A stretch of DNA of 44,206 bases, taken from the NCBI GenBank assembly GCA_024711125.1, contig JANJTM010000080.1, positions 1-44,206 on the forward strand. Direction: 5' to 3'. The position numbers and the translations under genes are program-made. Of the stretch, positions 1-44,206 are shown piece by piece. This DNA is from Rhodothermales bacterium. GTDB taxonomy: Bacteria > Bacteroidota > Rhodothermia > Rhodothermales > UBA10348. Every line of letters begins with the position of its first letter. Position 1 is the first letter of the stretch. The notes under the pieces were generated by a model that saw only the letters and a list, made by a program, of their open reading frames with translations, was not told the origin of the DNA and ran no database searches.

Positions 1-423
1 ATGGGCATCAAGGGCCGCGTCGCGTTCGAGGCGCCGGCGGCGAAAATCCTGATCACGGCGCACCGCGAACTCGAGAAGATCGTGCTCTCGAAGTGGCAGC
101 GGCACCACAAGGATCACCTGGGCGATTTCTACGGCATGCTGCTGCACGAAGGCCAGTATTTCGATCCGGTCATGCGCGACCTCGAGGCGCTGATGGATTC
201 GTCGCAGTCGGTCGTGACCGGGACGACCCGCGTGCGGCTCTTCAAGGGCTCCGTCGCGGTGCTCGGTTGCGAGTCGCCCTTCTCGATGTTCGACACCTCG
301 GTCGCGACGTACGGCGAGACGAATACGCTCTGGGACGGCCGGGACGCGCGCGGATTCGCCCGCATCGCGGCCGTGCACGCCCTGCTCGCCGACCGCGCCC
401 GCTCAAAGGGGGACTCGGCATGA
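1..423 (+). CDS. argG: Argininosuccinate synthase, C-terminal part (5' end outside window)
   Basis: ArgG joins citrulline and aspartate with ATP to give argininosuccinate, the penultimate step of arginine synthesis in the cytoplasm. Only the last 140 residues or so are present. They show the conserved C-terminal region of the family, with HRELE near residue 21, LHEGQYFDP near 48 and the SVATYGETNTLWD stretch near 100. The ATP-binding N-terminus must lie upstream of the window, so the ATG at base 1 is probably internal. The stop overlaps the argC start (ATGA), which points to translational coupling within an arginine operon. Identity is confident from the sequence and from the six arginine genes that follow. 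Confidence 0.93.
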   Translation: MGIKGRVAFEAPAAKILITAHRELEKIVLSKWQRHHKDHLGDFYGMLLHEGQYFDPVMRDLEALMDSSQSVVTGTTRVRLFKGSVAVLGCESPFSMFDTSVATYGETNTLWDGRDARGFARIAAVHALLADRARSKGDSA

Positions 424-1430
424 GCGCGCCCCTGCGCGTCGCCATCCTGCACGGGGCCGGGTATACCGGGGCGGAACTCGCGAAACTGCTGCTCGCGCAT
501 TCGACCTGCCGGCTGACCGCGGTCACGAGCCGCTCGTACGCGGGGCGTCCACTCTGGAACGCCCACGAATCGCTCCGGGGATCGACCGATCTCCTGTTCA
601 CGGACCCGTCGGAATTCGACGTGTCGACCGTCGACGCGGTGTTCGTCGCGGCGGAGCACGGCCAGGGAGCCGTGGTTGCTGCCGCGCTCGAGGCGGCCGG
701 CTGGTCGGGGTACCTCGTGGACCTGTCGGCCGATTTCCGCCTGCAGGACCCGCTGGCCTACCAGTCCCGGTACGGACAGACCCACCCGGCGCCCGAGCTC
801 CTGCCCTCGTTCGTCTACGGACTGGCCGAGGTCAAGGGCCCCTATCCGGCAGGGACACGGCTGATCGCAAACCCGGGGTGTTTTGCCACCGGACTCGCCC
901 TGTCGCTGCACCCGGTTTCCCGCGGCCTGAGCCCCGTGGACGCCGCGGTGACCGCGTTCACCGGGGCGTCGGGATCGGGCGTCAAGCCCTCGGCCACCAC
1001 GCATTTCGCCACGCGCGACGGCAACGTGCGCGCCTACCGCGTACTCCAGCACCAGCACCTGCCCGAGGTGCTGCAGGTGCTCGCGCCCGGCTCCCGGGTC
1101 GATTTCGTGCCCGTTTCCGGCCCGTGGACGCGCGGAATCTGGGGCACGGCGCACGTCCGGCTCGAACACGGCACGACCCTCGACACCGTCACGCACTGGT
1201 TCGAGTCGGCCTATGCGGGCCGCCGCTTGGTGCGTCTCACGCCCGGCGCGCTTCCCGAACTGCGCTGGAGCGTCAACACGCCGTTCTGCGACCTCGGGTG
1301 GATCGTGCAGGACGACCGCCTCGTGGTCGGATTCGCGCTCGACAACCTGCTCAAGGGCGCGGCCTCGCAGGCCGTGCAGAACCTCAACCTCCTGCGCGGT
1401 CGGCCCGAGACCGAGGGGCTGCTGCCCTGA
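420..1430 (+). CDS. argC: N-acetyl(acyl)-gamma-glutamyl-phosphate reductase
   Basis: ArgC reduces the acyl-glutamyl phosphate made by ArgB to the semialdehyde, using NADPH. The 336-residue protein has the usual length. It shows the nucleotide-binding loop GAGYTGAEL (residues 12-20) and the active-site motif NPGCFATG with the catalytic cysteine at 154. The start was chosen at 420 because it overlaps the argG stop and places the Rossmann motif at the normal distance from the N-terminus; a longer upstream extension in this frame would run inside argG. Whether the acyl group is acetyl or succinyl cannot be read from this gene. See the argF' entry. Confidence 0.95.
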   Translation: MSAPLRVAILHGAGYTGAELAKLLLAHSTCRLTAVTSRSYAGRPLWNAHESLRGSTDLLFTDPSEFDVSTVDAVFVAAEHGQGAVVAAALEAAGWSGYLVDLSADFRLQDPLAYQSRYGQTHPAPELLPSFVYGLAEVKGPYPAGTRLIANPGCFATGLALSLHPVSRGLSPVDAAVTAFTGASGSGVKPSATTHFATRDGNVRAYRVLQHQHLPEVLQVLAPGSRVDFVPVSGPWTRGIWGTAHVRLEHGTTLDTVTHWFESAYAGRRLVRLTPGALPELRWSVNTPFCDLGWIVQDDRLVVGFALDNLLKGAASQAVQNLNLLRGRPETEGLLP

Positions 1431-1540
1431 CGCGCGGTCACCGGACGACGCGCTGCCGCATCCGCGCGATCGCCGCCAGCGCCCCGCGAAGCAAGTAACC
1501 CGCGAAGCCGGCACCCTTTCCGCCCCCCGAAAGAACGCCC

Positions 1541-2707
1541 ATGGATACCCGCACCACGATCGAAATCGAAGACCGGTACCAGCTGACGACCTACAAGAAG
1601 CTTCCGATCGCCGTCGACCGCGGCGAGGGAGCCTGGGTGTGGGACGCCGACGGCCGCAGGTACCTGGACTACTACGGTGGGCATTGCGTCGCCCTGCTCG
1701 GGCATTCGCACCCGGGCGTGACGCGCGCGATCCAGCGGCAGGCCGGCGAGATGCTCTTCTACTCGAACTACGTGTACAGCCCGGTGCGCGCACGCGCCGC
1801 CGAACGGCTGTCGCGCCTCGCTCCGGAAGGGCTCGGAACCGTGTTTTTCTGCAATTCGGGCACCGAGGCGAACGAGACGGCGCTCAAGCTCGCGCGCAAG
1901 GCGACGGGCAAGCCGGTCGTCCTCTCGATGCGCGGGGGGTTCCACGGCCGCACGCTCGGCAGTCTCGCCGTGACGTGGGGTGACGGGTACCGGGGCGCGT
2001 ACGTCGACGCGCTCGGGCCGACCGAATTCGTTCCGTTCGGCGATGCCGAAGCGGCGGTCTCGGTGCTGGCGTCCCGCAACGACATCGCGGCGGTCATCCT
2101 GGAGCCGATCCAGTCGATGGCGGGCGTCTACGAGGCGCCCCCGGCCTATTTCGCGGCCCTGCGCGCGGCGTGCGACCGCTCGGGGGCCCTGCTGATCTAC
2201 GACGAGGTGCAGACGGGCGTCGGGCGCACGGGCACGTTTTCGATTTCGGAATCGCTCGGCGTCAAACCCGACCTGATTTCGCTGGCGAAGAGCCTCGGCA
2301 ACGGGGTACCGGTCGGTGCGGTACTCGTCTCGGACGCGATCGCGGCCGGTGTGAAAACGGGCGACCAGGGCACGACGTTCGGGGGCGGAATGCTCGCGAT
2401 GGCGGCCGTCGAGGCCGTGTTGACCGCGCTCGAGGAGGAGGGGCTCATGGCGCGTGCGCTCGAACTCGAGGCGGCCGTGCGCGAACGCGTGGGCGGGATG
2501 GTTCGCGGCGTGCGCGGACGCGGCGCGCTGCTTGGGCTCGAACTCGACCGCCCGGCCGGTCCCGTGCTGGATGCCCTGTTCGCCGAAGGCGTGATCGCGG
2601 GCAGCGCCGCCGACAAAGCGGTCGTGCGCATCATGCCTCCGCTCGTCTCGGAGCCCGAGACCGTCGACGTGTTCGCCGAAGCGCTTCGCAAGGCGCTGGC
2701 GGTGTAG
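1541..2707 (+). CDS. argD: Acetylornithine-type aminotransferase (class III, PLP)
   Basis: This class III aminotransferase converts the acylated glutamate semialdehyde to acylated ornithine with glutamate as amino donor. The 388-residue length fits ArgD. Visible landmarks are NSGTEAN (105-111), the cofactor-aspartate motif DEVQTGVGRTG (221-231) and the PLP-binding lysine K250 in LAKSLGNG. A 110-bp gap separates it from argC, but all neighbours run in the same direction and serve the same pathway. It could use N-succinyl rather than N-acetyl substrates. Related family members (AstC, GabT) are less likely given the position. Confidence 0.93.
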   Translation: MDTRTTIEIEDRYQLTTYKKLPIAVDRGEGAWVWDADGRRYLDYYGGHCVALLGHSHPGVTRAIQRQAGEMLFYSNYVYSPVRARAAERLSRLAPEGLGTVFFCNSGTEANETALKLARKATGKPVVLSMRGGFHGRTLGSLAVTWGDGYRGAYVDALGPTEFVPFGDAEAAVSVLASRNDIAAVILEPIQSMAGVYEAPPAYFAALRAACDRSGALLIYDEVQTGVGRTGTFSISESLGVKPDLISLAKSLGNGVPVGAVLVSDAIAAGVKTGDQGTTFGGGMLAMAAVEAVLTALEEEGLMARALELEAAVRERVGGMVRGVRGRGALLGLELDRPAGPVLDALFAEGVIAGSAADKAVVRIMPPLVSEPETVDVFAEALRKALAV

Positions 2708-2753
2708 ATTGCGGGGCGCGGGCAGCGCCCGTTCGACCGTTCCCCACCTTCCC

Positions 2754-3773
2754 ATGCGACACCTGATCGACTGGCACCTGCTCCCCGACGAGGTCTGGGA
2801 GGGGCGCATCGAAGCGGCCCTGCGCGCCGCGTCCGGTCCCCGGATGCATCCCGTGGCCGCCGGACGGGCCATCGCGCTCGTCTTCTTCAACTCCTCGCTG
2901 CGCACCCGCACCTCGATGGAGGTGGCGGCCGTGCGCCTCGGGGCCCACGCGACCCCCGTCACGCCGGGCCAAGGCACCTGGGGCTTCGCGTGGCAGGACG
3001 GGGTCGTGATGGGCGGAAGCGAGGCCGAGCACATCCACGAGGCCGTGGGCGTGCTCTCGCGCTACTACGACGCGATCGGCGTGCGGCTCTTCGCGTCGCT
3101 GACCGACCGCGAGGCCGACCGCGACGAGACGAAGCTGCACCGCTTCGTACGGGCGGCCGACGTGCCCGTTGTCAACCTGGAATCGGCCTTCTGGCACCCG
3201 TGCCAGGCACTCGCCGATGCGGCCACGATTACGGAGCGCTTCGGCGGCAACCCGGCCGGCAAGAAGTTCGTGCTGACGTGGGCGCACCATCCGAAGGCGC
3301 TTCCGCAGGCCGTTCCGAATTCGGCCCTGCTCGCGGCGGCCCGGTTAGGCATGCAGGTCACGATCGCCCGCCCCGAAGGGTACCAGCTCGATCCGTCGGT
3401 GATGGCCCATGCGCACGCCTATGCCGCCGCGCGCGGCACGACGATCGAGGAAACCGACGACCAGGCCGCGGCCTGCGACGGCGCCGACATCGTCTACGCC
3501 AAGTCGTGGGCCGGGGCGCTGGCCTACGAAGTGCCCGACGCCGAGGACGCGCTGCGCAAGTCGCTCGTGCATTGGCGGGTGACGCCCGACCGTATGGCCT
3601 CGACGCGCGAGGGCGCGTTCATGCACTGCCTGCCCGTGCGGCGCAACGTGGTGGTCGACGATGCGGTGCTCGATTCGCCCGCCGCGATCCACCTGCGCCA
3701 GGCCGAATACCGCTTGTATGCCCAGCAGGCCATCCTGACATGGATGTGGGACCTGCCCGACGCCGGCCGATGA
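2754..3773 (+). CDS. argF': N-acyl-L-ornithine carbamoyltransferase (AOTCase/SOTCase family)
   Basis: The enzyme transfers the carbamoyl group of carbamoyl phosphate to acylated ornithine, giving acylcitrulline. The 339-residue protein has the phosphate-binding motif SLRTRTS (48-54), HPCQ in the middle and the HCLPVRRN motif near the C-terminus, which mark the N-acetyl/N-succinylornithine branch rather than ordinary ArgF. By my alignment from memory, the residue equivalent to Glu92 of the Xanthomonas N-acetylornithine enzyme is Ala91 here (context SEAEHI). Published mutagenesis shows that loss of this glutamate favours N-succinylornithine, so a succinyl route is plausible. The ATG at 2754 was preferred over an upstream in-frame start that adds an unconserved leader. 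The stop overlaps argB by 4 bp. Confidence 0.9.
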   Translation: MRHLIDWHLLPDEVWEGRIEAALRAASGPRMHPVAAGRAIALVFFNSSLRTRTSMEVAAVRLGAHATPVTPGQGTWGFAWQDGVVMGGSEAEHIHEAVGVLSRYYDAIGVRLFASLTDREADRDETKLHRFVRAADVPVVNLESAFWHPCQALADAATITERFGGNPAGKKFVLTWAHHPKALPQAVPNSALLAAARLGMQVTIARPEGYQLDPSVMAHAHAYAAARGTTIEETDDQAAACDGADIVYAKSWAGALAYEVPDAEDALRKSLVHWRVTPDRMASTREGAFMHCLPVRRNVVVDDAVLDSPAAIHLRQAEYRLYAQQAILTWMWDLPDAGR

Positions 3774-4552
3774 CCGCGCCCGTCGTCGTCAAGATCGGGG
3801 GCGGGCTGCTCGACCTGCCCGATCGCGCGCCGTTCTGGGACGGCGTACGCACGCTCATGGCACGGGGGCCGGTCGTGCTCGTGCACGGCGGCGGTCCCCA
3901 GGCGACGGCGCTGGCCCGGCGACTGGGCCACGAGCCGCGCATCGTGCAGGGCCGCCGCGTCACGACCGACACCGATCTCGCGATCCTGCAGTGGACGGCG
4001 CGGGGCGAACTGTCTACGCAGCTCGTGCGCGAGGCCTTCGCGCGGGGCGTACGGGCCGTGGGACTCTCGGGCGTGGACGGCGGGCTGCTGCGCGTCGTGC
4101 GCCGTCCGCCCTGGACGGTTGACGGCGAAGCGGTCGATTTCGGATGGGTGGGGGACGTGCAGGGAGTCGACCGGACGCTGCTCGACACGTTGCTCCTGGC
4201 CGGATTCCTTCCGGTCGTCTCACCGCTGGGCGTGGATGCCGCCGGAAACGCCTACAACGTGAACGCCGACACGGTAGCGCGCTACGTGGCCGCGGCGATC
4301 GGGGCGTCGGATCTCCTGCTCGTCACCGAGACCGGGAGCCTGCGGCGCGGCACGGACGCCTCCGCGCCGCCCGTCGCGCACTGCGACGCCGCGCTGTTCG
4401 AGGCCGGCCTGGCCGGAGGATGGATCGGGGGCGGAATGCGCGTCAAGATCCAGGTAGCGCTCGACGCCGCCCGGGCGGGTATCGCGTCGGTTTGGGTGGT
4501 CGGCTACGACGATCTCGTGGAACGCACGCGGGCCACCCGCGTCACTGCCTGA
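3770..4552 (+). CDS. argB: N-acetyl(acyl)glutamate kinase
   Basis: ArgB phosphorylates the gamma-carboxylate of acylated glutamate. The 260-residue protein belongs to the amino-acid kinase fold. It has the N-terminal ATP-binding lysine in VVKIGGG (residues 6-12), the glycine loop HGGGPQ (39-44) and the substrate-binding NVNAD (163-167). The short length and lack of an extra N-terminal helix resemble arginine-insensitive ArgB forms; that inference about feedback is weak. It overlaps the argF' stop by 4 bp and is followed 19 bp later by the deacylase gene, so it is mid-operon. Confidence 0.94.
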   Translation: MTAPVVVKIGGGLLDLPDRAPFWDGVRTLMARGPVVLVHGGGPQATALARRLGHEPRIVQGRRVTTDTDLAILQWTARGELSTQLVREAFARGVRAVGLSGVDGGLLRVVRRPPWTVDGEAVDFGWVGDVQGVDRTLLDTLLLAGFLPVVSPLGVDAAGNAYNVNADTVARYVAAAIGASDLLLVTETGSLRRGTDASAPPVAHCDAALFEAGLAGGWIGGGMRVKIQVALDAARAGIASVWVVGYDDLVERTRATRVTA

Positions 4553-4571
4553 TTCTCCGTCGCCGCGCGCC

Positions 4572-5663
4572 ATGCCCCGCCTTCCGCACCCCGAACTGCG
4601 CCGCCCGCGGGTCACCGCGCTGCTCGAAGCCCTCGTGCGGTTCCCTTCGCTGAGCGGCGAGGAAGCCGACGTCGCGGGCTGGCTGGCGCGTTTCCTGCGC
4701 GAGGAAGGCCAGGAAGTCGGTCGCGTCGACGACAACGTGCATTTCTCGATCGGAAGCGGCCATCCGACCCTGCTGCTCGCGTCGCACCTCGACGTCGTGC
4801 CGGCCTCGGAAGGGCATCCGCACCCGCCGTTCACGCCGACCGTCGAGGGCGGTCGCATGTACGGGCGGGGAACGGTCGACGCCAAGGGCAGCGTGGCGGC
4901 CATGGCAACCGCCCTGCTCGAACTGGCGGACGAGGGTTGGGCGCCCCGCAAGGGTCGCGTGATCGCCGCCTTCACGGCCTGCGAGGAGCGCGGATGGCCC
5001 TACAACGGGCTGCAGGCGCTCCGTCCGCACCTCGAGCCGATCGACGCGGCGCTCGTGGGCGAGCCGACGTCGCTGCGGCCGGTGACCGCGCAGAAGGGCC
5101 TGCTGATCCTGCGCGTCGAGTCGTCCGGCCGTGCGGCGCACGCCGCGCGCGCGGCCCAGGGCGAAAACGCGATCCTCAAGGCCGCGCGCGACCTCGTGCG
5201 GCTCGAGGGGCACCGGCTGGACCGCGTGCACCCGCTGCTCGGCGAAACCACCGCGACCGTGACGACGATCGAGGGCGGAACGGCCCGCAACATGGTGCCC
5301 GACCGGTGCGCGTTCCACCTGGACGTGCGCACGACGCCCGCGTATACGCACGGCGAGCTGGTGCGGCACTTCGAGGAACTGTTCGAGAGCGCCGTGCACG
5401 TGCACAGCGACCGGCTCGTGCCCGTCGAGACCGCTGCCGACGAACGCGTCGTGCGCGCGTGCCGCGCGGCGACCGGGATCGGGGAAACGATCGGCTCGCC
5501 GACGCTCAGCGACTGGATCTTCCTGAAGGACCGGCCGGTCGTCAAGATCGGGCCGGGCGACAGCGAACTTTCGCACACGCCCGGCGAATCGATGCCGCTC
5601 GACGAGCTCGAGCGGGGCGTCGCCGTCTACCGCCGCATCATCGAGGAGTATTTCGCACCATGA
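4572..5663 (+). CDS. argE': M20 family deacylase, probable acylcitrulline deacylase
   Basis: A zinc-dependent M20 peptidase/deacylase of the ArgE/DapE group. In this operon its job should be to remove the acyl group from acylcitrulline, giving citrulline for ArgG. The 363-residue protein shows metal ligands in SHLDVVP (H72, D74) and GTVDAKG (D104), the catalytic/ligand pair E138-E139 in ACEERG, and the dimerisation-domain insertion in the middle. Position between argB and argH supports acylcitrulline rather than acylornithine or succinyl-diaminopimelate as substrate. The sequence alone does not separate an acetyl from a succinyl leaving group. Its stop overlaps the argH start (ATGA). Confidence 0.87.
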   Translation: MPRLPHPELRRPRVTALLEALVRFPSLSGEEADVAGWLARFLREEGQEVGRVDDNVHFSIGSGHPTLLLASHLDVVPASEGHPHPPFTPTVEGGRMYGRGTVDAKGSVAAMATALLELADEGWAPRKGRVIAAFTACEERGWPYNGLQALRPHLEPIDAALVGEPTSLRPVTAQKGLLILRVESSGRAAHAARAAQGENAILKAARDLVRLEGHRLDRVHPLLGETTATVTTIEGGTARNMVPDRCAFHLDVRTTPAYTHGELVRHFEELFESAVHVHSDRLVPVETAADERVVRACRAATGIGETIGSPTLSDWIFLKDRPVVKIGPGDSELSHTPGESMPLDELERGVAVYRRIIEEYFAP

Positions 5664-7009
5664 GCGCTTCGCAGGGGCCGATTTGGGACAAGGGCAAGCG
5701 CGCCGCGGACTGGGTCACGCGCTTCACGGTGGGCGACGACCCGCGGTGGGACACCCTGCTGCTTCCCTACGACTGCATCGCGTCCGAGGCCCACGCGTGG
5801 GGGCTCGCCGAGATCGGCGTCCTGACGCGCGAGGAGCACGCCGCGGTCGCGGCCGAGCTGACCCGCATCCGGGAGGCGCACGCGCGCGGCGAGGTCGTCG
5901 TCACGACGGCCGACGAGGACTGCCACACGGTGATCGAGCGCCTGCTCACCGAGGCACTCGGCGAAACCGGCCGCAAGATCCACGCAGGCCGCTCGCGCAA
6001 CGACCAGGTCCTGGTGGCGATTCGGCTTTTCCTCCGGGACCGCCTGGTCGCAGTCGGGAAGAAGGCCACCCGGCTCGGCGAATTGTTGTGCGCGCTCGCC
6101 AACGACGGAGAGGACGTCGTCATGCCGGGCTACACGCACATGCAGCGCGCCATGCCGTCCACCGTGGCGTTGTGGGCGCTCGGGTACGCGGAACTGTTGG
6201 CCGGCGACGTCACGACGGTCGGCGAAGCGGCCGTCCGCATCGACAAGAGTCCGCTCGGAAGCGCGGCCGGCTACGGGGTGCCGTACCTCGATCTTCCCCG
6301 CGAGGAAGTGGCCCGGCGACTCGGATTCCGCGACGTGCAGTGGCACGCGACGGCCGTGCAGCTTTCGCGCGGCAAGTTCGAGGCCCAGGTCGTGCACGCG
6401 CTCGTCCAGGTCGCGTCGACGATCAACCGGCTGGCGTCGGATCTCGTGCTGTTCTCCACGGCCGAGTTCGGGTTCGTGCACCTTCCCGAGGAGTACACGA
6501 CCGGAAGCTCGATCATGCCGCAGAAGCGCAATCCCGACGTGCTCGAACTGGCGCGCGCCGTTCTCCACCGCCTGGCGGCCGAGTGGCAGGTGCTGGTCAC
6601 GACGCCTGCGAACCTCATGTCGGGCTACCACCGCGACCTGCAGCCGACCAAGGCTGCCGTCATGGGATCGGTGCTGCTCGCCGAGGACCTCGTCGATGCC
6701 ATGGTCGCCATGCTGGGCGGCATCGAATTCGACGAGGCGCGGCTGCGCGCCGCAACGAGCGCCGAACTGTACGCGACGGCGGCGGCGTTACGGCGCGTGG
6801 CAGGCGGCGAGCCGTTCCGGGACGCCTACCGGGCCGCAGCAAGCGATCCGAAGGCCTGGACAGCCGAAGCGAAGCGCCCCGTGCACGAAACGTACCGCAC
6901 GCCGGGCGCGCCGGGACGCACCGATCCCGGGGCCGTGCTGACGCGCCTGAAGCGGGCCGCGGCCTGGACGGTTCCGCCCCCGGAACCCGAGCCGCCGCGA
7001 AAACGGTAG
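5660..7009 (+). CDS. argH: Argininosuccinate lyase
   Basis: ArgH splits argininosuccinate into arginine and fumarate, the last step of the pathway. The 449-residue length is normal. The fumarase/aspartase superfamily signature GSSIMPQKRNPD starts at residue 282, and the upstream HAGRSRNDQV and PGYTHMQRA blocks are also intact. It closes the arginine operon: the next gene is on the opposite strand only 15 bp away. The extreme C-terminus is proline-rich and basic and looks poorly conserved. No argR-like regulator or ARG box was recognised in the window; the operon promoter must lie upstream of base 1. Confidence 0.95.
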   Translation: MSASQGPIWDKGKRAADWVTRFTVGDDPRWDTLLLPYDCIASEAHAWGLAEIGVLTREEHAAVAAELTRIREAHARGEVVVTTADEDCHTVIERLLTEALGETGRKIHAGRSRNDQVLVAIRLFLRDRLVAVGKKATRLGELLCALANDGEDVVMPGYTHMQRAMPSTVALWALGYAELLAGDVTTVGEAAVRIDKSPLGSAAGYGVPYLDLPREEVARRLGFRDVQWHATAVQLSRGKFEAQVVHALVQVASTINRLASDLVLFSTAEFGFVHLPEEYTTGSSIMPQKRNPDVLELARAVLHRLAAEWQVLVTTPANLMSGYHRDLQPTKAAVMGSVLLAEDLVDAMVAMLGGIEFDEARLRAATSAELYATAAALRRVAGGEPFRDAYRAAASDPKAWTAEAKRPVHETYRTPGAPGRTDPGAVLTRLKRAAAWTVPPPEPEPPRKR

Positions 7010-7019
7010 CCGGCCGTTT
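7001..7019. terminator. Candidate bidirectional hairpin between convergent argH and DUF5916 gene
   Basis: Six-base arms AAACGG (7001-7006) and CCGTTT (7014-7019) flank a 7-nt loop containing the argH stop codon. A short T-rich run follows on each strand. The position between convergent stops suits a shared terminator, but the stem is short and only moderately stable. Confidence 0.35.
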
Positions 7020-7024
7020 CGTCG

Positions 7025-9418
7025 TCAGACCCGGAACAGGTAGCTGAGCTTCAGGAAGAAGCCGTCGTCGAGCCGGTCGAAGGACCGGAACCGGAACGAA
7101 TCCTGCTCCCGTACGGTCGACCCGTAGCCCAGGAAGAGCACCGTGCCGGGGGTCGGGCGGTAGGAGAGCAGCCAGTCGAAGCGCAGCCGGTTCGAGCGCA
7201 TGGCGCTGGTCCGGTGGAACGTGCCCGTTTCCGGATCGCGGATGAGGATCGGGTCGTCGGTGCGCGAGTTGTCGCGCAGCGCATCGACGAAATTCGCGTC
7301 GTACTGCGCGACGAGGCGCAGGAAGAGCGCGCGCGTCGCCTGGTACTCGAGCTTGAGCCGCGGGACGCGTCGAAGGCCCACGTTCGACTTGTCGTCGAAG
7401 CGGATGTACTGCTGGTGCTGGTAGGTGAACGCGACGCGCACCTGGTCGGTCGGCTGCCAGTTGGCTGTCAGGTTCGTCATGAAGATGTCGGCCGGCGCCC
7501 ACTCGAAGAAGTTCTCGTCGCGGCCGTAGATCAGGAAGACATTGCCCGAGAACGTCTTCCATCGGGGCGTCGTGATCGAGAAGTCGATGTCCTTGTTGGT
7601 GAACCGGTCGGTGCCGACGTAACGCACCGTGTCCACGGGCACCCCATTCTCGTGCAGCTCGACCCAGTAATCCTCGTACAGCTCGGGCGGGTACTTGAAC
7701 GACTCGTAGAGCAGCTGCCCGCCCACCTGCCAGCCTCCGCGCAGGTTCGAGTTGAAATTCAGGTGCCACTTTGCGTCGTTGGGCTCGGTCCCGCGCGTGA
7801 AGCGGTCGTAGTCCCAGGTGCCGTCGAGGTTCATCGACAGGGTTATCGACTCGAAGCGGGCCCCTTCCTCGCCGTAGAACGTGCGGCGCGGCTGGATCAG
7901 CGCGTGTACGATGCCGGCGCGCGTGATGAACCCGCTGCGCGCCCGGAACTTGCCGTGGATGCCCGAAACCAGGGCGCGGATGCCGTATTCCCGGCCGGAT
8001 GCCGAGAAATCGAGGTCCCAGAGCGGGGCGGAATACGTGTCCCCTCCGTCATTCGTGAACGAGCCGGCCGCCTGCCACTCGAGGGAATAGATCTTTCCGA
8101 AGACCAGGCGACCGTCGAGCGAGGCGACGCGGTTCCAGGTCGATCCCGCGTCGAGGTCGGTGTAGGTCAGGCCGAGGGTATTCTGTCCGCTGAGGTCACG
8201 CCGCACCCGCAGCACGTTGAACGTGCGCAGGGAGGCGTCGCCGAGGTCCGAAAAGCCGCACTGCAGGCCGGCGCAGTCCACGGCCGAGAGGAGCCCGACC
8301 GTGTGGTTTCCGATCTTGCCCGAGAGCTTCGCGGCGCCCACCGGGTTCGCGATGCGGCGGGTATAGATGAGCTGGCCGGGAGTCGAGAAGTTTTCGCTTC
8401 CGTCCAGGAAGAAGGGCCGCTTCTCGGGTACGAAGACCGCGTTGCGGGGATCGTACTGGATCTGGGCCACGTCGGCCTCGACCTGCGAGAAGTCGGGGTT
8501 GACGGTGGCGTTCAGCACGAGGTTGTTCGTGACGCCCCAGCGCACGTTGCCGCCGAATTCGGGGCTTCCGCCCGAGTACGTCCATCCTTCGCCGGGCGCC
8601 GCGCCGGGCCGCCCGGGCACGGACGAGGTCAGTTCGGGATTCAGGTCGAGCACGATGCCGCGACGGAGATCGGTGAGGCCTTCCAACCGTCCGCCCTGGG
8701 CGAGGAACGAGTTGTTGGCCTGCGATACCGGGGTCCAGGTGCTCTGCCATCCCGAGTGCTGTTCCTTTCGCAGCACGTTGAAGCCCCAGTCCTGGGTGGT
8801 CGAGGACTGGTACCGCAGGGATTTGAAGGGTACGGTGACCTCGACCTCGAAGCCGAAATCGGTCAGCCGACCTTTCGACTGGTACACGTAGTCCGGGTTG
8901 TAGTCGATGGCGTACGCCACGCCCGTCGAGCCGCCTCCGCCGAACCCGCCCGTCGCGCGCGGCGCGTCCTTCAGGATGCCGTCGGCCTGGGCGCCCAGCG
9001 GATTGACCCCGATCACCACCGCCTCTCGCTGGGCGTCGAACGGATCGAGCAGGATGAGCACGTAGTCGTCGTTCGCGATCTTGTCCCGGTCGGCGAGCGT
9101 CGCGCGTACCTCGCCGTGGGTTTCGAAGGCGCGGATGCCGAAGTGGATCGCCGTCGGGCCGTACCAGGCGTACACGTGGGTCGAATCGACGGCCGGCCGT
9201 CCGTCCACCGGGACGTATACCGAGAAGCCCGTGAGGAAGGCGGCCTGGCGCCAGACGTCTTCGTCGAGCACGCCGTCGACGAGGATTTCGGCCGGGACGC
9301 GCGGAATGCGCACCGAAGACGGCGCCGGATCGCCGGACCCGGGGTTCGCGGAATGGGCACGGGCGGGCAGGGCGGCGAGCGTGCCGAGCAGGACGGCCAG
9401 GCAGGCGGAACGGTGCAT
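7025..9418 (-). CDS. DUF5916 outer-membrane beta-barrel protein with N-terminal CBM9-like domain
   Basis: The 797-residue protein begins with a signal peptide (basic start, LAVLLGTLAALPARA). Residues of about 38-230 look like the CBM9-type sugar-binding fold seen at the start of this family (ILVDGVLDEDVWRQA; IHFGIRAFE). The remaining two thirds consist of alternating amphipathic strands with aromatic girdles and end in a strand with terminal LSYLFRV, the usual signal for outer-membrane barrel insertion. DUF5916 proteins are widespread in Bacteroidota-like and Gemmatimonadota genomes, and their substrate is unknown. It lies downstream of and co-directional with the response regulator, 92 bp apart, so regulation by that protein is possible but unproven. 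Confidence 0.82.
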   Translation of the reverse strand: MHRSACLAVLLGTLAALPARAHSANPGSGDPAPSSVRIPRVPAEILVDGVLDEDVWRQAAFLTGFSVYVPVDGRPAVDSTHVYAWYGPTAIHFGIRAFETHGEVRATLADRDKIANDDYVLILLDPFDAQREAVVIGVNPLGAQADGILKDAPRATGGFGGGGSTGVAYAIDYNPDYVYQSKGRLTDFGFEVEVTVPFKSLRYQSSTTQDWGFNVLRKEQHSGWQSTWTPVSQANNSFLAQGGRLEGLTDLRRGIVLDLNPELTSSVPGRPGAAPGEGWTYSGGSPEFGGNVRWGVTNNLVLNATVNPDFSQVEADVAQIQYDPRNAVFVPEKRPFFLDGSENFSTPGQLIYTRRIANPVGAAKLSGKIGNHTVGLLSAVDCAGLQCGFSDLGDASLRTFNVLRVRRDLSGQNTLGLTYTDLDAGSTWNRVASLDGRLVFGKIYSLEWQAAGSFTNDGGDTYSAPLWDLDFSASGREYGIRALVSGIHGKFRARSGFITRAGIVHALIQPRRTFYGEEGARFESITLSMNLDGTWDYDRFTRGTEPNDAKWHLNFNSNLRGGWQVGGQLLYESFKYPPELYEDYWVELHENGVPVDTVRYVGTDRFTNKDIDFSITTPRWKTFSGNVFLIYGRDENFFEWAPADIFMTNLTANWQPTDQVRVAFTYQHQQYIRFDDKSNVGLRRVPRLKLEYQATRALFLRLVAQYDANFVDALRDNSRTDDPILIRDPETGTFHRTSAMRSNRLRFDWLLSYRPTPGTVLFLGYGSTVREQDSFRFRSFDRLDDGFFLKLSYLFRV

Positions 9419-9510
9419 GCGGGAGCTCCGGGTAAAGACTCCCGAGAATACGGCGCCGGATCGTTTTCGTCAGCAACCGCCCTGCTGCCCTGGAACGCCG
9501 GTCGGGCCGA

Positions 9511-10158
9511 TCAGCACTTGGACCGGGTCTCGATCCAGCGCACGGCCTCCTGCATGAGCCGGGGATTGCTCGGCAGCTTGAGCTTGGCCCGCACGCGACG
9601 GCGGTACGACTCCACCGTCTTGACCGACAGGTTGAGCCGCTCGGCGATCTCGCGGGTGCCCATGCCTTCGCCGGTCATCTCGAACACGTCCAGTTCGCGG
9701 CTCGACAGCACCTCGAGCGGGCTCTGCCCGTCGTCCTTGTGCTGCATGAGATCCCGGAGCAGTTGATCCTGGATGGGTCGCGACACGAAGATGCCCCCCT
9801 CGACGACCCGGCGGATGGCCGAGACGACCACGTCGAGCGGCTCGCTCTTTCCGACGAATCCGCGCGCGCCCTCGCGAAGGGCGCGCCCGGCGCAGTTGGC
9901 GTTCTCGTACTGCGAGATGACCAGGACCCTCGTTTCGGGGTGCAGCTCGTGCAGCTTGCGCACGAGGTCGAAACCGCTGGAGTCCGGCAGGCTCAGGTCG
10001 AGCGTCACCAGGTCGATGCGGCGCTTGGACAGCAGGTCGAGCACCTCGTCGGTGCCGCCCGTTTCCCCGACCACGCGCAGGCCCGGTTCGGATTCGAGGG
10101 CGCAGACCAGGCCCTTCCGCGTGATCGGATGATCGTCGACGATGAACAGGTCAGCCAC
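9511..10158 (-). CDS. NarL/FixJ-type response regulator (receiver plus LuxR HTH)
   Basis: A two-domain DNA-binding response regulator of 215 residues. The receiver domain (about 3-118) has the acidic pair D8-D9, phosphoacceptor D54 in LDLSLPD, S82 in VISQ and the conserved K104. The LuxR-type helix-turn-helix (about 148-205) contains SSRELDVFEM and the recognition helix region SVKTVESYRRRVRAKL. I used a GTG start at 10158 because it puts the receiver at the N-terminus; the frame stays open far upstream but that extension has no conservation. No histidine kinase is nearby, so it is an orphan. The DUF5916 gene downstream is the obvious candidate target. Confidence 0.88.
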   Translation of the reverse strand: MADLFIVDDHPITRKGLVCALESEPGLRVVGETGGTDEVLDLLSKRRIDLVTLDLSLPDSSGFDLVRKLHELHPETRVLVISQYENANCAGRALREGARGFVGKSEPLDVVVSAIRRVVEGGIFVSRPIQDQLLRDLMQHKDDGQSPLEVLSSRELDVFEMTGEGMGTREIAERLNLSVKTVESYRRRVRAKLKLPSNPRLMQEAVRWIETRSKC

Positions 10159-10465
10159 GGTCGGAAGGGGGCGTTTGGGAAGAGGATAGGCGCCGGCGCG
10201 TGCCCGGATGGGCGCAGCCGACGAAGGAGAAGGACCGAAACCGGCGGTTCCGATTCTGACAGTCGTTCCCCGGGACCTCGGTAAGAAGGCAACCCGACGT
10301 CGTGTGGGTGAGCCTTCCCGTACTCCGGCGGGGAATCCCCTACACGCGTGGGCGCCGCGGGGCGGGCGGTTTCCCGGGATCTCCGCACCGAGCCGGTCCG
10401 GGGCGGCCGTGCCGGGGCCGCAGGGTTCGTACATTGCCGCATCCGCTGACCATCCGCACGAACGC
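10159..10465. other. 307-bp divergent intergenic region (response regulator / transaldolase)
   Basis: This is the only gap over 300 bp in the window. It has no convincing gene; the open frames crossing it are extensions of neighbours. It should contain the promoters for both flanking genes, but I could not pick hexamers with confidence. The only small symmetric element I noted is GGGGAATCCCC at 10330-10340 (5-bp arms around one base). Confidence 0.5.
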
Positions 10466-11128
10466 ATGAAGTTCTTCATCGACACGGCAGACCTCGACGA
10501 GATCCGCTCGGCGAACGCCATGGGCCTGCTCGACGGCGTGACCACCAACCCGTCCCTGATGAAGAAGGCCGGGGGCTCGGATTTCCACAGGCACATCGTC
10601 AGGATCTGCGAAATCGTGGACGGCCCGGTGTCGGCCGAGGTCGTCGCCACGGACTACTCGGGCATGCTCGCCGAAGGCCGCACGCTCGCCGCCCTGCACC
10701 CGAACGTGGTCGTGAAGGTGCCCCTGATCGCCGACGGGATCCGGGCCATCCGGACCTTTACCGACGAGGGCATCCGCACGAACTGCACGCTGTGTTTCTC
10801 GGCCACCCAGGCCCTGATCGCGGCCAAGGCCGGCGCGACCTACATCAGCCCGTTCGTCGGGCGCCTCGATGACGTGGCGGCCGTCGGCATGGAACTCATC
10901 GAGCAGATCGTCCAGATCTACACGAATTACGGGTTCGAGACCGAAGTCCTGGTGGCCTCGGTGCGCAACCCGCTGCACGTCGTCGACGCGGCGCTCGCCG
11001 GCGCCGACGTGGCCACGATTCCCTATTCGGTGCTCATGCAGCTCATGAAGCACCCGCTGACCGATCTCGGCCTGGAGCGCTTCCTGGCCGACTGGGCGGC
11101 GTACCAGGCCGCCGCGGCCAAGGGCTGA
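10466..11128 (+). CDS. tal: Transaldolase, small (FSA/TalC-like) subfamily
   Basis: A 220-residue TIM-barrel aldolase of the short transaldolase group, which moves dihydroxyacetone units between sugar phosphates in the non-oxidative pentose phosphate pathway. It shows the N-terminal MKFFIDTA and TTNPSL motifs, the Schiff-base lysine K84 in VVVKVPL, and the [11 protein letters not shown] strand. Length and motif spacing match the subfamily that includes true transaldolases as well as fructose-6-phosphate aldolase, and sequence reading alone does not separate those activities. The ATG at 10466 is the only start that gives the conserved N-terminus. The next gene begins 10 bp downstream. Confidence 0.92.
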
Positions 11129-11138
11129 TCCCGGATCC

Positions 11139-12587
11139 ATGACGCATCGGGAGAGCGGGTCCTACTTCGTGGCTCTCGGCGGAACCGAGGAGATCGGGGC
11201 CTCCTGCCATTTCCTCCATATCGACGGCACGGGCATCCTGCTGGATGCCGGCGCCGATCCGGAGCAGGAGGGGGCCGACAGTCTTCCGGACCTTGACCTG
11301 GTGCGGTCCCGTGTCGACCGGTGGGTGGACCACGTGGTGGTTTCGCACGGTCACCACGACCACATCGGGTCGCTGCCCGTGGCGATCAAGGCGTTTCCGC
11401 ACGTGCTCGTGCACATGACGCGCCCGACGCGCGATCTCTGCGAGGTCCTGCTGCCCGCGTCGGCCAAGCTGCAGCGCAAGCGCCTGATGGAGGGCTCCTC
11501 GACCGCGCCGCCGCTGTTCGACGTGGAGGAATTGGGGGCTTTTTCCTACCTCTACCTGGTGCACGAACTCGAGCGGCGGTTCGACCTGACCGGCGTTCGC
11601 GGAAGGGTCCCGATCGAGGGGCGGCTGTACGACGCCGGCCACGTGCTGGGGTCGGCCGGGCTGCACCTCACGGTCGAAACGACGCGCGGCGACCGCACGC
11701 TCTTCTTCACGGGAGACACGGGCGCGCGCGCCCAGGCCATCATCCCCGGGGCCCGCTACCCCGAGGGACCGATCGATACGCTCGTGATGGAAGCCACGCT
11801 GGGCGCCGATCCCGAGGCCGAGCTCGCGACCCGGAGGCAGGAGGAAATACGCTTCGGCCAGGCGCTCCGACAGGTGCTGGGGGCCGGCGGATCGGTGCTG
11901 GTGCCCGTCTTCGCCCTCGGTCGCGGGCAGGAAATCCTCGCCTTGGTGGATCGCTTCAAGCGGAACGGAACCATCGAACCCGACGTGCCGGTGTTCACGG
12001 CCGGGCTGATGCGGGCCCTTTCCGACGTGTACGACCGGTCGCGGTTCTACTCCCCCCGCATCGACGAGGCGTTCCAGTGCGGCTCGGTGCCGCAGGAGCG
12101 CCTTCCGCGCAACCCGGCTACCGTCGTGTCGGCCCTCGACCGCCCCGGGATCTACGTGGTCGGAAGCGGCATGATGTTCGAACGCACGATGTCGAACCGT
12201 ATCGCCCAGGAGATGGTCGAGCACGACAAGCACGCCGTGCTGCTCGTCGGCTTCGCGCGTCATGACTCCCCCGCGCACCGTCTGTTCGACGCGGCCCTGC
12301 AGCGCGACGGCGCGGGGGACGGCGCCACGGTCGAGCCGCAGATCACGCTCGAGCCCTTGCGGGGGCCCCAGGCCGTGCGGTGCCGGGTGGACCGCTTCCG
12401 GTTCAGCGGACACAGCCACCGTCGCGACCTGCTCGGGCTGGTCGACCGCCTGCAGCCGAAACGCGTGATCCTGGTACACGGCGAGACGCGGGCCCGCGAG
12501 TGGATGGCCGACAACATCCGCTTCTTTCACCCGGAAATCGACGTCTTTTCGCCGGCGCAGGGCGAAACGGTCCGGCTCTGGGATTGA
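11139..12587 (+). CDS. Beta-CASP metallo-beta-lactamase protein, probable RNA-processing nuclease
   Basis: A 482-residue metallo-beta-lactamase fold protein of the CPSF73/YSH1-like type. The zinc motif HGHHDH is at residues 70-75. Later ligands appear in DAGHVLGSAG, FFTGDTG and FSGHSH, and a beta-CASP insertion lies between them (VPVFALGRGQEIL and following). Proteins with this layout are usually single-strand RNA endo- or exonucleases acting in the cytoplasm. An insert of about 60 residues after the first zinc motif (residues roughly 90-150) is longer than I would expect. It is co-directional with the transaldolase gene and has no obvious partner here. The exact substrate is not known from sequence. 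Confidence 0.8.
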   Translation: MTHRESGSYFVALGGTEEIGASCHFLHIDGTGILLDAGADPEQEGADSLPDLDLVRSRVDRWVDHVVVSHGHHDHIGSLPVAIKAFPHVLVHMTRPTRDLCEVLLPASAKLQRKRLMEGSSTAPPLFDVEELGAFSYLYLVHELERRFDLTGVRGRVPIEGRLYDAGHVLGSAGLHLTVETTRGDRTLFFTGDTGARAQAIIPGARYPEGPIDTLVMEATLGADPEAELATRRQEEIRFGQALRQVLGAGGSVLVPVFALGRGQEILALVDRFKRNGTIEPDVPVFTAGLMRALSDVYDRSRFYSPRIDEAFQCGSVPQERLPRNPATVVSALDRPGIYVVGSGMMFERTMSNRIAQEMVEHDKHAVLLVGFARHDSPAHRLFDAALQRDGAGDGATVEPQITLEPLRGPQAVRCRVDRFRFSGHSHRRDLLGLVDRLQPKRVILVHGETRAREWMADNIRFFHPEIDVFSPAQGETVRLWD

Positions 12588-12638
12588 CCGCGCCGCGCTT
12601 CGGACGTACCCTGCCGGGGTACGGATCGGAGGCCGGCC

Positions 12639-15584
12639 ATGGCGGTGAACGCGCAGCAGACGAAGGATTTCGAGGCCGCCGTGCGGCCCCATCTCGCGGG
12701 AGAACTGCACCTCGACGTGATGACGCGCGGCCTGTACGCGACCGACGCGTCGATGTACGAGGTGATGCCCGTCGCGGTCGTGGTACCCCGGAGCGCCGAC
12801 GACGTGCAGTTGGTGCTGGAAGCGGCGCGCCGCGTTCGCATCCCCGTTCTCGCGCGGGGCGGCGGCTCGTCGCTCGCCGGGCAGACCGTCAACGAGGCGG
12901 TCGTCGTCGACTTCTCGAAGTACCTCGACCGCGTGATCGCGTTCGACGCCGAGGCGGGAACGGTGCGCGTCGAGCCGGGAATCACGCACGAGCGGCTGTC
13001 GAACGTGATCGCGGCCTACGGCTGGATGACCGGCCCCGATCCCGCGAGCGGAAGCCGTGCGACCCTGGGCGGCATGCTCGCCAACAATGCAACGGGCACG
13101 CACTCCATCCTGTACGGCAACACGATCCGCCACATCGAGAGCGTACGCGCGCTGCTGCACGACGGAACGCGCGTGGAGTGGGGGGCGATGGGGCCCGACG
13201 CCAGGCGGCTCGCGGCGTTTTCTTCCTCGACCGACGGACGCCTCGTCGCGGCACTGGACGCGCTCGCCCGCCGGGAAGGCGCCACGATCGGGCGCACGAT
13301 GCCGCCCCACTGGCGGCGCAACAACGGGTACCGCGTCGAGGAACTGCTGGGCGAGGAGCCCAACTACGCCCGGCTGCTGTGCGGAAGCGAAGGCACGCTG
13401 GCCGTGGTCACCGACCTGACGATGAACCTCGTGCGCAGACCGAAGCGCACGGTGGTCGGCGTGGTGCACTTCGCCACGCGCACCGACTCGCTCGAGAGCG
13501 TGACGGCGATCCTCGAGACCGACCCGTCGGCGGTCGAACTCTTCGACGGGGCGGCGATCCGCCAGTCGAGGGAGTCGGCAGGCTTCGCCCACCGGATGAC
13601 CTTCGTCGACGGCTATCCCGGCGCGGTGCTCCTGACCGAGTACTACGTGGACAGCCCGGCGCACGGGACCGAGCGGCTCGATGCCCTGCAGCGCGCGATG
13701 GACCGTTTCGGCCGATGCACCGGGATCATCCGGCTGGAGGATCCGAAGGACATCGCGAACGCCTGGGGGGTGCGCAAGGAGGGTCTCGGGCTCATCATGT
13801 CGGTCCGTGGCCACCTGAAGCCGCTTCCGTTCATCGAGGACGCGTCGGTGCCGGTCGAGAACCTCGCGGCCTACATCGACGACCTCGAGCGGGTCTTCGC
13901 CGACAACGGCACCGAGGCGGTCATGTATGCGCACGCCTCGGCGGGATGCCTGCACGTACGTCCGCTCATCGATACGCGTACCCACGACGGCCAGGCGCGC
14001 ATGGTGGCGATCGCCCGGGGGTCGGCCGACCTCGTACGGCGCTACGGCGGCTGGGTGTCGTCGGAACACGGGGACGGCATTGCCCGGTCCTGGCTGAACC
14101 CGGGTTTCCTGGGTCCGGAACTCTACGGGATCTGTCGCGAGGTCAAGCGCCTGTTCGACCCCGAGGGCCGACTGAATCCAGGCCGGGTCATCGACGCCCC
14201 GCCCATGACCGAGCACCATCGGACCGGACCCGACTACCGTCCGATCGTCGTGCACACGGAGTTCGATTTCTCGGTCGAGGGCGGATTCGAGGCCGCCGTG
14301 GACCTCTGTAACGGCAACGGGGCGTGCAGGCGGCTCGAAGGGGGGACCATGTGTCCCTCGTTCATGGCCACGAGGGACGAGAAGGACTCGACGCGCGGAC
14401 GCGCGAACGCGCTGCGGCTGGCCCTGGCGGGCCGTCTCGAGGGGCAGGGGCTGACGGACGAGGGGGTGAAGGAGGTGCTGGACCTGTGCGTGCAGTGCAA
14501 GGCCTGCAAGACCGAGTGCCCGTCGGCGGTGGACATGGCGAAGCTCAAGACCGAGTGGCTCGCCCAGTACTGGCGCATGCACGACATGCCGCTGCGCACC
14601 CGGATCTTCGCCGATCTGCCGGTCGCCGCGCGGCTCCTGTCCGGAGCGCCGGCCCGGCTCGTCAACTTCGGTATGGGCCTGGCCCCGGTGCGCTGGTTCC
14701 TGGACCGCTTCCTGGGCATCTCGAAGCGCAGGGCCCTTCCGCCCTTTTCCCCGAGGCCGTATGCCCCCGGCGCATCCCTGCTGGCCGGAGCGATGCCGAC
14801 CGGGGGAGACGGCCAGGCGGTCGAGGCGCCCGAACTCGTCGTGGCTTCGGCCCCCAACGGTCCGGTCGTGCTCTACGTGGACACGTTCAACAACCACCAG
14901 CACCCGGAGGTCGCGCGCGCGGCCGAGCGCTTCCTTCGGGCGGCCGGATGGCACGTGATCCCGGTGGCGAACGCCTGCTGCGGTCGGACGTGGCTCTCGA
15001 AGGGCGACATCAAGCGCGCGAAACAGGAGGCCGAGCGCACGGTGGAGATCCTGGCACCCTATGCCGAGGCCGGCCTGGCGATCGTCGGGCTCGAGCCCTC
15101 GTGCGTACTGACGCTGGGCGACGAGTTCCGCTCGATGCGCCCCGGGGATCGCCGTGTCGACGCCATCGCGCGCGCTTCCATGACCTTCGAACAGTTCATC
15201 CAGCGGGAGGCGCCGCTCGGGAGGCTCGGTCGGTTACGGTGGAAGCCGGAGGCCGCCCGGGTGCTCGTGCACGGCCATTGCCACCAGAAGGCGCTGACGG
15301 GGACCGCTCCGTCGATCGCGTGCCTGTCGGTCGTACCGGGCTTCCGCGTGGAGATGATCGACGCGGCCTGTTGCGGGATGGCCGGGTCGTTCGGGTACGA
15401 GAAGGAGCACGTCGACGTGTCGCTCGCGATGGCCGAGGACCGACTGGCGCCCGCGATCCGGAAAGCCGGGGAGGACGCGCTGCTCGCCGCCGCCGGGTCG
15501 TCCTGCCGCGCGCAGATCCACGACGTCACCGGGCGCACGGCCCGGCATCCGGCCGAAATCCTGTGCGCCGCGCTGGACGGGTGA
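12639..15584 (+). CDS. FAD-linked 2-hydroxyacid dehydrogenase fused to Fe-S/CCG electron-transfer module
   Basis: A 981-residue fusion resembling GlcD plus GlcF or YdiJ-type enzymes that oxidise D-2-hydroxyacids (D-lactate, glycolate or D-2-hydroxyglutarate) and pass electrons toward the quinone pool. The FAD-binding domain (about 45-270) has ARGGGSSLAGQTVN and GGMLANNATG. It is followed by an FAD-oxidase C-terminal domain. Cysteine clusters for iron-sulfur centres start at C557 and at C617 (CVQCKACKTECP), and two CCG domains have cores at about C780 and C911. No transmembrane segment was seen. The substrate cannot be fixed by sequence. The LutABC L-lactate genes nearby suggest a complementary D-isomer role, as inference. 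Confidence 0.85.
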   Translation: MAVNAQQTKDFEAAVRPHLAGELHLDVMTRGLYATDASMYEVMPVAVVVPRSADDVQLVLEAARRVRIPVLARGGGSSLAGQTVNEAVVVDFSKYLDRVIAFDAEAGTVRVEPGITHERLSNVIAAYGWMTGPDPASGSRATLGGMLANNATGTHSILYGNTIRHIESVRALLHDGTRVEWGAMGPDARRLAAFSSSTDGRLVAALDALARREGATIGRTMPPHWRRNNGYRVEELLGEEPNYARLLCGSEGTLAVVTDLTMNLVRRPKRTVVGVVHFATRTDSLESVTAILETDPSAVELFDGAAIRQSRESAGFAHRMTFVDGYPGAVLLTEYYVDSPAHGTERLDALQRAMDRFGRCTGIIRLEDPKDIANAWGVRKEGLGLIMSVRGHLKPLPFIEDASVPVENLAAYIDDLERVFADNGTEAVMYAHASAGCLHVRPLIDTRTHDGQARMVAIARGSADLVRRYGGWVSSEHGDGIARSWLNPGFLGPELYGICREVKRLFDPEGRLNPGRVIDAPPMTEHHRTGPDYRPIVVHTEFDFSVEGGFEAAVDLCNGNGACRRLEGGTMCPSFMATRDEKDSTRGRANALRLALAGRLEGQGLTDEGVKEVLDLCVQCKACKTECPSAVDMAKLKTEWLAQYWRMHDMPLRTRIFADLPVAARLLSGAPARLVNFGMGLAPVRWFLDRFLGISKRRALPPFSPRPYAPGASLLAGAMPTGGDGQAVEAPELVVASAPNGPVVLYVDTFNNHQHPEVARAAERFLRAAGWHVIPVANACCGRTWLSKGDIKRAKQEAERTVEILAPYAEAGLAIVGLEPSCVLTLGDEFRSMRPGDRRVDAIARASMTFEQFIQREAPLGRLGRLRWKPEAARVLVHGHCHQKALTGTAPSIACLSVVPGFRVEMIDAACCGMAGSFGYEKEHVDVSLAMAEDRLAPAIRKAGEDALLAAAGSSCRAQIHDVTGRTARHPAEILCAALDG

Positions 15585-15596
15585 TGTCCGGCCGCG

Positions 15597-16595
15597 TCAG
15601 TCGAAATGGGCGTTGAGCAGCGGAAGCAGCTTCGCTTTCGCGTTTCCGGCCCAGTTCAGGAGGCCGATCTGTACGCCGTTGAGGCGGCGGGCGTAGTTGA
15701 AGATGCCGATCGAGAGTCCGTTCAGGGTGCCTTCGTTGCGGTTGTAGGCGGCGATCGAGAGGCCCGTCAACTGGCCGTCTTCCTCGATCTTGACGTAGGC
15801 CGGCGCGATGAGGATGCCGTTCACGTCGACGCCACCCGCCGCCACGGCCGAGATCGCGACCCCGCGGATCTCGGGCGCCCCTACTCCGATGCCGCCGAGG
15901 AACAGTCCACGCAGCGCCACGCCCGCGCCCACGCCCACGCCGCCGACGGCAATGCCCGTCATGACTCCGCCGGCCCCGACGCCGAGCCCGCCGATGTGCA
16001 GACCCGTAACGTCCCGCCCGGCCCCGGCGCCGAGCCCTCCGATCGAGATCCCGGTGAGATCCTGGCCTGCGCCGACGCCGAGCCCACCGACGGCGATGCC
16101 GGTCACGTCGCGCCCCGCACCCGCGCCGAGTCCTCCGACGAGCACGCCCACGGCGTCACGTCCGGCTCCGGCGCCCAGGCCTCCGGTCATGATTCCCACG
16201 AGGTCCCGTCCCGCGCCCACCCCCAGGCCTCCCGTGCCGATACCTTTGAAATCACGCCCGGCACCCGCGCCGAGCCCACCGAATCCCAGGCCGCGGAGGT
16301 CGCGGTACGCACCCGCGCCCAGCCATCCCCACCCGATGCCGTCGAGGTCGCGGGCGGCCGTGGCCGGCAGTCCGAGCGCGATGCCCTGGACGTCGCCGCC
16401 GAAGTCGCCGTCCTTCTCGTAGGGCGTCCAGATCGTCACGTTGATGCCGCGCACGCGCTCCAGGTCGCGGTCGCGGTAGTTCAGGCGGATTCCGTCCACC
16501 CGCGGCGCATCGCCGATCGCGAACACGCGGGTCTGGGCTGCCGCGGGCAGGACGGCGAGGAGCGAACAGAGGATCAGGGCAGCGGAACGGCGCAT
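15597..16595 (-). CDS. Exported repeat protein, LA_2272-like surface family
   Basis: A 332-residue protein with a signal peptide (residues 1-21, ending LPAAAQ). Residues 90-248 form ten near-perfect 16-residue repeats of the type GGLGAGAGRDVTGIAV. The C-terminal part changes to the NGLSIGIFN and NGVQIGLLN motif and ends LLPLLNAHFD. That ending and the GVQIGLLNW motif match what I recall of the LA_2272 surface-repeat family first described in Leptospira and common in Bacteroidota. The repeats should fold as a regular beta solenoid. Function is unknown. It sits 100 bp downstream of lutC on the same strand and could be read through from the fucP-lutBC operon. Confidence 0.7.
   Translation of the reverse strand: MRRSAALILCSLLAVLPAAAQTRVFAIGDAPRVDGIRLNYRDRDLERVRGINVTIWTPYEKDGDFGGDVQGIALGLPATAARDLDGIGWGWLGAGAYRDLRGLGFGGLGAGAGRDFKGIGTGGLGVGAGRDLVGIMTGGLGAGAGRDAVGVLVGGLGAGAGRDVTGIAVGGLGVGAGQDLTGISIGGLGAGAGRDVTGLHIGGLGVGAGGVMTGIAVGGVGVGAGVALRGLFLGGIGVGAPEIRGVAISAVAAGGVDVNGILIAPAYVKIEEDGQLTGLSIAAYNRNEGTLNGLSIGIFNYARRLNGVQIGLLNWAGNAKAKLLPLLNAHFD
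15897..16280 (-). repeat. Eight tandem 48-bp coding repeats
   Basis: These are the exact 48-bp register repeats 2 to 9 of the surface protein, each encoding a 16-residue unit starting with GG(L/V)G(A/V)GAG. Two diverged units flank them. The glycine frame and the RD(V/L)TG segment are strongly preserved, while the last three residues of each unit vary. Confidence 0.85.
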
Positions 16596-16695
16596 GGCTG
16601 GAACTCTCGCGAGGGGACCGTGGACGATCCTCCTGCTGACGGTTCCGGAAGGCGGAAGTTGCGCCCTGCACTCCCGAACCGCCGTTTTTCGTGCC

Positions 16696-17352
16696 TCAGG
16701 GCAGGATCAGCACGGTCAGGCGAATGGGGCCGTGGGCCCCGAGCACCAGGGTGCGCTCGATGTCGGCCGTGCGGCTCGGTCCGGTGACGAGCGAGACGAA
16801 CGAGGGCACGGGGCGGCCTGCGGAGGCGACCTGCCAGGCATCCGGAAGGTCGGGTACGAGCTGCGACTCGCGAGCCACGACGACGTGGTGCGGGGCCAGT
16901 ACGGTGCCCGCGCGCCCGCCGTCGGCCGCGGTCACCAGGATCGAGCCGGTCTGGGCGACGAGGGCGCGGCAGGTCGTGATGCCGGCGTCGCAGTCGGCCA
17001 TCTCCCGGGCCGGGGCGCCCGCCGACACGCGCCGGGCCCGAAGGTCGGCGCTCACGGCGGCCACCGTCGGTTCGTCCTGCAGGTACACGGCGTTCCAGCC
17101 TTCCTCGTGCGCCATGCGCGCGATCACACCGGCCGCCTCCTCTTCGTCCACCACCCGGTAGCAGCGCCCGCGCAGGGCTTCCATGCGCTGCGTGAAGATC
17201 GCGGGCCATTCCGACGGATCGGCCGGCACGGGTGGAAGCGCCGCGCGGGCATCCGGCGGCAGCCGCTCGACGTCCGCGTGAACCCCCCGTTCGGTCGGCA
17301 CGGCGAGCGCGGCCCGTACGCCGGCCAGGATCGATGCGCGCGCGTCGCTCAT
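16696..17352 (-). CDS. lutC: LutC/YkgG-family LUD-domain protein (L-lactate oxidation)
   Basis: LutC is the small LUD-domain component of the LutABC iron-sulfur L-lactate oxidation system. The 218-residue protein is slightly shorter than the Bacillus protein. It shows the family pattern ADCDAGITTCRALVAQTGSILV followed by the APHHVVVA strand and a C-terminal VTGPSRTADIE. The ATG at 17352 overlaps the lutB stop by 4 bp, so the two are coupled. The third partner, lutA, is not here but at the end of the divergent operon at 24249. Confidence 0.88.
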   Translation of the reverse strand: MSDARASILAGVRAALAVPTERGVHADVERLPPDARAALPPVPADPSEWPAIFTQRMEALRGRCYRVVDEEEAAGVIARMAHEEGWNAVYLQDEPTVAAVSADLRARRVSAGAPAREMADCDAGITTCRALVAQTGSILVTAADGGRAGTVLAPHHVVVARESQLVPDLPDAWQVASAGRPVPSFVSLVTGPSRTADIERTLVLGAHGPIRLTVLILP

Positions 17353-18761
17353 CCGGTGCCTCCGGACCGGCGGGAGTCCCCGAGGAAGCCCGGCCCCCGG
17401 GGGGCCTCGAGCGTGCGCGTCGCCCGCCACCGGGCGAACGGGTCGCCGTCGAGACCGGCCAGGAACCGCGTGGCGCGCAGCACGAACCGTCCCGTGCGCC
17501 CGACCGCCCGGAAGAGGCGCGGGTGGCGGGTGAGCCAGGCGAATCCGCGAAAGCCGGCACGAAGCCCCGGGTCCGGCGCCGCCTGGGCGGCCAGGGCCCG
17601 GACGCGCAGCAGGTGCCGGTGCAGGTCGATGCGGACGGGGCAGGTTTCCGTGCAGGCGCCGCACAGCGTCGAGGCGTGGGCCAGGTGGGCGAACGTCTCG
17701 ACGCCTCGGAACGTGGGCGTGATCACCGAACCGATCGGCCCCTGGTACGTGGTGCCGTAGGCATGCCCTCCGATCACCTGGAAAACCGGGCAGACGTTCA
17801 GGCACGCGCCGCAGCGGATGCAGCGCAACGCGTCCCGCATCACGGGATCGCCCAGGAGCCGGGAGCGGCCGTTGTCGATCAGCACGACGACGAAGCGGCG
17901 CGGACCGTCCGGGTCGCCTGTCTCGCGGGGGCCTCCGTAGAGCGAGTTGTAGCAGGTGAGCGCCTGCCCGGTACCGGCCGTGGCGAGCATGGGTTGCAGG
18001 ATCGCGAGGTCCGCGAGCCGGGGAATCACCTTTTCGATGCCCATCAGCGCGACGTGCACGCGCGGAAGGGCGCACACGAGCCGCGCATTGCCCTCGTTCT
18101 CGGTGATGGCGATATGCCCGGTTTCGGCGACGCCGAAGTTGGCACCGGAGATGCCCACGTCGGCGGCGAGGTAGGCCTCCCGGAGTACGCGGCGTGCGAT
18201 CAGGGTCAGTTCGGCGGGATCGTCGGTGTCGAGCAGGCCCACGCCGGGGATACCGCGCTCGAACGTCTCACGCACTTCGTCCCGGCGAAGGTGCATGCTG
18301 GGCATCACGAAGTGGAACGGGGGCTCGTGCCGCAGCTGCTGGATGTATTCGCCCAGGTCGGTTTCCAGCGTGTCGAATCCGCCGGCCTCCAGCGCGTCGT
18401 TGAGGCCGATCTCCTCGCTGGTCATCGTCTTCGACTTGACCACCCGCTTCGCGTTCTCCTCCCGCAGGATGCGCAGCACGTGCGCCCGCGCCTCGACGTC
18501 GTCGCGGGCCCAGCAGACCTCGGCGCCTCGTTCCAGGAGACGCTCTTCGAACGATTCGAGCAGCTCCGGCAGGCGCTCGATGGCTTCCCACTTGATCGCC
18601 GCCGCAGCGCGCGTACCGGCTTCCCACGAAATCCAGGCCTGCTGCGCTGCGGTGCGCCGCTCCCGGTAGCCCATGAGACCGTCGCGCAGGAAACCGGCCC
18701 GCTCCGTGTCGAGCGCCGAGCGGTGCGCGTCGGTCCGGAACCATGTGCCGGGTGCGTCCAC
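17349..18761 (-). CDS. lutB: LutB, iron-sulfur subunit of L-lactate oxidation complex
   Basis: LutB is the LUD-domain plus ferredoxin subunit that works with LutA and LutC to oxidise L-lactate to pyruvate. The 470-residue length is typical. The LUD domain contains KSKTMTSEEIGLN and GISGANFGVAETGHI. Two 4Fe-4S motifs follow: CIRCGACLNVCPVF and CGACTETCPVRID. The gene begins 6 bp after fucP ends and overlaps lutC, giving a fucP-lutB-lutC operon. Coupling lactate oxidation to a sugar permease fits a pathway that releases L-lactate from the imported sugar, as explained for the FAH-family gene. Confidence 0.92.
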   Translation of the reverse strand: MDAPGTWFRTDAHRSALDTERAGFLRDGLMGYRERRTAAQQAWISWEAGTRAAAAIKWEAIERLPELLESFEERLLERGAEVCWARDDVEARAHVLRILREENAKRVVKSKTMTSEEIGLNDALEAGGFDTLETDLGEYIQQLRHEPPFHFVMPSMHLRRDEVRETFERGIPGVGLLDTDDPAELTLIARRVLREAYLAADVGISGANFGVAETGHIAITENEGNARLVCALPRVHVALMGIEKVIPRLADLAILQPMLATAGTGQALTCYNSLYGGPRETGDPDGPRRFVVVLIDNGRSRLLGDPVMRDALRCIRCGACLNVCPVFQVIGGHAYGTTYQGPIGSVITPTFRGVETFAHLAHASTLCGACTETCPVRIDLHRHLLRVRALAAQAAPDPGLRAGFRGFAWLTRHPRLFRAVGRTGRFVLRATRFLAGLDGDPFARWRATRTLEAPRGPGFLGDSRRSGGTG

Positions 18762-18767
18762 GGGCGA

Positions 18768-20045
18768 TCAGGCGTGGGCCAGCGCCGTCGACGTCGGGCG
18801 GCGCCAGTCGAAGAGTCCGTACGCGGCCACCACCACGAAGCACACCAGCGGAACGACGTACGACACCGGCGCCGAGTACGCGTCGACCAGCGCACCCTGC
18901 ACCAGCGGTAGCAGCGCGCCTCCGAGAATGGCCATCACGAGTCCGGCGCCGCCGATCTTGGTATCGTCGCCGAGCCCGCGCAACGCGATTCCGTAGATGG
19001 TCGGAAACATCAGGGACATGCAGGCCGAGATCCCGACCAGGGCCCAGAGGCCCAACGGGCCCGGGGCGAGGGCCACGACCGCCGAGAGTACCACGGCGAG
19101 CACCGCCAGCCACGTGAGTAGCATTGCCGGGCGGAAAACGCGCATCAGCGCCGTGCAGACGAATCGGGCCACGAGGAACGTGATCAGCGAGTACTGCAAC
19201 CAGGTGCCCGATTCGGCCTCCGTCAGGCCCATCGCGGCGCCGCCGTAATGGATCGTGAACGTCCAGACGCAGATCTGGGCGGCGACGTAGAAGAACTGCG
19301 CGACGACGCCGAACGCGTAGTGCCGATTGCGCAGCAGGCGTCGGACGGTCGGAAGGAAATCGATCCGCGGCCCGGCGTCGGACGCGCGCGGCATGCGAAC
19401 GACCGCGATGGCGATCCAGAGCACGACCAGCGTCAGCGCCATGCCGACGTAGGGGCCCATGACCGCCAGGAGTTCGCCGGACTGCACGGCCCGCAGGGTT
19501 TCCGGGTCCATCGCGGCGCGTTCGGCGTCGGTGGCCGGGTTCAGCCCGGTCAGGATGAACGTGGATGCCAGCCAGACCCCGAGGTTCGAGCCCACCGGGT
19601 TGAAGGCCTGTGCCAGGTTGAGCCGCAGCGTACCGGTCTGCTCGGGGCCCAGCGCGATGATGAAGGGGTTGGCGCTGGTTTCGAGAATGGACAGCCCGCC
19701 CGCGAGCACGAAGAGCGCCGTCAGGAAGTGCCCGTATACCATGGTCCGGCTGGCCGGGAGGAAGAGGAGTGCGCCGGCGATGAAGAGCCCGAGCCCGAGC
19801 AGCACGCCCGTCTTGTACGACCAGCGCTTGATGACGATCGCCGCGGGAATCGCCAGGCAGAAATACGCCCCGTAGAACGAGAACTGCACGAGCGTTCCCT
19901 GCGCCGTGCTCATCGAAAAGACCCGGCTGAACACCTTGACCAGCGGGTCTGTCATGTTGTTCGCAACGCCCCACGCCGCGAAGCATACGGTCAGCAGCAC
20001 GAAAGGGAGCAGCACGGCTCGGGGGACCACGGGCGGACGTTCCAT
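18768..20045 (-). CDS. fucP: L-fucose permease-like MFS sugar:proton symporter
   Basis: A 425-residue inner-membrane transporter with about 12 hydrophobic helices, closely resembling FucP. The two acidic residues essential in E. coli FucP are kept by my alignment: D33 in ANNMTDPL and E122 in LETSANPF. Other family stretches include FYGAYF, SYKTG and NLAQAFNP. I chose the ATG at 20045 over an upstream in-frame ATG at 20213, because the extra 56 residues are proline-rich and unlike any helix. FucP relatives also carry glucose or galactose, so L-fucose specificity rests on the fucose-dehydrogenase gene across the divergent promoter. Confidence 0.87.
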   Translation of the reverse strand: MERPPVVPRAVLLPFVLLTVCFAAWGVANNMTDPLVKVFSRVFSMSTAQGTLVQFSFYGAYFCLAIPAAIVIKRWSYKTGVLLGLGLFIAGALLFLPASRTMVYGHFLTALFVLAGGLSILETSANPFIIALGPEQTGTLRLNLAQAFNPVGSNLGVWLASTFILTGLNPATDAERAAMDPETLRAVQSGELLAVMGPYVGMALTLVVLWIAIAVVRMPRASDAGPRIDFLPTVRRLLRNRHYAFGVVAQFFYVAAQICVWTFTIHYGGAAMGLTEAESGTWLQYSLITFLVARFVCTALMRVFRPAMLLTWLAVLAVVLSAVVALAPGPLGLWALVGISACMSLMFPTIYGIALRGLGDDTKIGGAGLVMAILGGALLPLVQGALVDAYSAPVSYVVPLVCFVVVAAYGLFDWRRPTSTALAHA

Positions 20046-20114
20046 CGGGGGGGCGCGTTTTTCGAGGGGACCAGGCGGCGGCGGGCGGTCACGGCTTGCG
20101 CAGGAGGCTCCGCT

Positions 20115-20130
20115 GGAGTAAGTATACTCC
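20115..20130. promoter_or_regulatory. Inverted repeat operator candidate with symmetric -10 elements (divergent fuc promoters)
   Basis: The perfect inverted repeat GGAGTA-AGTA-TACTCC lies in the 167-bp gap between fucP and the fucose dehydrogenase gene, about 70 and 83 bp from the two starts. It contains the 8-bp palindrome AGTATACT (20121-20128), so a near-consensus -10 box TATACT is present on both strands. For the minus strand, TTGGCG lies 16 bp away as a possible -35. For the plus strand, TTGCGC at 20096 is 21 bp away, which is too far. A regulator binding here would control both arms at once. No regulator gene is adjacent. Confidence 0.5.
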
Positions 20131-20212
20131 GGCCGCGCGAACCGCCAAACGGGCGGGGACGCGGGCTTCAGCACGGATTCGGGTCCTCCCGCGTCCGTCG
20201 GAACCCACGACA

Positions 20213-21001
20213 ATGGACCTCCTGCTGAAGGACAAGGTGGCGATGGTGACGGGCGGCGCTTCGGGCATCGGGGAGGCCGTGACCCGAGCGTTTGCCGCGG
20301 AAGGCGCCGTGGCGGTGATTGCCGGCCGCAAGCCGGCGCAGGCGGCCCCGATCCTGGAAGATCTTCGGGCCCGGGGTCTGCGCGCCGGGTTCGTCCAGGT
20401 CGAGCTGACCGACGAGGACCAGGTGCGCGCGGCGGTCGCAGAGACGGTGGGAGCCTGGGGTCGCATCGACATCCTGGTCAACAATGCCGGCTTCAACGAC
20501 GGGGCCGGTCTCGAGAACGGGACCGCCGACTTCCGCCTCTCGCTGGAACGCAACCTGGTCCAGGTCTTCGCCATCACGCACCACGCGCTCCCGTACCTGA
20601 AGGCGTCACGCGGAACGATCGTGAACATCGGTTCCAAGGTGGCCGACACCGGCCAGGGCGGCACCAGCGGATATGCCGCGTCGAAGGGCGGAATGAACGC
20701 CCTGACGCGGGAGTGGGCCCTCGAACTGGCTCCGTCGGGCGTCCGGGTGAACGCGGTGATCCCGTCGGAGACCTGGACTCCTCTGTACGGGGCGTGGCTC
20801 GAACGTACGACGCCCGACCCGGTCGCGGCGCTGGAGCGTATCGGGCGGCACATTCCGCTCGGAAGGCGTTTGACCACCAGCGAGGAGATCGCGGCGACGG
20901 TGGTATTCCTCGCCAGCGGGCGCTCGTCCCACACGACGGGGCAGATCGTGGTCGTGGACGGCGGCTACCTCCACCTCGACCGCATGTGCACGGCCGACTG
21001 A
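20213..21001 (+). CDS. SDR-family L-fucose dehydrogenase
   Basis: A short-chain dehydrogenase of 262 residues, expected to oxidise L-fucose to L-fuconolactone with NAD(P). It has the cofactor motif TGGASGIG (13-20), NNAG (90-93) and the catalytic set S141, Y154, K158. The surrounding residues closely follow, as I remember it, the characterised Burkholderia L-fucose dehydrogenase: LERNL, TGQGGTSGY, LTREWAL, VIPSETWTPLY and a C-terminal DGGYLHLDR. First gene of the right-hand arm; the next SDR starts 13 bp downstream. L-rhamnose dehydrogenases belong to the same superfamily, but this detailed pattern and the FucP neighbour favour fucose. Confidence 0.85.
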   Translation: MDLLLKDKVAMVTGGASGIGEAVTRAFAAEGAVAVIAGRKPAQAAPILEDLRARGLRAGFVQVELTDEDQVRAAVAETVGAWGRIDILVNNAGFNDGAGLENGTADFRLSLERNLVQVFAITHHALPYLKASRGTIVNIGSKVADTGQGGTSGYAASKGGMNALTREWALELAPSGVRVNAVIPSETWTPLYGAWLERTTPDPVAALERIGRHIPLGRRLTTSEEIAATVVFLASGRSSHTTGQIVVVDGGYLHLDRMCTAD

Positions 21002-21014
21002 CGACGCCCGATAC

Positions 21015-21809
21015 ATGGAACGTTTTTTCGATCTCAGCGGCAAGCAGGCCGTCGTCACGGGCGCGGGAAGCGGCATCGGGGCCGCCATCGCGCGCCGCTT
21101 CGCCCGGGCCGGCGCCCGCGTGGCGATCTGGGAATTCAACGTCGAGGCGGGGGAGGCGGTGGCGTCGGAGATCCGCCGCGCCGGCGGAGAGGCCGTCTCC
21201 GTGCGTCTCGACGTGGCCGATGCCGCAGCCGTGGAGGCTGCCGCGGCCGGACTCTGGTCCGCCGCGGGCCGTATCGACATCCTCGTGAACAACGCGGGCG
21301 TGTCGAGCGTCGGCTCGGTCGAAAACACTCCGCCCGAAGAGCTGGACCGGCTCCACCGGGTCAATGTCGCCGGCGTGGCGAACGGGCTGCGCGCCGTCGC
21401 CCCCCGCATGGCGAGGGCCGGGGGCGGAGCGATCCTCAACCTCGCGTCCATCGCCTCCCTGGTCGGGGTCAAGGACCGGTTCGCCTACTCGGCGAGCAAG
21501 GGGGCGATCGCCGCGATGACCTTCTCGGTGGCGATCGACTACGCCTCGGCCGGGGTGCGCTGCAACGCGGTCGCCCCGGCGCGCATCCACACGCCGTTCG
21601 TGGACGGATTCCTCGCCAAGCACTACCCCGGCCGCGAGCAAGAGACGTTCGCGAAACTCAGCGCGTACCAGCCGGTCGGACGCATGGGCACCCCGGACGA
21701 GGTGGCCGCGCTCGCGCACTACCTGTGCAGCGACGAGGCCTCCTTCGTCACCGGGACGATCGTGCCCATCGACGGCGGCGTGTGCTCGATGCCCGGGTAC
21801 GCACCGTGA
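21015..21809 (+). CDS. SDR, probable 2-keto-3-deoxy-L-fuconate 4-dehydrogenase
   Basis: A second short-chain dehydrogenase, 264 residues, with TGAGSGIG (15-22), NNAG (92-95) and catalytic S145, Y158, K162. It is clearly different from the preceding SDR. In the non-phosphorylating 6-deoxyhexose pathway one SDR makes the lactone and another oxidises 2-keto-3-deoxyfuconate at C4. The motif PARIHTPFVDGFL and its place just before an FAH-type hydrolase point to the second role. The same enzyme class serves L-rhamnose breakdown, so the exact stereochemistry is not certain. Confidence 0.75.
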   Translation: MERFFDLSGKQAVVTGAGSGIGAAIARRFARAGARVAIWEFNVEAGEAVASEIRRAGGEAVSVRLDVADAAAVEAAAAGLWSAAGRIDILVNNAGVSSVGSVENTPPEELDRLHRVNVAGVANGLRAVAPRMARAGGGAILNLASIASLVGVKDRFAYSASKGAIAAMTFSVAIDYASAGVRCNAVAPARIHTPFVDGFLAKHYPGREQETFAKLSAYQPVGRMGTPDEVAALAHYLCSDEASFVTGTIVPIDGGVCSMPGYAP

Positions 21810-21858
21810 ACCCCCGAACCCAGGGCCCGATCGCGGGCCGCAGACCGCCTGTTGCCGC

Positions 21859-22704
21859 ATGAAACTCGTCCGCGTGGGCCCGCCGGGCCGGGAGCGCCCG
21901 GGCCTCGAACTGGACGGCGGCCGCCGGGTCGACGTGTCGTCGGTCGTGGCCGACTATACCCCCGAGACGCTCGGACCGGAGCTCCTGGAGCGCCTCGCGG
22001 CGCTGGATGCCTCGCAACTGCCCGAATTCGGGGTCGGGGCGCGGTACGGGCCGCCGATCTCGCGCCCGGGCAAGATCATCTGCGTGGGCCTGAACTACGC
22101 CGCGCACGCCGCCGAGAGCGGCGCGACGCCGCCTTCCGAGCCCGTGCTCTTCTTCAAGGCCACCACCGCCCTCACGGGCCCCAACGACGGCATCGTGATC
22201 CCGCGGGGCTCCACGGCGACCGACTGGGAGGTGGAACTGGCGGTCGTGATCGGCCGCCGCGCGACCTACGTGGACGAAAACCGGGCGATGGACCACGTGC
22301 TGGGCTACTGTCTGCACAACGACTGGTCGGAACGCGACTGGCAGCTGAAGCGCGGCGGACAATGGGTCAAGGGCAAGAGTTTCGACACGTTCGCGCCGCT
22401 CGGGCCGTGGATCGCGACGCGCGACGAGGTGCCCGACCCGCACGCGCTGCGCCTCTGGCTCGACCGGAACGGCCGCAGGCTGCAGGATTCGAACACCTCC
22501 GACCTCATCTTCGGCATTCCGCACCTGGTGTCCTACATCTCGCAGTGCATGACGCTCGAACCGGGGGACGTCATCTCGACGGGCACGCCGGCAGGCGTGG
22601 GCCTGGGGCTCAAGCCGCCGACGTACCTCGAGGCCGGCGACGTGGTCACGCTCGGCGTGGACGGGCTGGGCACGCAGCGGCAGGAGGCCCGCGCCGCGTC
22701 ATGA
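21859..22704 (+). CDS. FAH-family hydrolase, probable 2,4-diketo-3-deoxy-L-fuconate hydrolase
   Basis: A 281-residue fumarylacetoacetate-hydrolase-fold protein. Metal ligands E124 and E126 (DWEVELAVVIG) and D155 (HNDWSERDW) are present, with CVGLNYAAHA (75-84) and the TGTPAGVG loop (241-248). Relatives in deoxy-sugar loci hydrolyse 2,4-diketo-3-deoxyfuconate or rhamnonate to pyruvate and L-lactate. This reaction explains why lutA, lutB and lutC flank the pathway. Such proteins are often mislabelled ureidoglycolate lyase. The stop overlaps the uxaA-N start by 4 bp. Confidence 0.78.
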   Translation: MKLVRVGPPGRERPGLELDGGRRVDVSSVVADYTPETLGPELLERLAALDASQLPEFGVGARYGPPISRPGKIICVGLNYAAHAAESGATPPSEPVLFFKATTALTGPNDGIVIPRGSTATDWEVELAVVIGRRATYVDENRAMDHVLGYCLHNDWSERDWQLKRGGQWVKGKSFDTFAPLGPWIATRDEVPDPHALRLWLDRNGRRLQDSNTSDLIFGIPHLVSYISQCMTLEPGDVISTGTPAGVGLGLKPPTYLEAGDVVTLGVDGLGTQRQEARAAS

Positions 22705-23048
22705 AGCTCGACGTGCTGCAGATCCACCCGGACGACAACGTGGGCGTTGCCGTGCGCCCGCTGCGGGCCGGCACGCGCGTCGCGTGCGGCGGCACGGCAT
22801 TCGACCTGGCCCAGGACGTCCGGCTGGGGGCCAAGCTCGCGCTCAGGCCGCTCCGTGCGGGCGAGTGCGTGGTCAAGTACGGCGAGCCGATCGGCACGCT
22901 GACGGCCGACGTTCCGCTCGGCGGATACGTGCATACGCACAACCTCGAGAGCGACTACCTGCGCACCTGGGCCCGGGGCGAGCTGCTCCCGGCGCCCGCG
23001 CCGCCGACCGCCGGCGCACGCCGACCTGCCTACCGGCCCCCGCGATGA
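22701..23048 (+). CDS. UxaA-family dehydratase, N-terminal SAF-domain subunit
   Basis: This 115-residue protein matches the N-terminal SAF domain of altronate/galactarate dehydratases: IHPDDNVGVAVRPL near the start and the family ending VKYGEPIG...HTHNLES. The last 20 residues are proline/alanine-rich and unconserved. In many genomes this domain is fused to the catalytic part. Here it is a separate gene whose stop overlaps the start of the next (ATGA), so the two should be made in equal amounts and assemble. The C. jejuni fucose locus has a similar split pair (Cj0482/Cj0483), which supports a role as L-fuconate dehydratase. Confidence 0.82.
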   Translation: MKLDVLQIHPDDNVGVAVRPLRAGTRVACGGTAFDLAQDVRLGAKLALRPLRAGECVVKYGEPIGTLTADVPLGGYVHTHNLESDYLRTWARGELLPAPAPPTAGARRPAYRPPR

Positions 23049-24244
23049 CCGACCTAACCGGATATCCGAGATCCGACGGCCGCAAGGGCATCCGCAACGT
23101 CGTCGCGGTGGCCTACCTCGTCGAGTGCGCACACCACGTGGCGCGCGAGATCACCGTGCCGTTCGGCGACCGGGCCGTGCACCTCGTGGGCTTCCCGGGG
23201 TGTTATCCCAACGCCTACGCGCATCGCATCCTGGAGGCGGTCTGCACCCACCCCAACGTCGGCGCGGTGCTGCTCGTCTCGCTCGGGTGCGAGAGTTTTG
23301 CCCGGGGGCGCCTCGCCCAGGCGATCGCCGCGAGCGGACGCCCCGTAGAGACCCTCGTGATCCAGGAGCGGGGCGGAACGCGTGCGACGGTCGCCGAGGG
23401 CCGGTCCTGGGTCGCCTCGGTGCTGCCCGCGCTGGAATCGGCCGAGCGGGTCCCGATGGGCATCGACGAACTGGTCGTGGGCACGATCTGCGGCGGCTCC
23501 GACGCCACGAGCGGCCTCACGGCGAATCCCGCGATCGGCCTGGCATTCGACCGGCTCGCGGCCGAGGGCGCGGCCTGCATCTTCGAGGAGACCGGCGAAC
23601 TGATCGGCTGCGAGGCCATGCTGGCCCGCCGCAGCGTGACGCGCGAGCTGGCGGCCGAGGTCGTCGCCTGCGTCGAGAAGGCGCGCCGGTGGTACGACGC
23701 CATGGGCCACGGCTCGTTCGCGAGCGGAAACGCCGAGGGCGAGCTGACCACGCAGGAGGAGAAATCGCTCGGCGCCTACGCCAAGAGCGGTTCGGGCCCC
23801 CTGCACGGCCTGATCAAGCCGGGCGACGTGCCGCCCCGGGGCGGACTCTACCTGCTCGACGTCGTGCCCGACGGCGAGGTGAAGTGGGGATTTCCGAACA
23901 TCGTCGACAACGCCGAGATCGGCGAACTCATCGCGTGCGGAAGCCACGTGATCCTGTTCGCCACGGGGCGCGGGTCGGTGGTCGGAAGCGCGATTTCGCC
24001 GGTCGTCAAGGTCTGCGGAAACCCCGAGACCTACGCGCGGCTCGCCGACGACATGGACGTGAACGCCGGGGCCGTGCTGTCGGGTACGGTCGACCTGGCG
24101 GCGGTGGGCGAGCAGATCCACCGCCTCACGCTCGAGGTGGCCGCCGGCGCGAAGACGCGCAGCGAGGACCTCGGCCACCGGGAGTTCATCCTGACCTACA
24201 AGTCCTTCGAACCCATCGGGCCGGCCTGCCTGCCCGTCCGCTGA
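23045..24244 (+). CDS. UxaA-family dehydratase, catalytic subunit (probable L-fuconate dehydratase)
   Basis: A 399-residue protein of the altronate dehydratase C-terminal family. Recognisable segments are YPRSDGRKGIRN at the N-terminus, GFPGCYPN, the CGGSDATSGLTANPAIG loop, FEETGELIGCE and GRGSVVGSAISPVVKVCGN. Conserved cysteines are consistent with metal or cluster binding. The expected reaction is loss of water from L-fuconate to give 2-keto-3-deoxy-L-fuconate, filling the step for which no enolase-type FucD is seen. Altronate or galactarate as substrate is possible but does not fit the neighbours. Confidence 0.82.
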   Translation: MTDLTGYPRSDGRKGIRNVVAVAYLVECAHHVAREITVPFGDRAVHLVGFPGCYPNAYAHRILEAVCTHPNVGAVLLVSLGCESFARGRLAQAIAASGRPVETLVIQERGGTRATVAEGRSWVASVLPALESAERVPMGIDELVVGTICGGSDATSGLTANPAIGLAFDRLAAEGAACIFEETGELIGCEAMLARRSVTRELAAEVVACVEKARRWYDAMGHGSFASGNAEGELTTQEEKSLGAYAKSGSGPLHGLIKPGDVPPRGGLYLLDVVPDGEVKWGFPNIVDNAEIGELIACGSHVILFATGRGSVVGSAISPVVKVCGNPETYARLADDMDVNAGAVLSGTVDLAAVGEQIHRLTLEVAAGAKTRSEDLGHREFILTYKSFEPIGPACLPVR

Positions 24245-24248
24245 TCCC

Positions 24249-24959
24249 GTGCCGCGCGTCCACCTCTTCGTGCCATGCTACGTCGACCAGTTCGCGCCCG
24301 GAGTGGCGCGGGCGACCGTGCGCGTGCTGGAGCGCGCCGGGTGCGAGGTCGTGGTACCCCGCGCCCAGACCTGTTGCGGGCAGCCGGCCTTCAACGCAGG
24401 CTACCACGCCGAGGCGGCCTCGACGGCACGGGTCTGGCGGGCGGCGTTCGAGGCGGCCCAGACCGTCGTGGTCCCGAGCGGAAGTTGCGCCGCGATGGTC
24501 CGGTGTTTCCACCCGGAACTGGAGGCGGTCGGGGGGGCGGCAGGTCCCGGTCCGGACACGTTCGAACTGGCCGAGTACCTCGTGGACCGGCTCGGCGTCG
24601 AGGACGTGGGCGCCTCGTGGGACGGGGACGTGACGTGGCACGACGGGTGCCACGGCCTCCGGGAGCTCGGCATCGAGGCCGCTCCGCGCAGGCTGCTCGC
24701 CCACGTGCGGGGCCTGCGGCTCGTCGAAATGGAGGAGCGCGCGTCGTGCTGCGGGTTCGGCGGGCTCTTTTCGGTCAAGAACCCCGGGATCTCGACCGCG
24801 ATGGCCGACGTCAAGCGCGAGTCGGCGCTGCGCACGAGCGCCCGCACGGTCGCGACCGGCGACGTTTCGTGCCTGCTGCACCTGCGCGGCCGCTCCCGGT
24901 TCGTCCGGGACGGCTTGCGCTACGTGCATCTCGCCGAGATCCTGGCCGGGTCCGGCTGA
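24249..24959 (+). CDS. lutA: LutA, CCG-domain subunit of L-lactate oxidation complex
   Basis: A 236-residue protein with two cysteine-rich CCG domains: QTCCGQPAFNAGY near residue 37 and ASCCGFGGLFSVK near 166, with HDGCHGLRELG between them. This is the layout of LutA, the partner of LutB and LutC. The start is a GTG five bases after the uxaA-C stop. It is the last gene of the right-hand arm and is transcribed away from lutBC, so one complex is encoded on both arms of the divergent locus. That separation ties L-lactate oxidation to expression of the sugar pathway. Confidence 0.9.
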   Translation: MPRVHLFVPCYVDQFAPGVARATVRVLERAGCEVVVPRAQTCCGQPAFNAGYHAEAASTARVWRAAFEAAQTVVVPSGSCAAMVRCFHPELEAVGGAAGPGPDTFELAEYLVDRLGVEDVGASWDGDVTWHDGCHGLRELGIEAAPRRLLAHVRGLRLVEMEERASCCGFGGLFSVKNPGISTAMADVKRESALRTSARTVATGDVSCLLHLRGRSRFVRDGLRYVHLAEILAGSG

Positions 24960-24972
24960 GCGGCTGGCTCAG
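24956..24972. terminator. Candidate shared hairpin at convergent ends of lutA and the alcohol dehydrogenase gene
   Basis: Arms CTGAGC (24956-24961) and GCTCAG (24967-24972) enclose a 5-nt loop and include both stop codons. The stem can be lengthened with one bulge. There is no T-run, so intrinsic termination is doubtful. Confidence 0.3.
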
Positions 24973-26111
24973 GCCGACGCCGCCTCGAGCACCCGCCGAT
25001 ACTCCGTCTCGCTCCACGGCCGCGGGTTCGAACCGTTGGAGCCGTTCGTCACGGCGAGCTTCGAGAGATCGGCGAACGAATCCGGCGCGATGCCCAGCGT
25101 GCGGAACGGAGGAATGCCGCAGCGCACCGCAAGACCGTCGAGGCGGTCGAGGAACGCCGCGGCGCCCCCGGGCTCCGAGCCGGCGGTCCGGCCCGAAACC
25201 GCCGATTCGAGGCGGGACAGGGGCCCGGCAGCCACCTCGCCGTGCTCGCGCAATACCGGCACCAGCAGCATGGCGTTCACGAGCCCGTGCGCGTGGTCGA
25301 ACCGGCCGCCGATCGATTCGCTGAGGCAGTGCACCGCGCCCACGTCGGCGTTTCCGAACGCCATTCCGGCGAGGGTGGACGCGAGCATGACCTGGGCACG
25401 CGCCTCCGCATCGCCGGCGGGGTCGGCCACGGCGCGTTCGAGCCAGGTGCAGAGGAGCGCGACGGCCTTCTCGGCGAGCGCGTCCGACGCGGGGTTCGAG
25501 CAGTTGGCGAGGACGGCCTCGACCGCGTGGGTCATCGCGTCCATGCCGGTCGCCGCGATGAGCGGGGGAGGCGCGGAAGCGAGCACGTCCGCGTCCACGA
25601 TCGCCCACGCGGGGAACATGCCGTCGCCCTTGACCGAGATCTTGCGTCCTTCTTCGGGCACGGTCAGCACCGAGACCCACGTCACCTCGGATCCCGTTCC
25701 GCACGTCGTCGGGATCGCGACGAGGGGTGCCGACGGGCTTTCGGAGCGGTTGCGCCCCTCGTAGTCGCGGCAGCTTCCGGAGTTGGTGAGCAGCAGCGCG
25801 ACGCCCTTCGCGGCGTCGATCGCGCTGCCCCCGCCGACCGCCACGACGGACGCGCAGCCGGCTTCGCGGGCCTCCCGGGCGAGGCAATCCACCGTGCCGA
25901 CCCTCGGGTTCGGCTCGACGCCGTCGAGCACCAGGGCGTCGCGACCGGCCCCGGAGAGCAGGGCGAGCACCCGGTCCACCCACCCGGCGCCGCGGACGCC
26001 GGGATCGGAGACCACGGCCATCCGGCCCGCCGGGAGCGTCCCGGCGATCCCGGTAAGCTGTTCCAGCGATCCCGGGGCTATGTGGGTACGGGTCGGAAGT
26101 CGGAATGCCAT
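24969..26111 (-). CDS. Iron-containing (group III) alcohol dehydrogenase
   Basis: A 380-residue group III alcohol dehydrogenase. It shows the NAD(P)-binding GGGSAIDAAKG, the TTCGTGSEVT segment and metal ligands in GMDAMTHAVEA and in GAVHCLSESIGGRFDHAHG. Members include FucO, which interconverts L-lactaldehyde and 1,2-propanediol, so a link to 6-deoxy-sugar breakdown is attractive. However, the gene is on the opposite strand, and only 15 bp separate it from the upstream CtpA protease gene, so it may be co-transcribed with that instead. The diketo-hydrolase route makes lactate directly and needs no lactaldehyde reductase. Substrate unassigned. Confidence 0.85.
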   Translation of the reverse strand: MAFRLPTRTHIAPGSLEQLTGIAGTLPAGRMAVVSDPGVRGAGWVDRVLALLSGAGRDALVLDGVEPNPRVGTVDCLAREAREAGCASVVAVGGGSAIDAAKGVALLLTNSGSCRDYEGRNRSESPSAPLVAIPTTCGTGSEVTWVSVLTVPEEGRKISVKGDGMFPAWAIVDADVLASAPPPLIAATGMDAMTHAVEAVLANCSNPASDALAEKAVALLCTWLERAVADPAGDAEARAQVMLASTLAGMAFGNADVGAVHCLSESIGGRFDHAHGLVNAMLLVPVLREHGEVAAGPLSRLESAVSGRTAGSEPGGAAAFLDRLDGLAVRCGIPPFRTLGIAPDSFADLSKLAVTNGSNGSNPRPWSETEYRRVLEAASA

Positions 26112-26126
26112 CGCCGGCCCGCTTCG

Positions 26127-27827
26127 TCAGTTGCCGCCGACGGGCCGCGTGGCCGGGCCGCTGCCCAGCTTCTCGAGGGCCTCGGCGTCGGCCCAATGGT
26201 CCATGGCGGCCTGGACGATCGGGTCGATGGGATTGAAGATGGGGAACCAGATCTCGCTGCGGTACAGCCGCTGACCGACGCGGGCCTTCATGACGGTGCG
26301 TAGCGTGGGATCGATCCGCTCGGCATCGCTGCGGGCGAACACGCCGGAGGAATCATTCCCGGCGGCGTCGGCGAGCGTGAGCTTCTCCTTCGCGGCGTAC
26401 TCCCAGAAGCCCCGCATGAAGTCGTCGTCGATGCGGAACCTCTCCACGAACTCCTGCCTGCGCCCCTCGGTCCACGTCGCGCGCATGGCGTCCTCGTTGT
26501 CGAGGAACCACTGACGGGCGTAGAGCACGTCCAGTCCGCGGGCCACGACGGTGCGCATCAGGCGCGAATTCATGGGCGCCGTCGAATCGGGCGCAACCAC
26601 GATGTCGGGCATCACGCCGCCCCCGCCGAAGACCGTGCGGCCGTGCAGCGTGCTGAACCGCAGCGAATCGGGCACATCCTCGAGGTACTCGGCCGTGCGG
26701 TACGTGGCGTCGTTGAGATCGTCGAATTTCGACGCGTAGTACTCCTCCATATCCCCGTTCTCGTAGGGCGTCTGGATGAGCCGGCCCGAGGGCATGTAGT
26801 ACCGGGATACCGTCAGCTGGATGATCGAGCCGTCGCGCAGCTGGTAGGGCCGCTGGACGAGCCCCTTGCCGAACGTCCGACGGCCCAGGACGAGCGCGCG
26901 GTCATGATCCTGGACCGCGCCCGAGATGATTTCGCTGCCCGAGGCGGTGTTCTCGTTGACCAGCACGATGACGGGGCCGGTCTCGAAGGAGCCTCCGGCC
27001 GTGGTCCGGTCGGTCTCTTCCTCGTTCGCGTTACGGCTGCGGGTGTACACCACCGTTCCGCCTCCGGCGAGCAGTTCGTCGGCGACCTGCACGGCGGTCT
27101 GCTTGATACCCCCGGGGTTGTCCCGCAGGTCGAGTACCAGGCGCTGCATGCCCTGCCCCTTCAGCCGGTTCAGGTGTTCCATGAACTCCTGGTGGGTCGT
27201 CATGGCGAAACGCCCGATGCGGATATACCCCGTGACGTCGTCGATCATGTAGGAGCCGTCGATCGAAAAGAGCGGAATGCGTCCGCGCGTGATCACGACG
27301 TCCATCGCGGTGCGATTGCCGCGCCGAAGGATGGACAGGGTGACCGGGGTTCCGACCGGACCCCGGATGAGGTCCTGGATGCCGGTCGAGATCAGCCCGA
27401 TCACGCTCGAGTCGTTGACGGCGAGGATGCGGTCGCCCGGCATGAGGCCTACCGCCTCGCTCGGACCGTCCGGGATGATGGAGGTCACGCGCGCCGTGTC
27501 GTCAGGGGGCGATTCGAACCAGATGCCGATGCCGCCGAACGAGCCCTGGTAGCCCTCCTGGACCCGCGGCACGAGGTCCTTGTTGATGTACGACGAGTGC
27601 GGATCCAACTCCTTGAGCATCGCCTCGATCGCCTTGGTCACGAGCCGTTCCGAGGGTACGTCCTCGACGTACGACTTGTCGATCAGGACATAGGCGTCCT
27701 CGAGTTTGCGCAACTGCTCCAGCGAGTCGGGTCCGCGCAGGAGGTGCCCGAAACGGGCGCCGGCCAGGATTCCGACCGCGAAGAGCAGGATGGCGGGGAG
27801 GACGTAACGCGTGAGCTTCGAGGACAT
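26127..27827 (-). CDS. ctpA: C-terminal processing protease, S41 family (CtpA-like)
   Basis: A membrane-anchored periplasmic serine protease of 566 residues. After one transmembrane segment (residues 8-27) come a PDZ domain (about 95-180, with GGIGIWF and SEAVGLMPGDRI) and the S41 core (VLDLRDNPGG, 231-240). The catalytic pair is S296 in NENTASGSE and K321 in TFGKGLVQ. A C-terminal extension of about 200 residues has no match I recognise. I used the ATG at 27827; an in-frame ATG at 27857 with a weak GAGGGCGA upstream would add ten residues before the anchor. The gene diverges from the ECF sigma factor gene. Confidence 0.9.
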   Translation of the reverse strand: MSSKLTRYVLPAILLFAVGILAGARFGHLLRGPDSLEQLRKLEDAYVLIDKSYVEDVPSERLVTKAIEAMLKELDPHSSYINKDLVPRVQEGYQGSFGGIGIWFESPPDDTARVTSIIPDGPSEAVGLMPGDRILAVNDSSVIGLISTGIQDLIRGPVGTPVTLSILRRGNRTAMDVVITRGRIPLFSIDGSYMIDDVTGYIRIGRFAMTTHQEFMEHLNRLKGQGMQRLVLDLRDNPGGIKQTAVQVADELLAGGGTVVYTRSRNANEEETDRTTAGGSFETGPVIVLVNENTASGSEIISGAVQDHDRALVLGRRTFGKGLVQRPYQLRDGSIIQLTVSRYYMPSGRLIQTPYENGDMEEYYASKFDDLNDATYRTAEYLEDVPDSLRFSTLHGRTVFGGGGVMPDIVVAPDSTAPMNSRLMRTVVARGLDVLYARQWFLDNEDAMRATWTEGRRQEFVERFRIDDDFMRGFWEYAAKEKLTLADAAGNDSSGVFARSDAERIDPTLRTVMKARVGQRLYRSEIWFPIFNPIDPIVQAAMDHWADAEALEKLGSGPATRPVGGN

Positions 27828-27919
27828 GGGTAGTCGCGGGGAGGTAGACCCCTTCATTCGCCCTCGGGCGCGATTTGTTTCTCGCCCGTCGAGGGTCACG
27901 GCTCTCGAGCCCCGTGCGC

Positions 27920-27946
27920 TGTAACCTGCCGGAGATCCCGTTCGTC
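27920..27946 (+). promoter_or_regulatory. ECF-type promoter candidate for the sigma factor operon
   Basis: TGTAACC at 27920-27926 and CGTC at 27943-27946 are separated by 16 bp, the spacing and sequence type expected of many ECF sigma promoters (a GTAAC/GAAC-like -35 and a CGTC -10). Transcription would begin near 27953, about 23 bp before the GTG start. Autoregulation is usual in such operons. Assignment is by pattern only. Confidence 0.55.
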
Positions 27947-27975
27947 CTTGCAGGGAGGCCCAGGAACCGACCCCC

Positions 27976-28494
27976 GTGACACTCGCCGATTTCGAACAGA
28001 TCCTGCTGCGGGACCGCGACCGGGTCTTCGGTTATGCCGTCCGGATGATGGGCGACCGCGAGGAAGCGGCCGACCTCGTCCAGGACGCCATGCTGAAGCT
28101 CTGGTCGCACCGCGAGGCGGTGTCGGCCGAGGGTGCGACGGGCTGGCTGATCCGGGTGACGAGGAACGCGTGCCTCGACGCCTTGCGCCGACGTTCGTTC
28201 GAGAACGGCCTGTTCGTGCGGGAGGACCTCGCCCCCGATCCCGAGGGCGACGACCCCGAGCCCGACCGGGTGCTCTCGATCCTGGAATTGCGGGCGTGCC
28301 TGGATCGCCTGGTGGCACGGCTTCGCGAACCGTACCGCAGCATCCTGATCCTCCGTGAGGTCGAGGACTACCGCTACGACGAGATCGCGGCGGCGCTGGA
28401 CCTCCCGCTGACGACCGTGAAAGTGTACCTGCACCGTGCCCGGCACATGCTGAAGGCGTCCATCGCGCCCGAGGCCGTGCGCGAGCACGTATGA
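27976..28494 (+). CDS. ECF-subfamily RNA polymerase sigma factor
   Basis: A 172-residue sigma-70 family protein with region 2 (about 8-75: VFGYAVRMMGDREEAADLVQDAMLKLW) and region 4 (about 108-160: PYRSILILREVEDYRYDEIAAALDLPLTTVKVYLHRAR). Region 3 is absent, as in all ECF factors. The start is GTG at 27976, giving the conserved N-terminus. It heads a four-gene group: the next gene, 10 bp downstream, looks like its membrane anti-sigma factor. ECF plus DUF4252 gene sets are common in Bacteroidota, and their signal is generally unknown. Confidence 0.93.
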   Translation: MTLADFEQILLRDRDRVFGYAVRMMGDREEAADLVQDAMLKLWSHREAVSAEGATGWLIRVTRNACLDALRRRSFENGLFVREDLAPDPEGDDPEPDRVLSILELRACLDRLVARLREPYRSILILREVEDYRYDEIAAALDLPLTTVKVYLHRARHMLKASIAPEAVREHV

Positions 28495-28504
28495 CGAGAC
28501 GACC

Positions 28505-28987
28505 ATGACCGATCCGTATCCACAGGAGCCCGACGGGCCGCATTTCCCCGGGGACGCCCCCGATCGGCTCGATGCGCTGCTCGACCGGGAACTCAAGGGC
28601 CTCGCTCGCGAGACCTTTCCGACCGACCGGTTGTCGTTCGTGCTCACGACGGCCCGTCGCGACGCCCGCCGCGACGCGTGGAGCCGGTTCGTGGCCTGGC
28701 TGCGCGCAATGCCTGCCGCGGATCTGCGGCCGGCATTCGCGATGGCGGCGCTGACGGTGATCACCGTCACGGCGGCCCTGTGGGGTCATCCGGGGCGGAA
28801 TCGTCCGCCGGTCGACCCTGCCGTCGCCGAAGCGCTAGACCAGGTACGCTGGACGCTCGGATTCCTCTCCGGCGTGTCCGAGCGCACCGGCGCCTCGGTG
28901 CGGGACGACATACTCGCCCCGCACGTCGTGCAGCCCCTCCAGGACGCTGCGACCCTCGTCTTTCAAGAACCCGCCACCCTGAACTGA
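28505..28987 (+). CDS. Probable single-pass membrane anti-sigma factor
   Basis: A 160-residue protein I do not recognise by motif. Its N-terminal half (about 1-75) is charged and should be cytoplasmic, with LDALLDRELKGLARETFP. One hydrophobic segment follows (about 79-92, FAMAALTVITVTAALW), then a periplasmic tail of about 65 residues. No zinc-binding HxxxCxxC is present. Topology, size and placement directly after the ECF sigma gene are the only evidence for an anti-sigma role. Confidence 0.6.
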   Translation: MTDPYPQEPDGPHFPGDAPDRLDALLDRELKGLARETFPTDRLSFVLTTARRDARRDAWSRFVAWLRAMPAADLRPAFAMAALTVITVTAALWGHPGRNRPPVDPAVAEALDQVRWTLGFLSGVSERTGASVRDDILAPHVVQPLQDAATLVFQEPATLN

Positions 28988-28995
28988 GAACCGCC

Positions 28996-29532
28996 ATGTT
29001 CCGTGTACTCCTTCTTTCGGCCGTCCTCGTCGCGGCCGCGCTTCCGGCCTCGGCCCGGCAACGCCCCGAGGGCGATCCCGGCTACGTCGATCCGACGCGC
29101 ATCGAGGAACTCGTCCGCTCCGAGGCGACCCTCGAGGTCAATCTCAGCGGCTCCCTGCTGCGCATGGTCGCCGAAGCCGCCCGCGAAGACGACCGGGGCC
29201 TGTACGACCTCCTCTCCAAGATCCGCGGCCTGTACGTTCGAGGCTATACCCTCACGGGAGACGACGCGGCCGCGATCTCGGCCCGCTTCAACGATGTCGC
29301 CCGGTCGCTTTCCGCATCAGGCTGGGAGCGGGTCGTGCGCGTGCGCGAGGGCGACGAGACGGTCCACGTGCTCGTCAAGGCCCTCGACGACCGAATCCAG
29401 GGACTCGCCGTGCTGGTGTCGTCACCCGGCGAGAACGAGACGGTGTTCGTGAACATCGTCGGAGAGATCCGACCCGAAGAGATCGGGCGCATCGGGCGGC
29501 GCTTCCGCATCGAAGCCATCGACAACCTGTGA
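28996..29532 (+). CDS. DUF4252-like exported protein
   Basis: A 178-residue protein with a signal peptide (FRVLLLSAVLVAAALPASA). The mature part contains the pattern LYDLLSKIRGLYVRGYT...GWERVVRVREGDETVHVLVK...AVLVSSPGENETVFVNIVGEI, which matches my recollection of DUF4252. These small envelope proteins are frequently found next to ECF sigma genes in Bacteroidota, and their role is unknown. It begins 8 bp after the probable anti-sigma gene and is followed by a diverged paralogue. It may be a target of, or part of the input to, the sigma factor. Confidence 0.7.
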   Translation: MFRVLLLSAVLVAAALPASARQRPEGDPGYVDPTRIEELVRSEATLEVNLSGSLLRMVAEAAREDDRGLYDLLSKIRGLYVRGYTLTGDDAAAISARFNDVARSLSASGWERVVRVREGDETVHVLVKALDDRIQGLAVLVSSPGENETVFVNIVGEIRPEEIGRIGRRFRIEAIDNL

Positions 29533-29576
29533 GGCATCCCAACGCCGCCCTGTCCACCCCGTCCCGCCCGAACGCC

Positions 29577-30119
29577 ATGCGCCGTGTCCTGTCCGTACTC
29601 CTGATCGTCCCGATCCTCTCGGGGTGTCTCGTTTCCCGGGAAATTTCGCACCTTCGTCGGGATGCGGAGCGGGCGCTCGGCACGCCGCTCGAGCGGGAGT
29701 TCGTCATCACCCTCGGCCCGCGCACGTTCCGGGCGGTCGGATGGGTGGCGCGGCGCGTGCCCGACCCCTGGCTGCAGATGGCCGGCGACATGGCGGGCGA
29801 GATCGAACGGGTGAAGGTCGGAGTCTTTCGGGCCGAGGAGCGGCCCGACTCGGTGCGGCTGGGACCGTCGACGATGCCCCGCCTGGCGTCGTCCGGGTGG
29901 GACGTGCTGGCCCGGACCCGATCCGGGGACGCCGCCACGTGGGTCATGACCCGGGAGCGGCACGGGAGCGTGCGCGACCTCCTCGTGCTCACATTCGACG
30001 GCAGCGAACTCGTCGTGGTGCGCTTCGAGGGCTGGCTCGACGCGATCGTGGAGCGCGCGCTCGCAGACCGGGGGTTCCTCGGGGAGATGACCGGCGAGTC
30101 GCTCCGGATTCCGGGCTGA
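29577..30119 (+). CDS. DUF4252-like lipoprotein
   Basis: A 181-residue lipoprotein with signal LSVLLIVPILSGC and the lipidated cysteine at about residue 16. Its second half follows the preceding protein: IERVKVGVFRAEERP, then GWDVLARTRSGDAATWVM, then LLVLTFDGSELVVVRFEG. The two genes therefore look like an old duplication with different anchoring. An in-frame GTG at 29529 overlapping the previous stop would put 16 extra residues before the signal. I prefer the ATG at 29577 because it starts MRRVLS, a normal lipoprotein signal. Confidence 0.65.
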   Translation: MRRVLSVLLIVPILSGCLVSREISHLRRDAERALGTPLEREFVITLGPRTFRAVGWVARRVPDPWLQMAGDMAGEIERVKVGVFRAEERPDSVRLGPSTMPRLASSGWDVLARTRSGDAATWVMTRERHGSVRDLLVLTFDGSELVVVRFEGWLDAIVERALADRGFLGEMTGESLRIPG

Positions 30120-30238
30120 CGGGGCGTCCACGAAGAAACACGCAGGGCCGATTCTCGTACTGTCGGCGCGGCATGGCGAGCGTTTCGGGGGGTACCCGGG
30201 GGCGCGGCGTGCCACACCGAAACGAATACCATCTGCCC

Positions 30239-30838
30239 ATGCGAAGCAAGGGACTGCTGATCGTGCTCCTCGTCATCGTGCTCGGCTCGTTCGCCGGGTG
30301 CGCGGGGTGCGGAACCTACAACGGCCTCGTGGCCGCCGACGAATCGGTCGACCAGGCCTGGGCCGACGTCGAGACCCAATACCAGCGCCGCAGCGACCTC
30401 ATTCCGAACCTCGTGTCGACCGTCCAGGGGGCGGCCAATTTCGAGCGCGAGACGTTGGAGGCCGTCACCTCGGCCCGGGCGCGGGCGACCGGTATCACGC
30501 TCACGGCCGACGATCTCGGCGATCCGGCGAAGATGCAGGCGTACATGGAAGCCCAGGCCGCCCTGGGGGGCGCACTTGGCCGTTTGCTGGCCGTATCGGA
30601 GAATTACCCCGAACTGCGGGCTACCGAGTCCTTCAGCCAGCTCCAGGCGCAGCTCGAGGGCACGGAGAACCGCATCAATACGGCACGACGCGACTACAAC
30701 GAGGCGGTTCGGGGTTACAATACGCAGGTCAGGCGATTCCCCGCGTCGATCATCGCCTCGATGACCGGTTTCGAGCGCCGCACCCCGTTCGAGGCCGATC
30801 CGGGAGCGGAAAAGGCTCCAGTCGTCGAATTCAACTGA
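30239..30838 (+). CDS. lemA: LemA family protein (predicted lipoprotein)
   Basis: A 199-residue LemA protein. The core reads YNGLVAADESVDQAWADVETQYQRRSDLIPNLVSTV, followed by long helices and TARRDYNEAVRGYNTQVRRFP, all typical of the family. The N-terminus looks like a lipoprotein signal (VLGSFAGC, cysteine near residue 21) instead of the plain membrane anchor of many LemA proteins. LemA genes are often paired with TPM-domain genes, as here with the gene 47 bp downstream. The precise function in the envelope is not known. Confidence 0.9.
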   Translation: MRSKGLLIVLLVIVLGSFAGCAGCGTYNGLVAADESVDQAWADVETQYQRRSDLIPNLVSTVQGAANFERETLEAVTSARARATGITLTADDLGDPAKMQAYMEAQAALGGALGRLLAVSENYPELRATESFSQLQAQLEGTENRINTARRDYNEAVRGYNTQVRRFPASIIASMTGFERRTPFEADPGAEKAPVVEFN

Positions 30839-30885
30839 CCGCCACGCCCGGGGTCGGGCGTGTCCGCCCGGCCCCGGATGCCATC

Positions 30886-31707
30886 ATGACCGGATCGATC
30901 GCCCGTGGGACCCGCCTTGCAGCGCGTTCCGGACTCGTTCTTGCCGCCTTTCTCTTCGCGGCCCTGCCCGCTGACGGACAGCGGGTGCAGGTGATTCCGC
31001 CGTCCGGCCTGTGGGTGACCGATCGGGCGGACCTGTTGTCGGATTCGGAGGAGCGCCTTCTTTCGGCGCGACTGGCGAGTTTCGCCGATTCCACGTCGAC
31101 GCAGGTCCTCATCGTGACCCTGCCGTCGCTCGAAGGAGCCGAGCCCGTGGAGTACGCGGTGGAGCTGGGCCGGGCGTGGGGCGTCGGCCAGGAGGGGCGG
31201 GACAACGGGGTCGTGATCCTGGTCTCGAGGGACGACCGGCAGCTCTTCATCGCGCCGGGATACGGTCTCGAGGGCAGCCTCACCGACGCGGCGGCCAGTA
31301 CGATCGTGCGCCGGATCATGCTGCCGAGATTCCGCGAGGGGGCGTTCTACCAGGGACTGTCGGACGGCGTCGATGCCGTCATGCTGACCGTGAAGGGCGA
31401 GTTCGAGGCCATCGAACCGGAGTCGTCGGGCGGTGGCGGGCCGAACCTTCTCTTCCTTTTCGTGATCGCCGTGATCCTGTTCATCGTGATCACCGAGGCG
31501 CGCTCATCGGGCAAGGGCCCGGGCTCGCCGAAGCGACGCCGCCATGCGTCCGGCCCCGTCATCCTGTGGGGCGGAGGTTTCGGTGGAGGCGGCGGCGGCT
31601 CGTTCGGGGGATTCGGCGGCGGCGGGTTCGGTGGTGGAGGCGGATTCGGTGGTTTTTCCGGCGGCGGCGGCTCCTTCGGGGGCGGCGGTGCCGGGGGCGG
31701 TTGGTAG
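30886..31707 (+). CDS. TPM-domain membrane protein with glycine-rich C-terminus
   Basis: A 273-residue protein: signal peptide (to about residue 30), a TPM domain (about 38-165) with LWVTDRADLLSDSEERLL, TSTQVLIVTLPSLEG, RAWGVGQEGRDNGVVILVS and APGYGLEGSLTD, one transmembrane segment (about 188-203) and a tail of nearly pure glycine, serine and phenylalanine. The glycine-rich end is common in this family. It follows lemA, a conserved pairing. TPM domains have been linked to phosphatase activity and to photosystem repair in plants; the bacterial role is unclear. Confidence 0.87.
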   Translation: MTGSIARGTRLAARSGLVLAAFLFAALPADGQRVQVIPPSGLWVTDRADLLSDSEERLLSARLASFADSTSTQVLIVTLPSLEGAEPVEYAVELGRAWGVGQEGRDNGVVILVSRDDRQLFIAPGYGLEGSLTDAAASTIVRRIMLPRFREGAFYQGLSDGVDAVMLTVKGEFEAIEPESSGGGGPNLLFLFVIAVILFIVITEARSSGKGPGSPKRRRHASGPVILWGGGFGGGGGGSFGGFGGGGFGGGGGFGGFSGGGGSFGGGGAGGGW

Positions 31708-31721
31708 CAGTACCGCGTGCC

Positions 31722-32048
31722 ATGAGCCGGATCGAAGCCCTCCTCGCGTTTCTCTCCGACGATCCCGACGATCCGTTCACGCGGTTCGCGCTCGCCACCG
31801 AATACCGCAAGGCGGGACGACTGGGAGAAGCGATCGCGACATTCGAGGAACTGCGGGATCGGGATCCTTCCTACGTCGGAACGTACTTCCACCTCGGCAA
31901 GGCCTACGCGGCATCCGGCCGGAAGGACAGGGCCGCCGCCACGTATCGCGATGGAATCGTGGAGGCGGCCCGTCAGCGGGACGGCCACGCCCGATCGGAA
32001 CTGCAGGCCGCGCTGCTCGAACTGGAGGATCCCGATCATGGCTCATGA
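31722..32048 (+). CDS. Small TPR-repeat protein
   Basis: A 108-residue soluble protein with about two tetratricopeptide units: PFTRFALATEYRKAGRLGEAIATFEELRDRDP, then VGTYFHLGKAYAASGRKDRAAATYRDGIVEA. No signal peptide. It starts 14 bp after the TPM gene and its last 11 bp overlap the LysM gene, so it belongs to the same transcription unit. Such proteins usually act as adaptors; partner unknown. Confidence 0.8.
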   Translation: MSRIEALLAFLSDDPDDPFTRFALATEYRKAGRLGEAIATFEELRDRDPSYVGTYFHLGKAYAASGRKDRAAATYRDGIVEAARQRDGHARSELQAALLELEDPDHGS

Positions 32049-33084
32049 ACCCAGCCGCCGCTCCTTCCCTGTCTGCTCGTTCCTTCTTGTCGCGGGACTT
32101 TCCGTCGCCGTGCTTGGGACCGCGCCCGCGGTGGCCCAGGACGTGCGCTCGCATGTCGTGCGGCCGGGCGAAACTCTTTACCGTATCGCTGCGACGTACG
32201 GGATCACGGTTCCGGAACTGAAGCGGATCAACGGCCTGACCTCCAATACCATCCGGGCCGGCCAGCGCCTGGTCGTCTCGGAAGCGGCTCCGGTCGTCGC
32301 ACCGCCCCGCGCGACCCTGACTCCGCCGCCCGCGGTGACCGAGCCGCCACCGCCGTCCGTCGCTGCCGCGGAGCCCGATCGAGCGGTAGACCCCGGGGCT
32401 GCCGGTGTCGCCCCCGCCGTGTCCCGGGCAGCCGAACGCCCGACCATGCGTCCCGGCCCCTCGGGCACGCTCATCGAGGTCGCTTACCGGTACGGGGTGC
32501 CGCTCGATTCACTGCGGAGGCTCAACCCGGATCTCCCCGTGACGTTCGATGAGGAGGACGAGCTCGTGCTTCCGGCCTCCATGGCCGTTCGCACGTACCG
32601 GGTGCGCCGCGGGGATACGCTCTTCCGCATCGCGACGGCCCACGGAACGTCGGTGGCGGCCCTTCGCGCGGCGAACGGGCTGGAACGGGACCAGGTCAAC
32701 GTGGGCCAGGTGCTTCGCGTGCCGGGAGGGGCGGCTTCCGTGCCCTCCGCGGCCACGGCGCGGCTCGAGGACGGGCTTCCACCCGTCATCGATCGGGGAC
32801 AGGCTTCGGTCTACCCCGGTCGGTTCGCGGGGCGGCTCACGTCGGCCGGCGTTCCGTACGATCCCGGGCGCTTCACGGTGGCGCACGGCTCGATTCCGAT
32901 CGGTACGGTCATTCTCGTCACCAACACCGCAAACGGGCGTTCGGCGCTGGCCGAGGTGAACGATCGCCTCCCTTCCTTGGGTGACCGCATCCTGGAGGTG
33001 TCGGCTTCCGTAGCACGGGAAATCGGACTCGCGGAACGCCCCGTGACCGTCCGCATCATCGACCCTGCCCCCGAACCCCGGTGA
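32038..33084 (+). CDS. LysM-domain protein with C-terminal RlpA-like double-psi beta-barrel
   Basis: A 348-residue exported protein likely bound to peptidoglycan. It has a signal peptide (to about residue 34), LysM 1 (38-80: VVRPGETLYRIAATYGITVPEL), a proline/alanine linker, a degenerate LysM-like segment (143-180), LysM 3 (186-228: YRVRRGDTLFRIATAHGTSVAAL) and an RlpA-like domain (about 253-342) with GQASVYPGRFAGRLTSAG, VAHGSIPIGTVILVTN and VNDRLPS. The aspartate of the family's typical lytic site is present in VNDR, so glycan cleavage is possible. It overlaps both neighbouring genes. Confidence 0.87.
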   Translation: MAHEPSRRSFPVCSFLLVAGLSVAVLGTAPAVAQDVRSHVVRPGETLYRIAATYGITVPELKRINGLTSNTIRAGQRLVVSEAAPVVAPPRATLTPPPAVTEPPPPSVAAAEPDRAVDPGAAGVAPAVSRAAERPTMRPGPSGTLIEVAYRYGVPLDSLRRLNPDLPVTFDEEDELVLPASMAVRTYRVRRGDTLFRIATAHGTSVAALRAANGLERDQVNVGQVLRVPGGAASVPSAATARLEDGLPPVIDRGQASVYPGRFAGRLTSAGVPYDPGRFTVAHGSIPIGTVILVTNTANGRSALAEVNDRLPSLGDRILEVSASVAREIGLAERPVTVRIIDPAPEPR

Positions 33085-33845
33085 GTATCGGCGACACGCT
33101 GAACGACACGCGCCTCGCGGCCTACGTCAAGGCGACACGGTCCCGCACGTACTCCTTTCTCGCGGCGCTTCCGCTTTTCGTCGCGTACGAGGTTCTCATC
33201 CGGGTCGTGAACGAGCCGGGAGCCGGCGCGGTACGTGTCGGCGCCGACGTCTGGATCAAGCAGGCGCTGGCCTGGGTCGGAGCCGACCGCATGTTCTGGG
33301 TCGGCCTGGTCGTTCTCGCGGTCGGCGCTCTCGCGGTCTGGACCGAGCGCCGTCGGCGGTGGCCCATGCGACCGGCCTGGTTCGTGGGCATGCTCGCCGA
33401 GAGCGTCGTGTATGCCGTCGTGGTGGCGTTGCTGGTGTCGAATCTCGTCGCCGGGATCTTCCATGGGCTGCATGTCCTGCCCGCCATGGCGTCGGCTCCG
33501 GACGGGTTCGGCGTTCCGACGATGCTCGCGCTCTCGCTTGGAGCCGGACTCTACGAGGAACTCGTCTTCCGCGTATTGCTGGTCACCGGGATGGCGTGGG
33601 TGCTCGAGCGTACCGGCGTGCGGCACGGCAAGGCGTACCTCGTCGCGGCACTGGTCGGTGCCCTGCTATTCAGCGCGGTGCACTACATCGGGGTGTACGG
33701 CGACCCGTTCACCTGGGTATCCTTCACCTTCCGGTTCCTCTTCGGACTCGCCCTGAACGGCCTTTACCTGGCCCGCGGCTTCGGAATCGCCGCCTGGACC
33801 CACGCGCTGTACGACGTTTTCGTCGTGACGGGAGCCTTGGGCTGA
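33081..33845 (+). CDS. CPBP family intramembrane glutamic endopeptidase
   Basis: A 254-residue multi-pass membrane protein with the Abi/CPBP (CAAX protease-like) motifs: E159-E160 and R164 in YEELVFR, H201 in SAVHY, and a later H in WTHALYD. These residues line the active site in related Rce1-type proteases. The gene starts with GTG overlapping the stop of the LysM gene by 4 bp, so it ends the envelope operon. Its substrate is unknown. Bacterial members act in protein maturation or bacteriocin self-immunity, and nothing here suggests a bacteriocin. Confidence 0.85.
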   Translation: MSIGDTLNDTRLAAYVKATRSRTYSFLAALPLFVAYEVLIRVVNEPGAGAVRVGADVWIKQALAWVGADRMFWVGLVVLAVGALAVWTERRRRWPMRPAWFVGMLAESVVYAVVVALLVSNLVAGIFHGLHVLPAMASAPDGFGVPTMLALSLGAGLYEELVFRVLLVTGMAWVLERTGVRHGKAYLVAALVGALLFSAVHYIGVYGDPFTWVSFTFRFLFGLALNGLYLARGFGIAAWTHALYDVFVVTGALG

Positions 33846-33897
33846 TCCTGCCCGCAACCCGGACGCCCCAGCGCGGTTCATGATCGAGGACGCCCAC

Positions 33898-33929
33898 CTG
33901 TCATCGTGACAGTTTGCACGGGTTTTGCA
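33898..33929. promoter_or_regulatory. Symmetric and direct repeats upstream of htpX
   Basis: The perfect inverted repeat CTGTCA-TCG-TGACAG (33898-33912) is followed directly by two copies of TTTGCA (33913-33918 and 33924-33929) spaced 11 bp apart, one helical turn. They sit 48-79 bp before the htpX start. They could be an operator next to the htpX promoter, or the first could be a weak terminator hairpin for the preceding operon. It does not match CIRCE. Confidence 0.35.
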
Positions 33930-33976
33930 TCGGACCCCGGGCCAATCAACCCTGACGGGTAGACCACCCGACCTCC

Positions 33977-34816
33977 ATGAACAACGCTCTTCGGACGACG
34001 GCCCTCATGGCCGCCCTCATCGTGCTCTTCGCCCTCGTCGGTCGTGCGATCGGCGGCGACGGCGGCATGATCGTGGCTTTCCTGTTCGCCGTGGCCCTGA
34101 ATTTCGGCTCCTACTGGTTCAGCGACCGCATCGTACTCAAGATGTATCGTGCCCGGGAGATCGGGCGCGCGGATGCCCCCGAACTGTATGACATGGTGGA
34201 CCGACTCCGGCAGAACGCCGAGCTGCCCATGCCCCGGCTCTATGTCATCCCGTCGGACCAGCCCAACGCCTTTGCCACCGGCCGGAACCCGGAACACTCG
34301 GCGGTTGCCGTCACGAACGGCATAACCCGCCTGCTCGATCGGACCGAGTTGGAAGGGGTGATCGCGCACGAACTCGCACACATCAAGAACCGCGACATCC
34401 TGACCTCGTCCATCGCCGCGACCGTGGCGGCGGCCATCACGATGATCGCGCGGTTCGGGTTCTTCTTCGGCTCGGATCGCGACCGCGGCGGCGCCGTCGC
34501 ACAGATCGCCATGCTGATCCTTGCCCCCATCGCGGCCATGCTGATCCAGATGGCCATCTCCCGGGCGCGCGAGTTCGCGGCGGACCGGGACGGGGCCGCG
34601 ATCTGCGGCAACCCCCTCGCCCTGGCGAACGCCCTGGCCCGCCTTGAGCGGGGTGCCGAGCGGTCGCCGATGGACTCGGCGAATCCTGCCACGGCGCACA
34701 TGTTCATCGTGAATCCGTTCGCGGGCGGTCTGTCGGGCCTGCGCAGCCTGTTCTCGACCCATCCTCCGACCGAAGCGCGCATCGAGCGTCTGCGCGCGCT
34801 CGCTTCCGGTCGCTGA
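33977..34816 (+). CDS. htpX: HtpX-type membrane zinc metalloprotease (M48)
   Basis: A 279-residue inner-membrane protease involved in quality control of membrane proteins. It has two N-terminal helices (about 7-25 and 30-48), the zinc motif HELAH at 131-135, two more helices (about 145-163 and 175-193) and the third ligand E199 in [11 protein letters not shown]. The C-terminus contains [14 protein letters not shown]. The length is right for HtpX. It stands 131 bp after the CPBP gene, with its own upstream repeats, and 4 bp before a 47-residue membrane protein gene. Confidence 0.94.
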
Positions 34817-34820
34817 TCCC

Positions 34821-34964
34821 ATGGACGCCGACTACTACGGCACGATAGCCCTCACATTCATCGGATTCGTCGCGCTCGCCGCCGCGCTGCTCGTGCCGAT
34901 CTACCGGTTCCTCAAGCGCCAGGACGAGGAGAACGAGCGCTGGTCGAACCGGGGAAAGAACTGA
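34821..34964 (+). CDS. 47-residue single-pass membrane protein
   Basis: An ATG 4 bp after the htpX stop opens a frame of 47 codons ending in TGA. The product starts MDADYYGTIALTFIGF, has one hydrophobic helix (about 8-29) and ends with a charged tail rich in D, E, R and K. Tight spacing behind htpX, a plausible membrane topology and a fitting codon pattern make it a likely real gene, perhaps a cofactor or inhibitor of the protease. No family recognised. Confidence 0.6.
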   Translation: MDADYYGTIALTFIGFVALAAALLVPIYRFLKRQDEENERWSNRGKN

Positions 34965-34978
34965 GCCCGGCTTCGCGG

Positions 34979-35518
34979 TCATCCGCCTGAACTGTCGGCC
35001 TGCGCCCGCTGCGTGCCCACGCGCACCAGCGGGCGCAGTCGTTCCAGGGTTTTCTCCCCGATGCCGCGCACCAGCAACAGGTCGTCCACGTACCGGAACG
35101 GACCGTTTGCCGTACGGTGTTCGAGGATTCGGCCCGCCATCGCGGGACCGATTCGGGGCAGCGTCATCAGGTCGCGAGCCGACGCCGTGTTCAGGTCGAT
35201 CGGTCCGGGAACGCGCCGGGCCGGACGGGTGGTGTCGGCCGCCGGCTCGGGGGCGGGCACGACGTTCGTTGAATCGGCCGCGGCGGGTATGGGGGTCGGC
35301 CGTGGGCCCGACCGTGCCCGGAACGCGGCTTCGGCCGCGGCGAGCGTTGCCGGGTCGGACGGTACGGGACGCTCGGCGAGACGCCGACCGGTCATGCCGG
35401 CGAAGAGCAGGAAGGCGAAGATCGCAACCGCCCGGAATTCGGTAGGGGTCATGCCCACGGCCTGCTGCAGGCGGAATAGGCCGCGCACGGCCAGGGGTTT
35501 CCATTCGATGTGACGCAT
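34979..35518 (-). CDS. ComEA-like helix-hairpin-helix protein with N-terminal membrane anchor
   Basis: A 179-residue protein with one hydrophobic segment (about 28-43, AVAIFAFLLFAGM), a proline/alanine-rich linker, and a ComEA-type double HhH domain (about 112-170) reading IDLNTASARDLMTLPRIGPAMAGRILEHR and LLLVRGIGEKTLERLRP. ComEA proteins bind DNA in the periplasm during natural transformation, but many bacteria use such small HhH proteins in other ways. The start at 35518 was chosen because the longer open frame upstream runs into the recO promoter region. It is divergent from recO. Confidence 0.83.
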   Translation of the reverse strand: MRHIEWKPLAVRGLFRLQQAVGMTPTEFRAVAIFAFLLFAGMTGRRLAERPVPSDPATLAAAEAAFRARSGPRPTPIPAAADSTNVVPAPEPAADTTRPARRVPGPIDLNTASARDLMTLPRIGPAMAGRILEHRTANGPFRYVDDLLLVRGIGEKTLERLRPLVRVGTQRAQADSSGG

Positions 35519-35538
35519 GACGCACCGGTTTTCTTTCC

Positions 35539-35566
35539 TTGACACGGGGGGAGGCTCCGCATAACC
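35539..35566 (+). promoter_or_regulatory. Sigma-70-like promoter candidate for recO
   Basis: A consensus -35 box TTGACA (35539-35544) is followed 15-16 bp later by CATAAC/ATAACC (35560-35566) as a possible -10. The spacer is one or two bases short of ideal. It lies 34-61 bp before the recO start in the divergent gap. Confidence 0.4.
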
Positions 35567-35599
35567 TCCGGTCGGCTCCATGCCCGAGATTTTCCCGCC

Positions 35600-36358
35600 A
35601 TGACGACCGAGCGCACCGCCATCCTGAGAACCGACGCCGTGGTGCTTCGGACCGTCGATTATGGCGAGACGAGCCGGATCGTGACCCTTTTCACGCGCGA
35701 CCTCGGCAAGATGGGGGTCATGGCGCGCGGCGCCCGCTCGGCTCGCAGCCGGTTCGGCTCCACCCTCGAACCGCTTTCCTACATCCAGGCGGTGGTCCAC
35801 GTGCGGCCGGCCCGGGAGTTGCAGACGTTGTCCGAGGCGTCCCACCTGCGCATCTTCCCCCGGCTGACGACCTCGCTCGACCGGTTTGCGCCCGCCGTGC
35901 GCGCCGTCGAGCTCACCGGCGCCCTGATGCAGGCGGAACAGGCGATGCCCTCTGCGCTGGACCTGCTGGTGGAAGCGCTCGAATCACTCGACGCGCCGGG
36001 GGAACGCGGCGTGAACGCCTGGCCCTGGTTCGCGCTCGGACTGGCCCATCTTCTCGGGTTCTCGCCCTCGCTCGACCGGGCGGCCGTGGAATCGGTCGAG
36101 GAACAGGGGTGGCTGGCGCTCGCGACCGGCTCCGTGTCGGCCGAACGGGCCCCCGGGGACGCCGTCCGCGCCTCGCGAGCGGCCTTGCGAGCGTTCACCG
36201 TCTGTGCGCGCGCCCCGCTTGATACCGTGGCTCGCATGCGGGTCGAGCCCGCGGTGCGGCACGAACTCGAGCGGCTGGTGGACGCCTTCCTGCGGTACCA
36301 TGTCGAGGACGCGTTTCCCGAACGTGCGTCCAGGGTGTTCGCGAGGCTCGGAACGTGA
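35600..36358 (+). CDS. recO: DNA repair protein RecO
   Basis: RecO works with RecF and RecR to load RecA at gaps. The 252-residue protein has the N-terminal OB-fold with DAVVLRTVDYGETSRIVTLFTRDLGKMGVMARGAR, followed by the helical domain with ELTGALMQAEQ. The four-cysteine zinc motif seen in many RecO proteins is absent, as in some lineages. It is immediately upstream of lexA on the same strand (gap under 70 bp), a sensible association of two DNA-damage genes. Confidence 0.9.
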   Translation: MTTERTAILRTDAVVLRTVDYGETSRIVTLFTRDLGKMGVMARGARSARSRFGSTLEPLSYIQAVVHVRPARELQTLSEASHLRIFPRLTTSLDRFAPAVRAVELTGALMQAEQAMPSALDLLVEALESLDAPGERGVNAWPWFALGLAHLLGFSPSLDRAAVESVEEQGWLALATGSVSAERAPGDAVRASRAALRAFTVCARAPLDTVARMRVEPAVRHELERLVDAFLRYHVEDAFPERASRVFARLGT

Positions 36359-36395
36359 CGTCGGGAGGTTGCGCGACGCCGGCCCGGCGCCTACA

Positions 36396-36416
36396 TTCAT
36401 ATATTCGACATATGAA
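36396..36416. promoter_or_regulatory. Palindrome over the lexA promoter, candidate LexA operator
   Basis: TTCATAT and ATATGAA form perfect 7-bp arms around 7 bases (ATTCGAC) in an AT-rich island within very GC-rich DNA. It contains TATATT at 36400-36405, a strong -10 match, so transcription would begin near 36412. It ends 10 bp before the ATG at 36427. Position on an autoregulated repressor gene suggests a LexA box. It matches neither the E. coli CTGT-N8-ACAG nor the Gram-positive GAAC-N4-GTTC form. Confidence 0.55.
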
Positions 36417-36426
36417 CCAGGCGCCC

Positions 36427-37059
36427 ATGTCCCGGCGACTCACCGAAAAACAGCAGCAGTTCCTCGAGTTCCTCCGCGGATACGCACGCCGGACGGGCGG
36501 ATGGCCGACCTATCGGGAACTCATCGACCAGTTCGGCTACCGGTCGCCCAACAGCGTCACGCAGAATCTCGAGGCCCTCTACCGCAAGGGTCTGCTCGTG
36601 CGGGACGATGGCGGCTACCGGTTCGTCGAGGACAGCGGCGGCGCGCCGCGCGGCATTCCGATCCGGGGCATCATCTCGGCAGGTCGGCTGCAGGAGGCCG
36701 TGGAGGAGCAGCTCGGCACGATCACCCTCGAGATGCTCTTTCCGAACCTCGAGCGCATCTTCGCCATCCGGGTGTCGGGTACCTCCATGATCGGCGCCGA
36801 CATCCACGACGGCGATTACGTGCTGCTCATGGACGACGACATCCCGAACGGGGGCATCGGGGCGGTGCTGTACAACGGGGAGACTTCGCTGAAGAAGGTC
36901 TACTACGACGAGGGAGGGCTCCGGCTCGAGCCGGCCAACTCGGAATACTCCGACATCCTCATCCGTCCGGACGTGTTCGAGGAGGTGCGTGTACTCGGCC
37001 GGTACGTCGGGCACGTCAACCGCGGCGGGATCTTCCGCCGGACGACGGGCCGGGCCTGA
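36427..37059 (+). CDS. lexA: LexA repressor / S24 autoprotease
   Basis: SOS-response repressor of 210 residues. The winged HTH (about 1-68) has LTEKQQQFLEFLRGY, PTYRELIDQFGYRSPNSVTQNLEALYRKGL. The self-cleavage site A85-G86 is in GIISAGRL. The catalytic dyad is S120 in VSGTSM and K156 in TSLKK. I chose the ATG at 36427 over the ATG at 36412 because the latter lies inside the upstream palindrome and about at the predicted transcription start, which would leave no room for a ribosome site. The alternative adds five residues. RecO precedes it. Confidence 0.92.
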   Translation: MSRRLTEKQQQFLEFLRGYARRTGGWPTYRELIDQFGYRSPNSVTQNLEALYRKGLLVRDDGGYRFVEDSGGAPRGIPIRGIISAGRLQEAVEEQLGTITLEMLFPNLERIFAIRVSGTSMIGADIHDGDYVLLMDDDIPNGGIGAVLYNGETSLKKVYYDEGGLRLEPANSEYSDILIRPDVFEEVRVLGRYVGHVNRGGIFRRTTGRA

Positions 37060-37077
37060 GGCCGGGGCGTGGTCCCC

Positions 37078-37114
37078 GGGGGATCTTTGCCGGTGCCCGG
37101 CGGTGCAAAGCCCC
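37078..37114 (+). other. Stable hairpin between lexA and methyltransferase gene
   Basis: GGGG (ending 37082) pairs with CCCC (37111-37114), and CTTTGC (37085-37090) with GCAAAG (37105-37110). An inner CGG/CCG pairing is also possible. It ends 23 bp before the methyltransferase ATG. No T-run follows, so it may be a leader structure as easily as a lexA terminator. Confidence 0.4.
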
Positions 37115-37137
37115 TCACATCATCGACGCGGCTCCGC

Positions 37138-37758
37138 ATGAAGACTCCGAGTTGGCGCAAGGGGCTCCTGGGCAAGGGCGGGTACTGGCAGAACGGGTAC
37201 TGGTACGACCTCCACGTGGAGCGTCGCATGCCTCTCGTCATGCCGATGCTCGACGAAATGCTCGCGGCACTGCCGCCGCTCGGCGAGGACGTCTCGGTGT
37301 GCGACCTGGCGTGCGGAACCGGCAACGCCGGCTTTTCCGTGCTGTCGGCCTATCCGTCGGTGCGCATGACGCTCATCGACCAGGATGCCGACCTGCTGGC
37401 GCTCGCCAGCGCGAAGCTGGCCGAGATCCGCGAGGGCTCGACGCTCCTGCAGGCCACGATCCGTGCCGACGGGGAGGCCATTCCCGGCGGCCCGTATGAC
37501 GTCGTCGTGGCCTCGCTGGCGTGCCAGGACATCGTCGGGGACGTGCAGGGGCCCGAGGCCGAGACCCGCTACGAACTGCTGTTCCAGGGCATCTTCGAGG
37601 CCTTGAACCCGGGCGGCCACATCATCGTGGCCGACTACGTGGGCGGAATCGGCCTCTACCGCCAGCTCAAGGCCATGGAGCGGGCGGGTTTCATCGACGT
37701 GGATTGCGCCTGGCGGCAGAACGACTTCTTCGTCTGCGGCGGACGCTCTCCGGAGTGA
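37138..37758 (+). CDS. Class I SAM-dependent methyltransferase
   Basis: A 206-residue protein with the Rossmann-type SAM motif VCDLACGTGNAGF (54-66), the acidic end of strand 2 in MTLIDQDAD (78-85), and the later motifs YDVVVASLACQDIV and LNPGGHIIVADYVG. The first 45 residues (WRKGLLGKGGYWQNGYWYDLHVE) are tryptophan/tyrosine-rich and unusual. The start at 37138 was chosen because the upstream open extension runs through the hairpin. Substrate cannot be told. Neighbours give no pathway clue. Confidence 0.8.
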   Translation: MKTPSWRKGLLGKGGYWQNGYWYDLHVERRMPLVMPMLDEMLAALPPLGEDVSVCDLACGTGNAGFSVLSAYPSVRMTLIDQDADLLALASAKLAEIREGSTLLQATIRADGEAIPGGPYDVVVASLACQDIVGDVQGPEAETRYELLFQGIFEALNPGGHIIVADYVGGIGLYRQLKAMERAGFIDVDCAWRQNDFFVCGGRSPE

Positions 37759-37784
37759 GGCCAAACCCCCGGACCGACGGCGCC

Positions 37785-38597
37785 ATGCGAGGCCACTGCC
37801 TGCTCGTGATGCTGCTCGTCGCCCTCGCGGGCGCGGTTCCGGCGTCGGCGCGGCAGCCCAAGGCGTTCGAGGCCCACCGGGCGACCGTCGGACGCGTGGA
37901 GCCGGGAACGGGGGAGGCGGTACAGCTCGAGGCGCTCCTGCGCGCCGGCGTGAACACCGTGCTCGTGCCTTCCGACGCCGCCGCCGACGCGACCGCTCCG
38001 CTCGCCGCGCGCGTACAGGCCCTCGGGCTCACGCTGCTCGTGGGCGGCCGGTCCGATTCGTCGGACGCCTGGACCGTGCGCCTGCCGGAAGAGGAGCCGT
38101 TCTCGATCTCCACGACGCGCATCGCCTCGTGGCCTGAATCCCTCGAAGCCCTGGCCCAACTCTACGCGGATCGTGCCCGATCGGCCGACCGCCCCGGGTC
38201 GGCGCCGCTGGCACTGGCCGGAGGGGCGCCCGAGGACGAGGCCTGGTACCTGCTCCCGGGTCCGATCGAGGTCACGGGACCTCCGCGGGCCGGCGCGGCG
38301 GCGGCCGCCGCCGCGTTCCGCGAACGGCACCCGTCGGTGGCGGCGGGAATCCACGAGACGCTGCAGGCCGATCCGCTGGTCTTCCACCGGGTCGTGGGCC
38401 TTCCGGGCCGGTCCGAGGACCGCGTGCTCGTCGCGATGGGGGCAAAGGGGCGGTTCCGCGTCAACGTCGCGGCGCTCTTCGAGAACGACACGGTGCTGCG
38501 CGACGCGGTGACCGGTCGCATCACCCTCGTCTCGTTCGGACAGGTCACCGTGACGCCGGACGCATCCGGGCTGGTCCTGCTCGAGGTGGCCCGGTAG
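37785..38597 (+). CDS. Exported protein with alpha-amylase-C-domain-like end
   Basis: A 270-residue protein with a signal peptide (LLVMLLVALAGAVPASA). Residues about 175-270 (FRERHPSVAAGIHETL...VFHRVVGLPG...RVLVAMGAKGRFRVNVAALFENDTVLRDAVTGRITL...LVLLEVAR) resemble the all-beta C-terminal domain of GH13 alpha-amylases together with the last helix of the barrel. Residues 40-85 look like a fragment of a beta/alpha unit. No GH13 catalytic motif is present. It could be a degenerate amylase relative or a binding protein. This similarity is from pattern memory and needs a profile search. Confidence 0.5.
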   Translation: MRGHCLLVMLLVALAGAVPASARQPKAFEAHRATVGRVEPGTGEAVQLEALLRAGVNTVLVPSDAAADATAPLAARVQALGLTLLVGGRSDSSDAWTVRLPEEEPFSISTTRIASWPESLEALAQLYADRARSADRPGSAPLALAGGAPEDEAWYLLPGPIEVTGPPRAGAAAAAAAFRERHPSVAAGIHETLQADPLVFHRVVGLPGRSEDRVLVAMGAKGRFRVNVAALFENDTVLRDAVTGRITLVSFGQVTVTPDASGLVLLEVAR

Positions 38598-38609
38598 GCG
38601 CCCGGCCCG

Positions 38610-40280
38610 TCAGGGGGTCCGGTTTCCGACCCGCAGCACCCGGTCGTCGGGGTCGATCTCCCACGCCAGGCCCTCGGGAATCCGGACTTCCACCGGTCCC
38701 TTCGACAGGTCGATGCGCTCGACCGCGTCCCCGACCCGGAGGTCGATCGGCATGGGGAAGGGCAGGTCGCCCGGCACGTTCCATCGCAGGGTGAGCCGGT
38801 CGCCCTCCAGCCGCGTCTCCAGTTCGGGCAGTTCCGGCTGACGCAGGTAGACCTCGAAGAACCAGTCCAGCTCCCGGCCCGAGTGCTGCTCGGCGAGCGC
38901 CAGGAAGTCGTCCGTCGTTCCGAACCGGGTCTGCCGCCCGTCGGTCACCGTCTCCATCGCCGGGTCGGGGTAGGCCTGCCGGCGAAGCACGGTGAAGAAC
39001 GTCTCGTCGCCCAGCAGGTAGCGCAGCGAGTGCAGGATCCAGCTGCCCTTGGCGTAGATGTCGTGCCCGTTGTAGATCTCGTCGCCCGACAGCGAGCCGC
39101 GGGGCGCGACGGCCTTCTGGTTGCCGATGCCCCGCCGCTGCGACCGCATGTGCTCGAGATACCGCCCGGGTCCCCCCAGGTGCTCCGAATAGAGCGGCTG
39201 CATGTAGCTTCCGAACCCCTCGTGCAGCCACATGTCGGCCCAGTCGACGTTCGTGAGCAGGTTGCCCCACCATTCGTGCGCCGCCTCGTGCTGGTGCAGC
39301 GCGTCGAACCCCCAGTCAGTCCCCCGCGTCATCGATTCGTTGCGGAAGTTGGCCCCGTACGCGATGATCGACTGGTGCTCCATGCCGAGGTGCGGGGTTT
39401 GCACGACGCCGTACTTGTCGGCGCGGAAGGGATAGGGCCCCACCACCGTCTCGAACCAGCGCATCTGGTCGACGATCTCGGGCAGCAGACGCCGCCCGTC
39501 GGCCTCGTTCTCGGGCAGCACCCAGAAGTGCACGGGCACGGTGTCGCCCGCGACCGACACCCAAGACGAGTCGAGCCGCACGTAGGGCGCGATGTTCAGC
39601 GCCACGTTGTACGTGTTGATGGAGGTGGAGACGTGCCAGTTCCAGGTGGTCCAGCCGGGGGCTGCCGGCTCCTCGCTCACGAACCGGCCGTTGGAAGCGG
39701 CCACGAGCCCTTCCGGCACCGTGATATGGATCCCCATGGAGTCGGGCTCGTCGGAAACGTGGTCCTTCACCGGCCACCAGATGTCGGCGCCCTCGCCCTG
39801 GCAGGAGGTCGCGATCCATGGTGCGCCCGACGGAGTGCGGGCCCACTGGATGCCGCCCTGCCACGGCGGACGCGGCGCGACGCGCGGGCGTCCGCCGTAC
39901 GCCACCGTGAGATCCACCGTCGAGCCTGGCTGCTGCGTAACGGGTAGTTTGATCCAAAGCCGTCCGCCCCGGCGTTCGTGGGCGAGGGTGTGCGCGCCGA
40001 GCGTGATGCCGTGTACGGCGAGCGTCGGCACGAGGTCGAGCACGAACCAGTCGATCGGGGAATGCACCCCCGCCACGACGCGCACCGTTCCGTCGACCGT
40101 CGAGTCGGCAGGATTCACGCGCACGGCGAGGTCGTAGTACGACACGTCATAGGCGGCCTGCTCGGGCATCAGGGTGCCGCCGGTGTCGTAGGGGTCGTGG
40201 TCCTGGCGGGCGCTGGCGGGATCGTGGGTGCATCCGGCGAGCACGGAAACGGCGAAAGCGAGGGCGGCGATCCGGTTCAT
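38610..40280 (-). CDS. M1-family zinc metallopeptidase, lipoprotein
   Basis: A 556-residue M1 aminopeptidase-like protein with a lipoprotein signal (AVSVLAGC, cysteine at 17). It shows the substrate-side motif GMEHQS (in place of GAMEN), zinc motif HEAAH at 331-335 and the third ligand E354 in LHEGFGSY, exactly 18 residues on. The N-terminal domain is the usual beta sandwich (YDVSYYDLAVRVNPADSTVDGTV). There is no long C-terminal helical domain, so it is a short form, as in many Bacteroidota envelope M1 proteins. It faces the blaI gene across a 197-bp divergent gap. Confidence 0.9.
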   Translation of the reverse strand: MNRIAALAFAVSVLAGCTHDPASARQDHDPYDTGGTLMPEQAAYDVSYYDLAVRVNPADSTVDGTVRVVAGVHSPIDWFVLDLVPTLAVHGITLGAHTLAHERRGGRLWIKLPVTQQPGSTVDLTVAYGGRPRVAPRPPWQGGIQWARTPSGAPWIATSCQGEGADIWWPVKDHVSDEPDSMGIHITVPEGLVAASNGRFVSEEPAAPGWTTWNWHVSTSINTYNVALNIAPYVRLDSSWVSVAGDTVPVHFWVLPENEADGRRLLPEIVDQMRWFETVVGPYPFRADKYGVVQTPHLGMEHQSIIAYGANFRNESMTRGTDWGFDALHQHEAAHEWWGNLLTNVDWADMWLHEGFGSYMQPLYSEHLGGPGRYLEHMRSQRRGIGNQKAVAPRGSLSGDEIYNGHDIYAKGSWILHSLRYLLGDETFFTVLRRQAYPDPAMETVTDGRQTRFGTTDDFLALAEQHSGRELDWFFEVYLRQPELPELETRLEGDRLTLRWNVPGDLPFPMPIDLRVGDAVERIDLSKGPVEVRIPEGLAWEIDPDDRVLRVGNRTP

Positions 40281-40421
40281 GGTGTCGGAGAAATGGGGTG
40301 CCGAGGCGTCGGGCTGAAAGTAGGGAGATCGGCGACGGGCCGCACCACGGTCAGCACCCGGACCGTGCTCCGGCGCGCGGCTGCTCGGCCAATGGGCGCC
40401 ACGGACAAACCGCAGTTACTA

Positions 40422-40456
40422 TTGACTTCGTAGATGGGAGGGAGTACTTTTGGTAC
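40422..40456 (+). promoter_or_regulatory. blaI promoter candidate with overlapping inverted repeat
   Basis: TTGACT (40422-40427) and TACTTT (40445-40450) are spaced by exactly 17 bp, a good sigma-70-type promoter about 30 bp before the blaI ATG. The -10 is overlapped by GTAC-N5-GTAC (40444-40456), a candidate operator for BlaI autoregulation; BlaI-family sites are typically short TAC/GTA inverted repeats. The area is AT-rich compared with its surroundings. Confidence 0.5.
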
Positions 40457-40477
40457 GAATGCGCTAGTAGAACAGCC

Positions 40478-40882
40478 ATGCCCGAACAAGCGACCGGACC
40501 CACCTCCCTCGGTGACACCGAACTCGAGATCATGCACGTGGTCTGGGAGATCCACCCGTGTACCGTCGCGCAGGTCCACGCCCGCATCGCGGCCGAACGC
40601 GAGGTGGCCTACACGACCATCATGACGGTGATGGGCAACCTCGCGCGCAAGGGCTACCTGTCGTTCACGAAACGCGGCAAGAAGTACATCTACCGCGCCG
40701 AACGCAGCGCCCGGGAGGTGCGCACCGGCCTGGTGCGCGGCCTGTTGCAGCGGGCATTCGACGATTCGCCGCTCGCGCTCGCCCTGAACCTCGTGCGCGA
40801 AGAGTCCCTGTCGCCGGCCGAACTGGCCGAACTGAAGGAGGCGATCCGTCGCCTCGAAACCGGGGAGGGACGTCATGACTGA
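40478..40882 (+). CDS. blaI: BlaI/MecI-family transcriptional repressor
   Basis: A 134-residue winged-helix repressor. The DNA-binding part (about 8-75) reads LGDTELEIMHVVWEIHPCTVAQVHARIAAEREVAYTTIMTVMGNLARKGYL and FTKRGKKYIYRAE. The C-terminal helices form the dimer. BlaI proteins are inactivated when a paired membrane M56 peptidase senses a signal. Here the M56 gene starts inside the last codons of blaI (8-bp overlap), so the pair is co-translated. There is no beta-lactamase nearby; targets could be this operon and the divergent M1 gene. Confidence 0.93.
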   Translation: MPEQATGPTSLGDTELEIMHVVWEIHPCTVAQVHARIAAEREVAYTTIMTVMGNLARKGYLSFTKRGKKYIYRAERSAREVRTGLVRGLLQRAFDDSPLALALNLVREESLSPAELAELKEAIRRLETGEGRHD

Positions 40883-43800
40883 CCTGCTCGCCGAGCTGTT
40901 TGCCGACTTGGGCCGCCTGGCCTGGGACCCGTTCTGGATGCCGATCACGGCCTGGACCCTGCTGGCAGCCATCGCTCTCGCGGTCATCGCCTTTGTGCCC
41001 GCCCGAGAGGTCTTCCTTCGGCGCGACTTGCACTTCGCGCTCCTGTTGGCGCTGCCGGCGGGCCTCGTGGCGTCGAAAGTCCTGGGCGGAATCCCTGGCG
41101 CGAACCTGCTGCGTACCTGGTGGCAGGGTCCGGCGCTCGTGGCCCCCGTTACTCCGCCCGAAATGACGGTGAGCCCGGTGTTCGAGCAGGACCCCGCGGG
41201 AATCGTTTCGATCGGCGCGCCGGTCCTCGAGCCGTCGATCGATCCGGCCATCTGGATCGGGCTCGGAACCCTTCTCGCGGCCCTCGTGGCTTGTGTGGCC
41301 CTTGTCCTCCTTCTCGTGGCCGTCGTGCGCCTGCGCCGACTGCTCTCCGGGGCCACGCCCGACGGGGAGCTGCGACTCGCCAATGGCCGTGAGGTGAGGA
41401 TTCTGCGTTGCGACCGAGTGCAGGTCCCGTTCTCGTGCGGGGTATTCCGCCCGATGATCGTACTCCCTGACGGGCCGCTGCCCGACCGGGACGTCATCGT
41501 CGCCCATGAGGCGGCCCACCACGAGCATCGAGACGTGGCACGGCTGTGGTCGGCAGGGCTCGTCCACGCGGCGTTCGCCTTCCATCCGCTCGTGCACCTC
41601 CTGTCTTCGAGGCTAACCTGGCTGATGGAGGCCGCCTGCGACCGGGCCACGCTCGAACGCACGGGTCTGCCGGCCTCGCGCTACAGCGAGGTGCTGCTGC
41701 GCGCGGTGCCGCAATCGGCGCCGAGGGCGCTCCGGGTGGCGCTTCCGATGGGTCGCAGCGTCAAGGAACTGCGCTCGCGCATCGTGGCCCTGGGGCATGC
41801 GACGAACCCGGCCCGCCGCGGGCCGGTGGTCTCGATAGGTTCGATGGGGGTCTTCGCGGCCTCGATGCTCCTGGTCGCGGCCGCGGGGATCGCGGCGACC
41901 GAGGCGCCGGCGCTGGCGACTTCTCGCGTGACGGCGTCGGTCGGCGGCGGGGAGGCTGACCTCGTGGCGGTGACGGTGCTGGCCGACGGCCGCTTCCTGC
42001 TCGACGGGGAGGAGACCTCCCTCGGCATCGTGCAGGCCCGACTGCAGGCCGCGGATCCGTCTCGCCTGGTGCTTTCGCTGGACGTGACGGCCGACGCCGA
42101 TGCGGGGGACTATTTCGACATGTTGTCCGTGGCGCGCATCTCGGGGGTTCGATGGTCGCTGGGCGCGGACGGAACGGTTATGCCCCTGGTCCTGGATCCC
42201 GATGATCGGGACGCAGGCTCGGCACAGGACTTCGGCAACGCACCGATAGTCGCTGCCGACTCGACGCGGCTGTTTCTCGACATGGACGCCGAGGGCGCCC
42301 TGCGTGTAGACGGCAGGCCGACGAGCGAGAGCGAGTTGGTGGAACGGTTGGGTGCCGCCGACACGCGGACAGCGCGCGTATCGTTCCGGGTCGACCCGAG
42401 TGCGCCGAGCGCCGTCCTGAAGCGGGTGCTCCAGGTACTTCACGGAACCGGGGCGGCCGTCGTTATGCCGGAAGGGAGCATCCTTCGAATCCAGACCCCC
42501 GGGCCAACGGCGGCGACGGGAGAAGGTCGAATCACGGGAAGAGTGACGGACGGGAAAACGGGTGGGTCGGTTCGCGGGGCCCTGGTCTATGTGAACGAGC
42601 TGCATGCCGCTGTATCCACCCACGCAGACGGCAGCTATTCATTCAGCGGGATTCCGCCCGGAACGTACACGGTCCGGCTCGACCACGAGGGATCGCTCTA
42701 CAACGAGCAGGAAGTCAAGATATCGGGTGATGCGTCAGTTCGTGTCGACTTTCGCACGGAGGGCACACGGGTGTTTCTCGAGGTGTCCGGTGAAGGAGTG
42801 TTGTCGATCGGCGGAATCGGGGTCTCCATGAATGACCTCCCGACCGTCCTGCGGGCTCAGGCCGACGGGGATGCCATTGCGCTCGTGGTATTCTTCAAGG
42901 CGCGCCTTGGACGGGCCGAGGACATGGCCATGCGCTCAGCCATCGAGTCGGCCGTCGGACGGGCGAGCCGGAATCGGTACGCCCTTCGCTGGACGTACGC
43001 CTACGACGCGCTTCCGCGCGACCCGATCGAGATTCGCCAAGGCACCGTACGCGGTCGAGTCACGCGCGCCGACAATGGCGAACCCCTTCTCGGCGCCTCG
43101 ATCTTCGTGGCGGGCACCCGCATTGGAAGCATGAGCGGTCCGAACGGCGAGTACGTCATCCAGGGCGTCCCGGCCGGTAGGCAGGAGGTCGTGGCAAGCT
43201 ATCTCGGGTTCGTCCCGACGGCCCAGCGCGACGTGAATGTCCCGGATGACGGCACCGTGGTGCTGAACTTCGCGCTGAACCCGCAGACGTATCCGGCGGG
43301 CGAGGTGACGGTGACCCCGCCGCCACCCGTGATCGAATTGCCGCCGCCAGCCCTGATTCTTCCGCCGGACCCGGACCTTCTGCCGCCGCAACCAGCCCGC
43401 GTGCCGCAGCCCGGCGTGCCCGTGAACCGCCCCGGAGAGCCGGAGACCTTCGTCATCGTCGAGCAAATGCCCGAGCTGATCGGCGGGCTCGACGAACTTC
43501 GCGGGCGGGTCGTCTATCCCGATCTCGCGCGTCGCGCCGGGATCGAGGGGAGGGTGATCGTGCAGTTCGTGGTGGATACGGACGGAAAGGTCGTCGATCC
43601 TGTGATCGTCCGCGGAATCGGGTCCGGCTGCGACGAGGAAGCCCTGCGCGTCGTGCGTACGGCGACCTTCGAGCCGGGTATGCAGCGCGGCGTGCCGGTG
43701 CGCGTCAAGATGTCGCTGCCGATCGTATTCGATCTTGACGGCGAGAATGCCCCGCCCCCGCCGCCCCGAGAGCCGGGAGTATCCGAGCCCGGACGACCGG

Positions 43801-44206
43801 CGAATCCGCCCGGAGAACCGATCATTCGTGACTTTGCGGGAAATACCACCGAGGTTTTCGTCATCGTCGAACAGATGCCCGAACTGATCGGTGGACTCGA
43901 CGGGCTCCAGGCGAGCATGGTCTATCCCGAAATCGCCGCCAAGGCCGGCGTCCAGGGCCGCGAGATCGTGCAGTTCATCGTCATGCCGGACGGCTCCGTC
44001 TTCGGCGCCAGGGTCGTGCGAGGCATCGGGGCGGGTTGCGACGAAGAGGCCCTGCGCGTCGTGCACACCGCGCGCTTCAATCCCGGAAGGCAGCGGGACG
44101 TGGCCGTGCCGGTGAGGATGTCGCTTCCGATTACGTTCAAACTGGATCAGGACTCCGAGACATTTCAGGTGGTAATCGAGATCCGCGAGGACGGTACTCT
44201 GCTGGT
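40875..44206 (+). CDS. M56 antirepressor-type peptidase fused to ExbD-like, carboxypeptidase-regulatory-like and TonB C-terminal domains (3' end outside window)
   Basis: The frame from the ATG at 40875 is open to the last base: at least 1110 residues. The N-terminus is a BlaR1-like sensor-protease: four helices (about 23-43, 52-71, 126-151, 318-341), PFSCGVFRPMIVLP (185-198), zinc motif HEAAH (211-215) and E252 in EAACD, in a cytoplasmic loop. There is no penicillin-binding domain. The external part holds ExbD-like units at about 362-430, 463-534 and 631-710; carboxypeptidase-regulatory-like domains at about 550-628 and 723-803; a proline-rich linker (815-856); and two TonB C-terminal domains (858-954, 994-1090). 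Residues 1097-1110 (FQVVIEIREDGTLL) look like the first strand of another ExbD-like unit. M56 and TonB domains are known; ExbD-like assignments are by pattern. Confidence 0.85.
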   Translation, partial: MTDLLAELFADLGRLAWDPFWMPITAWTLLAAIALAVIAFVPAREVFLRRDLHFALLLALPAGLVASKVLGGIPGANLLRTWWQGPALVAPVTPPEMTVSPVFEQDPAGIVSIGAPVLEPSIDPAIWIGLGTLLAALVACVALVLLLVAVVRLRRLLSGATPDGELRLANGREVRILRCDRVQVPFSCGVFRPMIVLPDGPLPDRDVIVAHEAAHHEHRDVARLWSAGLVHAAFAFHPLVHLLSSRLTWLMEAACDRATLERTGLPASRYSEVLLRAVPQSAPRALRVALPMGRSVKELRSRIVALGHATNPARRGPVVSIGSMGVFAASMLLVAAAGIAATEAPALATSRVTASVGGGEADLVAVTVLADGRFLLDGEETSLGIVQARLQAADPSRLVLSLDVTADADAGDYFDMLSVARISGVRWSLGADGTVMPLVLDPDDRDAGSAQDFGNAPIVAADSTRLFLDMDAEGALRVDGRPTSESELVERLGAADTRTARVSFRVDPSAPSAVLKRVLQVLHGTGAAVVMPEGSILRIQTPGPTAATGEGRITGRVTDGKTGGSVRGALVYVNELHAAVSTHADGSYSFSGIPPGTYTVRLDHEGSLYNEQEVKISGDASVRVDFRTEGTRVFLEVSGEGVLSIGGIGVSMNDLPTVLRAQADGDAIALVVFFKARLGRAEDMAMRSAIESAVGRASRNRYALRWTYAYDALPRDPIEIRQGTVRGRVTRADNGEPLLGASIFVAGTRIGSMSGPNGEYVIQGVPAGRQEVVASYLGFVPTAQRDVNVPDDGTVVLNFALNPQTYPAGEVTVTPPPPVIELPPPALILPPDPDLLPPQPARVPQPGVPVNRPGEPETFVIVEQMPELIGGLDELRGRVVYPDLARRAGIEGRVIVQFVVDTDGKVVDPVIVRGIGSGCDEEALRVVRTATFEPGMQRGVPVRVKMSLPIVFDLDGENAPPPPPREPGVSEPGRPANPPGEPIIRDFAGNTTEVFVIVEQMPELIGGLDGLQASMVYPEIAAKAGVQGREIVQFIVMPDGSVFGARVVRGIGAGCDEEALRVVHTARFNPGRQRDVAVPVRMSLPITFKLDQDSETFQVVIEIREDGTLL
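43446..44144 (+). repeat. Tandem duplication of a TonB C-terminal domain within the M56 gene
   Basis: Segments 43446-43736 and 43854-44144 encode aligned 97-residue TonB C-terminal domains offset by 408 bp. Blocks such as FVIVEQMPELIGGLD and GCDEEALRVV are identical in protein and close in DNA, with differences mainly at third positions. A proline-rich spacer separates them. This looks like a fairly recent internal duplication. Confidence 0.85.

Follow-up and report, generated by a model that had tools for sequence, protein, structure and literature searches.

An M56 protease joined to ExbD-like, carboxypeptidase-regulatory-like and TonB C-terminal domains beside a BlaI-family repressor in a Rhodothermales bacterium

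What might a BlaR1-type M56 protease sense when its extracytoplasmic part is built from modules related to the Ton system? The question is raised by a gene at the end of the window, i.e., the whole stretch of 44,206 nucleotides analyzed here, which is contig C15 of a 3.79-Mb Rhodothermales genome in 81 contigs. The gene occupies positions 40875-44206 on the plus strand and encodes residues 1-1110 of a protein of 1161 amino acids, the remainder being located on contig C40. From 40875 the frame runs without a stop up to the contig end, and the observation of an earlier note that it passes the end of the window was borne out: C40 shares an exact 141-bp overlap with the end of C15, unique in both pieces, through which the frame carries on in C40 (L009 6188-6481, minus strand) and stops at residue 1161. 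The order along the full-length protein is M56, ExbD, ExbD, CPD (carboxypeptidase-regulatory-like domain), ExbD, CPD/Ton-box, TonB_C (TonB C-terminal domain), TonB_C and ExbD.

The contig break that runs through the gene could suggest that the long frame is an artefact of assembly or of reading frame. Residues 1-1110, however, form a single open frame on a single contig with an even GC3, and in relatives TonB_C is followed by ExbD within one contig. As GC3 amounted to 0.68-0.85 throughout the eight segments tested, a sequencing frameshift, which the earlier note had named as a possible source of the long frame, is not indicated and the frame is taken as real. The artefact reading is largely refuted and scarcely credible.

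The protease, its repressor and the predicted operator

Positions 40478-40882 (plus strand) encode a BlaI/MecI-family repressor of 134 amino acids (Penicillinase_R, Pfam PF03965; 104.5 bits, cut-off 22.6), starting from the ATG at 40478 and overlapping the start of the M56 gene with its 3' end. The M56 (BlaR1) peptidase domain spans residues 150-305 (41322-41789, plus strand; Pfam PF05569, 66.9 bits, cut-off 31), and its motifs are intact, with HEAAH at residues 211-215 (HEXXH) and EAACD at residues 252-256 (downstream acidic ligand). Together with the BlaI/MecI-family repressor in the same operon, these are the features of a BlaR1-type M56 peptidase. The last transmembrane helix, a hydrophobic segment without a lipobox, lies at about residues 323-342 (41841-41900, plus strand). 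Elsewhere in the window, a weak M56-like match (E 0.008) was observed at 34307-34426 inside a 286-aa frame.

As in BlaR1/MecR1 with BlaI/MecI (MEROPS M56), the repressor lies directly upstream of an M56 zinc protease with HEXXH, and the last helix is followed by an extracytoplasmic sensor region. In BlaR1/MecR1 this is a penicillin-binding/class-D sensor, whereas the window protein instead has ExbD, CPD/Ton-box and TonB_C modules. The Pfam scan of residues 1-1110 gave no match to a penicillin-binding/class-D-like sensor domain, which agreed with the earlier claim that a beta-lactam sensor is missing.

The dyad TAC[TG]A-N6-T[AC]GTA occurs in two copies, on either side of the predicted promoter TTGAC...TACTTTTG before the BlaI gene. 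Putative BlaI operator 1 (TACTATTGACTTCGTA, 40417-40432) overlaps the TTGAC (-33/-35) element, and putative operator 2 (TACGAATGCGCTAGTA, 40454-40469), recognized by the dyad pattern, follows a probable -7-like element (TACTTTTG, 40445-40452, plus strand). This element was identified by direct reading and presumably fits the Bacteroidota -7 consensus TAnnTTTG. The two dyads occurred together in 0 of 100 shuffled windows. Mapping of BlaI-type sites over the 3.79-Mb genome, as the earlier note had proposed, gave four dyads against one for a reversed control: the window pair, one before a second BlaI-M56-TonB operon on contig C50, and one on C40 (C40:25796) about 20 bp 5' of a TPR/TlpA-like gene. 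This last gene (L009 1833-4043; G000:C40:25832-28042), with its operator-like dyad upstream, encodes a TPR protein whose C-terminal domain is a TlpA-like thioredoxin. The other dyad site of G038 and of G048 also precedes a TPR gene.

Within the order, the dyad was found before 34 of 35 TonB-class BlaI-M56 operons (the window's own excluded) versus 20 of 87 other operons, and in about 0.1% of shuffled regions. The 800 bp upstream of the M56-ExbD genes of another family, described below, yielded no such dyad. Outside the window genome the pattern alone is not enriched over the reversed control, and the operator claim therefore rests on its position upstream of these operons. The classical BlaI half-site spacing TACA..TGTA was rejected, its one match in the window being unrelated. 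The predicted dyad operator at the promoter is what would be expected of a BlaI regulon, and the proposal that M56, BlaI and operator form a relay is well supported at the sequence level. Relief of BlaI repression without a beta-lactam sensor, which the earlier note had suggested, likewise finds support in the adjacent BlaI, the intact HEXXH and the conserved BlaI-type operator.

Ton-related modules of the tail

The note had described three stacked ExbD-like units ahead of the TonB ends. Such units are present, but four were found rather than three, with unit C degenerate and unit D, which had been missed, following the TonB ends. With a profile of genuine ExbD only, unit A (residues 359-436; 41949-42182) scored 23.8 bits, unit B (residues 460-540; 42252-42494) 20.3 bits and unit D (residues 1096-1161, of which the window holds only the start, 44160-44206; it finishes on C40) 13.6 bits, each with 0 of 1000 shuffles. 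The claimed ExbD similarity held in this way for units A and B. Unit C (residues 628-712; 42756-43010) failed with this profile, 132 of 1000 shuffles scoring equal or higher, and was matched only when other fused units were part of the profile (13.8 bits; 0 of 1000 shuffles). Because it was reached only through these sister units, it is called a degenerate copy. All units are on the plus strand, as are the modules described below.

An AF2 model of unit B, a check of the kind the earlier note had suggested, reached a mean pLDDT of 81 and a pTM of 0.65. In a Foldseek search of the PDB with this model, the top eight matches were all ExbD/TolR periplasmic domains, the best being 8p9r, ExbD bound to TonB. 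A model of the A-B tandem built without relatives was poor (pLDDT 43) and was discarded. Additionally, a profile of seven fused units ranked ExbD first among PDB sequences (E 1.7e-4), and the same profile picked out, in relatives, ExbD genes that stand alone as frames of about 135-190 aa, with E values down to 2e-9. The Pfam ExbD match in the window protein itself reached 19 bits over two stretches, below cut-off. Several lines of evidence indicate that units A, B and D are real ExbD-like domains, the ExbD/TolR periplasmic fold being assigned to B by model and Foldseek and to A and D by profile. They are like the ExbD/TolR periplasmic domain in fold and sequence; however, ExbD/TolR has its own transmembrane helix, whereas the fused units have none and are present as four copies in one protein. 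The Pfam stretches begin only at about profile position 50, and since the ExbD transmembrane helix is absent, the fused units have no proton-carrying aspartate.

CPD1 (residues 551-630; 42525-42764) was matched by Pfam in two stretches and by a local profile at 2e-27, and Pfam CarboxypepD_reg gave two matches above cut-off. CPD2 (residues 722-807; 43038-43295) is of the TonB-dependent-transporter type, as judged from its alignment with transporter N-terminal extensions at up to 45% identity. The Ton-box-like strand AGEVTVT that follows (residues 808-814; 43296-43316) lines up with the transporter motif EMGDVVVTA / L-EVVVT, the alignment at the Ton-box position being LNFALNPQTYPAGEVTVTP against LDFALAPQTVEMGDVVVTA. 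CPD2 with this strand apparently represents the N-terminal extension (CPD and Ton box) of a TonB-dependent transporter. Such a transporter has a plug and barrel, whereas none comes after AGEVTVT in the window protein, and a search of the tail for the transporter plug/beta-barrel gave no plug match.

A proline-rich linker, read from the sequence (43317-43439), precedes TonB_C 1 (residues 862-958; 43458-43748; local profile 1e-45) and TonB_C 2 (residues 998-1095; 43866-44159; Pfam and local profile), which were found as two copies with Pfam PF03544 (140 bits). The linker motif DLLPPQ was considered as a TonB D-box and dropped, as the published D-box is QPISVTMVTPAD. The linker and the TonB_C domains, here in two copies, are shared with the TonB energy transducer; TonB, however, has an N-terminal TonB helix, whereas the window protein lacks it and has the protease as its anchor. 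A TonB of the same genome is located on contig C78. The fusion of M56 with ExbD-like, CPD and TonB_C modules, as read in the earlier note, was confirmed. With CPD2 and its Ton-box-like strand, the tail therefore has copies of three Ton contact surfaces, i.e., the ExbD periplasmic domain, the transporter N-terminal extension with a Ton-box-like strand, and the TonB C-terminal domain.

Relatives and the internal lipobox

Among the 143 M56 proteins collected in the order, the genuine-ExbD profile found ExbD units in eight, after which the E value rose from 0.003 to 0.43. Within the order, they occur only in M56 proteins with TonB_C (8 of 46 versus 0 of 97; p 7e-5). The arrangement in L025 is TonB_C-ExbD-TonB_C, and the eight-module tail of the window protein is unique among the 143. 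A class-wide search with the fused units revealed 20 further M56-ExbD proteins. Nearly all belong to a single other family, and most lack TonB_C, which shows that the complete Ton set is dispensable. Pfam ExbD was above cut-off in all four of the further tails scanned (35.9-61.8 bits). By plain BLAST, the ExbD1 of the window genome matched about 15 of the 20 tails, most over about 125 residues (E to 2e-20), and its ExbD2 matched 17 (E to 4e-9). The periplasmic parts of both subunits are recognizable in about 15 tails, including the C-terminal extension specific to Ton-type ExbD1. ExbD1 and ExbD2 are encoded on a single contig, where about 230 bp separate their coding matches. BlaI adjoins 19 of the 20 further M56-ExbD genes (a count that leaves out the duplicate locus L317), and the remaining one starts at a contig end.

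The search for M56 and ExbD co-occurrence that the earlier note had called for gave at least 28 proteins in the class (eight from the order and 20 from the class-wide search), a lower bound; a phylum-wide survey was non-exhaustive, only three candidates being scored in each genome. At least 28 genomes of the class share the pairing, which makes it a theme of the lineage rather than a lone oddity. One M56-ExbD gene with ExbD units, L336 (G267:C97), has lost its HEXXH stretch, whether by genuine deletion or through faulty assembly. The stacking of ExbD in an M56 protein had been put forward as not previously described, and in the literature searched, which was short of most subscription papers, we found no account of M56-ExbD proteins.

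In many M56 proteins of the class (e.g., L036, L048, L112, L274 and L318), the last helix ends in an internal lipobox (a K/R stretch, a hydrophobic helix and [LVI]x[AG]C), which gives their periplasmic tail the look of a lipoprotein. By direct reading, 26 of the 28 ExbD-bearing M56 proteins have the lipobox cysteine at the end of the last helix, and a lipobox regular expression matched 55 M56 proteins in the order, many without ExbD. No such cysteine is present at the last helix of the window protein. A single ExbD-like domain was also observed in small stand-alone lipoproteins that have no M56 or BlaI beside them (L121 1914-1480, minus strand; L141 1282-1725, plus strand).

What the tail may sense

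It is plausible, though short of probable, that the locus encodes a BlaI/BlaR1-like proteolytic relay in which a Ton-machine sensor replaces the beta-lactam sensor. This sensor would read the Ton state or receptor load. The TonB_C domains could engage the Ton boxes that loaded transporters present, or else the internal EVTVT strand, and the ExbD-like units would pair in the fashion of ExbD and bind the TonB D-box, which ExbD dimers are known to recruit as a strand (PMC10907165). A changed occupancy of the tail, or pull on it, would move the last helix and activate the M56 domain, and the active protease would cut BlaI, so that repression is lifted from the operon itself and from a small number of other genes, such as the TPR/TlpA-like gene on C40. 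Most relatives may, in addition, carry a lipid on the tail, attached at the internal lipobox. The adjacent BlaI, the HEAAH and EAACD motifs, the ExbD units, the Ton-box-like strand of CPD2, the 8p9r match, the order-wide co-occurrence of ExbD and TonB_C, the ExbD1, ExbD2 and Pfam matches and the adjacent BlaI in the other family, and the operator argue for such a sensor. On the other hand, few regulated genes are predicted, and the single one identified is TPR/TlpA-like, neither a Ton nor a transporter gene; unit C is degenerate, and the ExbD units of the other family occur without TonB_C. Nor does kinship in sequence to ExbD and TonB by itself establish a Ton component as the ligand.

The main rival ligand is peptidoglycan, because ExbD periplasmic domains interact with it too, specific peptidoglycan species having been reported to do so (PMC10771500). 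ExbD/TolR-type domains that bind it would let the relay sense the state of the wall, nearer to the ancestral theme of BlaR1, with TonB_C and CPD as extra anchors. The relatives with ExbD units and no TonB_C, and the classical role of BlaI/M56 in responses to wall antibiotics (PMC7593790), are consistent with a wall sensor, but it leaves unexplained why TonB_C, a Ton-box-like transporter extension and ExbD are found together, with strict order-wide co-occurrence. A further argument against it is the likeness of about 15 tails to both ExbD subunits, including the C-terminal extension specific to Ton-type ExbD1. We regard it as unlikely, if a serious contender. The last helix could alternatively act as an internal lipoprotein signal, so that lipidation or cleavage releases a lipoprotein, the ExbD/TonB tail, that modulates the Ton machine, M56 having a separate activity. 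Such a released regulator would suit the lipobox at the periplasmic end of this helix in 26 of 28 proteins and the stand-alone lipoproteins with an ExbD-like domain in G113 and G091; it is decidedly improbable given that the window protein lacks the cysteine and that processing of an internal lipobox was not found documented in the literature searched. It is very unlikely that the tail consists of generic beta-rich adhesion modules with no Ton-related ligand, gathered by domain shuffling. The degenerate unit C and a tail unique in the order point that way, but every module type comes from one machine and the M56-ExbD pairing recurs.

The preferred reading, a Ton-sensing relay, could be extended to an undescribed class of transcriptional sensor, which we consider rather doubtful: an M56 protease with copies of Ton contact surfaces would read motor or transporter engagement directly, and in most members its tail would carry a lipid at the internal lipobox and might be set free. 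Cell-surface signalling (transporter, anti-sigma factor and sigma factor) would be alike in that the Ton system is coupled to transcription by regulated proteolysis; it differs in using sigma and anti-sigma factors, whereas here there are BlaI and M56, with the Ton parts inside an inner-membrane protease.

How bacteria sense the Ton machine at work, beyond sensing its substrates, would become directly testable with a protease that has Ton contact domains beside a repressor and a predicted operator and, if the proposal is true, BlaI/BlaR1 relays would serve ends beyond antibiotic resistance.
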